Positions 1-64,000 of a stretch of 64,000 nt of DNA are shown one piece after another. The position numbers and the translations under genes are program-made. The notes below the pieces were generated by a model that was not told the origin of the DNA, ran no database searches, and saw only the letters and a list, made by a program, of their open reading frames with translations. Numbering within the stretch: the first letter of the stretch is position 1; each line of letters opens with the position of its first letter. Source of the stretch: Macrocybe gigantea (taxonomy: Eukaryota > Basidiomycota > Agaricomycetes > Agaricales > Callistosporiaceae); assembly GCA_011319805.1 (NCBI GenBank), contig SJRY01000111.1, forward strand, positions 620,001-684,000. The letters are read 5' to 3'.

Positions 1-664
1 GATGAGTTTGTCCATTCTAAGCTGTTTCAAGTTAAAAGGCAGGACTGAGTGTTCTTTGAGGCATGTCACGAACGTAGCTCTCCGCTGACGGTGCCGGCCC
101 AATGCAATACGCTTCATCTGCCTGATTGCACAGAAATGGAGTAAATGACTGCGGCATCACGAAGACAGAACATACCATCTTTACGTGTAAAGCATTCTCA
201 TCCACCTCGCTATACACAGCAACAGTCCTGATGCCGAGTTTCCTCGCAGTACGAATAACACGACACGCGATTTCACCTCTGTACATTCGAGATTACCGAG
301 ATGTTCCTTCAAGGACGTAGAATACGCGCCTATTGGCTATCAAGATCTTATTGAAGTGTGGTTTCCTCGGTTGTTCGGCTGTGCCTAGACAACGCATACA
401 GTCAACCTTTGTATGATGCACGTTTCTTTGCCTTGGGTTACCAGCAGAGACAGAAGCGTAGGCGCGACGCCCGTCCTGCCAGGATGCCGCAGGAGAACTC
501 AGCGTCCCTGACCGAAAATGCGATCTGCTGCATGGTTGAAAAGCTGATGACGGGCTGGGACGTGACGAGATCGCTCTACCGACGTATGCGCTGCGTTGCA
601 AAGGATTCAACGCAATTACTGCGCGCGGTATGTGTCTGGACACTGCGTGGTTGGAAGGGATCAT
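1..664 (-). CDS. 3-methylcrotonyl-CoA carboxylase alpha (biotin-containing) subunit, 5' part; cut by left edge
   Basis: This is the N-terminal part of the biotin carboxylase subunit of mitochondrial methylcrotonyl-CoA carboxylase, which acts in leucine breakdown. An Arg/Ser/Ala-rich leader with RRAYAS looks like a mitochondrial presequence. It is followed by the biotin-carboxylase start [14 protein letters not shown] and by VAVYSEVD and [17 protein letters not shown]. Five exons read continuously: 664-442, 384-330, 278-176, 121-74 and 21 to the edge, with introns of 57, 51, 54 and 52 nt. The second intron (279-329) only keeps frame if it uses a GC donor. The start is the ATG at 664. The ATP-grasp body and biotinyl domain lie outside the window. 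A general acetyl/propionyl-CoA carboxylase alpha is an alternative, but SAESYLRMDKLI is typical of the MCC group. Confidence 0.85.
279..329 (-). other. GC-AG intron in the carboxylase gene
   Basis: On the minus strand exon 2 ends AATAG at 330 and exon 3 starts AGGTGAA at 278. Only this junction restores the invariant ANRGEIAC sequence. The intron begins GCGCGT and ends TACAG. The nearby GT at 325-324 gives an immediate stop with the same acceptor. Confidence 0.7.
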
Positions 665-773
665 GTTGGAAGCAAACGAAGGGGGATGGATTGTTTGCGG
701 ATGGTCTGGTCACTACAAGTGGCCGGAGATCCGGGTCACATGATCTGGGGTAGCATACATGTGATGTCATTAA

Positions 774-2019
774 CTAGGCGCGCACTTTGACAACGACCTT
801 CTCGCCGCTCAGGCGGTTGTTGCGCAACAAGTCCAATCCAGTGCCCACTCTTTCCTTGAAACTACCCTCATCAAGCAATCTAACATGGTTCGGTTGGATA
901 TATCCTCCTTCCAGCAGCTTCGGTAATATCTTGGGCATGAGATTCGCCTTTAAGAATTCATCCTGTCTCGCAACAAATCAGGGACGAATTCTTGAGTGAA
1001 CTTGTCTGACCTCACCGATTGATGTAAGAACGTCCTGACACCGATGAGTTTCGTGCCTTTTGGCAGCGGGTTCTTATGATCGGGTATTTTCATATACATC
1101 TGACCCGTGGTCGTCAAAGTATTCCCTTCCTTCAGCGGCAACAGGACCGCAACAGAGCCGTCGATTTCGACAATCTTCGCAATGGCAGAAAGCGTACTAT
1201 CCGCGGTGATGCAGTCAATGACGAGCTTGAGTTTACCCCCGGCTGCTTTGGAAATCTGGTCCAGAAAATCAGGGTCCTTGTAATCAATCGTCAATGTCGC
1301 GCCGAGCGATCGAAGATACTGGTGATGCTTGGTAGAAGCAGTCACGATGATGTTCCTGTAGCCGGAAAGGTGGAGCAGTTGGATAATATATTGCCCTGCA
1401 GTCGCACCAGCGCCATAGACTAGAATGGGCTCAGAGGCAAGAGGAGGGGCAGTCGTGGCAGGGAACACTTCCGGGAGCGGGAATGCAAGCTGATTGAAGA
1501 GTGTGTAGAATGCCGTCACGAAATTGTCCGGAATTGTTGCGGCTGCGTCCAAGGGCAGCGAGTCCGGAATCTAAATACGACTTTAGCGCTTCTGTGCTGA
1601 TCTCCATCACAAAACATGACGTCACCTTGGCACAGACAGTCCTCGGTTGGATGCTGTACTCTTGCATACCCTTGGAACGAGATCCTAGGATATACGAAAA
1701 AGCAGTGACCTATCCCCCAAAAGAAAACATCAGCAGAGATGTCCAAGTGTAGCCGTTCATACTGACGTACACGATCGCCAACCTTCAGGTCATCCACTCC
1801 GGGACCCACTTCAGCAATGGTCCCAGCAGCGTTGAACCCCAGGACAAACGGGTAGTTGTCTACCATGAAGCCTGAATCGACCATGTAGGTGTCGGAGGTG
1901 ATCATAGAAGAATACTCGACTTTCAGAAGCACTTCGCCATTGCCAGGTGACTCTGTGGGCACTTTGATGACGTCAAATTGCCCCTTGGCGGTCGTAGCAA
2001 TGGCAGTGTGAGTAGACAT
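774..2019 (-). CDS. MDR-superfamily alcohol dehydrogenase / quinone oxidoreductase-like (enoyl reductase type)
   Basis: A medium-chain dehydrogenase/reductase of about 358 residues, probably an NADPH-dependent enoyl or quinone reductase. The exons are 2019-1771, 1709-1626, 1570-1016 and 962-774, and all junctions stay in frame. The N-terminal GroES-like fold shows LGFNAAGTIAEVG and VGDRV. The Rossmann part carries the nucleotide motif VYGAGATAGQYIIQLL, followed by LVIDCITAD. The C-terminal stretch LLEGGYIQPNHVRLL and the ending LSGEKVVVKV are family-typical. The Cys cluster of the structural zinc is not visible, so this is probably a zinc-independent member. Fungal relatives act alone or as trans-enoyl reductases of polyketide clusters. 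No polyketide synthase is nearby, so the substrate is unknown. Confidence 0.85.
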
Positions 2020-2290
2020 TGTGTTTTACGCGTTCTGAAGATTCAAGAGTTAGCTGGCTATTTATGTGGAATGTTGGCTCATTTAAGACCCTAGAATCTG
2101 CTGACGAAGACTTGCATAGCATGAATAAGCCAACTACCAGGAGGGGGCCGCAGGATTCGTCAATCTTTGATAAATGATTTTCCCGCCTAATCGTTGGCGT
2201 CGAGACACACTTGAATGATCACGACATCATCCCGCATCGATATGATTATCCCCATGCATAAAAGATAGGTTAGTATCCAAATCGAGTGTC

Positions 2291-4425
2291 TTAGAACAAT
2301 TCAAAGGGTTCCCAGACTGGCACTATCTGTCCTCCCTGGTCAATCTCTATCCAACCCTTGCCATTCTCATCGAGATACCCCATCTGATCCACATCACCAA
2401 ATGCTTTGTGCCAACCCAGGCCGACCGCTGCCATTTTGCAGACATTGGAACTTTAAAACGAGTTCATTGCCATCCGTGAATAACAAGAGGTCGCTCCTCA
2501 CCTCAGCGTGCAAACAATCGCCTCGGGCTTGATTTCCTCCCCCATGACCACAAGCCGCTCAGCAGTGCGAAATCGATGATCATCCCTCTCGTATCTCGGA
2601 TGCGCTCATCCAATGAGAGCTGGTCAAACTCGGCCTGGACATACTGCGCTTTACTCGAAAGCCCTTGCAGTTCCTTGCTTCGGCTTTCACGGAGTGAGTA
2701 CGTCAACGCGCCACGTGCTCCGACGAGTGATTTGATGAATTCCGCGTGGGCGGAGGGAGAATCTGACGCGACATACACAAACGGCTTGGGCTCATCGTCC
2801 ATCCTGAATTTGTCCCAGGTTTGAGATACCGCCTTGACGTACTCGGCGATTGGCACGTAGTCACCGTGATAACGATACGAAGCCGGTTTACGATCCCCTC
2901 GCCGTATATGGACAGCAACGTAATGAGCGAAGCTCAGATGTGCGTCATCGGAAGCCAAGAGCTGCGATAGCTCCGTCCTCGCAGTGCGTATCAGCGCAGC
3001 ATTAACCGCGTTGGGGCGAATGGTAATACTGAATGAATCGGCTGCGCTTTCAAAAATTGGCTTGAGACGGTTGAGTTGGTGAGCGTATCTTACCGTAGAG
3101 TCAGTGGAGTTCTTCATGTAGACGAATGTTGGAGTAACATACGAATCTTCGTAGTGGTTTGAAAAACCATGTCCAAAATGAAACTTGGCCGTTGTCGAGA
3201 CAATGACCTTCAGGTTCCGCATGCTTAGCTCAGAAAAAAGCCGGCTGGCGAGTGGTAGAAGCTCACCCAATGTCTAAGTTCGGAAAGGGAGGAAGGAAAC
3301 TGAGTCGTCGTTCAAGCGATAGACGTAGCGGTTACCTTGCAAGTCTAGGGCATGCAACAAGTTCTGATGAATCCATATGTCAAAGAGATGTTTTACGCGT
3401 TCTGTCGATACAGACCTTCAGGAGGTGGTGCTCTGCAACCCGGTTCAGGCCCAGGTTGGCGGGCGCGAACATCTTGGAAGTGGTCCGTCCATCTTGTTGG
3501 GCAAAGATGTTTGGGGAACCCCATACGAGATGAAAGAAAATGTTCGACCCACCTTCCTCGGTCCCAATATGTGTCATCCACTAAGAATGTCCTATTCCTC
3601 TAGACGGAATAAGTCAAACAAGATCCATGCTGTGTTAACAATGATCAATGCACGAACTTCACGAGCGAGCGCCGCGGCCTGGGCCATGAGAGCCAAATCT
3701 GCAAGCAGTCCCACCTCCCCACTCAGCATATAGGTTATAGTTTTCGAGCACACGGCCGTCTTTTCGCCCTCCGGCAACTTGTAATCGTGGTTGTCATCAT
3801 GATGTGCTACGTCGAGGACTCCAATCGCATTTGGTTGCCAATAGTCTCCATGTGACATGAATCCATGATGTAACTTGTTGCATTCCGCCAGGTATTCGGT
3901 AGGCAGAAGCGGGAACCGTGTGTAGCCCTCGTACGAGAGCAGGCTATTGTTCGCATGTGTGGACACAGGGGAGCTTGTTTGTGACGGCGATGTTTGTGTC
4001 CGGTTCGGCGGTATGCCGCCAAAGTAGGCGCGGAGTTGGTCTGGTCGCTCGTAGGACAGGAAGATGAGGAAGAGAAGGAAAGAAGCAACCAGTGCTCCTG
4101 CGAACAGTGGTAGCCGAGAGATGAAAAGGTAAAAATTGAACTCGGTGAACCACCCTTGACTCGGACTTCTGCGTTTCAATGTGCCATGGTAATTTTCGTG
4201 AGCTCGAGATACATCACCGGGAAAACTGTCGCTGGCAGACGACAATAGCAGCGGAACTATTTGTTGCTGTCGTATGGTCTGATATTCGTCGCCCTGTGTG
4301 ACCGCGTCGAAGCTTTCTTCCTGCCTACCCAATCGCGAATGGGGCGTTCTGGGTGTCAGTGATGGATAATCGGCGGAAGAGGGTCGGGCGGAGGACAAGT
4401 TTGCCAATGGTTTTGGACGAGGCAT
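2291..4425 (-). CDS. Type II membrane O-fucosyltransferase-like protein, with one apparent frame break
   Basis: A Golgi-type type II membrane protein: Ser/Pro-rich cytosolic tail, one membrane segment (LPLFAGALVASFLLFLIFL, about residues 100-120), then a lumenal catalytic domain. DDTYWDRGRW, PPPEELVACPRLARHW, STTAKFHFGHGF and the donor-binding HIRRGD match fungal proteins related to GDP-fucose protein O-fucosyltransferases. RDTRGMIIDFALLSGLW and SSNVCKMAAVGLGW follow near the C-terminus. There are at least five introns. The first, at about 3577-3655, is the least certain. At 2539-2543 the coding strand has five Gs where six are needed to join LLSGLWSWG to EEIKPEAIVCTL, so one base seems to be missing. 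The ATG at 4425 is preferred, but an in-frame ATG at 4500 would add 25 residues. The acceptor protein is unknown. Confidence 0.75.
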
Positions 4426-4625
4426 GGGTCCTAAAGCAGAGCATGGAGACCGGAGATATTGGCGGTAGAGGGGAATGCTTTTAGTCTGACACTTAATCAA
4501 TAGTTGGCAATCAATTCCATCAATCGTAACAGAGGAGACAGAAACACATGGATGAAATCAACACAAATCACTATGTACAATAAATCCAGAGACGCAGACA
4601 TGAAATATGGCGAGGTTGGAAATCC

Positions 4626-5363
4626 TTAGGCAGTATTGGTGGGCAAGATGGTCGAATTGGTGGGCGTTCCGGCTTCAGTGTTGTTGCCCAGATCCGCAAC
4701 GTCTCTGCGTCCAACGTTGCTCGAGACTGAGCTAGAGGGTGTCGCGCTAGGGACTGCATTGGTATCGGAGCTTACGGGAGTATTTGGAGGCGCGGTGGTA
4801 CCCGATGGTGGATCCAACATGGCCTGAGAAGCCGAAGTACCGTCCGTCATCGAAGGCGCAGAGCTGGACATCGTGCCATTCGTAGTGGGCTCGTCCCTCG
4901 GCATCATGGTGGATGTGGGTTGCACAGAGGTGGTATCTGTTCCGTTCACCGACTGCTCGGGGGCTGAGAGAACGCCTTGCGCGTTTGCCTCCTGGGCTGG
5001 GTCTCTATCGTCGAGCTGGGCACGTTTGCTTGGCGGCAATAGTCCTAACAGTGGTTTCAAGGCGTCATGGAGCAGACCCTTGCAATTTTCTGGGGCGTCG
5101 CGTGGCTCTGGGAATGAACATCGTTGGAAAGGGCTATGGGGAGAGAAGCTGAAAGCCACTGCACCTTTCACGTTGTTCGAATGCTCACCAACAGGAGAGA
5201 TAATAAAGGAATCCATTGGTCCACTTCGGGAGGCGACGAGCTGATTTCCCGCCATATCGTTCATTCGACTGTCCGGAGCAGGCGCAGCAAGAGACGTGGA
5301 CGACGACGAAACGGCCAAAGCAGCAAGCAAAAGGGAAGACCTGGAGGGCAGCACCATGTTCAA
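4626..5363 (-). CDS. Secreted Ser/Thr/Pro-rich protein of unknown function
   Basis: A single-exon protein of 245 residues. The first 27 residues form a signal peptide: a basic start, then LLLAALAVSSSSTSLAAPAP with a likely cleavage after the alanines. The middle holds two cysteines (RCSFPEP, ENCKGLL). The second half is dominated by Ser, Thr, Pro and Asn with several N-glycosylation sequons (NGT, NNT, NST), as in wall-associated or secreted mannoproteins. There is no catalytic motif and no clear GPI-attachment tail. I do not recognise the family. It lies tail to tail with no neighbour and is not obviously linked to the transferase upstream. Confidence 0.65.
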   Translation of the reverse strand: MNMVLPSRSSLLLAALAVSSSSTSLAAPAPDSRMNDMAGNQLVASRSGPMDSFIISPVGEHSNNVKGAVAFSFSPHSPFQRCSFPEPRDAPENCKGLLHDALKPLLGLLPPSKRAQLDDRDPAQEANAQGVLSAPEQSVNGTDTTSVQPTSTMMPRDEPTTNGTMSSSAPSMTDGTSASQAMLDPPSGTTAPPNTPVSSDTNAVPSATPSSSVSSNVGRRDVADLGNNTEAGTPTNSTILPTNTA

Positions 5364-5663
5364 TTCGGTGAAGCGAGGGCAAGTACGGATGCTGAAAGGA
5401 TAGGTGGCGAACAGTTGAAAACGACGACCAGGTCATTTATATCAGCGGAAAGGAGCTCTTTCATTGAAGAACGTGTCAGCCAATAAGCCAGGAGCCTCTT
5501 GATCGGACAAAGGGTCAGCCAGCAGACCAAAAGAAGGCGCTCCCAATGACGCTTCGAGTTCGGACCAGAAATCCTATATTCCAAATACATCTGACAGACC
5601 ATGCGGAGTAGGCCACCTGCAAATCTCGGAGATATCTAGAGCCAATCGTCGGACGATTAAGAA

Positions 5664-5968
5664 TCAGCCAAACGTCCTGCGGCGTTCCATTTCCCACAGC
5701 TCCTGCTCCTGCCAGCCGCTTCTCCGTGTCATGCGACCGGTTCGCGAGCTCAGGAAGAGATATTCCCAAAGCTCCTCGAGGGAACGACGAATTGGCGTTC
5801 CCACACACGAGGACAACATGCACCAAAAGAGCGCGACGAAACTGAACGGATCAACATCAGAACGGGCTCGGGAATGGAGAATCATTGCAAAGTCGCATAC
5901 ACCAAGAGTGAAAAAAGTGCAATGAGCGGGCCCAATGCAACCAGACCGCCTGTGGTATCGTCGTTCAT
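5664..5968 (-). CDS. Small single-TM protein, two exons
   Basis: A predicted protein of 81 residues. Exon 1 (5968-5901) starts with an ATG and encodes MNDDTTGGLVALGPLIAL. A 59-nt GT-AG intron (5900-5842) follows, and exon 2 is 5841-5664. The join places one continuous hydrophobic segment (LIALFSLLVFVALFWCML) just after the short acidic N-terminus. The remainder is charged, with SLEELWEYLFL and a basic end ERRRTFG. Without splicing, exon 1 stops after 28 codons. I do not recognise the family. The coherent TM segment made by the splice and the lack of stops support a real gene. It diverges from the CDF transporter gene at 6691. Confidence 0.55.
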
Positions 5969-6690
5969 ATTGGAAATGCCAAGACTTACATAACTGAAGT
6001 CTTCACCACCTCTTACGGCTAGTCTCATGTCGTTTTGAGCCGCTAAAGGCCGATCTACTGATTTTTTTCACTCAACGCCGCTGCACGCCAGCTTCCATGG
6101 CATTTACTGCGAAAATTCACCTTCTGCTAACCTCCACGAGGGTAGAAAAATGTAGGGAACGTGGGGGTCAGCTGTTACGACAGTGTTGTGTTGTTTGGAC
6201 GGAGAATGAATTTGCGCGGATAAAGGCGGGAAATTTTCTCTCGGCTGCGTCTCGCCCCCAACCGCTCTTGTGTCTCTGAGCTTTGGCTGCGGAAGGTGAA
6301 TCCGTTTATTTCTGCCTCGGACGAGTCCTGGATGACGATTTCAGTCATTGACCCAAGACTTCGGGTTTGCATAGGTTGGAACCCAAACTAACGGTAACCG
6401 CGGTACCAGATTCTCGCAGATAAAGTTGATCGACTGGGTACCGACCCGCTGTTCTGGTTTTTCCCACCTCGACCACTTTTCTTGACCTCTCCTGTCCAGC
6501 TTCGTGCCCTAAGCATTTTGACCCTATGACGGACGAGCTCAAATCGTCGGGTTCGACGTGCAAAGGTGATGCCTCCTCCAAAGTGAGCGTCCCAGCCATA
6601 GTAATCCCTTCCGTGAATACTTTTTGAAATTACGGTCCCATTACGTAGTCCCCCGACACAGCGGTAGCTGATCAACTGCCGACTTTCAAT
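5969..6690. promoter_or_regulatory. Divergent intergenic region, small TM gene / CDF transporter
   Basis: About 720 nt between two diverging starts. Open frames on the minus strand here (6345-6675) show no family features and no plausible splicing partner. I see no gene. The stretch presumably holds both promoters. Confidence 0.5.
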
Positions 6691-8437
6691 GTGGACATTG
6701 AAAGGGCCTCGCCGTCATCTAGCCTCCACCCCACCGATCCATACCAATTGCGAGATGGCCTTTTGTCGCCCGATGAAATTGCTGTTCTTCGACGCCGCAA
6801 GAAAGGCAAAAGCGTCGCCAAGTACCACGAAACCCAGAACAGCGTATGTACTAAATATACTTGCTCCTCGTCTCCGAACTGACGGCCTCTTGTTTAGTTA
6901 ATCTTGTCACTCCTAAAACCTATGGAAATACATACCGAAGAAGCCAGGGTCGAGGAAGATGCTCTACGCCTACCTGTGATTCATCCATTTTCTCACACGT
7001 CGACGCGTCTGACACGGTTATACGATGTCCAGGTCAAGATTGCAATCTATGCCAGCCTAGTTGCCAACATGGGGCTTTGCATCCTCCAAAGTTTGTACCA
7101 TGTTTCCGACCATGCCACAGTTGTTTAACATCGCGACGAACCAGTGTACGCTGCGATCTCTTCGCTTTCCCTGGCGCTCCTCGCAACCGGCATCGATTCA
7201 GTTTTCGACATCGGGAGCAACGTCCTCCTGTTCTGGCTGCACCGCAAGGCGGAACGACTTGATGTCAACAAATGGCCTGTCGGTGGAGCGCGCTTGGAAA
7301 CAATTGGGAACATTGTTTACGGTGGGTAGGCTTTCTCGACATGCGTTTTGCGGACTGATCACCTTTGTAGGTTTCTTGTAAGTTGGACATGTCACAGTCG
7401 CAGTGTCGGATTTTTCTGAAGTTCCACAGGATGAGCGCCGTTAACTTGGTTGTCATTGTTGAATCTCTGAGAACCATAGTCACAAAGACAAACGACGATC
7501 TCCAGAAGTTCCATTTGCCATCAATCATTGCCGTTTCGTCAGCCCTTGGTAAGTCTTCTGCTTTTCTGCCTCAGATGATTAACTTGTTTGTGTAGGTGTC
7601 AAGCTTGTCCTTTTCATCTACTGTTTTTCCCTGCGCAGCAAGAATAGTCAAGTTCGCGTGCTTTGGGAAGACCACCGGAATGATCTTTGGCTTAATGGTT
7701 TCGGTACGTCCTGTACGACTGTTGGCACGTTCTTTCTCTCACTTCGCCCAAGGTATTCTCATGTCAACGGGCGGAAGCAAGCTGAAGTGGTGTTAGTTTT
7801 TTTTTTACACCGATGCGTAACAATCAAAGCGAATGCTCATAAATTTGCAGATCTCGACCCCATCGGCGCCATCGTCGTTTGTGGCATATTATTTTATCTC
7901 AAAGGTCTCGGTGACCAACTCTTCTGTGACAGATTGGCGCAGGCGTCGTCATCGCCTGGGGAAAGACCATTTACGGGGAGTTCGAGCTGTTGGCCGGAAA
8001 ATCGGCGCCCCATGATTTCTTACAGCTCATAATCTATAAAGCGTTAACATTTAGCGAGGACATCGCTAAAATTGATACCGTCCGGGCATACCACGTCAGT
8101 AGATCAGGCTCCGTATTCCGTCTGACCTGCTCACATTTTACGTTCCGCTCAGAGTGGACCGGTGAGAAAATCATGGTGTTCATCTTTCCATGGCATCGCT
8201 CATAATCCGTAGGACTACTTCGTTGAAGTGGACGTAGTCATGGAGGCCAATACCCCCTTATGGAAGGCTCATGACCTGAGCCAGCAGTTGCAGGACAAGA
8301 TAGAAGTGTTGCCCAACGTAGAGCGAGCCTTCGTTCACGTTGACCATGAAACGACTCATATCCCAGTACGTGCTCCCGACCTGTCGCTGTGACACGCGAG
8401 CTTACGGCATCGAAAGGAACACCGAAAATACGTCTGA
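6691..8437 (+). CDS. Cation diffusion facilitator, Mn2+-type
   Basis: A CDF/MTP family metal:proton antiporter with about ten short introns. It begins with an ATG at 6691 and a hydrophilic leader (LLSPDEIAVLRRRKKGK), followed by the transmembrane region and a cytosolic C-terminal domain. TM2 carries GIDSVFDIGSN and TM5 carries DHRNDLWLNG. Both are DxxxD signatures, which in this family mark manganese transporters rather than the HxxxD zinc type. WPVGGARLETIGNIVYGFLMSAVNLVVI and GEFELLAGKSAP are conserved. The last exon, reached by the intron after HETTHIP, ends EHRKYV and a stop at 8435-8437. Likely location is the plasma membrane, Golgi or vacuole, supplying or detoxifying Mn. No frame breaks were needed to read it. 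Confidence 0.88.
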
Positions 8438-10355
8438 CATTTCGGCGCGTTTCCTGAAAAGTAGGCTTACTCTCCTTTATCTCTCTATGTTACTAAGCGA
8501 ATGCATTTAGACGATTTAGAGCTGCATATAAGCGGATAATACCATGAAAACCACAAGCCACGAAGAATCTGTCATACATCAGAATATCGAACTCATCATC
8601 TCATCGCCGGCATAGTTGCGTTTCCAAGCGCCCATGGACGGGAAATTTCAATGTAATTGGTGCACGACAGTATGTCTATAATTTAACCAGAGTGCTCTGG
8701 GATTTCGACACACATTAGAAGGCGTCATCACGCTTTCCCGGCCTTTGTTTGTGGCTCCCGGACACCGGCTACATCCTGATCCATTTGGAATTTATCTCTC
8801 ATCATGCTCTGGTTTTAAACGAATTCCCTCCTTCTAGACGCGCTCTGCGTGAACAGTATTTTGGTAGAAACTCGGAAATCGACAGAGCTATCTTGCGTGG
8901 AACTCCAAAACCCTTGATAGCGTGTGACGATGGAGACACGCACATCCTGTCTGTGCATTTTTTCGCAGACTCGACGAGCTACGCAAGCTCGGATGCTCCT
9001 GCATGTTACAAATAAACACTTGCGTGTTGGTCAGGTCGGAAGACAAGGACCACCAGTTGTGGCTTGATTGTGGCTGACCGCATCCCTAGCGCCTAGCGCA
9101 CAAGAAAAAACATCCGCGTTAGGCGCTGTTCTTATCCTCCGGGCATCATGGATCAATGCCCAATAGCTCCACCTTCAGTTCTTCGACTGGTGAACTTCCC
9201 TCAGGACCTAGCGTTCTTTGTCCTACGACTCCCTAGCAAGTGGCATGCATGATGAGCTCGCCCGCACCCTTACCCTGAGTAAGTGTAAAACAACGCATTC
9301 TGATTGCGTCCGAGCCTGTGATCTTTTTTTCCAAAGATAACCAGGATGCTGTTCTTCGTGACCTCGATATAGCATCAACAGATCATCCAACAGCGTGCTT
9401 TTTCTCGCCGTCAGCCGTCCATTCCCGGTGAACGCTCGTTGACGTGAACGTGGGGTGATAAGAACCGCGCAGTGATCCACGACAGCTTCCCCTCTATTGG
9501 ATGTGAGGATGGATAGGGAGATAGATGTCGAAGGACTCACTGCTCGAAAGGACGTGTTTTCACGTGAAAACGACGCTTGAGAAACAATAAGAGTTCGCTG
9601 GGCACATGGCGGCTATTACGTCCTGACCATGCCTTCCATTGCGGCTGTCGGATATGGCCCGCTTTCGATGCCTGCTGGCAGGACAAGGATAAGTCGATAG
9701 ACGCTACTGTTACCAACTGGCAGACGCGCATGTGCAGGCGTGCTGGGTCCTTTTGACAAGGTTGATTCCGGTGGCGTCGGCATGGAGTATTCTTCTGCTC
9801 TTGACGATTTCAGCGAATTTTTGATACCTGGCATTGTACATACATGCAGTCTTTGCATACACTCCCGAATCACTGGGCCTGGAAAGGCTCTCAGTGGTAA
9901 GTAAATAACGGAACGATTTAGTATCCACTTTTCTGGGCCCCGCCAAAGCGTCCTCTGCCGACAAAAATAGTACGCGGGCTCTCCAGGGTGTCGGGACAAG
10001 TTATCGATTGTCGTTAGATCCGCATCTGCTCCTGCTTGGGTTGAATCCGGGTTGTCGTTAACCCGCGATCAGATGGTCACCCGCTCGAGGAGAAGAGCCG
10101 CCCGATTATAGCTTTCGCGACGGTTAAGAAAGAACGAACCAGCGATACCCGATTTCAGGGAAGGCCTATTCGTTCCTTTGGGGGACGAGAATTTCGTCTC
10201 GGAACGGGCGGTATAAGAACAGCGGGTGGCCCACGACTGTCCAATTCGGGCACGACGGAGGGTTACATCAACGTCGACGGCTGGTTTGTTCTGATATCGC
10301 CCAGCCTCCCGGCTTGCCTTGATACCCCCTACTCTCAAGCTGGACCATCGAGGAC
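8438..10355. other. No recognised gene (about 1.9 kb)
   Basis: Both strands contain only short open frames, up to about 127 codons (9616-9999, minus), without family motifs or consistent splice joins. A minus-strand orphan gene spread over 9200-10340 cannot be excluded. I see no repeats, transposon ends or RNA genes. Confidence 0.4.
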
Positions 10356-10519
10356 ATGATGACCCTCTCGTGTCCCAGGATAACGCTTAAAGCCTCCGGA
10401 AGGCCGCTTCTGCTCGTCCTCATCTTGGCCGACACTGTGTGCAGCCTTTCAATCACCGCCAGAGTTCTTTACACAAGGATTTGTCGTCCTCCATCAGAGT
10501 GCCCCCCAGATAGAGGCCG

Positions 10520-10945
10520 TTGCCCGAAAAAGACATCCACTCACTAGTACGGCGTGCAACAGACTCCGTTTCAAAGGACTACAGGACCTCCACGATCGTC
10601 CTAGCCGTCATAATCGTCGTCTTCTTCACAGGGTTCTTGGTCCTCGTCGCACTTTATGGCTCGATCGTCCGATCCTATCTGTGCAGGGATAAATTGTGGA
10701 AAATTCAGAAAGCGGGTGCGCAAGACGCTCAAAGCGACTGGCTCAAGTCGGTGACTCAGATACGAAGGCTGTTGCAAAAGGACAACGCGGTTGAAAAAGG
10801 TAGCAAGTTTACGAGACTACCCAAGAAGCCACCGAGGGTTGTGCTCAAACATACTCCGCCGCTGTCGCCTCTTCAAATCCCTCAAACAACATTTGCGGCC
10901 CCTGTCAACGTCAAGAGGGCTCGTACTGAAAGGATAGAAGGTTGA
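10520..10945 (+). CDS. Single-TM protein, 5' exon not placed
   Basis: The reading frame opens after a stop at about 10514 and has no ATG before the membrane segment, so an upstream exon (perhaps from the ATG at 10356 or nearby) is probably spliced to about 10512-10519. What is visible: a short polar start (DIHSLVRRATDSVSKDYRTS), one strongly hydrophobic segment (TIVLAVIIVVFFTGFLVLVALYG), then a basic tail of about 85 residues with DKLWKIQK, RLPKKPPR and a proline-rich PPLSPLQIPQ, ending at 10945. Family not recognised. The basic, proline-rich tail is probably cytosolic and could bind a partner, but that is inference. Confidence 0.5.
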   Translation: MPEKDIHSLVRRATDSVSKDYRTSTIVLAVIIVVFFTGFLVLVALYGSIVRSYLCRDKLWKIQKAGAQDAQSDWLKSVTQIRRLLQKDNAVEKGSKFTRLPKKPPRVVLKHTPPLSPLQIPQTTFAAPVNVKRARTERIEG

Positions 10946-11324
10946 TGTATGTAGAATGATTGTATGAGGCAATATAGTCATCGTTGTTAGAGGAGACTCG
11001 GAATGTCGGCAACTGAGCCAGGGTCAAGTCACGCTGATGCTGGACAACTCGAGGCACATAAATTAAGCCATCCACGCACTCATCCCCTTTCCTCCTTCCC
11101 GTATTGCTCTTGTTCCTTCCTTGTCCCCGTTTCCCTTGTTTCTTTACCGTCCGAACACGCTTATCCCGCATTATCGTAATTCCGATCGTTGTGCTGTTGC
11201 TGTTTCTTCACCAACGAGGCGGCTGACACACAGCATCTTGAGCTTCATCGAGCTTGCACCTCTGCTACGACGCGATACAAGGGATATCGACGTTTAGGTT
11301 TAATCCGCATCACATTTGGAATCA
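10946..11324. promoter_or_regulatory. Upstream region of the GCK-type kinase gene
   Basis: About 380 nt with no supported coding sequence. It holds the end of the TM-protein transcript and presumably the kinase promoter and leader. Confidence 0.4.
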
Positions 11325-13677
11325 ATGGTATGTCGCTATCGCATATGTACAACGAGAGATCATTCCTGATCGTACTTCACGACTACGGATGTCAGGATGC
11401 ACGTCATCAAGATCCTGAAGAGTTTTATGTTAAGCAAGACCGGATAGGTATACTTGTTTTAGAACACATCACCATCGTGTAATACAAACCATCTTCAGGA
11501 AAGGGATCGTTTGGTGAAGTGTACAAGGGGTATGCCGAACAACTTATCATCACTCTGCTCCACGCACCCGCTAATATTTTCCTAGTTACGACAAGCGGAC
11601 ACAGAAGACAGTTGCGATTAAAATCATCGATTTAGAGAGTGCGGAGGATGAGATAGAGGATATTCAACAAGAAATACAAATTCTTTCTCAACTGGACTCG
11701 CCGCATGTTACAAAGTGAAGTATTTGACCATGCCTGCATCAGTTCTATTGACACTGCCCTCAAGATACCATGGATCATTTCTGAAAGGTTCCAATCTATG
11801 GATTGTCATGGAGTATGGTCTTCACAAACTTTTTCCATTATGCATCTTGACGCGTTTGAAAAGATATTGCTCGGGAGGCTCATGCTCCGACCTCGTACGT
11901 ACTTCCACACCTCTTCGCCTACTGCTTTGTTCACCATTTTTTACGTATACAGATGAAGCCGGGCGTGTTTAGGGAAGAGTACATTGCGATCATTCTTCGG
12001 GAACTTCTGAGGGGTCTGGAATACCTTCATTCAGAAGGGAAGCTCCATCGGGATATTAAAGGTTCTTTTTCAAGCGCGAGTTTCCCAAACGATCTCTCAT
12101 TATGCTTATAACAGCGGCTAATGTGTTATTATCCGCCGGTGGCGAAGTAAAGCTCGCGGACTTTGGTGTCTCCGGTCAACTCTCCGGGACCTTGTCTGCA
12201 AAGAAAAATACCTTTGTCGGCACGCCATATTGGATGTCGCCAGAGGTCATAAAGCAGAGTGGATATGACCACAAAGCGGATATATGGAGTTTAGGTATCA
12301 CGGCGATCGAATTAGCGAAGGGAGAACCACCTTATGCCGAATTGCATCCCATGAAGGTCAGTTTCCGCAGTGTATCCTCGGTGATCCTACTGAATGTCAA
12401 CTGTGGACAGGTCTTATTCCTCATTCCCAAAAATCCTCCTCCATCGTTGGACGGAGGCTTTTCCAAGGGGTTCAAGGACTTCGTTGCGTGCTGCCTTCAG
12501 CGTGATCCAAAAGACGTGAGTTGGACCGCTACACTATGCCTGAAATGAGTTTCAAAGGAGAATATGGTCAGCGGCCCATAGCACGCGATCTCCTAAAGCA
12601 CAAGTTCATTCGCATGGCGAAGAAGACCAGCTACCTGACGGAATTGATTGAGCGGCATGAGCGATGGAAAGCTGAGGGTGGGGAGAGACAAACGGAGGAA
12701 GAGAAGGACGAAGTACCAGACCTGTATGTCTGTATTTTCTTTTGCTCTGCCGTCATCGACATCTGCGTTTTGCAGTCCCCAGAGTGGCGACTCCGAAGAC
12801 CTCTGGGATTTTGGCACTGTCCGTCATACCGGTCAACCGTCTACCATTGGTCGTTCGAGCAGCACCAATGTTTCCGGCCCTCCCTTAACATGGGAAATGA
12901 ATGGTACCTCACGCACCAACAGCTCGGATGGTTCCACGACGCGAAAGGGGTCCGGTTCATCCTCGTCGTCGAAGTATGCCTCTTCTATTAATACTAAAGG
13001 GGAGCTTCCTCCCCTGCCTCCGTCCGCGCCAAGCACACCCAAGCGATTCGAGCAATCGACAGTCAGGCGCATGCCATCAGGCGGACATGACTCACGAAAC
13101 AGTCGCCAGGTCCAGCGAGAGCCTTCTGATGAATACGAAGATTACGATGATCAATACCTCGACACATATCCCTCCAGAACGCACAGTATCCAGCATAAGA
13201 TGGAAGAGGTCCATCTGGAAGATGATTGCCCGATACCACCATGCTAGACTCCGTCGTCCTTCCAGCCATTGCATCAGTGAGTCCTCCCTCTTGCTTCACG
13301 GCTTCCCCAGGTGCACAAATTCATTCTCTTATGCCCAGCTCTTCCCGCGTGTCAACTCCCAAGAAGCAAGAGTGGCACTCAGCACCCTCCAACGCGCCTT
13401 CACGGAAGCAGAAAGGATTATACCCGGCGTCACCTTGGAGCTCGTGAACGAGATTGTGGAATCGGTCGAGCATGTTGAAGATGATCTTGAAGATCTTCCG
13501 TTACGTCTTATATGCTTTTCCGTCAACGAATCAGGGCACACGTGCAATTCTCGTTTCTTTCTTGCCGTCCGACGGCTCAGCAGGCGGGATAAACCCGTTG
13601 TTATATCATCTTGCACTCTCATCTGGACTCCATATCGCTATCCATGCTGCTTGTATATCACTCTAGTCCCACAGTAA
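11325..13677 (+). CDS. Ste20-family GCK-type kinase (Sid1/Mst3-like)
   Basis: A serine/threonine kinase of the germinal-centre group III, the group of S. pombe Sid1 and Nak1/Ppk11, which act in septation and polarity signalling. The ATG at 11325-11327 is followed at once by a 68-nt intron (11328-11395). The next exon reads [18 protein letters not shown]. The kinase domain shows [20 protein letters not shown], the HRDIKAANVLLS catalytic loop, [16 protein letters not shown] and [20 protein letters not shown], ending LLKHKFIR. A Ser-rich linker follows. Near the end, [19 protein letters not shown] and [13 protein letters not shown] form the conserved C-terminal helix of this group. The last 60 codons are uncertain because two splicing options give different ends. 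It converges on AP-3 delta with about 48 nt between the stops. Confidence 0.85.
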
Positions 13678-13725
13678 TTAGCAATAGGTTTGGTTTAAGT
13701 AAACTTGGTTCGATGTATGATCTGA

Positions 13726-16700
13726 TCACGTCTCAGCCGCACTAGGCGGCGTCTCCGCCCGTTTCTTCTTTCCAGTTCCTTTCTTTTTCGCCCGGGTCAC
13801 CTTGATAGTATCGGAGTACTGGGACGCAGCCCTTCTTCGGATTCCTTGATATTTGGGTATGATGAGATTCGGTGTGGCATCTGGCGCATCTCTTCTGAAA
13901 CAGCCGACACGGGCGTTGATCCTGGACGCGCGGGACCACCACTCCTTCGGGCATTTCTCCTTGCTTTTCAACAACAAAATACCCCGGAGGAAAGCTCTGC
14001 AAAGTTGCTTTCAGGGCAGGTAGTCGCGCATCGACCGCGGCTAATGGAAACTCAGTATATTGGTGGGGTCTTGTTAGGTGTACTGACCAGGCAGTAATGG
14101 TGGCATCCCTTCTAAGTGCACCACTGGCACCGACTCCACGTCCACGGCTTTTGGGGGCTTGTCCATGATGTAGTATGGATCGTCTTTGAGCTGAGCTAAG
14201 CGCTCTGCCTTTCGCTGCCAAGTTTGATGGACCGTTAGTAGCTGTATCACGCGCATTGTAGTGTACTGAATATGCTTACTTTGGCATGCTCCGCAATCTC
14301 CTCAGGTGTTTCCGTCTCCTGTGGTTGAAGCAAAACCTCCTCGTCAACCTTGGCTTCTTTTTACTCTTGACGGTGCCGCCGTTCGTCTCCTTGCCTTTCC
14401 CTTTCCTACTCTTTTTCTTAACCTTAGCCTTCTCGACATCCTGTGCTGGGGGTGGTTCACGAGGCGGAGGAACTATCCATGCGTCGAGGTCCAGACCTTG
14501 TGGGACTGGCACCATGCTCTGGGCATTAGCTGCGACAGGGTTGAGCTCATATGCTGAATTGAGAGGTTGGATGAGATATAAACTCTTGGATATCGCGGCT
14601 CCGGGTCCTCGACATCGAAAGAGGATGATGCTACGGAAGGCCCTGTCCGAGGCCGGAAAGCGTTGAGGTCCGCCTGTATAAACCGGAATAACTGCAATGT
14701 GGTTGCGGCCTAAATACCATGTATCAGGGATGCGCGGCGGGAACCGAAAAGGTTGACATACCCGTTCTTGGACTTCGGTATCAGGACTAAGAGCGAGGTC
14801 TGCAAGCCGAATCAGCATAAGATCAACTGCGTCCTTGACCTCTTGCAGATCATCATCGTGCCACCGTTGCGCCAACTCCGCGGCCCAACTGCCATAAATC
14901 TTTGCGGCCGCTTGTATATGGACGGCGATGGTGTCGGGAGAAAGTTTAGAAATCTCAGGTTGTAGGATATAAGGCAGCAACTTTTGGGGCTCCGCGAGCT
15001 CGCTGCAAAGACTGTGAGCTTGAAACATCCGATCAAGGCGTCATCACGTACTCGCAGTATTCTCCGCATATCCACGCTGCCGCCCACAGCACCTCAGCGC
15101 AACTACCCTCGTCTTCGGAATCGCGCAGCATGGTCCCGTCGGTGATCAGAGTGTACATCAGTCTCACGGCGTATCTTCTGACGGCCCTCACTCGTCCTAC
15201 AATGTCGACTAGCTGATCTCTTATCTCCGCGCCGACGTTTACGTTCGCTACATGTGCAAGATCAACAAGGACTGAGATATACCACTCAAAATTCGTGACG
15301 TTGTCGTAGGTTGATTGGGAGCACATGTTGAGTATCCGTTGGGCAAGTACCAAACGATACGCCGGAGATTGAGTAGGAGACGGAGCAGGTGGTCTGGCGC
15401 TCGTAGGCGACGTTGGAGTGGCATGCAGGGCGAGTGACTGAGCGGCATTTGGAAGGGTCGATGATGATTCAGACACCAGATGTGTGAGAATTTGCTGAAC
15501 TATGGATTGCAGATTGTCTCGGTTTACCTGGGAACTAGATCAGGAGAGTGAATTTTACTCGGAAAGGCACTCACCATGGCAGAGACTAGATCCAGAGCAC
15601 GCATTCGTATACTGATGTCAGGATCGCTGATGCTGCTCAATATCGTATCTTGGTATTCGGCAATTAGATATGAATGTGTAGGTATAATCTTGACCATAGC
15701 TAGCAGCGCAATGTACTTCACTATTCTCATCGGTAAGGCAGCTTGGAGCAGGAAACAGCAGGATTGAACGCACAATTCTGGTCGGGATCTTGGATAAAAC
15801 CGGCGAGCTTTGATACACACATCTTCGCTAACGAATCTCCGGAAGGCCCTTGCAACATTCCTCCAATGATACAAGTGTGTACGCATTCATAGAGTAGGGA
15901 GATGGCTGATGTGGTAGAGATCAGTTCCGTGATCGGCGGTTGTAATTTCTTGACTAGCCGAGGTTCATGAGGAGATAAGGAGCCAAACTACCAAGAGACG
16001 CCGTTGGTTCATGACACTGGAGAACTGGAATAGAAGATACCAATTTGATGATTTTGATAAGCATCCAATTGTTGGACGACGTTGTCAGTAGATGGAAGAG
16101 TCGGGGTGCGAGCGTCAGATAGTCTTGTGGATTTCGTCTGGCAAGTTCGCATAGTACGTTAACCGTCGCGCGACAACACCTAAGGTGGACATGAATATAG
16201 GGCGCCTGTAGTTGAGGAACGAAAAATACCAGGGTCAGGATCGTCCAACTTTTCCTCCAATCGTGTCTTGGCAAGCTCAGGAATACCAGGATAATTGACA
16301 ATAACCTTGAAAAGAGCCGCGACAGCCCTCTTCCTTATATGTGGACGAGAATGGTTCAGCATGCCAATCAACTCGGGCGAGAGATCACGGGCCAGGTCCT
16401 GAGTTATGATGTGCGAAAGCCCATTGAGCGTGATTGCAATATCCGCGGGAGTCGAGCTTAAATCCTAAAGAGATGTAAAGAATGAGAGTGGCCAAAAGAG
16501 ATTCCACCCGACCTTTTTGAGGAGATTAGTCGTGAGCATCAGGACGTCTGTATCTTCTCCAAAGGACTGTGTAGCAGCCAGATAGCCCACACTCTTGAGG
16601 TGTAATCGCGGAGATGACATGACTTCCACGACGTGAAAGGAGGCCCAACTCATATCATAACCCATCATGTCCAGCTAGAATACCTGCCGTTAAGGACTTG

Positions 16701-16885
16701 AACGTCTTGGAAGGTAGCATCGCACGCACGTAGGTGAGTTTCAAGACTGCTCCGGCTTTCAACTCCATATCGTCACTCTTAATCTCATTCCGTATCTCCT
16801 CCACGGCCTTTGCTATGAATTTGGACTCGTCTTTCTTGTTAGCACGGAGGCCGCGAATGAGATCTTGCAATGTTCGTTCCCACAT
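13726..16885 (-). CDS. apl5: AP-3 complex subunit delta (adaptin)
   Basis: Large adaptin subunit of the AP-3 coat, which sorts cargo from Golgi/endosome to the vacuole. The ATG at 16885 starts MWERTLQDLIRGLRANKKDE, the classic delta-adaptin beginning, followed by KFIAKAVEEIRNEIKSDDMELKA and LTYVRAMLP. Armadillo-like helices follow through many small exons. HSRPHIRKRAVAALFKVIVNYP and ILSSISDPDISIRMRALDLVSAMV are typical of adaptin trunks. The C-terminal end is basic (TIKVTRAKKKGTGKKKR), as in other fungal delta subunits. The stop is the TGA at 13726-13728. I did not verify every exon junction, so the internal structure is approximate. Confidence 0.85.
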
Positions 16886-18206
16886 GACAACTGAAACGTC
16901 CCCGGTCGTCCAGTTTCTCTATGTTGTGTGAGAACGAGTGTACAAGCGAAGCAATGATGTCGCCTGAAGCGGATGATTAGGCCGTATGATAGTTTGGCGT
17001 GTTGTTGTGGGACTGGAAGTGAGGCTGAGGCGTAGCTTACGTTGCGGTCACGCGCATTCACAATCGACGACGGTCGCAGCACGTCTTTCGCCTACCTTTT
17101 CACTTTCCGTTCATATTTACGATAGATACCTTACATCAGTTCGCACTGCAAGTTTCGGCGCATCATAAATGTACGGAACCAGAGCCTATTTCTGCCCTAC
17201 CCAAAATGAGTTTCCTTCATCACTAGACCTAGAGGTAGAAGGTCATCGTCAATGCATTGTCTACGAAGACATCCATTCAACAACTTGAACATAAAGAGAA
17301 TGGATATTCACCTCAATATGAAAGAGCGGTCCCTAAACCGGCATGCCATATAGTACGGACGGAGGCCATCTTGTTGCCTTTGACAGTCCCTGGCGTCAAT
17401 ACTGTGCAATTGCTCACTATATTGCACATCTCTCCAGGTGCATGCCTGATAAACCAGGCATCTTTGCATTGGCATCGATGCAAATTCAAAAGCCAACAAC
17501 TTGAAGGCATTTCCTCATCACCAAATAGTGGAACAGCAGCTCCACCTGCCGGATATCTGATATATCATCGGAGTTGCGGTGATCGGCACATTAGCCTTTT
17601 CTTCCCTTCTGCCTCCACCGATTCACGAGCATGAAACATTTATACTTGTGACCCGTTCGCATCTGAAATGGAAACTCGATTGCCACACAAGGAAATACCG
17701 ATCAGCTTGGGCACTGTAATAGCGGAGCCCCTAACAGCAAATGATCATCTCCTGACTTCTCCAGAAGCCCTTCTTGTTCTAAGCGTAACTATTTCATGAT
17801 CCGGTGACGTTCATTCACAACTAGGGTCAACTTTCCTTCACCTGTTAGCTCAAGGTATTCCACAGTCAGGTCGCGGAGCAAATGGATAAAACCGTACGAA
17901 CCCGGAAACCTCGCATTTGAACAGGAATCACCGATAGTCAGTAGATCAGATGCTTAACATGACCGAGCTGGGGCTGGAATTCCATGAGCCCATAGGGTAC
18001 CCAAGGTACGATTTCCATTTCCACGCTTTTCCCAAATCCAAGGCTGTGTGAATATGGATCACCCCATTTGCATGAACTGTTTATCAGGCTTAGGGCGCGC
18101 CTCCAGATTTCTTAAATAGAGAGGAATTGTGGCATTGCGCTATAAGAATCGTCTCCTCCATTCTCACTGCTCAAAGTGTCCTTACCACCCCAACTGTTCA
18201 GCTGCC
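16886..18206. other. Intergenic, 1.3 kb, no convincing gene
   Basis: Upstream of AP-3 delta (minus) and of the monooxygenase (plus). A 65-codon ATG frame on the minus strand (17510-17313) with several cysteines, and overlapping plus-strand frames at 17257-17634, show no family features or signal peptide. I do not call them genes. Confidence 0.4.
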
Positions 18207-20917
18207 ATGACATCCCTCAGATCCACAAACGGGAACGCCGTGAATGGCATACATTCTTCCGAGCCGACAGCGGAGAAAGCAAAACCGGCTGACAGCATGG
18301 CCTTCAAACTTGGGAACTTCTCCATCGACGAAGCTCGTCCCATGAAAGTTATCATTATAGGCGCAGGCTACAGTGGTGCGACTGACCTTCCGTATCCGTA
18401 CATGTCAGTTCCACAGGCTTATATTCTGCTCCCGGACCCAGGTATCACCGCAGGAATCAGGTAAAGAGTCTCGAACTCTCCTAAGGATAAAACCTGTACC
18501 TAGTTGCTTTCGCAGATTTCGACAGAGAGTCAGCAATCTTGATATCACCATTTATGAGTCCAATGCCGGTGTAGGCGGGACATGGTTTGCCAACCGGTAT
18601 CCCGTGAGTCAAGGTCTTTTGTGGACTCCTGCCGTTCTCAAGCGCCGAACCATATCATCAGGGTCTGGCATGCGACGTTCCCTCTCATTCGGTAAGACGA
18701 CTATCATGATCTGCCATGTCCAGCATTGATGCATCGTCTGTGCAGTATCAGTTGACCTTTGAAGACAACGTCTGTCATTCATCTGATCAGAATGTGATGG
18801 AAAGACTAACACGCCAAATGCAGGTCAATTGGTCTGCGTTCTACGCGCCAGGGCCTGAAATTCGTGCCTACTTGGATGGAGTAGCGGACAAATACAAGCT
18901 TCGCCCCCACATCAAACTGCAACATCGCGTTGTCAAGGCGGAATGGAACGAATCTCACGGGAAGTGGCATGTCAGAGTCCGTAGAAGACCTCAGAAAGAC
19001 GTCAGGTGAAGCAGGACAGCGTATATGGCTGGGATTGGAAGAACGACTATGAAGAAATTGAAGACACCGCAGACGTTTTATTTACTGGATTGGGTCCACT
19101 AAGCCGATGGACTTGGCCAGAAATCGAAGGTCTAGAATCATTCAAAGGCAAAGTGCTGCATAGCGCCCAGTGGGAACCGGAGAAGCAAAGCAAGGCGAGA
19201 CGGAATGGGAGACTAGCGTGAAAGATTGGAAAGACAAGAACGTTGCCGTCATCGGCGTGGTGAGTCTTCCTTATATATCTGTCACGATCCGCACCATTGA
19301 AGTATCGTATTTCGTTTTCGACAGGGTTCGTCAGCGATACAAATGGTACCCGCTCTTCAACCAAAGGTGAAACACCTGGTGAACTATGTTCGCGGGAAAC
19401 ATGGATATCTGCTTCATTCGTCAAAGACATGTTGCTGAAGTTGTCGAAGGGCGAAGACGTTCCCAATTGTAAGATGCAAGAAATGCCTATTTACATCTAT
19501 CTGACAAATACCTCAGATACTTTTACCGAAGACGATAAGAATGCTTTTGCAGATACCGAGTACTATCGCCGGTTCCGATATGACATGGAGGCTGATTTGA
19601 ATGTACGTTTAAGATCGATTCAGTTGAATTTTCCTAGACCTCAGTTTCAGGGTGCCCACAGTGTGACAATACGAGGAAGCGAGTTTTCGGTTGGAGCGAA
19701 CATCGCTTTTAAGGAAGACATGCTGAAAAGATTGTCGAAGAAGGCATGGATTGCCGATCACAGTAAGCAATAATCAGACTTCAAGAGGCAACAGCCACTT
19801 GATACGGGTCGTAGTCCTTCCCGACTTTGTCGTTGGATGTAGGCGTATTACGCCGGGACCAGGCTACCTCGAGGCGCTCTGCGAAGACAATGTATGAGAG
19901 CCTATTTTGTTCGAGGTTTCTTCGTTGACAATAAGACAGGTTGATTTCGTTCCGTCCAAAATCAAGAAAGTAACGCCCAACGGGATTGAAACGGAAGATG
20001 GCAAATTCCAAGAGCTGGACGTCATTATCTGCGCGACTGGTGAGTTGTCTTTCGAGCGTCTGAAAAGCTGACTCATTGTGATATCAGGATTTGATACCTC
20101 GTATAAACTTGACTTCCCCATCATCGGTCGCGGAGGCATCGACTTAAACAAGAAGTACACCCCTCACCCAAGGACATATCTAGCGGTTGCGGTCGATGGG
20201 TTCCCAAACATGTTCCTTTCGTTGGGACCAACGCAGCTGTAGGAGCTGGTTCTCTGCTAGTCGTCATGGAGAAGCAGGTCGACTACGCCGTTCTTGCTAC
20301 CCTCAAGCTTCAAGAGAGAGGCTGAAGAGTATGGACGTCAAACCCGAGGCTGTAGATGATTTCGATGAGTATCTGGAGGTAAGATTTAAGTTGCAACGCG
20401 TCACACGTACTAATCCTACGTTCCGCAGAGTTATTTCCCGACGGTATGTCCACTCACTATTCTCATACTCATCTTGTCAACTTTGTGGCAGACTGTCTTC
20501 AGCGAGAAGTGTCGCTCGTGGTACAAGGCTGGTAAAGACGAAGGAAGAGTCGTTGCACTCTGGCCAGGTTTGTGATCCTCTCGTGCAGAGTCCTGATCAT
20601 CGCTGACGTTGACCGTGAGGTTCATCCCTACACGCCGCGCGAGCGTTGACCCACCCCCGCTGGGAAGACTATAATTTCGAGCGTTTGGACAAATGCAAGA
20701 ACAGATTTTACTGGTTGGGCGATGGACATACAGTCGCTGATCGAGACCCGCAGAAGGATAGTAAGTGAAACCATCTCGGTCCTGGTATCTGTTGCGAATT
20801 ACTCTTTATTCCACTTCAAGGGGCTTATTATATGAATGAGATAGACTACCCACCAGGTGAGCGCATTTCTTGAGTCACTCTATGCCTATGCTTAAATCGA
20901 TCGCAGTTCCGCTTTAG
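18207..20917 (+). CDS. Baeyer-Villiger-type FAD monooxygenase, with four frame breaks
   Basis: A class B flavin monooxygenase (cyclohexanone/steroid monooxygenase group) using FAD and NADPH to insert oxygen next to a ketone. The FAD motif GAGYSGITAGIR is assembled across introns, followed by ESNAGVGGTWFANRYPG. The Baeyer-Villiger fingerprint FxGxxxHxxxW is seen as FKGKVLHSAQW. The NADPH motif GVGSSAIQMVPALQP and the ATGFDTSYKLDFP motif follow. The last exon ends MNEIDYPPVPL. Frame is lost by one base at 19005-19006, 19175-19176, 20230-20231 and 20312-20313, each at a two-base run. At 19005 a 35-nt intron is an alternative. Given similar breaks in neighbouring housekeeping genes, sequence error is likelier than decay, but a true pseudogene is possible. 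The substrate is unknown. Confidence 0.75.
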
Positions 20918-21350
20918 ATGGTCAACATGCTGGGAGCTTTTGACTCGGGAAGGATTAGGATGGGCGCTGTGTAATTTTGTGCATAGTTCAACACAATTAA
21001 GTTGCATATTATGTTCTGGTTATGTTGAGAGTGAGATAGCGCCGGTGTTCATTGTTTTCCGATGGACCGTGGTAAGCAACAGAACATGTGTCAGTATAGG
21101 CGCCACTCCTTCAAGTTCGCCACGGGTCAGCCCAGACATCCGCGAAGTGAGTTCCAGTGCTGCGCCGGCAGCCCCGTCTTGTTCACCATTCATTGCCCCA
21201 CAGCCAATATCGCTTAACAACCGTTCCATCTCCCCGGCAAAGCGCGGGCGCGTCCATTTCTGTACACGTTGGGACAGGTCGGAGCTGGAGACGTAGATAG
21301 AAACGTGGCTTTGGAGAAGAGTCAGACCAGCCGTAAGCTCGAGCTAGACG
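20918..21350. promoter_or_regulatory. Upstream region of the GRAM/VASt gene
   Basis: 433 nt with no supported gene. It presumably contains the monooxygenase terminator and the promoter of the next gene. Confidence 0.4.
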
Positions 21351-24300
21351 ATGGCACCGGGATTTCTTGCCAAGATTGTGAAGGCCGCTGGATCGACGAG
21401 CGGGCACACTCGTGATCGCTCAAGCCATTCCGTTGATTCACCCAGATCAAGCACCACAACCCCATCGCGCAGCAGGGCTGCGTCGAGCGCAAAAGCATCC
21501 GTCGCGCCCCCTGTGCCAATCATACCAGTCGGGCGCACAGAATCTAACCTTAAAATGAGTAGAGAGCAGATCCCCACGATATCCACCACTGAGGTGGACC
21601 CAGCACAAGATTCGGATAGCACATTTCCAAGCGTAACAGTCGTACCGCCTTCACCGCTTGCGGAAAACAGGGACCTGTCTCCCTCAAGCTCAAGCCACAG
21701 CCTTGCGGCCCACTCCGGCCAGCAGATTGATGAAAAGCCAAATATGAACGCCAAAACAGAAGGCACTAGTTCAATTCCTCGAGGTCGTACGATACCTGCT
21801 TCCGTGCCTGAAGTGGACAATTCAGCAGAAGACGATCTCCAAACACCTACTACCTCTATATCGAGGTCACCTTCAACTGGTCAACACTCCCGTTCCCAGT
21901 CCCGTCCTCAGACACCCAACCAACACTCAGCTGCCGCACCCCAGCCTGCCGAAAAGAAAGACCTTAAGCCGGCTGACACGTCGATGTCCGCCCTTGCGGT
22001 CCCCGAAGTTCGTAAGAAGGCCTCACACAAGTCGCTTAAAAACCAACCCCCTCTTCCTATTACCGTCACTCATACACGTGCTGCCACCACTCCTGCCTCC
22101 AAGCACAATGCAGCAAACAGCCAGGAGGGTCCTAGTGATGAAATTACTCCTATAGTTGAATCTCCTAAAGCAATGCAGGTCACGGAGTTACCCAACCTCC
22201 TGCCGCAAGGTCACCAAACACAATCACCGTCCAAGCAGACGTCACCGACTGGAAGTTCCTTATACCTAAGCTCTCCCCGTGATACAGACTCTGTATCTAT
22301 TATTTCCACTGCCACTCAGAACAAAGAAAAGAAACGACCTTGGCGTAAATCGACACCCTCCCGCAAGCCGACTGGTCTAGCCAGCGCTATCGCGGCCTCT
22401 GGCCTCGCCATGGCCAACCATAGCCTCACTAGCGCGCAACAGGCCCATTTCACTGCAGCAGCCGCAGCTGCAGCTGCGCAAGTTCAACAGCAAACTACCG
22501 TTCGGAAGCTGTCCAACGCTGGGTCTCCTTACGTTTCCCCTGTGTCGAGTGCGACCACTCGCCACACGAAATCCAAGTCGGCAGAACTTTCCCCGCGGTC
22601 ATCAAAGTCGAACCGGTCAGTGCGGCGAGCGGCCACATCTATCCAGAGCGACGGCGGCTCGGAGTATTATGTAGATGGACAGCCTGGCTACTATTCGGGG
22701 CTGGAAGAAGATACCACGGATGCGGAGTCTGGATCGGAATCGGAGGACGATTTGATGGACTTGGACTTGGGAGGGGAGGACATTCCCGTCACCGGTTTTG
22801 CGGTTGCGAGCACCAAAAGGAATGCAGACTTTCATGAGTTATTTCCTAGTGTGCCAGAAGGTGATTACCTTATAGAAGGTAAGTACCTTGGCTGTACAAC
22901 TAGTGAATGCGCACTTCACTAATAGACGATAGACTACGGCTGCGCTTTGCAACGGGAAATTCTGATACAAGGGCGTCTATACGTCTCGGAGAACCACATC
23001 TGCTTCCATGCGAACATCTTTGGTTGGATCACGGACGTGAGTCAAGCTGCTGACGTGCTCATAATTCGTCTGTGATCTTATTGTCCACAGCTTATAATAC
23101 CTATCCATGAAATCGTCCATCTCGAGAAGAAAATGACTGCATTCGTCATTCCTAACGGAATACAGATCAGCACTAGACAAGCCAAATACACGTTTGCGTC
23201 TTTTCTCTCTCGAGATACCACGTTTGACGTTATATACAACATCTGGAAACTGGAACGACCGGATGATGTCAGCTATCTGTCTGAGGGACGAACGTCCATG
23301 GAAGCCACCAGCGTGGACAATGCAGCGGGCACTCGCGTGAACGGTGTACCCAAGGCGCTCATCCCCAAGGTTACTCACTGTGCGTGCGGACGAGAAGGGA
23401 AGCACTTTCCGGCAATTGCAATGGACACCATCGTTCCGGGGACGCCTGACCGTATATATAATCTCATGTTTGCGAGCGGATTTATCAAGGATTTCTTGAC
23501 TTTGAACCAGAAACTCCTCGGTTAGTTATTTTTCCTGCCCATTCGCCTCACGAATTACCTAACCTCCAAACAGATGTGCAAATGTCTGACTGGGCACCGA
23601 CTTCGGCTGATTCTAAACTGCTCGCCCGAAACATGTCCTACGTCAAACCACTGAACGGTAGCCTGGGTCCGAAACAGACCAAATGCGAGATCAGAGATGA
23701 AGTCCTTCATCGGGACCCTGAGGATTACATCACGACGATGACGACGACTCGGACGCCTGACGTGCCGAGTGGAGGTGTCTTTGCTGTGAAAACGCGGACG
23801 TGCATCATGTGGGCGACTGCGGTGTCTGCGAAAGTGATCGTTACCACCGAAGTCGAGTGGACGGGCAGAAGCTTTATAAAAGGTAAGCAAATCGTTAATC
23901 GACATTGGCTCGTTTTCATCTGTGCTTCATCAGCTATTATCGAGAGATCTGCCATCGACGGGCAGAAGACGTACCATGCCGATCTTGAAAAGGCTATGAG
24001 GGATTATATCAAAGAACACCAGTCGGAATTTGTTCCGGAGGGTTCGACGCCTCGGCCATCGCAATAGAAGAGCAAAAGCCAGAAGGACCGGCCGAAACCG
24101 CAGTGCAGGCGAAGCCACTCGAAACGACGGAGGAGGAAGAGTGGCGGCAGCGCGAGCGGGACCGGAACCGGCGTGGGCTGCAGTGGGCCTGGGACACATT
24201 CGACGGTGCGTACCAAGTGGCGAAGCAGAGCACCATCGGCGCTATCGAGCTCGTCAAGGACGCATGGGATCAGTCGTCGTCGACGACGATCCTGTGGTTC

Positions 24301-24681
24301 GTTATCGTGTTCCTCGTGCTTAGCAACTTGTGGACTCTCATGCGCGTCGGGTCGGGCAAGGAGGACGCACGGCGGAGGAAGGAGCTCAAGCGCATAGAGG
24401 AGCGCGATCGGCTCGTGCATGGCGTCGTGTCCGCGCTGTGGGAGGAGTTGGGCATACCTCAAAAGGGTCATGGGCCCGCGTTGGGTGCGGCGCTGGGCGA
24501 CAAGGTCGGGTATGGTGCAAGCAATCTGCCCTCGCCTTCGCTGCCGTGGTCCGTGACTGACTTTGAACATTGGCGGGAGGATGTCAGTCAACTTTCAAAA
24601 ACACTGGACGCCGTGGAGGAGCGGCTGAAAGTTCTCAGAGATGGTCTGAAGTCGATCGAGGGTCTGGATAAATTGGACTGA
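21351..24681 (+). CDS. GRAM-VASt sterol transfer protein (Lam/Ysp2-like), one frame break
   Basis: A membrane-contact-site sterol transporter of the Lam/GRAMD1 family, expected at ER-plasma-membrane contacts. Residues 1 to about 485 are disordered, rich in Ser, Pro and Thr, with an Ala/Gln patch. The GRAM domain follows: [21 protein letters not shown], then [20 protein letters not shown] and [19 protein letters not shown]. The VASt lipid-binding domain holds [27 protein letters not shown] and [20 protein letters not shown]. Near the C-terminus a membrane segment ([19 protein letters not shown]) anchors it in the ER, followed by a coiled-coil-like tail. At 24040-24042 one G appears to be missing between EFVPEG and [11 protein letters not shown]. 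No intron fits there. Confidence 0.85.
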
Positions 24682-25269
24682 GTGGGTGCCGTCTGCTGGC
24701 CTCGCCTCTGGTCTTCTTCATTCGTGTCTCGTTGATTCCATTTGCGAGGGTTTTTTTTTTTTTTTTTTGCTTTCAATTAATCAATGATCTTTCACGAGTG
24801 CGATGTGGATATACGGGCGATCCTTTTATGTATCATGGCTTTTCCTTGTCTCTGCTGTTGTTCCTTATCACGATTCTCATCCCTATGACTACATTTGTAG
24901 CACGCTCTCTGTAAATAGATTCTTTAATTTTAAATAAATGCACGACATGAAGCCGGAATCAAAATAGTTCTCTGTTAAGCAAAGATGACATTCCATCGAG
25001 CAACACATCGGTGTTCACTAACATTACAAAATTGGCAAGTACATGGAGGATAGAGGAATCGGTGGGCTTGTGTGAATAAGGTAAAGAAAAAGGCGGAGAA
25101 AAAGTTCGACTCGGTCGTAAATAGAAAATCACTTAGTTATTTTTAAAATTATAAGAAAACATTCCAAGTTCCTTGACTTCTCCCCTTTCGTTCTCAATTT
25201 TTGCGGCTGGGATAAGTGGCATTCGTTGCTCGTTACCGTTCGTAATGGAAAGGGTTTGTCAGATGCACG
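24682..25269. other. Convergent intergenic region
   Basis: 588 nt of A/T-rich sequence between two converging stops. No coding sequence is seen. It presumably holds both 3' UTRs and polyadenylation signals (AATAAA-like sequence near 24935). Confidence 0.5.
24751..24768. repeat. Poly-T tract, 18 nt
   Basis: An uninterrupted run of 18 T just downstream of the GRAM/VASt stop. Its length is uncertain if the sequence has homopolymer errors. Confidence 0.8.
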
Positions 25270-26479
25270 TTATCGACGCCCGAGGCCGCAGAGAGCCAAA
25301 GCCGCCTTCATGACATCGTCGTCATCCTGAGTCTTGTAGGTGTGCTGGATGGCGGCGTCGACCTCCCTGAAGCTAGCCACGTTAGCCGGTTCTAGCGCTG
25401 GAGCGGATGCCCATCCAAAGTCTGCGCGTCTCAACGTGCCCGGAGGCGTTACGGCTTCGTCAACCTCGTCGTCTGTCGAATCCAAAGTCGGCTCGCGATG
25501 GGGTCGCACGACCTGCGGCAGGACCTGTTTTGGCGGTTGCACGTGAAGCTGCACAGGATAGTGCTGGTAGGGCAGTTTGGGAGGGACCGTGGTAAACAGT
25601 GCGTGGTTTGGCGCAGACGATGGTACGACCCGCATGAGAGGTTGATTTCTAGGCGCCTGCGGTTGTTTTCGTTTGTGTAATTTTGAAGGCCGATGATGAG
25701 TGTTGCGATGAACTCGCCGTGGTTGTTGACGACGGCCAGAGAGTAACCTCGTCTCCCGCCTTCTCTCCTCCACCAGCAGGCTCTCGTTCTCTGCAACAGC
25801 ACCAGTCTTGCTCGCCAGCCTAGCAGCCGCACACGCCCATTCGAGGGTGCGCTTCGTCCTTGCATACTCGAGGTACTCGCGCGGCGGCGGGGGCTGAATG
25901 GCGGCGCGATGGGAGACGAAGGCATGTTCTCCCAGATGTTTTCGCTGCGCTCGAGGCGACGCGTGGGTGTGCGCGGGGGTGGCGGCGCTGGCATGCGGAG
26001 CTCCGTTAGGGACGCGACGCGATCGAGTGACGGACGCGCGGACATGGATCGAGACGTGGATGAGAACGAGAATGACGCGCCCTTGGGTGAAGCGAGACGT
26101 GACGGCGTCCTGTGGTAAGATTGGTAGCGCTGTGGAGGGCGACTCTGCGCTCCGTCTGACGCTTGTTCTGGAACCAGATGGTGACGGACTTGACCTCCCT
26201 AGAAAAGGAATGGTGTTGGTCATCAGTGTACGGAGCACGCGACGACTGGGGTCTGTAGGCGCACATTCCGCCGCGTTCGGCAACCGCCTCGCGCTGTCCG
26301 CGTGACGGATGTGAATCCTCGTGGAAGAGTTCTTCCAGCATAGCAAGCTGCACGCTCGTGAAGCGCTTCCGGGTGCGGCGGGCGAGCCCCGAAGCTTGGT
26401 CGGGAACTGAGTTCTCGTCAAAGGAAGATTCTATGCTTGTTGCGGAGGCTGTACGAGACAGCGAGGACGATACCTGCAT
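25270..26479 (-). CDS. Homeodomain transcription factor, two frame breaks
   Basis: A DNA-binding regulator with a typical (non-TALE) homeodomain close to the N-terminus. Helix 1 is in RRTRKRFTSVQLAMLEELF, and helix 3 carries the recognition sequence VTIWFQNKRQTERR. They are joined by an intron after AERGGM. The rest is Ser/Pro/Arg-rich, with ASLTELRMPAPPPPRTP, then YLEYARTKRTLEWACAAARLA, an acidic DSTDDEVDEA and the C-terminal DDDDVMKAALALCGLGRR. The frame must shift by one base twice: near 26109-26110 and at the five-base G run 25889-25893, where SPIAPPFSP must join PPREYLEYA. Both fit a missing base. Target genes are unknown. It is not a mating-type HD1/HD2 pair, as no partner is adjacent. 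Confidence 0.75.
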
Positions 26480-26623
26480 TGGAACTGATGGTGCAACAGC
26501 TACAAGGTTGAGAGATGGTATTTATGCATTCCGCCAGTTAGCCGCCGTTGACACCGACCAAACTTGCATACGCGTCTAGAATCACGTGGACGTGTCTCGC
26601 CTAGATTGCAATCCATTGTTACT

Positions 26624-27214
26624 TTACAATGAGCTTTCCTCTGGATTTTCATGTTCCATCTTTTCTCTAGACCGTTCTCTTTGTGCTTTCCTCTCCTCTT
26701 TCTCTCGCAAAAGCTGCTCTTCTTCCGCCTTGATTTGCGCGTCCACTATAGCGCCACGCGACGGCTTGTTTCCATGTGCAAGGGCGGCGTTCAAAGGGTT
26801 CTTTTCGTCTGTGTATGATCTTGGCCTGTGCATTGGGAGAACCGCCTTTCAACACCTGCTTCAGATAGTTTCTCCTCCAAATGGTATTCAGCCCTAATGC
26901 GACAAATGAGATCCGGAAAGAAAATAGGAAAAATCGAGGGCTACTCAACTCGTCATCTAAGTCGACATGATGGTCGACTGCGGACGAGCGGCGGCGGTGT
27001 CTGTGGTGGTCTTTGGGTCGCTCGCCGGGGGAATTCCTGCAAAAGAAGTCGGCAACGGTATGAGCGCAAAGAGACGACAAACATGCCTTTGGTCTCCATC
27101 TTCATAGACCTGGGGATTTCCGACATTGGATAACATGCTCATGGCGGGCAACAATTGAGTCGCGGCTCGGCGTCGAAAAGGCTTTTGTAAGGCCTGCACA
27201 GTCGATGATGTCAT
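26624..27214 (-). CDS. Small charged protein of unknown function
   Basis: A predicted product of about 155 residues. Exon 1 (27214-27087) starts MTSSTVQALQKPFRRRAATQ, which could be a mitochondrial presequence. A likely GC-AG intron (27086-27037) leads to NSPGERPKDHHRH and VDLDDEL. A GT-AG intron (26944-26894) leads to LNTIWRRNYLKQVLKGGSPN. Beyond this the reading frame must change near 26829 to reach SYTDEKNPLNAALAHGNKPS, then AIVDAQIKAEEEQLL, a Glu/Lys/Arg-rich helical end and a stop at 26624. I do not recognise the family. The start lies 78 nt from the diverging PNPOx-like gene, so they probably share a promoter. Confidence 0.5.
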
Positions 27215-27292
27215 TTATGAGACAATGAGGTCACCTGGAACGAAAACGCGCATACAGCCGCAACGAGTCCCCGCTCCATCTCCTACGTCGAC

Positions 27293-28065
27293 ATGGCCCA
27301 CTCTGTCCCACGCTGGAAAACTGCGATCACCAACGCCGTCGCCGCTCATGACAAGGCAATCGGTAAGCGTCTTCCCAGTCCGCAGTTGACCATGTTCATC
27401 ATTCCTCTACGCCAGTTTTCCAGCTCGCATCCATCGATCCAACCTCCCCAGTGCCCCAAGTCCGATCCCACATCTTCCGCGACTTTATCCACGCCTCTGC
27501 CGCGCCATCGTTGCCTCTGCTGATCTCGACCACCGACATCCGCTCCCCAAAGACGACCCAGATCATCTCCAACCCTCACGTTCAGCTCGCGTGGTGGATC
27601 GATGAGACCCAAGAGCAATATCGCATCTCCGGCGTCGCCAGCGTCATTCCTGCACCTGACCATCCACTCTACAAGCATTTTCTCCATAACGTCAAGAATG
27701 CGGTCCACCACTCCGCTGTCGCTGCCCTGACGAACGAGCACTTTGACTGGGAGAAGAAGAGGCTTGAAGTGTTCGGGGACATGAGCGCTCACATGAAGGC
27801 TTCCTGGTGCAGGCCTGCACCGGGCACTCCACTGGCCAGCGAAGAGGAGGCAAAGAAATGGCCAGAACGACTGGAAGAACCGTCTGAAGACGAACTAGAC
27901 GAAGAAAAGAAGAAAAACTGGAAAACGGCTCTCGGCAACTTTGCACTTGTGGTCGTGGACCCGACAGAAGTCGATTTTGTAGAGCTGAGCGTCATGCCTG
28001 ACCGCCGAACGAGATTCTGGCGTACAGATAAGGGAGCTTGGGACTCGCAAGCCTTGGTTCCTTGA
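27293..28065 (+). CDS. FMN-binding PNPOx-fold protein (Alr4036-type)
   Basis: A split-barrel flavoprotein of the pyridoxamine 5'-phosphate oxidase superfamily, in the subgroup annotated as Alr4036-like FMN-binding. Exon 1 encodes MAHSVPRWKTAITNAVAAHD. One intron (GTAAGC to GCCAG) joins it to FQLASIDPTSPVPQVRSHIFR. The FMN-fold strands ISTTDIRSPKTTQIISNP, VQLAWWIDETQEQYRISG and the end FVELSVMPDRRTRFWR match the family. Such proteins are common in fungi; some may act on B6 vitamers, but the substrate is not established. The family's usual length (about 230 residues) is met. Reads without frame breaks. Confidence 0.8.
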
Positions 28066-28257
28066 TTATAATAACTTCGGCCACTCCGCACGGAACTCGC
28101 AAACGTTACAAAGGACATTGTATTTCTACAAGCAGCTCAGATAAGTACAAGTTACACAGTCAGTTAAATATGAAGAAGCGGGAAGGGTATAAAAAAGAAT
28201 AAATCAAGAATCTCGTCGAAAAGTAACCCCGGATGCGCCCGAGAAGCAGAGGATACC

Positions 28258-28897
28258 TCATGCTTTGACCTTTTTGGTTTCACCCTTTTCAGTCGCATCG
28301 TCTTCACGGTCTTGAACCTCGTCAATGGCTCTCTTTTTGTGATTCTGCGGCGCGATTTCCGGTTCAGCTTCCCCGACGTATTCGTCCTCTTCTTCGTCTT
28401 CTTCTCCCTCCTCCTCTTCATCCCCTTCTTCATCCTCTTGTTGAGCATTAGGCTTTAAGAGAAAAAAAAATGACGTTGAAAATGAATTAAAGAACACAAA
28501 GAAGAAACACGACGGACATCTCCCAACAGCAACGCTGTCAGATTTTCGCGCTTCTGCGGACACATACCCGGTTCAGCGCCCAAACACGGCACACGGGCAA
28601 CATGACAAACATACCGAGCTGGCCTCTTCCTCTTCCTGATATTCTTCGTCGTCTTCGTCGTCCTCGTCGCCGACAATCTGTCTCTCCTCCTATCGAGCCA
28701 ATCAGAAGACGGTCAGTGAGGTGTGAACTGCGCCATCGCACCTCGTCGTCGATCTCGTACTCGTCGGTCTCCTCGCCCTCGTCGTCCTGTTCGTCATCGG
28801 CGTGCTCTTCTGACACGTCTTGGACGTCCTCAAACTTGCCGTTCTCGGCCAAGGCGTGTGAGACTTTGGGTAAAGCGGGGTCTACAGGCTCTGACAT
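28258..28897 (-). CDS. Highly acidic, probably nuclear protein
   Basis: A three-exon protein beginning MSEPVDPALPKVSHALAEN at the ATG 28897. Exon 1 ends in DEYEIDDE. A GT-AG intron leads to EERQIVGDEDDEDDEEY and a second leads to the final acidic exon. The C-terminus is basic (KKRAIDEVQDRED and KKVKA), which may act as a nuclear localisation signal. The long Asp/Glu tracts resemble histone chaperones and ribosome-assembly factors, but no defining motif (such as CHZ) was found. Function is therefore open. It converges on the PNPOx-like gene. Confidence 0.65.
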
Positions 28898-29335
28898 GGC
28901 GGGCCGCGAAGAGGGGAATGAAGGTATGGCAGCAAGCTCGGGTGTCCGGGGAGGATGGATGGGGATGCGACGTGCTTGAAAATGCGATGGGTGGGAGGGG
29001 GAAGAGTGGGGTGGCTGTAATAATAGTCCTGGAAAAAAACTATGAACAAGGGGTCTAGGGCTTTTGGGTGGGACAGTCAGACGCGCCGGACTTTTTGGCA
29101 CTCATTCGCCCCGTCCCGAGACGCTTGATAGATGTCATCATCACGTGCCAGCTCCATGCACGGACCCCAGACCTCAACAATCTGTCCAATTGACGACCAG
29201 CACGTTTCTCCATAATATTCCCCTTATTGTCTTAATGATATAACCTAAAATCGCAAGTTTGGTTACATAACATATATGATAGCGATGCAGATACGTTCAA
29301 ATGCGCAAAACACAAACCCGAAGAAAAGAGGCGAA
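28898..29335. promoter_or_regulatory. Upstream region of the acidic-protein gene
   Basis: 438 nt between two minus-strand genes with no supported coding sequence. It presumably includes the promoter of the acidic protein and the 3' UTR of the 7-TM gene. Confidence 0.4.
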
Positions 29336-30663
29336 TCATGCTATGGTCGAAACATTGGACGCCGTATCCTTGGACTTGCTCCGGCTCCAAAAGCTTCCGC
29401 CACGCGCCGACATGCGAGAGTCCAGCCCCTCCGCCTTGACGACATGCGCCGCATCCGGCGCGTGCTTCTCCGTTGTCGGCGTCAGCGGCCCGACGTCCAC
29501 GCTCACCGTCGTGTCCGTCACCGTCTTGTTGCCCTGAGTCTCAAACCGCATCGTCGGCAGCGTCGGCCGCGCGAGCGTGTCCCTGCTCCATGCTTTTCCA
29601 TCCGCCAGACGGTAAATGATCAGGTAGTTTGCGATTTGCTGGCCGCCATCGATCAGATCTAATCAATTTATAACGGAACACTGGAGCGAAACTTACCTGC
29701 CCAGACGACGCCGCGCCGAGGAAAATCTGGTTCACTGGGTGATTGACGGCATATGTGATGATGAAGATGAACGAAAGCACAGAGTACAGCGCGGCGGACT
29801 CGATCATGATGGCCGCGAGCGAGATGTAGTGCTTTGCATGCTCAGCCGGCAGCGTAGCCAGCACCCTCCGGCGGTATAGCAGCAGCCGCACCGTGATCAG
29901 GATCGTGAGGATGATGTTTACGCTCAACGAGATCGCGTAATACGACGTCCCGTAAGCTTGCGGCAGCTTGCTGTACAGCGATAAGCCCGGCTGGCTGGAT
30001 TGCAGAGTCCATAGGGTGCCCATCACTGGGGAGACAGGTGTCAATGAAGAGTGTCACCAAGATGCGATCAACGCACTCACCGAAGGATACCAGGATCAAG
30101 AGAGCGGGGAAGAATGTCACAAGATATGCCGTCAAACGGCCTGAAGCGGTCCAAATGACCCAACAACGCCATAACTAACGGACACGTAATAGTCAACCTA
30201 CAGCGAAAGCCAGGATAGAGCCAGACATACCACGAGCAGGTCCGACAAAAAAGTCAGGACAAAGAGAGTCGCATAGAACATGACGTTGATTGGCAGATTC
30301 TGCGTCGCAAGGAAGTACACCCAGGGTCCCCCTGGGTAGTTTCTGTTATCGATGTACATGTCCTGGACAGTTCGCGCTTGCACGATCATGAACAATGTCT
30401 CGATCGCGAGCAGGAACGTAGTGTAACCCAGCAGGAAGACCGACTGTAGGCGCTGATATCTCTGGCTCCAGAGAAAGAGAGCACATGAACAGTACAGGAC
30501 TAACTGTGCACCTGTGGGATAGATAAAAAAAACCGTTCAAGATGTTTGAAACTGCTGACATATGCTCACCATAGCCGGTTCCACAGACAAAGTCCCCCGC
30601 GACAAAAAACCGCTCGATCAGTATGTCCGAAGCCGACTCGTCCGGTCCATAGTAGGGTGCCAT
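29336..30663 (-). CDS. Seven-TM protein of the Agaricomycete-expanded type
   Basis: An integral membrane protein with about seven hydrophobic segments spread over several exons: QLVLYCSCALFLWSQRYQRL, SVFLLGYTTFLLAIETLFMI, INVMFYATLFVLTFLSDLLV, YLVTFFPALLILVSF, YYAISLSVNIILTILITVRL and ALYSVLSFIFIITYAVN are clear. It starts MAPYYGPDESASDILIERF at the ATG 30663. The conserved region between TM1 and TM2 (SQRYQRLQSVFLLGYT) and LYRRRVLATLPAEHAKHY are typical of a large receptor-like family in mushroom-forming fungi. The C-terminal tail is polar (TPTTEKHAPDAAHVVKAEG) and probably cytosolic. No ligand or G-protein coupling is known for this family. Confidence 0.75.
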
Positions 30664-33038
30664 TCAAAAAAAAACACTAATTGGGGGACGTCAGAATGCT
30701 TGAATGAAACGGACGGAGAGCTTTGCGAGGATGTAAGCTGAGTCGGAGTGCGAGGCGGTACCCCAAACTGGGCGCAGCGAATCAGAGAAGAAATGGTCTT
30801 GTCCGTTGAGGATTCATTAAATACGCATGGCCATGCTTATTCGCACCAGACGGGGCTTCTGCGCGAAGCCATGCTGTCAGGGATCCAAAGCGCCAATAAG
30901 CAGGCCATGGACTTCTCAAGCACGTCAAGTTGTCAATGGCGGTAGCGCGCTGTAGTTCCAAATCGATGTGACAGCTGAGCGCTGAGCTTGCAAGCTTGAT
31001 ATCTTTCGCGCCTTGTTTTGTGCTGATCACAGAGTGAGTGTGAAACGGATGATAGACGCAGAGAGGGTTTTCGAGTAAACTTTGTGAGAGTCAGGGTCAC
31101 GAGAACATAAATTTTGTGATCCACCTGTCCTGGTGGCGTCGGTGAGTTTTTTTTTCTTGTTCATCGACCTGACCAGTTGGACGGCGGACCTGAATCTCTT
31201 CCTCCCCGCGGCCGCAGAGGATCCACGGAGACTTGGCCATGATCGAACAAGTTACTTGGCACTCTGCGCTGCAGTTATGTATGGCATGCCATCCTGTTTT
31301 AGCTATCTCTTTCTCGGGTCTTTATTCAGCGTTTGCTCTCAAACAGGTGCCGACGACCAGTCTTAGTTTTCTTCCGGCGTAGTAATGTCCATCCTAATCC
31401 GACGTCGGTCTCTGATGAGTTAAACTCATCATGCCTTCAAATATTATTTACTTACGTGGTATGGGACATCATCCTTCCTCGCATCCATTGCCCATCGTTG
31501 AAATCAATGCGCCGCTGACCGCCGACACCCTCGTGCACAACAATTGTCCTCACGCTGCCATCTAGGTGTAACTTGGCTTTGACGCTGGCTGGACAAGGTT
31601 CAGTGATCGGCGAGTCACAAGATCAAGCGTTTCGAGAAGATAGCTGGCAGCTTTTCCTTCGTCGACCTTCTGGCATCAGATGCACGCCATTGGTCCCGTG
31701 AAGCGTAATGTGATGTTTCCATCCTGTCGACCTGTGATGTTGAAAGGCGATGAGCGACGCTGTTGAGAGTCTCTCATCAACCAAGTCTGCCTCTATTCCT
31801 GAGCTCTTCCACGGAGTTATTGCAGTCCCGGCTGCAAAGGCTGTCCTGATGTAAGTCGCCACTCTTTTTTGTTCGAGCTCATATCTGACGACTGATGCTT
31901 GATCCATTCATTTATCCAAACAGATGACATTCTTTGCTGGACTCTCCCGAGACAAACCGTCTGAGGCATGGGCTCTGAAAATAGCACTCGGCAAAATTTG
32001 AGCAAGCATATTTAGCGATCGACGCGCAAACGAATGTCTGATCCCGACGACGATACGGCTTTTCACAACTTGCGGATGACCATCGACTAGTCGCGAGTCT
32101 TGACAGCACACAAATGAAATAACAATGGTGATGCACCCTCGAGTGGACCCTGATTGCTAATTCGGTTCGATGGATGCATTCTTGTCAATCCCAAGCTTAG
32201 AGTACCAGGAGACTGTTGATGCGGCCCAGTTATTCCCTTTGACGCACGACGTTGGGTAGCCGGCAGATGCCATTGATACTACACTTGGAATTGACACCCT
32301 CGATCCGGAAGAACGAATCTTGGAGCCGAGGCTCATTTTGACTGTCTAGCTGGACACCTATGAGCATCGTATCAAAGATCTTGCATACCATTCCATCAAA
32401 GAACGCCTCCTATCCGACACGGGCTAGTCCATCGATGCAGTGCATTAACCAGAATGCTTGACTGACAACGAACCGAGGGTTCCGAAAGGTAGGATCAGCA
32501 TTCAGCTGAGATGGGGAAGGCGAATAGAGCTTTTCTTGGAAGAAAAATCCTGTAATCGATGAGATCGATATGCAAAGGCGGGCACTAGCACCGCAAGCTA
32601 AATGGCTGTGGCCATTGTGAAGCTGTTTTGATCACAAGACTTGTTCTGTGATCAGATGTGTTGTCCGTCTTCCCATGTGTTAGGTGGTCAGACCCATGGC
32701 TGCGCAGAGTTGGCTTGTTTGTGATCACTTACACTCCTTTTCTCTTTTTCGACACATATCGATTTTTAATTAAGCCAACTACAACTACTGCGCCGATTGT
32801 CGAGAACGAGGCCAGCATCGCGCTCAATTTCGGTGTAGCCAGCCTGCCTCGAGGCAATCTGGCTTGACGGAAAACTCGTGGCCTTGCCCCAAATTTGAAT
32901 CCATTCCCCTTGACCCTTTACTCGCGCTAATTGTCCCGACTGTCTTTGTTGAACCCCTCGTCACAAGCACCCCCTTTTTCGCTGTTGCTTCCTGCGTCTC
33001 TGGCCTCCCCCGACTTGTCGATCAAGTCCTTTGGTCGC
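30664..33038. other. Gene-poor region, 2.4 kb
   Basis: No intact gene is recognised. A plus-strand ATG at about 31749 opens SDAVESLSSTKSASIPELF and runs into a GTAAGT donor, but the following sequence cannot be joined into a longer frame. A decayed coding remnant is listed separately at 32170-32460. The right end presumably holds the PX-kinase promoter. Confidence 0.4.
32170..32460 (+). pseudogene. Decayed coding remnant with in-frame stops
   Basis: Starting at an ATG, a single frame reads protein-like sequence (IPSLEYQETVDAAQLF, then GIDTLDPEERILEPRLILTV and LDTYEHRIKDLAYHSIKERLL) interrupted by three TAG stops and one TAA. The composition is coding-like and the frame is unbroken by indels, so substitutions made the stops. 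TAG can arise from CAG by C-to-T change. Parent family not recognised; a transposon fragment is possible. Confidence 0.4.
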
Positions 33039-36000
33039 ATGCCCAGCGTTGTCGCCGCCTGCCCCTCGCATTCGCCACAAGTTTCATCTTCAAAGTCCAA
33101 GTTCAAAACCGTCCTGGGATTTGGTTCCCTCGCTCGAGCATCGCTAGATCTACAGCCCCATCCAGCCCCATCAGCTCACTCACCCAGCGACCGTCTCACC
33201 TTTGCTAGGCAGAGCGTCGATACAGCCAGAAGCTACACCTACAGGAAGAAGCACAAAGCAGCCCACCACAGCGTCGCCAGCGTTTCTCTCTTTCACAGTA
33301 CTCAGCATACACCATCTCAGCCCCCTTCTGTCATCGATCTCACGCTTGACAACAGCATGACCATCGAGAACACCGTCGTCAACCGCCGCCAGCCGCCCCG
33401 CATAGAAGCTCAGGAGGGTCCTTGGAGCGTCAGCGTCGCAGAAACGCCTCATGACGCCCATTCATACAGCTTGTACATAAAGAGTAAGTCGGCCGTTCAT
33501 TGTCACGTCTTCTGCAATTCTACATCGTATTCCTGACGTATGGACGCTTGCTACGATGCGGTCATTCTTTCGTCGTATGGATGATTGATTTCCTGTCTTG
33601 CAGCTCCGACTCACAATCTGACGCTCACACGTACCGAGGTGGAGATGGTCGACCTGGATCGAAAGATACGAGAGTCCTACCCCACCATCACCCTTCCCTC
33701 CTTTCCCATCGATCCCCAGACCCTAAGCCCTCCACCAAAACGCAAATCCACCTTCCTCAACACGCTTTCTCGCCTCGCCTCGCCAGCCTCAGCAAAGTCT
33801 GCACGCCGTCTGCAGAATGCCAGCTCCATCCCTTCATCCTTCCCAACGCCCCTCACCTCCCCTTCGGTGAAATTAATGATCCCTTTACATCAATCGTCAA
33901 CGATGCTGCAGCCTTTGCTAATCCGTCAGCGACTAGCACCGGTCTAGCCGCGTATCTCACCACGGTTTCAAACAACGCAGCAATTCGTCAAGCTCGTGTC
34001 TGGAAACGTTTTGTCCGAGTACGTACGGATGATCTGGAAAGCGTACGTGTAGAAAGGGCTATCAAGCGGGTGCGGTCCGATCTCGCCGCTCACGTGGGAT
34101 TGGCAAAGGACAAGGAGAATGTTCAGCCTGTCAATGCCAAGCCGGAACCGAGCGTTCCTCCAAGCGAGGATGCCAGTATCCAGGAGGAAAAGATCGAGAG
34201 GCCGGAGGAGCAGGTGGGAACGACCGATGTAGATGTCATCGTCGCAGAAGGAACTAAGGAGACCGATGTCGCTGAGGTCGCCGCATCTGAGGGTGCTGAG
34301 TCTAGTATGGCCTCCGCTAGCTTCTCTCAACCCGAACCGGATTCAGCGGCGGAGGAATCGAAGCCAGCCGAAAAGCCAGATTCTGATACTGCCGGTGCAC
34401 AGGCAGAGGAAACGCCGTCGACTCCTCTAGCCTCTGAAGCTTCGTCCACTCGGATTCCCCGCTCCCAATCTGCGGACTTTGGCAAGTCCCGGGCCTCGCG
34501 CATATATGCGTCCTCCGTTCCCAGTCAGGACGGTGCGTCTTCGCAGACGGGTGACGAATCGTCGGTTTCTACCAAGGAAGGTTCGCGCCGCACGTCCGGC
34601 CGCAAGAAACGCTCCGTCTCAATGGCGCCTAAGGAACCGAAGAAGTCACAGCGCAAGGTTGTGATCAACGACTTTGAGATGATGCGCGTCCTCGGCAAAG
34701 GTTGCGCAGGCAAGGTGCTCCTAGTTAGGCATAGGGCGACAGGGGACCTTTACGCTCTCAAAGCAATCACGAAGAGACATGTACTCGCACATCAAGAGCT
34801 CCAGCACACTTTGACGGAACAGGCCGTCCTGAAGAGGATGTCTGCAGAGTCGAGGGACCCATTCGTGGTCAAGCTGTGGTGGAGTTTTCACGACAAGGAA
34901 AACCTGTTTTTGGTCATGGTACGTCTCTTCTCTTTGTCTTACAATTAATGAAATTGTGCTTAGACATTACAGGATTTCCATCCCGGTGGTGATCTGGCCA
35001 CGCAACTCGCAAGATGGGGCCGATTAGGTCGAGATCGTGCCCGGTTCTATGCCGCAGAGATCGTCGAGGGTGTAGAGGGCCTCCACGCAGCAGGCGTCAT
35101 CTATCGGGACCTCAAACCTGAGAACATTCTCATAGGCGCCGATGGACACATTGTCCTTACCGATTTTGGTCTTTCGAAGGAATTCCCCCGAAGGACGAAC
35201 GCGCTGACTGCGCCATCGACGCCTAACGGATCACGCAATGGCGACTTTTACTCCTCAGCGACTCCCACTTTGCAACCTGCCACTCCACCTTGGATGAGGA
35301 TCAACAATGCCGGAGAGCTCGCTTTGGGCTGGCCAGGTCAGCCCGCGGGTCACTCCGACTCGACGGCGACGTTCTGCGGCACGGCGGAGTACCTTGCGCC
35401 GGAAGTGATTCAGGGCTTGCCTTACAGTTACGAAGTCGATTGGTGGAGCTTTGGGACGATGCTGTATGAGATGTTGACCGGCATTGTGCGTCTTTGTTTT
35501 TTCTTTCTTCGCATGCGTTATGATTTGTGCTGAATCAGATGATTGGTACAGACTCCGTACTGGGCGAACAATCACTCAGAGATGTATGTCAGAGTCTTGC
35601 AAGATGAGTTGCAATTCCCTGAAGATAGGGCCATCGATCACGATACGAAGAGCCTTATAAGAGGAGTACGTATTATGAGAGCTATCATTGGCGGCCATCC
35701 TTTGTGCTTACTGCATACCCCAGTTGTTGCAACGAGACCCCGCACTCAGGATTCGCGAACCCCGTATCAAACGGCACCCATACTTCTCAATGATGTGTGT
35801 CAACTCTAGTCTCCAATTCGCTTCTGGTGCTTATCTTCTTGTAGTGACTGGTCTCACGTGTACTACAAACGCTACATACGTGAGTGTGGAATGCGCTCAT
35901 CACTTCTTTCGTTGTTAACACCCGTCAACAGCCCCGTATATCCCGCCTATTGACCCCTCCAACGCAAGTGATACTCAAAACTTCGACGATACATTCCTCG

Positions 36001-37358
36001 ACATGGAACCTGTGCTTGATGAATTCAATGACGATCAAATGGAGACCGACCAAGAACCGGAACAGACAGATACCGATCGAACGGACGGCGACGAGTCGAA
36101 CACCACTCCGTCCCAATCTCGTAGTTCTTCAGTGCGGCCAGGACAGCAGGCGACGGACAACACTGTTGATGTGTTCGATGGGTACTCTTTCAAAGGTCGT
36201 CATTCGATTCTTCTCGATGAAGATGAAGAAGAGGAAGAGGAAGGGGAAGCCGAGGAGGAAGAAGAAGAAGAGCCTCTGGCCAGTGTCATGGGTCCAGAAC
36301 TGATTATTGAAAGTGAGCTTATGATTGAGGAGGACATAGTCGAGCCCAAGACACCAGAAGCGCGTCCAGTGATTCTCGCCGAACCACCAGCTGCGGATGT
36401 GCCAGCCCTGGAAGAGAAGGAACCCGAGCCACCAGTCAAAGAAGAACCCATTCCCGAAGAGCCGGAACCAAGGAAGAGCAAGGAGCTTCCCCCTGTTGTT
36501 CCCTCCGAGAGCACTCCTCCCTCTGTGCCAGAGAAGGAGGCGACAACTGCCAAGCCCGCCGTTCCCGCGAAACCCCCCAATGGCCGTCTCGCCAACAATC
36601 GGCAGACTCGTCCTAGGAAGGAGAGATCTGGCATTCCGGCTCTGGATCGCTATCTGTCTGACACTGTTGACGAAGACACGGAAATCACAGAACGGGAGGA
36701 TGATGATGACGATGACGATTGGGACTTTGTGGAGGCCGTTGACGGGGAAGACAGGAATGGCGCGAAGGGAACGAGTCTGTTTGCTCGGGGAGTGGTCGAT
36801 CGATATAGACTGGCGGTCTTCAGAAAGGCTTCTACCCCGTCTCAGCGGTCGAACACGCGCTCGGTTTCTGGCATGTCGAAGAATTCGGACGCGACTGTCT
36901 TGGATTCAGGTGATTCTCCGAGCCCCACACAACGACGTGGCCGTGCGCAGCTGCCATTCAGGAAACGTCCGCGACAGTTCTTGCGCCCAAAATCTCCGTC
37001 GAAGTCGAGTGCGACCACAAAATCGATGACAAATTCCAACTCAAACACTTTGTCGGCCACGTCGTCGATTAGTGGAGCTTTGACAGCCTCACAGTCGTTA
37101 GGAAGCACGTTACCGATGTCGCCATCGCTAAAGTCGAAGGAGTCAGCGATGTCGGTCGGAGATCATAGCCTGTCATCTGATCAGTCCGGTCATGCTGAAC
37201 CGGGCACCGCAGAGATGGTTGGTGTTGCGGACGCCTTGACTAGGAGTCCTCGTAACGCAGACGAGCCGGAGAAGCACAAGAACAAGAAACTGAAGAAGTA
37301 CAAGGAGAATGCAGAGAAAGTATTCTCCATATTCTCTTCGCCTCGTCAAGCGGCGTAA
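33039..37358 (+). CDS. PX-domain AGC protein kinase, one frame break
   Basis: A large AGC-group kinase. After a Ser-rich start, GPWSVSVAETPHDAHSYSLY joined over a 120-nt intron (33484-33603) to TPTHNLTLTRTEVEMVDLDR and KIRESYP looks like a PX phosphoinositide-binding domain. A disordered, acidic linker of about 300 residues follows. The kinase domain shows GKGCAGKVLLVRH, YALKAITKRHV, YRDLKPENIL, DFGLSKEF, TFCGTAEYLAPEV and EVDWWSFGTMLYEMLTG. About 55 residues rich in Ser/Pro/Gly are inserted between DFG and the T-loop. The C-tail has NFDDTFLDMEPVLDE and, about 50 residues later, FDGYSFKG, which fits the AGC hydrophobic motif (FxxYSF). A very acidic tract and a basic Ser-rich end follow. A G appears missing at 33866-33867. 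Confidence 0.8.
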
Positions 37359-38376
37359 AACATAGAATACGATCGAGCCGCATCGTATGCCTTCTGGTCA
37401 GGGATCACTTTATTCCCCCTTTTCTGTTCACGTTTCCGGGTTTGGCGAGATTTAAAAAGCAAGTCTATGTATGCATTCCTTTTATCCTTCGTTCTCGTTT
37501 CCGACATGCACAATGATATCACGGTCGTTTGAACTATTTTATCGCCAATTTAAAGTACCAAGCTCTTTCGCTCGTTTCTCCTTACATTCTATTTCCCGCC
37601 GATTGTTGCTGAAACTGGCATTTCGAGGGTAGCTCTGCCTCTCCTTACAATTCTTCTGTTCACGATACCATTTCACCGTCATAGCAAAAGCAGAACTTAG
37701 ACCGCTCCTTAATACTATTAATACACATATCTGGTTTGACACCGGACTCTTTGACATTGAAAGACAACCGCAAGCGGTTCATGGCAATCATTGTGTCGCG
37801 GAGGTGACCTTGTGCTGCACGTAATAGAAAACGAAAATGATAGGGCACCATAGCTACAAATTGAGACAAGCAATGTCATTCGGTAAATGAACGTTTGAAA
37901 GGTTTATGAAACGACGCCCTTGTCGGAGCAAGGTTTTCGTGTCGTTCCGACCCTCATTAAGGCGCAGACGAGCGATGGCGCCGAACTGGGCCACATACCG
38001 TAGTACTTGCGCTGCGGGACCCTCACACGCGAAGGTCGACGTGCGAGTACGCCAATGCCTCGCTCGATCACAACAACAGTGAGGTCCCCGCTCCAGTTTA
38101 TAGGAGAATTGATCATGGGAAGAGGAGTTCGACGTTGAGCAGCCCTGACACTGGGCGCGCTGACTGGCAATCACCTGTCAGGTTATTTTTGTTGCCTGCC
38201 TCGCGGTGCATGGAGTAAGTTTCCCCTGGCGCCAATTTCTACATCACCGTTACATCCCCATTTCCTTCTCCGTTCCCTTCCTCATTGCCAGACAGTCCCA
38301 GAGACTTTTTTCTACCATTTCTCATTAATACCGCCTGATTTCTCTGGCGGAGATTTAGACATAGCTCTGCGTCAGC
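37359..38376. promoter_or_regulatory. Intergenic, 1.0 kb, upstream of CorA gene
   Basis: Tandem plus-strand genes flank this stretch. Minus-strand open frames (37854-38174) show no family features. I see no RNA gene. It presumably holds the kinase 3' end and the CorA promoter. Confidence 0.4.
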
Positions 38377-41039
38377 ATGCCTCGCGAAAACAGCTTCAGC
38401 GACTCCGAAGGCCGGTCATTGACACCGGATATGGACGAGGACGATATGAGGAGGGTCAATAGTGTGGATTTAGAGGCGCTCGACGGCGTGTCTCCAATTT
38501 CCCCAACACGGTCGCACAACGCGCAGCTTCCGCGCCCGCCCAGGCTCTCCTTATCCTCCTTAACATCCCCCAAGCTTAATCGCAAGATCACAAATACATC
38601 CCGCCAGACCGAACGTTCCAGAGGCGCGAATGCCCCCAACTCTGGGGCGCCTTGGAGCAGCCTGCCGCCCAAGGACCGGTTCCGCCAGGCCGTCCGCAAA
38701 GTCATGGCCTTGCGCCGGAGCACGACCGTGTTTGCAGGCAAATACGAGCGCATAGGAGCGGAGCCGGGAGTCGATCCGCGGCGCGCGTCTGCCGATGTGC
38801 AATACAGTCACATTCACCAAAAATGCAAAATCGAGATCGTCGACTACTCTGCCGTGCGAAGCAGTGCAGGCACCATGAGCAACGAAGAGTTTGTCAACCT
38901 CATTAACGATCCCCATGCCAGCGCAAGGGAGCCGTGGGTGAAGGTGCGGTGGATTAACATAGGTGGGATGAGCTGGGACGTCATCAAAGCTGTCTCCATT
39001 AAATACGGTGGGTTGTCCTTTCTTGGCCAAGCAAAAAATATCACCGGATTTATCCACATTTTGGTCTTGGTATTCTTGGTTATTTATATGTGACAGGCTT
39101 ACATCCACTTGCTCTTGAGGATGTCTTCCACACGCGCAGCCAAACGCGTTCGAAAGCGGACTACTATATGAAACACCTGTTCCTCAGGGTTCTATGCCAC
39201 GAGCTCGTCAATTCAGATGAGGGCGAGGATTACGGGTATTCTGATATAGGAATCTTGTCCGAGGCAACTCGCTCTGCTTCCCCCGAGCCTATTGAAGAAG
39301 AGAGTTTCGAAACAAAGGGCATGAACAAGAATGAGATTGACGACGAGAAAACCGTTTACGATAGTGCCTTTCCCTCAAGACAGAATACAACCAGGCGCAG
39401 GCGACGCCTTCCTTTGTTGCCTAACACGCAGCGAGATTTAGAGGCCATGCTTGGCCCTGACGAATCGCGTTCAAGCCTAACCAAGCTCATCGGAAATGCA
39501 GGCGTGGTGAGCCGCGGTAGTGTCTATTCTGGCCCGTTTCGAAATTAAACTATTCTCCTCTTGACATGCCAGGCGGCAAGATTGCGCCAGAAACGACAAG
39601 AACATGAGGTCACCCTCGAAGCTCTCAAAAAGGTTCGTGTATGCATTGCCGGGCCTACTGTGAAACGATGCTCATGATATTCAATGCAGGGGGAGCGCGT
39701 CAATGTGAGAGTCTCTTCGATGTACATATTCTTGTTTAGAGATGGTTCGTTAAAGCCTTTTCCCTTTTCTCTTCTAAATACTGAGACTATGAAGGCACCG
39801 TCATCTCGATTCATCCCACTCCCAACCTCGAATTTACGGCACCAATAAACAAACGCCTTCGTCAGAGAGATACCGTCCTCCGAACCTCTGCAGACGCCTC
39901 GATGCTCGTTCATTCACTCCTAGACTTGAGTCTGTGTTCTTGTCAATTTAACTTTCTGATTCTGTGACTTACCCCCTGAATGCAGTCGTTGACAATGCTC
40001 TTGAAGTCGCCAACGAATACCACGAAAAGATTAATAAATTTGAACGTCAAGTCCTCACGAAACCGCAAATGAAGACTGTCAGGCATCGTATGTCCACCTT
40101 CACTGTCTGCTCATTGTAAACCAATAGCATCGTCCATTCTAGTCCATATTCTGTCGGGCGATCTGATTCTTCACAAGCGGACGCTCGAGCCAATCAAGAC
40201 GTTGGTGTACGGCCTACGAAGATACGATGTCGACCGCTGCGCGGCGCTCATCGATACCTCGGATCCAGCCAATGCAGATGTCAAAGTTGTTGGCTTCATG
40301 AGCCACAAATCGAAGATATATCTTGTGCGTAATTCTCCCCCATTCTTGAATCTGACTCGACTTATGGTCGCAATTATCAGGCGGACGTTTTCGACCATAT
40401 GGAATACATTTTGTCCAGTCTTGATATGTTCTCGGGAATCGCAGAGAACCTGATCAGCTATACTTTCAATGTAGGCCTTTGTCGTGCCTCGTCGACCCGA
40501 TATTCAACTATCTACTTTCTTGATCTAGCTTGCATCTTACGAGATGAATGAGGTTATGTGAGTGATTTGATTGTTTTTTGATCGTCACATTGCCAAACGG
40601 TCTTCAAGGCGCCGTCTTACTTTGGCGACTATCATTTTCTTGCCCCTTACTCTTTTGACTGGGTACTTCGTAAGCATCTTATTGAATTGTCGATTTCCAC
40701 ATTTACACATTGATTGATCGCCCTTAACTCGCTAGGGAATGAACTTCGATCCAATGTGGTCCGTGCACAAAAATTCCGACGTACTGTGTGTTGCTCGCGC
40801 ATCTTCTTGTGTGCACCCTGTTGAACATATTTCTGCAGTTTCTGGGAAATCGCCCTCCCTGTCATGGCGATCATTATTCCTGCATTCACTTGGCCGGATA
40901 TTCGGCGGCTTGCGCACTACCTTCGCAAACGGATGACTGCCAAGGCTGCAGTTAAAGTAAGCGGTTGTCTTATATTGAACGTCAGAAGTCGTTATTCATT
41001 GTCTCGTGCTTCGCTTCGCAGAACTTCAAGCAAGCTTAA
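38377..41039 (+). CDS. CorA-family Mg2+ transporter (Alr1/Mnr2-like)
   Basis: A fungal CorA transporter, expected at the plasma or vacuolar membrane. The ATG at 38377 opens a long Ser/Pro-rich cytosolic N-terminus (MPRENSFSDSEGRSLTPDMD). CorA elements follow in order: WVKVRWINIGGMSWDVIKAV, LHPLALEDVFHTRSQTRSKA, YYMKHLFLRV, VSSMYIFLFRDGTVISIHP, LASYEMNEVM and RRLTLATIIFLPLTLLTGYF joined to GMNF. GMN is the invariant pore motif at the end of TM1. The second TM segment is FWEIALPVMAIIIPAFTW. The exons join cleanly through about ten introns, including VAARLRQKRQEHEV, and the last exon is only NFKQA and a stop at 41037-41039. No frame breaks were needed. Confidence 0.88.
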
Positions 41040-41318
41040 TACCCACATTTCTTTACACACCACCATCGTCTCCGCATTCTCCGAGTTGTTGAAGAGACAT
41101 CGCTCCAGAGAATGGACCTCCGCATTATATATCTACTAATGATAATCCCTCTACTCACTACTCCTCTTTCTGCCCTTTTCTCTTTGGTGTTTTCGGACTG
41201 GAATCTTTCTATAGCTGGCTGCGCACGCTCTTTTCCGTTGTCTCATGTCCAGGTCGTCATACGTGTCATCCATACCACACATGCTCTCCTTGCATCTGCT
41301 GCTACTCCATAGCCGTGC

Positions 41319-41961
41319 TCAGCCCTTGGCAGGCGGCTGAGACTGAACTTGTATTTTCGACTGCATGATGTTGACCAGGTAGTTCATGTTGTCCCTTTTT
41401 TTCTGTATCGTCTCTTCCAACTTTTCCAGGTTGGTGCGAATGTAATCGGCTTTATCTGCATAGTATTTCACGGCTTGATCGCGAGTCTGGGGGTGGTTAA
41501 AATAGGCAAAGTATTGGCAAGCGTAAAGGACGAGTTAATTGAATCAGAGTTACTTTTTTCACAAAATAGCCAGTGCCGATATCGACTATAACATGCTCCG
41601 GATCTGATATTTTGCCGGGAACGTACAGCGAGTTCGTTAACGGCACTAAAACTGTCTTATCTGTTAAGGACACGCGACATAGCTTTTGATTAAAGGTCAT
41701 CCATCGCGAACAAATCAAACGCACCACTGTTTTCCTTCTTCACTTCCTTGACATTTTCGATACACGTTTTGAATTTTGCTTGCGCCTGTCTCAGTTGCGT
41801 GAAGGAGTTCGTAAGATGACTGAGTTCCTGCGTCGTTAGATGTTAGTCCTTCAAGAGTTCGCGCACATGGCGAGCAAACCCACCTCTTCCAATTGTTTCC
41901 GAACGTCGGCGAGTTGGGCGAGGTCCAGGTCAGCTACATTGATCGTCTGAGGCTGGGACAT
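41319..41961 (-). CDS. GIM5: Prefoldin subunit 5 (GimC, alpha class)
   Basis: Subunit of the hexameric prefoldin chaperone that hands nascent actin and tubulin to CCT in the cytosol. The ATG at 41961 starts [20 protein letters not shown], then the N-terminal coiled-coil helix [20 protein letters not shown] and [13 protein letters not shown]. The central beta hairpins are [14 protein letters not shown] and [14 protein letters not shown], the alpha-class signature. The C-terminal coil is [20 protein letters not shown], ending near QPPAKG with a stop at 41319. Its length, about 150 residues over several exons, fits the family. It diverges from the neighbouring membrane-protein gene with only 86 nt between starts. 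Confidence 0.88.
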
Positions 41962-42047
41962 TAGATATAGGCGTTCGTGTATGACGGATGGCTGCACTAG
42001 ATCAAGGCGGGTCGCAAAATGATCAGGTGATGGCCGCCCACAAGTGA

Positions 42048-42916
42048 ATGTTCATGATGTTCTTGCTCTCGCACTTCATTTTCCTTGCCCTCTCGCTTCT
42101 CGTTACAGCAAATACAGAGATCGTAAACTTTGCTGTTTCCGATAGCCATGATGCCTATATTCCTCATGCAGCTCAGTGGTGCGTCGCCGAAGCATAAAAA
42201 GGCAAGCAGACACGCTGACAGACGGAGTACTTCGCAGGCCAGTGTTAAACTCAACCCACCATGAACAGCAATTCAGCCTGCAACCGGCACCCAGAGGCCT
42301 TCCTTTAGACATTGTCTGCTCCAGCACGCAGAGTTTGGATAACCCAAACCCGTCTTGGCAGCCTTGTCCATACGAGACGTGGTTGGTTCTGGACGTGGCG
42401 GATGGCGCGTTCCAGAAGTATTCTAAGTTTACTTTGAGGCTCTCATGGCCCACTAATGTATGCTCGTTCTCGAATTTTACCTGGAAGGCATCTGAAAGTT
42501 TCTCCTTGACCCAACAGTTCCCATCGGATGTGTTCATGAAGGTCTTCAACCCAGAAGAGCTTTCTTCGTACCTTGGACTCAGCGAGAACGCGACACGCGA
42601 AGAGCGACCCTTAGTTCGCCGAAGATACGCTCGAATTCGGATCGTCGACATCGGCGTACTGACGCCGAAGGTCGGCATGAACTTCAAGGAGATTCCTGTT
42701 GAACTTCAAAAACCCCTTTCTGTCCCGGCCATGATCATCCTGGAGCCATTATATTTTGGTGTTTTACCTCCAACAGTTGTCCCTGTCGTGTATGCCATCA
42801 TTGGAATCTTGATTATGTCGAGCTTCGTCCTTCCCAGACTCATCGCATACTACGAGGCCTTCGCTGCACAAGCAAGGCAGGAAATAACTCGAGCCAACAA
42901 CGTCAAAACAGAATGA
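42048..42916 (+). CDS. ER-type type I membrane protein
   Basis: A predicted protein of 269 residues in two exons (42048-42178 and 42238-42916, 59-nt intron). An N-terminal signal sequence (MMFLLSHFIFLALSLLVTAN) leads into a lumenal domain with NSTHHEQQFSLQP, ETWLVLDVADGAFQKY and KFTLRLSWPTNVCSF, including several N-glycosylation sequons. A single TM segment (VVPVVYAIIGILIMSSFVLP) near the end leaves a short basic tail. The layout recalls PIG-X/Pbn1-type or other ER chaperone-like proteins, but I saw no decisive motif and do not assign a family. It probably shares a bidirectional promoter with prefoldin 5. Confidence 0.7.
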
Positions 42917-43008
42917 GACCCACGTACATATCCAATCTATGTAAGTAGCAAACTAATAGTCCTCCGATACAATTGTATTTCTAATAGTAGACCGATGTAG
43001 TAATTTCG

Positions 43009-46000
43009 TCACGCAAAGCAACTTCGCCACCAAGGTCGTTTTCCTTGGCTGTCCTCCTCCTGGACGTCGTTATCCCGAATGACCTTCAAAAATACACTTT
43101 CAAGCGAACCCTTTTCTACCGTGTATTCCGAGAAGTTGCCATGCGTTGAGAGCATAGCGAATAATTGTGCGAGAGACATTCCGTTTTCCGAAGGAATCTT
43201 GAAACGAGTCGCGACATCGTCCGCCATCCGTGATCCGGGTATCTTCTGCATCAAGAGCCTTGCCTCTTCCACTTCGTCGGGAGTACGGCAGCTGAAGTGA
43301 ACTTCATATGTCGCATATCTATCCGAAAGCGAATCCGTCGTATCGACAGCTGAGATGGATTAGATGAATAAGGAGGTTCTATCGGTAATGTTGCTGACGA
43401 CTCATACCTAGGAGATGCCTGGCTAGGATCCCAACTCGGTTGGCCAAGGCGGATGCTTCCTCCATAGAATCTGGATATGTTATTAGCGAGAATGCCTCGA
43501 ACAAATACCGAACGCCACGTACGCGTGGTGATAATGACGGCCTTGCCGGAAGCAATATTCCTCAGTGTCTGCCACATTTCACGCTTCATTTTGGCATCAA
43601 TGCCGGTAGAGAACTCATCAATAAGCACGACAGATGGATTACCTAGCGGGTGTAAGTAATGAAATAAATTACGAGGTTTGAAAGGGTACCCTTACCCATA
43701 AGAGCAATGGCAAGGGAAAGCTTTCGTTGATTGCCTCCAGAGAGCTTGCTGGCCAGTCTGTCTGCATACGGCATAAGAGCTGTACTTTGCATGACGGCTT
43801 GTACGTTGTCGTGCAGTTCTTCAGATCGAAGCCCTTTGAGGCGGCCATAAATAATGAGATGCTCTCGCACAGTGAGTTGAGAATCGATCGCTGTAAATTG
43901 CGGACAGACTCCTAGCGCAAGTCTGGCGAGCCTCGGATGACGAATGACTGAGGTACTGTCAATAAGGACATCGCCGGAATCCGGAATAACGTCGCCGCCT
44001 GCCAGTGAGGCAAAGTCTACTTGAGCGAACTGCGGCAAGTAGCATGTATCGGACTCACGGATCATATTGAAGGTTGTGGTCTTCCCCGCACCGTTGGGAC
44101 CGAGCAATGCAAATATCGTATCCCTGTCGATGCCGAGACTAACGTTGTCCACGACTTTCTTTGCATGGTAAGATTTCGAGACATTGAGAACACGGAGAAT
44201 GTTTTGTTGATTCTCAGCTTCCTTTGCAGCAGCTGCGACGTCTTCCGGCATGTTTTCACTTGGAGGATTGGCTATTACATTGTTTTTCCCCGGTTTTGTT
44301 CGCCTGGGTAATAGTGACCCGGAATCAACCCAAACCAGGATGGCGAACAGCACTAGAGAGTAAACCATTAGGTAGAGAATCGGACCTCCGAATCGTTGTA
44401 TTGTTCCCATAGATGACGTGGTAACGACATTGACTCCATTGCAAAGGAGTGAGAAGAGATTCACAGACACTAATGCCCCTCTTGTCTGTGGTCAAATCCA
44501 TCCTTAGTGACGCCTTCCGAAACTCAAGCTTGAACACTCACTATACTAGCAATTGGCGAAACCAGCGATATGGTGAAATGAATAATGCTGATGATGTGAG
44601 AGCGTCGGATGTCTTGCTGTAGGTCAGGGTTAGGAGATACCCGGAGAGATAGAGCTACAGCAGTCATGAGTGACGATGGCAATACAGGCTGTCTACATAC
44701 CACAAAAATCACGACGTTATAACCCGCGACAGTCGCAAATGCTGCGAGGGGCGAGGTTGTGATGATCGAGGCACAATAGGAAAATAATGCTCCTGCGATT
44801 CCGTAAAACACGAGTATGAGCCACTAGTCACGACCATTAGCTGCATATCCTCAAGAAAGCTCTTTAGCAAGATGGCGTACAAAGAAACCCAACCCATGAA
44901 ACTGGTGCGATGCAACGGCGGCGAAAACTATAATGATGATTGTTGATAGGATCAGAGTAGGAATGGCATCGAACATGAGATGGCCCAGCCAGAGTCCGAC
45001 AGGGTCACCCAGGCCGTTCGACATCTGCATAGCTTGCACTGATGAACGACGTTCTCGTGAGACATAGAGAGTAGAATGCTGGAAACGCAGACTGAAACGG
45101 AACTGCCGTTTAGTCATTGACGCATGCGAACAAAATATGAAATTTTCACCATCACCGCTCCAAAGAACGCCATCCATTTCAGAGATACTAAGGTACCTCC
45201 TCCGATAGGTGGAAACGCATCGTAGTTGGCTCGAATAATAGTGGGTACACTTGCACCGTTCCCGGATGTATTCAATGCGTTGTTAAACAAAATATTTGTT
45301 GCCAAGTTAAGCATTGATGGTCCTATGAGGCTGGGGGGCGACGCCTCCCATGCGATGAGAGCCTCATTCGTCGCCAAGTTCACGGAAATGCCTCCTAGGG
45401 ATAAGTTGCGGTAGTTTTGATGAATAGTGTCAATGAACGTAGAATTATGACAACATTGGTCACGCGCAGTAATGCAGTAGTGTTTCCGAGTATATTGGTA
45501 ACGTCGGAGGGGACTGTAGAACACGCGAAGATGGACCAAATGTGAAAGGAACGAGTGGTGATGATGGGAGATAGAGAGGGATACTTGTCGAGTTTGCGAA
45601 CCTGCGGACGCACGTTTGCTGTTTTCCAGCGATGAAAACGAGTGGAATGGTGGAGCCTGCAACGGCGACTATTATAGTTAGGAGAGTTGTGAGCCAGCTT
45701 CGGCGAGCGATCAACCAGCGTTTATAGAATATTGTGAAAGCTTGTCGGAAAGGAGACATGGGTTTACCGCTTCTCAATTCGGTGTGTTCCTCATGCTCTG
45801 CCTTCTCAGATGAAGAATTTGCTGACAAATCGTCTTGCTGCTCTTGCGCATTGTGCTTTGACATCAGGTCAAGGAAGATGTCTTCAATGGATGTACCCAA
45901 AACGTCGTATGAGGCAATGCTGTATAGGTCCTTGTCCTTGTCAATAAACGACAGAATTGTTCCAATGACCTTTGTATCTCGGGATTTGAGATGATAGCAA

Positions 46001-48738
46001 GATTGAAGGGGGGATGGAGAAGTCGTGTAAGTGTGTGGTGCCAGATCGCGGATTCGTTGGAAGAGCTCCGTCCTTGAATTGATATCTCCCTTCTCGTCTG
46101 TGTATTTAAATGAGACTTGAACACTGTAGCCTTCACCGAGATCGCGCTTGAGGGACACAGGGGTACCGCTGGCTACGAGTTTGCCGGGCGCAGCAAGAAT
46201 GGCAATATGATCCGCTAGCAAATCAGCTTCGTCGAGGAACTGTGATCAACAAATCAGCAATGTCTACGATAGTCACTGAAGGAGGAAATGTCACATGGGT
46301 GGTGAAGATGATAGTGCGCTTTTGGCGGAACGATATAAGGGTGCGCCATAGTGCGCGACGGCTTAATGGATCGACTCCCGAGGTGCACTCGTCCACAAGC
46401 ACAACTTCACACAGCAGGCATTGCCATCAGATGGTATGACGTGAGTAGTTAGCGAGAACTCAACATACTGTTCGAACCACCGACCAGCCCGATGGCTAGC
46501 TGTAGCTTTCTTTTTTGTCCGCCCGACAAGGTGCTAGCATTTGCATGCATCTTAGATCCGAGATCGCAGTCATATAGCAACTGTTCAATGTCCTCGTCAT
46601 CTGAAGAGTACTTTGACCATTTGACAGCTTTCCAGACCCTTAAAGTCTGGAGGCATGTTAGCTCAGGGAATAGCACATTCTTCTGCGGGATGATGCCGAG
46701 AGTGCCGCGTGGCGGGCGTTTGTGCCCTCCCTCGAAAACAATAGATCCACTTGTACGACTCGTAAGGTTTCCTACAATGGACAGGAATGTAGATTTGCCG
46801 GCCCTACAAAACGCAAGGTGTTATTGACTGCTGTGTGATCGCCGAACAAATAAACTAAACGGACCCATTCGAACCGAGAAGAACAAATATCCCTCTCTTG
46901 GGTATGTCCAGAGAGAGATCGGCGATAGCAGGCACAGGCGGCTTGGTCCCGAACATAGAAGTCTTGAATGTTTTCTGGAGATTGCGCACGGATATAGCAA
47001 CGCCATCTGGAACGGAATCATTCCCAGCAACTCTGCGCCTTCTCCAGAACGCCCAAGAGCTGGTTTCAGGGTCAGGCACTTCATAGAGTTTGCGTTCCAG
47101 AAGAATCGCGAGATATGGCCAAAGGAACACATCGATCTGCAGGAGAGAATGGATTAGCGACAAGAAACCTTAAATAAGAGATACCGTACGATGGCTGCAA
47201 TAAGCAAAACCAAGAGTGTCAGGTGGTTGTCGGGGTCGCCCTCAAGTGCATTAGTAGGCTGAAGTTGGTTTTCATAACCTGCTATAGCCCGGATGGCGAA
47301 GACGTAGAATCCGGGAGGGAACAGGATCGAAAAGATAAAGGCAGCACCGTTCCCGGCTTTTCCAAAAACGAGAGCAATGATGACAAACACAATACCAACA
47401 ATGTCGTAGTGACAGCGGCAAGCTGAGGGCTCTTTCCGAATGGAGCCGCGACGAAGAACGACCAACTTGCGAGGACAAGACCCAGCAAGACATGAACAGC
47501 AAGGACTAAACCGATGTTGGTTGCTGAAAATATCCTATAGTGCCACGTCACGGCAACGATGACCCAGGCTGGAAGATAAGTGAGAGAATAGCTGATGTGC
47601 CATGACCTGCAAGTGTGTCAGTGGTGCTTGCAATACACACAGAAACGCACAGGAACTTTCATTATTCTAGCGGAATCGAGAAGACCCATAACTTCATATG
47701 GGCGGTCAGGAGAGTAGCTCTTTCCGCTGCAATTGCTCCAGGTAATTGGTATGCAATGCCACAGTAGCAGACGAACCTACACTCGCCTAAGCGCAGGTCC
47801 AACCATAAGCAATATGATCTTACAATGCGACGACGAGGAGCTCTCTAACACCTCTGACAAAGCCTACAAAAGAACCATTATCAGCCTCAGTTCAGACCAT
47901 TAAGCACCTCTTCCATGTACTCAGTCGGATATCCCTGGTTTGTTCTTCATTCGTAACCTCCGTATAGGGCCATTCTAATGGAGTAGGGAGTCGGACGTCT
48001 GTTTTAAGTTCGATGATAGCCTAGTAAATGTTAAGACGAATGTAGGTAGGAGGGAGAGCATTGATATACCTGATCTATAGCCCATTGTAATGGTAAGATC
48101 CTCTTTTCAAAATCACTGGCATGTTTGATAACGTCGACAAACGCTAAACCGGCATCCGCTCTAATGGTATAATTGACTGGGCGGGAGGCACTACTATTCG
48201 CAGGTATGTCGTTGAAGACAATGGCCGCAAAACACTCGGAAAGCAGATTGAAATTCTGTGGACACGCGAACGGGACGTCTGCAGGGTTTGCGACTTGTTT
48301 CACCGATTGCAACTGTCTTGGGGTAAATGACGCAGTTATATGGGCCATGATATCGGCAGGCGTTGGGACACTAAGTCCATCGGTTCCGTCGGCCCAGACA
48401 AGAGAGATCGAACCATCGAATTGGCTTTGTAGAGGTAGTATAGGAATGGAACTCCCAATACCATACTAGAAAGACATCTATAAGCGGACCACCAACGAAA
48501 GGAAACAGCTTGCATTGTTCGGTTTTGTAAGGAAAAGCTGTGCGACGGCTAGAAATATACCGTAAGCAACGGGCAATACGAAACTGCGTAGAATATTGAG
48601 CTGAAAGAGACAGTTTAGATGACGAAATAGGTCTTCAAAACCAGTAGGCTCAATTTCACTTACGAATGAATGCTTAGATAGCGCGATCCAGTTTTTCCAT
48701 ATCAGTGCCCGCAATTGGAGCCAAAATATGTTCGCCAT
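43009..48738 (-). CDS. Full-size ABCA-type lipid transporter
   Basis: An ABC transporter with two membrane halves and two nucleotide-binding domains. It starts [20 protein letters not shown], a typical ABCA first helix, and is followed by a large extracytosolic loop. In NBD1 the Walker A (LLGSNGAGKST) is split by an intron (46864-46804); [13 protein letters not shown], signature [15 protein letters not shown] and a [14 protein letters not shown]-loop region follow. After a second TM block (about 45750-44330), NBD2 has [12 protein letters not shown], signature [15 protein letters not shown] and Walker [13 protein letters not shown]. The tail [16 protein letters not shown] is typical of ABCA. 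More than 20 introns are present and not every junction was checked. ABCA proteins usually move lipids. An in-frame upstream frame to 48756 lacks an ATG. Confidence 0.85.
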
Positions 48739-49326
48739 CGTTTCAGCCGGAACCAATTGTGTATGGCCGTCAATGCGAGGAATTGAGGACCGACATCCGG
48801 AGACTTGAGCGGACTAGGGGAAGTGTGCCGAGTCGAGTTATATTCCTGGGAGCATTTGTATAGCGCACAAGGTCCTTCGGCCACCAGGTTGTCATCTCGG
48901 CATAGTCGCCAAAATTGCTGTTGAAGGCCCTCATTTGGACACGCGTTTCACAGCAGCTCTGTCGAAAGGGCGTCCTCGGAGTAAACAATGGGAATTTTGC
49001 CACGAATCTGTCCTTCTATTGATAGAGGCGCAGCAAATGATAGACGCTGTCGTTATTGGCACACATTGCAAGACGCTGCGGAAATATGAACTGTGGCACT
49101 GCAGCATGTGCCTTGCATGCAAGAACATCAAGAGAAACTGCACATACGCTGCCCGAAACGCCAACCACTACCGCTTCGCACTTCCAAATCAACAAGCAAA
49201 TCGAACCAAAAAACTTGGCATCAACAGGCCATCAAAATTTTCGGTTTCCGCCTTAGAGAGACGAGTTTGGTCGGGAAGAACACCCAAAATTCGAGTTACA
49301 AGAATAAATAGAGAACAACAACAGGC
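48739..49326. promoter_or_regulatory. Divergent intergenic region, ABCA / Swi5
   Basis: 588 nt between the ABCA start (minus) and the Swi5 start (plus). An open frame of 139 codons on the plus strand (48935-49354) begins without an ATG and resembles no family. An untranslated or extra 5' exon of Swi5 here is possible. Confidence 0.4.
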
Positions 49327-49904
49327 ATGTACGCAAAAACATCGACCGAGGTAGTACCTTTAACTGGTTATCCTCGTCGTTGACATCTCCATTCGTGTTT
49401 AGAAACAAGAAGCTCGCGTTTCTGCGTTGAAGGCTGAAATTGAGGCGTTGCAATGCGCGCTTGGGTTTGCTATTCATGCCAAACTGGATTGCCAACCGTT
49501 AAAGATTTCGCAGTGAAGGAAAAGATGCGGATAAAATAGTCAAAGACCATATCAAGCTCCTTCATAAGTATAACGAAGCCAAGGATGCCGCGCAGGCAAG
49601 TAAAATCTCCAGTGAATGTCATTTCATCATTAATTCAAAGGCAGATTCTCATCGGAAGAGTATGTTGTTCTGCCAGAGCCAGCCCAACTCGTTCATTAAC
49701 CAAGGATTTTGGCAGCTGGCCACTTTGAGAGAAACGACTGTAAGGCAAATACATGAGGAACTGAGCTCAACTGGACCGAATGAAGGTGACGGACACACGA
49801 TGTCCCCTATCGCGAAAATCCTGTCTATTGTTCATTCTCTTGTCCTTCTTCGTCGTCAAATGATGCATATATCCAGCTTGTTCCAGGACCTGCCCATATT
49901 CTGA
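49327..49904 (+). CDS. swi5: Swi5-type recombination mediator
   Basis: Small accessory factor of Rad51/Dmc1 that works with Sfr1/Mei5 in homologous recombination. Five exons: 49327-49350, 49403-49464, 49514-49595, 49645-49659 and 49716-49904, about 123 residues. The coiled-coil KQEARVSALKAEIEALQ is followed by the conserved LGEGKDADKIVKDHIKLLHK and YNEAKDAAQILIGRLATLRE, then TTVRQIHEEL, the Swi5 core. The third intron (49596-49644) uses a GC donor with the consensus GCAAGT. The first exon encodes only eight residues, and a further upstream exon is possible. The C-terminal 45 residues after HEELSSTGPN are not family-like and may be intronic or an extension. The 3' end overlaps the converging RCC1-like gene. 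Confidence 0.8.
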
Positions 49905-51140
49905 CTGACCGACACCCTCCATTACCGTCCTGATCAGCCGGCCACAGCTTTACAGGCATGAGAATATCGGTCGTGCTCCCCGTCCCGAGGTTCCCATGTT
50001 CATTCCACCCCCAACCCCATACTTCCCACCCGCAGACTGTGTTCCTTGATCGCAGCAAAAGGACATGTTCTGTGCCACAGGTTATGCTGCATTGCTCGGC
50101 CCGAGCGAAAGAGAATGGCAATTCCACAGGTACCAACCCATAAACCCTGTCTGATCTGACCGGGATCGCGCAGCCAAGCTGACCGTGGTTATGACTGCCC
50201 GTGGCAAGGATTTGACTATCTCCATTGTCGCCTCCTATGCCCAGATATGATCCATACCACGTACAAGCCGCAGTCCTAGCATTGACAACAGCATTAAGCC
50301 CTTGCAGCTGACCCTTCCGATTAGACCCAAAGGCGCGAATTTTACCCGAAGAATGCAGTATGATCGTATGTTGGTGACCTAGTGCTACAGAGACAATCAA
50401 GTCCTTGGCATCTTCTACCGCAACAATTTGGGGAGATGGAACAAAGGGTGGCGCGTGGGTCCTCTCGTTTGTAATATGACCCAGCTGACCGTGCCGGTAG
50501 GCACCCCAGCCCGCAAGAACGCTACTATAAGACCCATCCGACCAGCTTGCTTTCAGTTGTATAATTATGTGGTGCGGTCCGCATGTGATTGACTGGACAA
50601 TGATCGTCTTCTCGTCGATGATTGCGTTTCCCAGACGCAAGTGGGAGAATGTGATACGGAAATTGAAAAATCTCCCTTGCGTTTGCCTCGACCCCCAGAT
50701 CGCCAAACGTGTCCGCGCCCATTGACAAGACAACGTCTGGCGCATGCGCCGATGATAAAACGACGAACGACGTCTCCCAGGCTGCCGATATAAGTTTATA
50801 TTGGTACCGGTGTATTTCTGTTCAATTCCGAGGTTCAGCGGTCTGAAATGTTGGAAGAATGAACATCCTGCTGATATGCTGGACCTAGTTGGCCCGACGT
50901 CCCATCACCACAGCCCCAAAGACGCCTGCGGACATGACTTGTATGGCCATTGTGGACCTCCGCGAGTAACATAGTGTGGTTGGCGCCGCTAGCAATGTCG
51001 ATGATATTGTGGATCTCTGGAGGCAGCGTCTTGCCGCCACAACCAAAGAACGAGCAATGCTCGAACCGATGAGAGTCATCTTCAGATGCGTTTGCTAGTT
51101 GACCGCGAGCATTCGAACCCGCCGACAATAAGATGTGCAT
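49825..51140 (-). CDS. RCC1-repeat protein (Ats1-like), one frame break
   Basis: A beta-propeller of RCC1 repeats. It starts MHILLSAGSNARGQLANASE, close to fungal Ats1-type proteins. Further blades include RRLWGCGDGTSGQLGP, MGADTFGDLGVEANAR, GWGAYRHGQLGHITNERTH, KIRAFGSNRKGQLQG, LATGSHNHGQLGCAIPV and WGWGWNEHGNLGTG. Ats1 in yeast works with Kti11 in tRNA wobble-uridine modification and diphthamide synthesis; assignment to that role is inference from the similar start. At 50666-50670 the coding strand has five Ts where four would join VEANARE to FNFRITFSHLRLGNAI, so an extra base is likely. The stop at 49825 lies inside the converging Swi5 gene. Confidence 0.8.
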
Positions 51141-52149
51141 TCCCAATAGAGAAGACCTCACCGATTTACGCTGTGGAGGCCGGGAATAGCATCTCCAGCG
51201 TCCAGTCACGCTTTTTGCTGGGAAATGACGTAAGAATTAAGTGACAGCGTGATGTTAGAGCCCAAAAGGGGCGTGGGATCACGGTAAAGCTTTCCGAGAA
51301 CATTCGCATTTGCGGAGACAAATTAGCTGCTGTCCACCTCTTCGCTTTTGTTTTGTGGATGGCGGGGGCAAGTGCATCAGGACACCTAGCAATGTCAGGA
51401 TTTTTGCAGAGGGGAATGCCTTTGCGAAGTCCATTCCATTGAGAAGTCGTTGGCTTTGGCTGATCCCCACAACGATCCACATTCTCTTCGCAATACCTTT
51501 GACAAGAACTAGCAACTCGATGCCAACTGGGAGACATATGATTCCAGAAGGCATCAAGCTTCGTGTCACATGGGCAGGACACCAGGATTATTATTTCACC
51601 ATTCCTACTCGGGTCGCGGGTGGCTCCCACCTGCTCAATGTGCCCACCTACTGGTGAAAGATATGTTATCCGACACTTGTCTACATGCTGTTTGCTGGGA
51701 ATGTTGCTTCATCTTAGATTCTTGGATCCTTTACCCTGTCGAGGCTATTATAGTGCGAAACCAATAGAGTAGGTGGCGCAATTATTTTTCGGAATTTTCT
51801 GCCAGCATGCCGGGGTTCTGCTCAGCGGCAGAACCTGGCAAGTTACCAAATAATCACCGAGTATCTGGAGACTCAGATACCTCAGATATCTCGTTCAGTG
51901 CACACCAAACTCGATACATGGTGCTTAGTACACCTTAGAATTTGCCATGCATAAGAGGCCATCAATCGGAGATTGTTCGTGTTTATCAGATAGATAAGAT
52001 CGCCTGCGACCACGACAGACAGCAGGCGACAACATTCTATCAAGGACGAACAACCCAGTAACCTCATCGCACGGTCGACAGACCGGTACCTAAGCATACA
52101 GTATACATATTATATGATGCAGAGATGAAATTGTTGGAAGCGCTGCTTC
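51141..52149. other. No recognised gene (about 1 kb)
   Basis: Open frames up to 154 codons (51166-51630, minus) and 115 codons (51310-51657, plus) show no family features. Contains the RCC1-like promoter. Confidence 0.35.
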
Positions 52150-52798
52150 CATCAGCACTACTGCAGATAATGGTTTAACGGCATCAACTTCCATGTTAGC
52201 CGAGACGTTGAGTGGCACTTACGTCTTCCTTGAAATCGGGGTATCTCCTGAGGAGTTCGGTGTGAACCTCATTGGCCAGATCCTCGAACTCAGCTGTGTT
52301 CAAAGTGGCAAGCTGCTGACGGGCCTGAGAGCGGGACAACGGGAAGCTTGCAGGGGAGAAGACGAACGGAGCTGCGCGAGCTCGACGGTCAACATGCCGA
52401 ACCGCGAGGCAGATGAGGTTCGGTATTACCATCGGGACGATAACGTCTGCGGACGATCTCGTCGTATACGTCGGTAGATGCTTCGTGTAGTTGATCGGTC
52501 GTCAATAAACGTAGCTTCTCTCTGGTCGTTATCCGGGGAGCTGTGGGTTCTATTCACCGGCCGACTTCACATAAGTCCGCTAGAATTCAGTTTTTAAAAG
52601 ACACGGACGTTTCTCTAGATAACCAGCTAGGTACCGGGTGAGCTCTTCGTAGTGAGTTCTAAAATCAGCGACATAGTCGATGGGCTTGGGAGAGGGTGCT
52701 GGTGGGATGTCGTCTCTAAACGTTCGCAGCTGGCATTCTAAGTCTTCATGGCGATTATGAAGATGTGAGAAGGCAGCTTCTGAGGATAATACGTTCAT
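52150..52798 (-). CDS. Spa2-homology-domain protein, apparently short
   Basis: The N-terminal part of a Spa2/GIT-like polarity protein. The ATG at 52798 opens a coil-like start (LHNRHEDLECQLRTFRDD), then FRTHYEELTRYLAGYLEKR. Two Spa2 homology repeats follow across introns: TTREKLRLLTTDQLHEASTD with VYDEIVRR, and QARQQLATLNTAEFEDLANE with VHTELLRRYPDFKED. Full Spa2 proteins continue for hundreds of residues with a coiled coil and C-terminal region. Here the next GT-AG intron, if spliced to the AG at about 52163, meets a stop at once, and other phases run only about 30 codons. The gene is therefore truncated, a short paralogue, or broken by an indel. Spa2 scaffolds the polarisome at hyphal tips. 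Confidence 0.65.
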
Positions 52799-53489
52799 AG
52801 CGAAAGCATTGACCGATCAGAACAGATGTGGAAGTCGAAGAGACTTGGTGAAGGGCCGCCAGACCCACCAAAGTCAAGTTATTGCTGACACAGCAGCACG
52901 CTGCCCTCCTCGCCATGATGGGATCACAACAGAACTTTCAGAAGGCACCCTGGGTCAATTGAGCAATAGTCGTGCCCCGCCAATGACCTGCCGAATGGTC
53001 CAAGCAGCCGCGTGGTGGGAAGGTGTCGTACCCCCGTTCCTGAAAGCCGAATTAAGCAAACCAGTAAATAGGCTAAAGAAACGCCTTCGCAGAGAACAGA
53101 TGCGGCTGACTTTTCTCCTTTGAGCAGGTGGTCGTTCAGTTTGAGCTCAGAAATCGTTCGTACGCTTCAAGATGGACGGCGTAACGGTTTGAGGATGACT
53201 TGCGTGACTCTATTTTTTGCACCGATTTTTTTTCGATATTTTTACAGCCGGTGATAATGCAAATTATGTAATAATTAATTAGATTACCGAGTCGATCAGT
53301 AACTCCGAGTCCGACTCATCAGTGCTGGCGGCAGCGTATCTAGTCATGGCCGTCGTATGTACGCGTTTAATTGACTCAACTTGTATCTATGAGATGATAA
53401 CCATGCAATACTTTATTTCCTCAGATAAAACCGCATCTTGATACCGTTTGAGACATTAATTACCACCTGTCATCACACAACACACATTC
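52799..53489. promoter_or_regulatory. Divergent intergenic region, Spa2-like / RNA-repair gene
   Basis: 691 nt, A/T-rich around 53210-53290. No supported gene. It presumably holds both promoters. Confidence 0.45.
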
Positions 53490-56026
53490 ATGTCCGCCCT
53501 GTTATCGTCCTCCGAACACGAGGTGTGTTAGGCCTTGTTGGACCATACGTTGATGATATCGCCCGCAGGCTCTAGATCGGGCCCAGCAGTCAGCCAAACT
53601 GTCATTACGAGCTCAATTACCCTATCACGTTACGCTTCTCACCAAAGCCGAGTTGAAAGACATCCCCGTCGATCAGGTCGAACAGGTCCTTAACGAAGAC
53701 ATCCAGAGTCTTCAGGTCTACTTTGCCGGAGTTAGTGGCAACATCAACGGTGGCGTGATATTTGCGGTGATCGTGTGGGCAGTGGGACAGCGGATCCGGA
53801 AGCGCTTGGGTCTACCTCCGAAGCATTTCCACATAACGCTCTCTGCTCACGATGATCATGACATGGACAAAAGCATCGATTCCCTCCTGCACCAAATTTC
53901 TGGATCATCTCGCCTTCACTCTGCACATTTTTCGGCAATTTCGCAAGGCGCAAGACATTTCTACGCGTTTAGCGCTCATGGCCAACGACTCGCAGAGAGG
54001 ATATCTCCGGCTTGCAGATGCGTCATTCATGCTTGACGAACACAAGCTCGCAATGCTGTCCTATGCACGTGCTTATGACCAGTCGATGGATACGAATATT
54101 CAGGCATACTGCGTGAAACGGCTAGCTGAATGTGCAAGGCAAACGGAATGGGGAACTTTGATGCTCGAAGAAGAGCTTTCACAGATCCCGACAGACATGA
54201 AATCGCTTCTTTTCGTCCCATGGTCGCAAGCGCTTCGGACAGCCCTCAGCGATACTGAGGTTACACCCTCACTTCAGCTACTACCCAGACAGGCGCTTTT
54301 TATACCCTTAAAGCTTTCTGACACACCGCCTTACAAATTACCCAGGTTCTTCCGCTGGCTCATTCCTTTCCGGTTCGCGATCATGTCAACGCCGAGGCGT
54401 GAGGAAGATATTGCTACTCTTTCATCCCATCAGCTAGGGATCCGGCACATCCTTACATTGACAGAAGAGACTCCATTGCAAGCATCGTGGTTCCGTGGAA
54501 AGAACATCACAAACACATATCTTCCCATTCCTAATTTCTATCCCCCAACAACCGAACAGATGGATCTGATTGTCAGATTGTTCGATGACGAGTCGAAGCT
54601 GCCACTGCTGGTGCATTGCGGCGGCGGAAAAGGAAGAGCTGGAACTGTCGCCGCGTGCTATATAGCTGCGTTTGGCTTTGGAAAGCCTTCGCACCACCAA
54701 CAGCGGCCACAAATGGCAGCCGCGGAGGCCGTTTCACTGCTTCGCAAACTGCGACCTGGCAGCATAGAGACAGCCCAGCAGGAGGCATTCGTGTCTAAGT
54801 GGTGTAGCACCGTATGGAAGCGCCGGTCTGTCTTTCCCGAGTTGCCCTTGGAGCCAGCACCCTGTCCGATGATCATTGAAGGGAGTCTTGATGCCGCGCC
54901 CGACCTCCTTATGCTGGTTGGTCTACCAGGATCAGGAAAGACATGGTTTACCAAGGCCATGATTTCGAGGAATCGTACCTGGACTTGGATCTCGCCGGAC
55001 AACGCGGGCAGCAGGGCCGCATGCGAAATAGAGCTAGGCAGAGCAAGAAGTCAAGTACTTCTTGATCGGTGCAACACATCCGCCGCCGACAGGAAATATT
55101 GGCTCAGCCTTGCCTCCAACTGGTGCACATCGCCAATATGTGCCTGGTTTGATTATGATCGAGACCTCTGCATTTCGCGCGCACAACTACGCGCTGGCCA
55201 TCCTACTTTACCCCCAGGCAGTCGGGTTCGAAACGCCATAGATCAGATGGACAAGATCTTCGTACGGCCGGGGGTGACAGAGGGCTTCAAGGCCGTTGTC
55301 ATCATCAAATCTTTCGCTGCAGCAGAAGAACTTGTTTTCAGGCTGTCTCCTCCCGTGGCTATTTACAAGTTTCCCCGGACGCCTCATCTTATCACCTCGG
55401 AGCCGCAACGTCTGATGATATCATGGCAAATATACCCAGCACAACAGCTGACTACGAGGTCGTCATTACCGAAAAGATAGACGGAGCCAACATGGGCTTC
55501 AGCCTGTCATCGGACCGCTCGCGAGTCATCGTCCAGAATCGCTCTCATTTTGTCAACTCATCATCTCACGAACAATTCAGAAAATTGGATCTCTGGGTTG
55601 AAAGACATCGCGAAGAACTCTATTCTATCCTGGGGCCAGGATGTAGCGTTCGGCGAATGGATGTATGCAACGCATTCCATCTCTTACACTCGGCTGCCCG
55701 ATACCTTCCTAGCATTCGATCTGTATGACCGCGCTGAAAATGTCTGGGTTGATAGAAGGACTCTCGAACGGCTTGTTGCCTCCACCTCAATCGCCCTAGT
55801 TCCAGTTCTTTATCGCGGACAGATGCCATCCGAGAATGAGCTCCGAAACATGGTTCAGTCGCAATCCGAGTTTTGGGATGGCCGAGTAGAAGGTATATAC
55901 GTCAAAATGGAGAGAAACTCGTCGGTTGCATTCAGAGGGAAGGTTGTAAGGCACGATTTTATCGCAGGCAACGAGCATTGGAGCCGAGCCAAGCTACAGG
56001 TGAATGGAGTAGCTGGGATCGATTAG
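53490..56026 (+). CDS. Multidomain RNA-repair enzyme: 2H phosphoesterase, Cys-phosphatase, P-loop kinase, RNA ligase
   Basis: About 830 residues in two exons (33-nt first exon, 46-nt intron 53523-53568). Domain 1: two 2H-phosphoesterase motifs, YHVTLLTK (near residue 31) and FHITLSAH (near 99). A helical, TPR-like stretch follows (RGYLRLADASFMLDEHKLAM). Domain 2: a dual-specificity-type phosphatase with LVHCGGGKGRAGTVAACYIA, catalytic Cys near residue 361. Domain 3: a P-loop kinase, LMLVGLPGSGKTWFTKAM (near 462), with LLDRCNTSAADRKYWL as in polynucleotide kinases. Domain 4: an Rnl2-type RNA ligase starting KFPRTPHL, with motif I EKIDGANMGFS (nucleotidyl Lys near 647), FGEWMYATHS, FLAFDLYD, EGIYVKME and motif V FRGKVVRHDF. 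Single-base breaks at 53892-53893, 55394-55396 and 55632-55635 interrupt the frame, like those in neighbouring genes. The stop is 78 nt before adenosine kinase. Confidence 0.75.
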
Positions 56027-56103
56027 ATAAGATAAAGATTTTTCGATAATCGGACACCGCTTCTTGGCCTGCCAGCACAACATCGCGTTCAACGTTGACC
56101 ACC

Positions 56104-57411
56104 ATGGCACCCTCATATTCTTTGTTTTTTATGGGCAATCCTTTGCTTGACATGCAAGTGACGAACGGAGAGGGGTTGTTGCAGAAATATGGCCTCAAAT
56201 CCAACGATGCAATTCTAGCTGAGGCGAAACACGCTCCCATGTGAGTTCGTGCCCTGACCAATTCGATCGCATAGAGTGCATAAACTTCGCTGTAGTTACG
56301 ATGAACTCGTTAAAGAACATAAAGTGACATATGTCGCCGGTGGTGCTTCGCAGAATGCTGCTCGCGGTGCTGCAGTCAGTCGTCGCATATGAGCACCTAG
56401 TAGTCCTTGATTGAAACTGATTCTATTTCGCAGTACGTCCTTCCACCTGGCTCGGTTGTTTACACTGGATGTGTTGGCGATGACGAACTCGCGGAGCAAT
56501 TAAAAGCCGCCAATAAAAGAGAAGGTCTCGATGAGGTGTATTTCGTCAAGAAAGGCCAGAAGACAGGCGCCTGCGCAGTCATCATCACTAACCATGATAG
56601 GCGAGCATGCATTTAACCCTTTGTGTCCCTGTGTTCATCTCGCGCTTTACGATTAGATCGCTCGTTACCGACCTTCGCGCCGCAGAAAAATTCGAGCAGT
56701 CACACCTCTCTTCGGACCTTGTCGCACCTATCATCGATAAAGCGCTGGTCTTCTATGTTGAGGGATACTTCTTGACTCATGGAGTGGCTGCCGCCCTAGA
56801 GCTCAGCCAGCGAGCAACTGCTACAGGAAAGGTATGCTAATCAATCCCAGATTTGGCGATATCTGAAGCGCTCTTATTAGACGTTTGCACTTAACCTATC
56901 AGCACCATTTATTCCTCAATTCTTTGGTACTCAACTCCAACAAGTGATGCCTTACACCGATATCATTATCGGAAACGAAGCTGAGGCCGAGGCGTGGGCG
57001 CGCGCCAACGGTATTCCTAACCCCACCGACATCCCAGCCGTCACGAAGTCCATCGCGCTCCTGCCGAAGACGAATTCTTCGAAGCCTCGCATCGTCATTA
57101 TCACACAGGGTGCAAAGTCAACGATCTTGGTCACCTCCGACAAGCCTGACAGCCCAAAAGTGTACGAGGTGCAGCCTTTGAAGGAAGAGGAAATCGTGGA
57201 CACGAATGGTGCTGGAGACGCGTTTGCCGGAGGTTTTCTCGGCGCATACTTCTCCGGGAAGAGTTTGGATGAGTGTATAAATGTCGGACACACTCTGGGC
57301 CGCATGTGTGTCCAGCAGGTAAGTCTAAATGTGACGGAATTGCCAATCACGTTGTTCATGTGCCAATAGGTTGGACCTCAATACCAGTGGCCAAAGGTCC
57401 AGGTTTTGTAA
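56104..57411 (+). CDS. ado1: Adenosine kinase
   Basis: PfkB-family kinase that phosphorylates adenosine to AMP, feeding purine salvage and removing the by-product of the methyl cycle. The ATG at 56104 begins MAPSYSLFFMGNPLLDMQV. YVAGGASQNAARGAA (ribokinase signature 1), GCVGDDELAEQLKAAN, FALNLSAPFIPQFF, IIIGNEAEAEAWA and DTNGAGDAFAGGFLGAYFSG (signature 2, with the catalytic Asp) are all present. The last exon reads VGPQYQWPKVQVL. The intron at 56601-56656, between ITNHDR and SLVTDLRAAEKF, has no GT donor and appears to be GC-AG. Length, about 340 residues, is usual for the family. No frame breaks were needed. Confidence 0.9.
56601..56656 (+). other. GC-AG intron in adenosine kinase
   Basis: Exon ends CATGATAG at 56600 and the next starts ATCGCTCG at 56657. 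The intron starts GCGAGC and ends GATTAG. No GT lies close enough to give a frame-preserving junction. Confidence 0.65.
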
Positions 57412-57715
57412 GCCGGATACCCGGGGATCGCTTTTAAATTTCTAGTTACCTCATGATCACTTTCAACAGTGCATGGCATATTTTGTAGATTCCACTCCAC
57501 AGCCAGACGTAGATATGTATCCATGGTATTGATTACAGCAACCGATGTACTTTGATTATCAGAGCCTAACAAAAAAATGTCTTTAACCTCGGATTAAATA
57601 TCAAAAATGCCGACCAGCGAGTCGCTTGAACGCCCCTAAAAGCGCCTAATAGTGCCTTAAGCTATATAAATTACAACCGGTTATGACCCCCCTATGGTCT
57701 GCTCGAAGAGTGCTG
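57412..57715. other. Convergent intergenic region
   Basis: 304 nt, A/T-rich, between two converging stops. No gene seen. Confidence 0.5.
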
Positions 57716-59264
57716 TCACGAAGGTGGTGGCGAAGCAAGAGATTCCTGAATTAATGGTCTCCGCGTCAGATTCTTCATGCTTTTTGAGGTATCCCCTTCT
57801 GGCCTACTGACCTGTGTTAAGAGTTCGGCTAGAGATACGCGACGCCGTCATTGGCAAGGAGTAAAACGTGAACCAAGCCACGTACCAGGGTTGAGCATGG
57901 GCTCACCATCTTCAGTGAGCATATGTTCAAGTATTGGTTCTTTATGTTTAAGCTCTGTGGTCTCGTCAACTTCGCCGTTTTCGAGCACAGCAGGGTCATT
58001 GTCAGATGTTTGACGTTTTTCTGTACGTTCTTCAAGTCTTTGAGGAGAGGTGCTACCATCACGCGATTTGCTTGCTTCTGCTTCAATGACAGCTTTGAGT
58101 GCGGCTTGTGCGATTTCCACGATGAACTCTGTAGAACCACTCAGTGCCGGGTCAATGGCAGGTTCGGAATGGCTAGGTCGTGTTTCTGTTGTGGAGCGTG
58201 TTGCTTCATCGGTATGCGCGCCGGATGCTGCGTCCTCGGAATCGGATCGTGTCTCCTGTCCCGATATGTCGCGATTATCTTGGTCTTGTGAAGATAGTGA
58301 TGGAGGTTTATTGTCATTTGTGCGGTAGTGTGACGTATTGGGGTAATACATGGGCGGAGGATAGGGTATTGAGTGCATGGGTGGTGGCGGTGGAACGCCA
58401 TCAGGCCATGCTGGAGGGTATGGCCATGTTGTCTGGACATTCATTCTCGTCGCGGAAGTTGGTAGTGCGATCGGACCGTATGGTGGGTTGACAATAGGTG
58501 GCCGAGATGGGACATAGGCTAGTAAAAGAGGGTTAGAGAGATTAGTGGCATGCGTCATACTATACATACGCGTCGTCATAGCGGTATGTTGACGATAATA
58601 GCTTGACGGACCAACCGGGTTCGTGCGTGGCTGCGATGCTCGGTCTCTGTCTTTCTGTGAGGGACTCATACTCCTGCTGTTACGCGATCCGGACGATCTT
58701 GTTTCGTCGTCAACGCCGTCTTGCGTTGGCCGGTCCGTGGGTTCGATGACTACACCATTATGTCTGGCGAGCAAAAATCTAGCCCTGCAAGATTGATATT
58801 TCACTAGGCACGCACCTCGACTTTTGGTGTCGTCTCAAGGCATCCGTCTTTCGGGTTCAAGACATGAGTGCGTGACGCGTAGGTTCAACCAATATTGACA
58901 CACCCTTGTGAAGGCGGCATCACACTGAGGACATGCACTAGAAAATGCCAAATGGTGAGCCAGAGCAGATATCTCAGAAAGAGACTTGAACGAACAAACC
59001 GGGCATAGAATGCACCTTCGTTGTTCTCTGATGCCTCTTCAAGTCGGCCTCCCGGGCAAACTGTTTATTGCATCCATTGATCTTACAGGGCCATATTCCA
59101 GTGATCACCGTCTTTTTCTTAGCCCCAGACTTCTTTGTCGTCGATTCCTTCTTGTCTACTGGCTGTAGGTAGACGGAAGAGTCATCGGCGAGGAGGGCTC
59201 AGAAAGCCGAAGGAAAGCGATCAACCGTCCAACTTACATGGTGGTTCGAAGCCGTTTTAACCAT
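57716..59264 (-). CDS. C2H2 zinc-finger protein
   Basis: A probable transcription factor. Exon 1 is MVKTASNHH (ATG at 59264). It joins to PVDKKESTTKKSGAKKKTVI, a basic stretch, and then to the first finger, WPCKINGCNKQFAREADLKR with HQRTTKVH. An intron joins SMPGF to ACPQCDAAFTR, and another joins this to TDALRRHQKSRC, completing the second finger. The rest is disordered: Ser/Arg-rich (SGSRNSRSMSPSQKDRD), then proline/tyrosine-rich (PPPPPMHSIPYPPPMYYP), then acidic with EFIVEIAQAALKAVIEAEA. Small final exons read AELLTQ and ESLASPPPS, with the stop at 57716. All joins keep frame. Two-finger fungal regulators with this HQRTTKxHSMPGF linkage are common in basidiomycetes. Targets are unknown. 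Confidence 0.8.
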
Positions 59265-59566
59265 GGCAAATGGATCCGGAAGGGTGTCCCTCGGTATGGT
59301 AAGGCGGGATCGCGCAAGAAATTGACCGATCTATTGCTCAATACGGCAAAGCCGAGCAGAAGCTGCGACCGTGGCTGATGGTGAACGTCGGTGGCGCGAG
59401 GCAGGGACGAACGCGGTTGTTTATTTCACACTCGGTAGGCAAACAAGAAGTGAATAAGTACATACAACAGCTACGACACGGGATATCGAATTATGTATCA
59501 GTCAGAATCCACATCTATTTAACCTATGCTCGAGAAGATCGCAAGTGCATATTAAAAACAGATATT
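59265..59566. promoter_or_regulatory. Upstream region of the zinc-finger gene
   Basis: 302 nt between two minus-strand genes. No supported coding sequence. Confidence 0.4.
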
Positions 59567-62500
59567 TTATATTAATTGTGGTAGTTTGCAACCCATAATC
59601 CGCACTGGACAGGCAACGGTTAGCTAAGCTCATGGTTCGGATGTATATCACATACCAGTCCCGTCAGGCTCCCCTAGACTGTACAGCATCTCAGTTGGGT
59701 GGAAGACCAACGAACTGGACCGCGGGATGAAAGGAGACGGAAATGTGCGAACAGGATGAAGGTTAAGTCCAGTGGAAATGTTGAATATGGAGACAGGATC
59801 TGGTTTTGCGAGAGAGTGGACAATAATGCGCTGTGACCTCCAGTAGGCCGGTGTTATGGCCGATGTTCCTGCGAACACTGCAGTTAGAGGGTGCATGTCG
59901 AAGGCTGATAGCCCGTTTGGGTGGAGGTCCCAAGACTGAACGGCGTTGTCCGATCCGCGAAGATCCCATAACTTGACTTGGCCGTCAACACTAATATGTA
60001 TAGATGAGGCAAGAAGGTACCAGATCTGGGAACTTGCACTCACCTTGCCGAGAAGAGCTGCCCGCCCAGTACTGGATGCCAGCGAACGTTTTGAACCCAT
60101 GACGTGTGCTCCGAATACGTTCTAACAATCGAATCCTCTTCTTCAATGCGCCTATCAAATATCTTCACTTGGCCATCGGCAAAGCTGGCTATGAATGTCT
60201 GAGCAGATCCATGATCCGAAACAATGGCGGTGACTGGACTATCGGAGTTGGTATCCAAATCCTGAATGCAAGAAGTGGTCGGTCAAGCCTTGCGAACACT
60301 CAGATAAACAATTACTCACAAGGCCTTGTGTCTCTGTCTGGGCGTCCCACACTTTGATAACGTGGGAGTCACCACCGACCAACAGTATACCAGCGGACTG
60401 CTTCCAGTCCGTTATGACACCGCTCCCTTGCCGTAATTGTATGACTTCGTTCAGTCCCCGGAAGGCACTGACCATTTGCAGAGGACCTTGTTCAAGAGAC
60501 GGATCATAGTTGCGATACAGGCGCACGATTCCATCGGCTGTTACGACAGTGGTTTGGTCCCAAGGGTTGAGGAAAACATGGATATGACACACCCGAACCC
60601 GTCAGAATTATTCCACCAACGTCTTGGTTGATGATATGTAAGGACGTTATACTGGTCCCTTTCGGGTTCCCGTTACAGAAATAGTTTAATCGTTTCTTTT
60701 GTGACCAGTCCCATACACTAAGCGCGTTTCATAAGTCCGCCCGCAGGACGTGTTGCTTAATATTCTCACCTTATCATGTCTGACTCGTTGGCGATAACGA
60801 GATGCTGATCGTAGGCATGGAATGCCATTGTCAAAGGGTGACCTGAAGTCTGTATTGTGGCGACCGGCCGGTCCCATCTACCCAAATCTACCGGAGGTCA
60901 GCGACAGGACAAAAGGCCGAAGCCATTGGTCATACCAGCTTTGGCCGCTTGAGCTTGAGTCTCTTCGACGACCTGCTCATTGCGTTGCTGTCTCCACATC
61001 TGGTAATTGTACTGAACACTGCCTGGTTCATCTGGTTCAGCTTGCTGTAGATAGATGAGTGTCAGGCAAAGAGAGAATTTTATAGGCTTGGCAAAGCCGT
61101 ACCCTCATTTGAGGCTCTTTGAAGTACTCGCAACACCAATCGAAATAACTACTCTTCATTGGCAAGACGTCACGGATTCCAGCTCCGGTTCCAAGGCCAA
61201 GGATGACGCTACTGTTTGAAGAGTCTATCGAAAACGTACTGCCGTTTGGACTGGGCAACGATCCAGAACCATAACTGTTGTGATGTGAATGATGGTGATG
61301 ATGCCGTCGAGAATGGCCGCCAGCGCGTCTTCGCAGCCTGAGCCTTTCCATATCCTCTTCCATGAGAGCTTCCAGGACATTGCACGGTGAAAAGTCAACA
61401 TGCGAGCGCTGTTCTTCTTGCTCTTGACCGTGAACAGAAGAATAAGAGTGTCTCGTAGGGGATACACTGATATCGGATCTGGATTCAAAGTAATATGGGG
61501 ACGTGTACTGCGCGAGATTCAGGTTGGGTGATGGTGGCCTTGAAATGTCAGCATATTCTGGTTTTGGAAGTACTGACGCGACGGTGGGGGAGGAACGACC
61601 GTCCTCGGCGGAAGGGAATGAAATACCGTTCGCCAGTGACTTGAGCGCACTCGCAAAGGAAGATGTTCGACGGAGGGTGTTGGTTACGCCAGAGGAAATG
61701 GAACTGACGGTGTCGCTACGATCGATGATTGGCCTTGCACCGCCGGGAGAGGGAGGAGGGTTGATGACGGGAGATGATTGTAGGGAAGTAACACGCGAGC
61801 GTATGCTGCCCATCTGTGGCGAGCTCCTACGCTCCTGAGGGATACTCGGAGGCACATCGAGCGAACTGCAATCTAACCGAGTAAACGGTGATTCTAAGAG
61901 CAGCGCCATTATATAGTCGACGATGGTCTGTGCATTCGTTGCCACTTCTAGGTAGGGATCGACGGAGAGATCGAGAAGGACGACGAAGATAGTGAAGAAC
62001 GATGACAGCAGTACACGGTTTTCCTCTCGGAGGAGCTCATCGTCTCCAAAGAGGTCAAGCCATTCTGCAACAGCTTGATTCGTGATGTCTTCTTCGTGGA
62101 GATGCACGTGACCGCTTGTCGTAGCTCTCCACTTTCTGTCTTCTTCCCAGTACAACCAGGCGCAGACAACGAAATAGCCACGCCATTCCTTGACCAAACA
62201 GCTGATGACAACGAGGAGCTCCTTGCGGCACATGGGACTCGCGTCATCTTTGATGGCGAGAGTGGCGCCGGTCGCTACCGCCACCTCCATCCTGAAGTGC
62301 ACCCGCTCCTCCAATTGGAACATGGTTCCTGTCCCCCCGCCGCCACGCTTCTTGGGATCCGCAGAGCCACTGGCACCTAGAAACGTGCCTAAAGCGTACA
62401 ATACGGCAGACCTGACTTCAGCAGAGTCGTCTGAAAGCATGCCAATTAGCTTATCCTGTGTCCCGCGATCAACGCCGTAAATCTTGATCTCGTCATTGCC

Positions 62501-64000
62501 GTCCCACATTTGGGCGATACAGAGCGCTGCCCATTGCCGGAGGAGGAAATCAGGTTCGTCAAGTCGGTCGTAGCTGTTGTCAAATACCCGATCGCTCCAA
62601 CACGCATGCTGGCCTGCTGGGAAATCGCGAGAAACTGCTGCGAGGATAAACGAGCACATAGCTTTGTGTTCCGAGACATTTGGAAGGATCTCATCGTTCT
62701 TCATGCCCAAAACACTGGCGAAATACTTGTATCCCTGAGTATTAAGAAGGTCGACTTGAACAGAGGGGTCTACAGCAAGGATGCGTGCCCATATGAAGAT
62801 GAGCACAGGCCGAAGATCTTGACTGGGCGCCTGGAGCAATTTTGAAATGTATGGGAAGATACCGATGGTAAGAACAAGATGAACAGCCCAAGGCCCCAAG
62901 TCAACGAATTGCGACAGCAGGATTAAAGCTCTTAGGCGGTGAGGTTGAGACAACAAGACCTGAAGGACGATAGGGAGTTGATCTGGAGGTTTACGGGGAA
63001 CGAGATGGTGGTCTGCAGCGCCATGTGTTTCCGACGCTTCTGGTATGCCATCTACACCTGACTGTTTATCAGTTGCCGTGGGAAGGGACATCGGACCACG
63101 CTTTGTGAGCGCTGAACCTCCTCGAGATATCCAGACCTCAAAGGCTGTCAACTGATCAGCGAAGAACCTGCTGCGCGCGTATGTGTAGGGCTTGTCGCCG
63201 AGTTTCGTCGCGGTGGATCGATTTTGGCCGATCCTGCCGGGCTTGGCGATCGTAGCGGGCGCGCCGGCGGGGACACTGCCGTGAGAAACCTTGGACAGAA
63301 GGTTGGGGAGCTGACGAAGGCAAGCGTCGACAGCAAGGTCCCATGTCGCCCAGAGTGGATGTGTGTTAGTCGAGGGTAGGGGTGGATATGTGTGAGGAGT
63401 GCAATTGTAATCTTTCATTATCCTCTCTGCCAAGAGGAAATTGCGAAACAGGGATGCAATCAAGAGGTCGCATCTATAGAGACGCGTGAAGATATCGCGG
63501 GAGAAAGTGGTCCACGCTATCGTGTCCGTAATCGCCGTGAAGATCCAATACAACTCGCCAAGTGGGGTACGTCGATCTTTGAGGTCGCCAGGTAGTTGCA
63601 TGACCATGTCAGCAGTGATATTGTTCGGGAGTTGGTGATACATGATGAAATAGCGTAGAGCTATGTCGATGGGTGAAGTGAGACAGGACGTGAAGACATC
63701 TGCAGGCAACTCTGGGCAGGAAGGTAGCTGCTCGTGAGCTGCACATGCTGCTAGTTGAATAGAGTTCATCATTGGCTGAACACCCTCGGGATATCCGCCG
63801 TGCATCATGTTAACCTCCTGATCACGGCGTTCAGCAAACATTTTGAAGTTCATGAGGAGGTAACCGGCAGCTGAACAATCCCAGATATAAACTCCTGGCG
63901 ATCCTAGCCAGCTTTGAATCTCTTGGAGGGAGACGGGAATGTATTGGGTATAATCTCTGTTGAAGCACCATAGTTCTCCGCTGGCTGTTGGTTTTGGTAC
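59567..64000 (-). CDS. KOG1: Raptor/Kog1 (TORC1 subunit), cut by right edge
   Basis: Scaffold subunit of TOR complex 1, which recruits substrates at the vacuolar surface. The window holds all but the N-terminal region. At the right edge LQEIQSWLGSPGVYIWDCSA and AGYLLMNFKMFAERRDQEVN belong to the raptor caspase-like N-terminal domain, followed by LTSPIDIALRYFIMYHQLPN and GELYWIFTAITDTIAWTTFS. HEAT-like repeats include FPYISKLLQAPSQDLRPVLI and RQWAALCIAQMWDGNDEIKI. A Ser-rich linker with a His-rich patch precedes PMKSSYFDWCCEYFKEPQM. Seven WD repeats follow (WDLRGSDNAVQSWDLHPNG among them). The last exon gives PDGTVRIMGCKL, the conserved raptor end, with the stop at 59567. The large exon (61037-63853) is unbroken. 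Confidence 0.92.

Follow-up and report, generated by a model that had tools for sequence, protein, structure and literature searches.

A Swiss Army Knife-type gene with a broken reading frame in the Macrocybe gigantea assembly and its predicted role in RNA end healing and sealing

Four modules on one strand of the window

We analysed a 64,000-nucleotide stretch of the Macrocybe gigantea genome, hereafter the window, from an assembly of 41.2 Mb in 333 contigs. Positions 53490 to 56026 of its forward strand contain four modules in the order 2H phosphoesterase, Cys phosphatase, P-loop kinase and ATP-dependent RNA ligase. The modules were identified by searching four reading-frame pieces against Pfam with a cut-off of 27 bits per model, and matches were considered up to an E-value of 0.1. 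The E-values of the module matches were far beyond what chance would produce. The features of the locus, all on the forward strand, are as follows.

53490..53522, +, probable exon 1 of 11 codons, with a presumed start codon (ATG at 53490) and a GT donor at 53523
53523..53568, +, GT-AG intron of 46 bases in phase 0 (GTGTGTTA...GCCCGCAG), giving an in-frame join to the 2H domain
53593..53859, +, 2H phosphoesterase, PF22547 2H-SAK (Pfam E 3.4e-18, 66.5 bits against a cut-off of 27)
53626-53634 and 53830-53838, +, HxT motifs of the 2H domain, both inside PF22547
53860..53945 (approximate), +, probable single-base frame break 1, a frame change between the 2H domain and the linker
53905..54334, +, linker of about 430 bases between the 2H and PTP domains, helical and TPR-like by eye
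54341..54793, +, Cys-dependent phosphatase, PF22784 PTP-SAK (Pfam E 4.1e-57, 192.9 bits against a cut-off of 27)
54527-54547, +, phosphatase acid loop IPNF, from alignment to DUSP23 and 25xa
54614-54646, +, phosphatase loop HCGGGKGRAGT, inside PF22784
54887..55309, +, P-loop domain resembling 5'-OH polynucleotide kinases (AAA_33 E 6.1e-9, 36.8 bits; TIGR01663 E 2.1e-8)
54920-54943 (GLPGSGKT), 54992 (SPDNAGSR) and 55061-55075 (LDRCN), +, kinase motifs, positioned in the translated frames
55373..56023, +, ATP-dependent RNA ligase, PF09414, motifs I to V (E 1.6e-11, 45.1 bits, and E 3.3e-18, 66.9 bits, in two frames)
55390..55396, +, single-base frame break 2 at the ligase N-terminus (KFPRTPHL in frame 2 to 55390, LGAATSDD in frame 1 from 55396)
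55471 (EKIDG), 55649 (FGEW), 55706 (FLAFD), 55889 (EGIYVKM) and 55934 (RGKVVR), +, ligase motifs, inside PF09414
55635..55640, +, single-base frame break 3 inside the ligase (REELYSILG in frame 1 to 55635, DVAFGEW in frame 2 from 55640)
56024-56026, +, stop codon ending the ligase

An initial annotation, made from the letters of the window, had reported two HxT motifs, an HCxxGxGR-type phosphatase loop, a kinase with GLPGSGKT and DRCN, and a series of ligase motifs starting with EKIDG. Each of these was recovered within a matching domain: the HxT pair in 2H-SAK, the loop (as HCGGGKGRAGT) in PTP-SAK, the kinase motifs in a PNK-like domain matched by AAA_33 and TIGR01663, and the ligase motifs in PF09414. 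The same annotation had described a single protein. Its list of modules is borne out by Pfam, but the single chain is not found in the assembled sequence, which has no full-length frame.

The linker gave a best Pfam match of only E 0.098. A single-sequence structure model of 53912-54841 reached a pLDDT of 38.8 and was unusable.

Assignment to the Swiss Army Knife family

The 2H-SAK and PTP-SAK models both scored far above their cut-offs, with the kinase and ligase following on the same strand. In a search of the genome, PTP-SAK matched the phosphatase at E 4e-56. Since SAK is Pfam's abbreviation for Swiss Army Knife, the gene is a further member of a named family that is predicted to repair RNA and that reportedly goes back to Burroughs and Aravind in 2016. 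Going by the names of the Pfam models, the locus is a fungal SAK-type gene and no new kind of system. It shares the 2H and PTP domains with the family and differs in having a broken frame in the assembly. The modules of the separate one-chain healing and sealing system that had been proposed for this locus hold up, and this kind of protein already has a name in Pfam. In the open-licence literature, Swiss Army Knife is also named in a jumbo-phage table.

Other occurrences of the fusion were sought in several collections. Among 72,556 plasmid records, one had a match to the phosphatase. Phage records gave no match at E 1e-5, and viral contigs gave no pattern match to the fusion. A search of the fungus's own genome with PF10307 (HAD_SAK_1), run without a positive control, returned no match. 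No assay of a four-module fusion was described in the titles and abstract beginnings of the open-licence literature.

Frame breaks and the state of the gene

Whichever way break 1 is read, positions 53490-56026 as assembled have no full-length frame. Besides the ordinary intron, the frame changes amount to two secure and one probable single-base breaks in about 2.5 kb. Breaks 2 and 3 are regarded as secure because their flanks are conserved with bacterial ligases and because intron candidates there would cut conserved sequence; each formal GT-AG candidate at these positions was either too short or would delete such sequence. Break 1 is graded as probable. A 46-base GC-AG intron candidate at 53950-53995 formally fits as an alternative, and its removal would delete a stretch that is TPR-like by eye. 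The frames used contain no stop codon other than at the breaks, and the catalytic motifs of the 2H, kinase and ligase modules are all retained despite them.

To place these breaks in context, we used as controls four pairs of near-identical copies from the same assembly, taken from tables of 44 and 34 matches. The CCT pair on contigs C228 and C68 (L022 and L023; 94.7% identical) had a single-base exon break in C228 near 229.4 kb that was absent from C68. Likewise, the HSP70 pair on C227 and C75 (L111 and L112; 95.2% identical) had a single-base break in C227 near 464.3 kb that was absent from C75, and its other two intragenic gaps were intronic. Both intragenic gaps of a further HSP70 pair (C227/C80, 97.3% identical) were intronic. 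A second CCT pair (C126/C66, 99.5% identical) had no gaps at all, a comparison in which a break common to both copies would not show. Outside these pairs, the 987-codon Raptor frame in the window was open throughout, and about 2.1 kb of Trl1 contained a probable single-base break, situated where the kinase part meets the CPD part (L012 near 4295, corresponding to C309 near 140.79 kb). The latter is graded as probable because formal intron candidates exist there too. Overall, the controls amounted to two secure breaks in approximately 13.4 kb of matched exon in eight gene copies, plus the probable one in Trl1. On these small numbers, the SAK gene is somewhat enriched in breaks relative to the controls. 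The assembly seems to contain both alleles of some regions.

These comparisons bear on whether an ordinary SAK gene has recently died in the sequenced strain, leaving a pseudogene or an inactive allele at this locus. Such a death would be in keeping with two secure breaks and a probable one in about 2.5 kb, more than in the controls, and with the replacement of the phosphatase acid-loop Asp by Asn. However, there are no stops beyond the breaks, the catalytic motifs of three modules persist, and errors or allele-specific breaks also hit housekeeping genes whose second copies are without them. Because the same type of break occurs in one CCT copy and one HSP70 copy with intact second copies, assembly error is the likelier cause of the breaks than gene death, and we consider a dead copy rather unlikely. 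No second copy of the gene was found in the genome, where its 547-amino-acid frame otherwise matched only a PTP on C206 at 33% identity.

Trl1 encoded elsewhere in the genome

In canonical Trl1, too, a single chain carries a ligase, a 5'-OH kinase and a 2H-type phosphodiesterase. The SAK gene departs from it in having the reverse order of modules, as the initial annotation had stated and the Pfam matches agree, in having a PF09414 ligase in place of PF09511, and in the addition of a phosphatase. With Pfam matches accepted up to an E-value of 0.1, the SAK gene had no match to the three Trl1 models (PF09511, PF08303 and PF08302), and both PF09414 matches in the genome lay within the SAK gene. 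The separate Trl1 that had been suggested as a check was found on another contig, with PF09511 at C309:138853-139732 followed by PF08303 and PF08302. The same genome has a Tpt1-like gene (PF01885) on C40. The joint made by Trl1 bears a 2'-phosphate that requires Tpt1. With Trl1 and a Tpt1-like gene elsewhere in the genome, the SAK protein would not be needed as a tRNA-splicing ligase. A GC-AG intron appears to be used in this Trl1 (L012 near 2500-2547).

The kinase module

The nearest PDB sequences to the kinase were 9d8a, named as a Rhizopus azygosporus kinase, and 9drz, at E-values of about 2e-16. Its match to the NCBIfam model TIGR01663 (PNKP-type), at E 2.1e-8, was far below that model's full-length cut-off. 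Walker A, the Asp of SPDN and DRCN all align with 9d8a and 9drz, with SPDNAGSR lying opposite NQDDMGSR of 9d8a; we take the Asp of SPDN to be the catalytic one. From these alignments, the P-loop module is predicted to be a PNK-type kinase acting on RNA 5'-OH ends. No title concerned with the 9d8a kinase was found among open-licence papers from 2023 on.

The phosphatase module

The presence of an added Cys phosphatase had been claimed before and is upheld by PTP-SAK. Nearly the full length of the module can be aligned to DUSP23 and 25xa, at E-values between 4e-20 and 7e-20, and its C-X5-R loop and SIET segment are intact. The entire catalytic domain of DUSP23 is covered by this alignment. The fungal phosphatase differs in being one part of a larger chain and in its acid loop, which reads IPNF in place of the IPDF and LPDF of DUSP23 and 25xa, so that an Asn stands where they carry an Asp. 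In DUSP23-type phosphatases, the acid-loop Asp is the general acid. Given this substitution, phosphatase activity is possibly weak or altered. It may be that Asn is usual at this position in the family, or the change may reflect decay.

One possibility raised by the substitution is that the module has a binding or regulatory function and no phosphatase activity, with 2'- or 3'-phosphates left to another enzyme. We judge this improbable, as the C-X5-R loop and SIET segment are intact and the PTP-SAK score is very high, even granting the change from Asp to Asn relative to DUSP23 and 25xa. It is less probable still that the phosphatase trims RNA 5' ends in the manner of DUSP11 instead of acting on 3' or 2' ends. 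That idea came from the initial annotation, and the DSP fold class does include DUSP11. Nevertheless, sequence comparison gave the DUSP11-like reading no support: the nearest relatives were DUSP23, 25xa and Pfam's PTP-SAK, and at a threshold of E 1e-5 the module matched 10 PDB sequences, which include DUSP23, a Sulfolobus phosphatase and CDC14B but no chain named DUSP11. Moreover, beside a 2H domain, a terminal 2'- or 3'-phosphate would be the obvious substrate.

Elsewhere in the genome, inverted stretches on C81 and C77 (L026 and L027) are 98% identical, and each has a phosphatase frame matching PTP-SAK.

The ligase module and its bacterial relatives

Taken as a 217-residue read-through, the ligase matched 35 of 72,556 plasmid records, the best being from Tistrella mobilis at 36% identity, 98% coverage and E 1e-33. 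It also matched 21 of 50,697 phage records, and 14 of the 20 records among the matches listed were longer than 300 kb. Scanning prokaryote genomes with the fungal ligase yielded 27 pattern matches and zero confirmed relatives. A scan with the Tistrella ligase found 360 related stretches. For comparison, the 80 highest-ranking ones were combined with seven earlier loci (87 in all, L015 and L028 being an identical stretch). Among these best 80 of 360 plus seven, the closest to the fungal ligase was L082, at about 40% identity over its length.

In an alignment with seven relatives (A1), the fungal ligase was 29-37% identical to them, with the Tistrella ligase at 37%, and residues E34, K35, D37, G38, E95, E173 and K190, belonging to EKIDG, FGEW, EGIY and RGKVVR, were common to it and all seven. 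The likeness to bacterial PRTPHL proteins that had been pointed out from the sequence is therefore well founded, in view of these identities and the roughly 40% of the best locus. The ligase domain aligns end to end with these proteins, annotated as 'RNA ligase family protein', which are short single-domain ligases unlike the multi-module fungal chain. Searching the flanks of the 87 ligase loci at E 0.01, several of which are short, gave no 2H, PTP or kinase of the SAK-gene type.

The region of break 3 is unbroken in all seven aligned relatives, and that of break 2 in five, the other two being without the region. The frame shifts at every break could be taken to divide 53490-56026 into two or more separate genes, an explanation that is hardly credible when breaks 2 and 3 lie within one domain that is continuous in relatives.

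Members of the Rnl2 family have a separate C-terminal domain after motif V. The fungal ligase is without one, its chain ending 24 residues past RGKVVR. Against the Rnl2 equivalog model TIGR02307, the N-terminal piece scored 14.2 bits with a cut-off of 197.15 and the C-terminal piece had no match, figures that refer to frame pieces only. The earlier description of the ligase as Rnl2-like applies to its PF09414 core; the equivalog score, obtained on a partial piece, lies far under the cut-off at 14.2 versus 197 bits.

Bacterial neighbourhoods of the ligase were partly shared. In four of the six annotated plasmid loci (L015, L016, L017 and L019), the ligase gene was preceded by two others, one for an ATPase of the AAA or DUF3696 type and one that is small and hypothetical; L018 and L020 were without this arrangement. 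At the two loci examined with PADLOC (L015:3212-5672 and L016:3050-5678), the two neighbours were identified as a candidate anti-phage pair made up of HEC-03B and HEC-03A, and the ligase matched no model at either. As the ligase lies beside this pair without a PADLOC match of its own, PRTPHL-type ligases may belong to the HEC-03 system as a third component that has gone unlisted. Open-licence papers joining 'HEC-03' with 'RNA ligase' were not found. The HEC-03B/HEC-03A pair consists of an ATPase and a small protein that is PIN-like by eye (IDTNV).

The fungal ligase may plausibly have come from bacteria. One of the loci, L099, is on a contig titled as a Klebsiella pneumoniae metagenome-assembled genome, and its ligase is about as near to the fungal one as acidobacterial and myxobacterial ligases are. 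The Klebsiella pneumoniae bin label of L099 may be wrong.

A predicted healing and sealing enzyme in one chain

With all four modules in one chain, a complete healing and sealing enzyme is the simplest reading of the locus. We propose that the gene encodes a single protein consisting of a 2H domain, a helical linker, a DUSP23-like PTP-SAK phosphatase, a PNK-like kinase and a minimal ATP-dependent ligase, and that these act in sequence. The 2H domain would open the 2',3'-cyclic phosphate that a metal-independent RNase leaves behind, and the phosphatase would take off the remaining 2'- or 3'-phosphate to give a 3'-OH. The kinase would add a phosphate to the 5'-OH end, and the ligase would then join the 3'-OH to the 5'-phosphate. 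Unlike the joint made by Trl1, the product would carry no 2'-phosphate. RNA cut by RNase effectors is the proposed target of repair. We infer the catalytic steps, the RNA substrate and the repair role from the kinds of module present, the steps following from what is established for their families, and assign roughly a 65% probability to this architecture and mechanism taken together.

Comparable divisions of labour occur in phages. In T4, Pnkp and Rnl bring together kinase, phosphatase and ATP-dependent ligase activities, with the phosphatase in such systems mostly of the HAD fold. A jumbo-phage study describes repair sets in which cyclic ends are opened by a 2H enzyme and the resulting linear phosphate is removed by a phosphatase, with a polynucleotide kinase preparing the 5' end for an ATP-dependent ligase; these sets include a Swiss Army Knife family of HAD phosphatases (PMC7824862). 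They likewise combine kinase, phosphatase and ATP-dependent ligase; their phosphatase is mostly of the HAD fold, whereas the fungal gene has a Cys phosphatase and holds all parts in one chain (PMC7824862).

A stronger claim would be that the living fungus has an intact copy, that its Cys DSP phosphatase heals the RNA 3' end in place of the usual HAD phosphatase or the Tpt1 route, and that, together with a ligase from a bacterial anti-phage source linked to HEC-03, this one-chain enzyme constitutes a second, Trl1-independent means of sealing in the cell. We put this forward tentatively and consider it unlikely on present evidence. Spread of RNA-repair parts between bacteria and microbial eukaryotes has been described by Burroughs and Aravind, as quoted in PMC11258130. 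The position of the ligase's relatives beside a candidate bacterial defence pair fits such a spread.

The meaning of the locus depends on the state of the gene. If it is dead, it is a further member of a named family. If it is intact, a fungus that has Trl1 and a Tpt1-like gene would also keep a self-contained enzyme for repairing cut RNA with a clean joint, and the activity predicted for the SAK family would become testable with a single purified protein.
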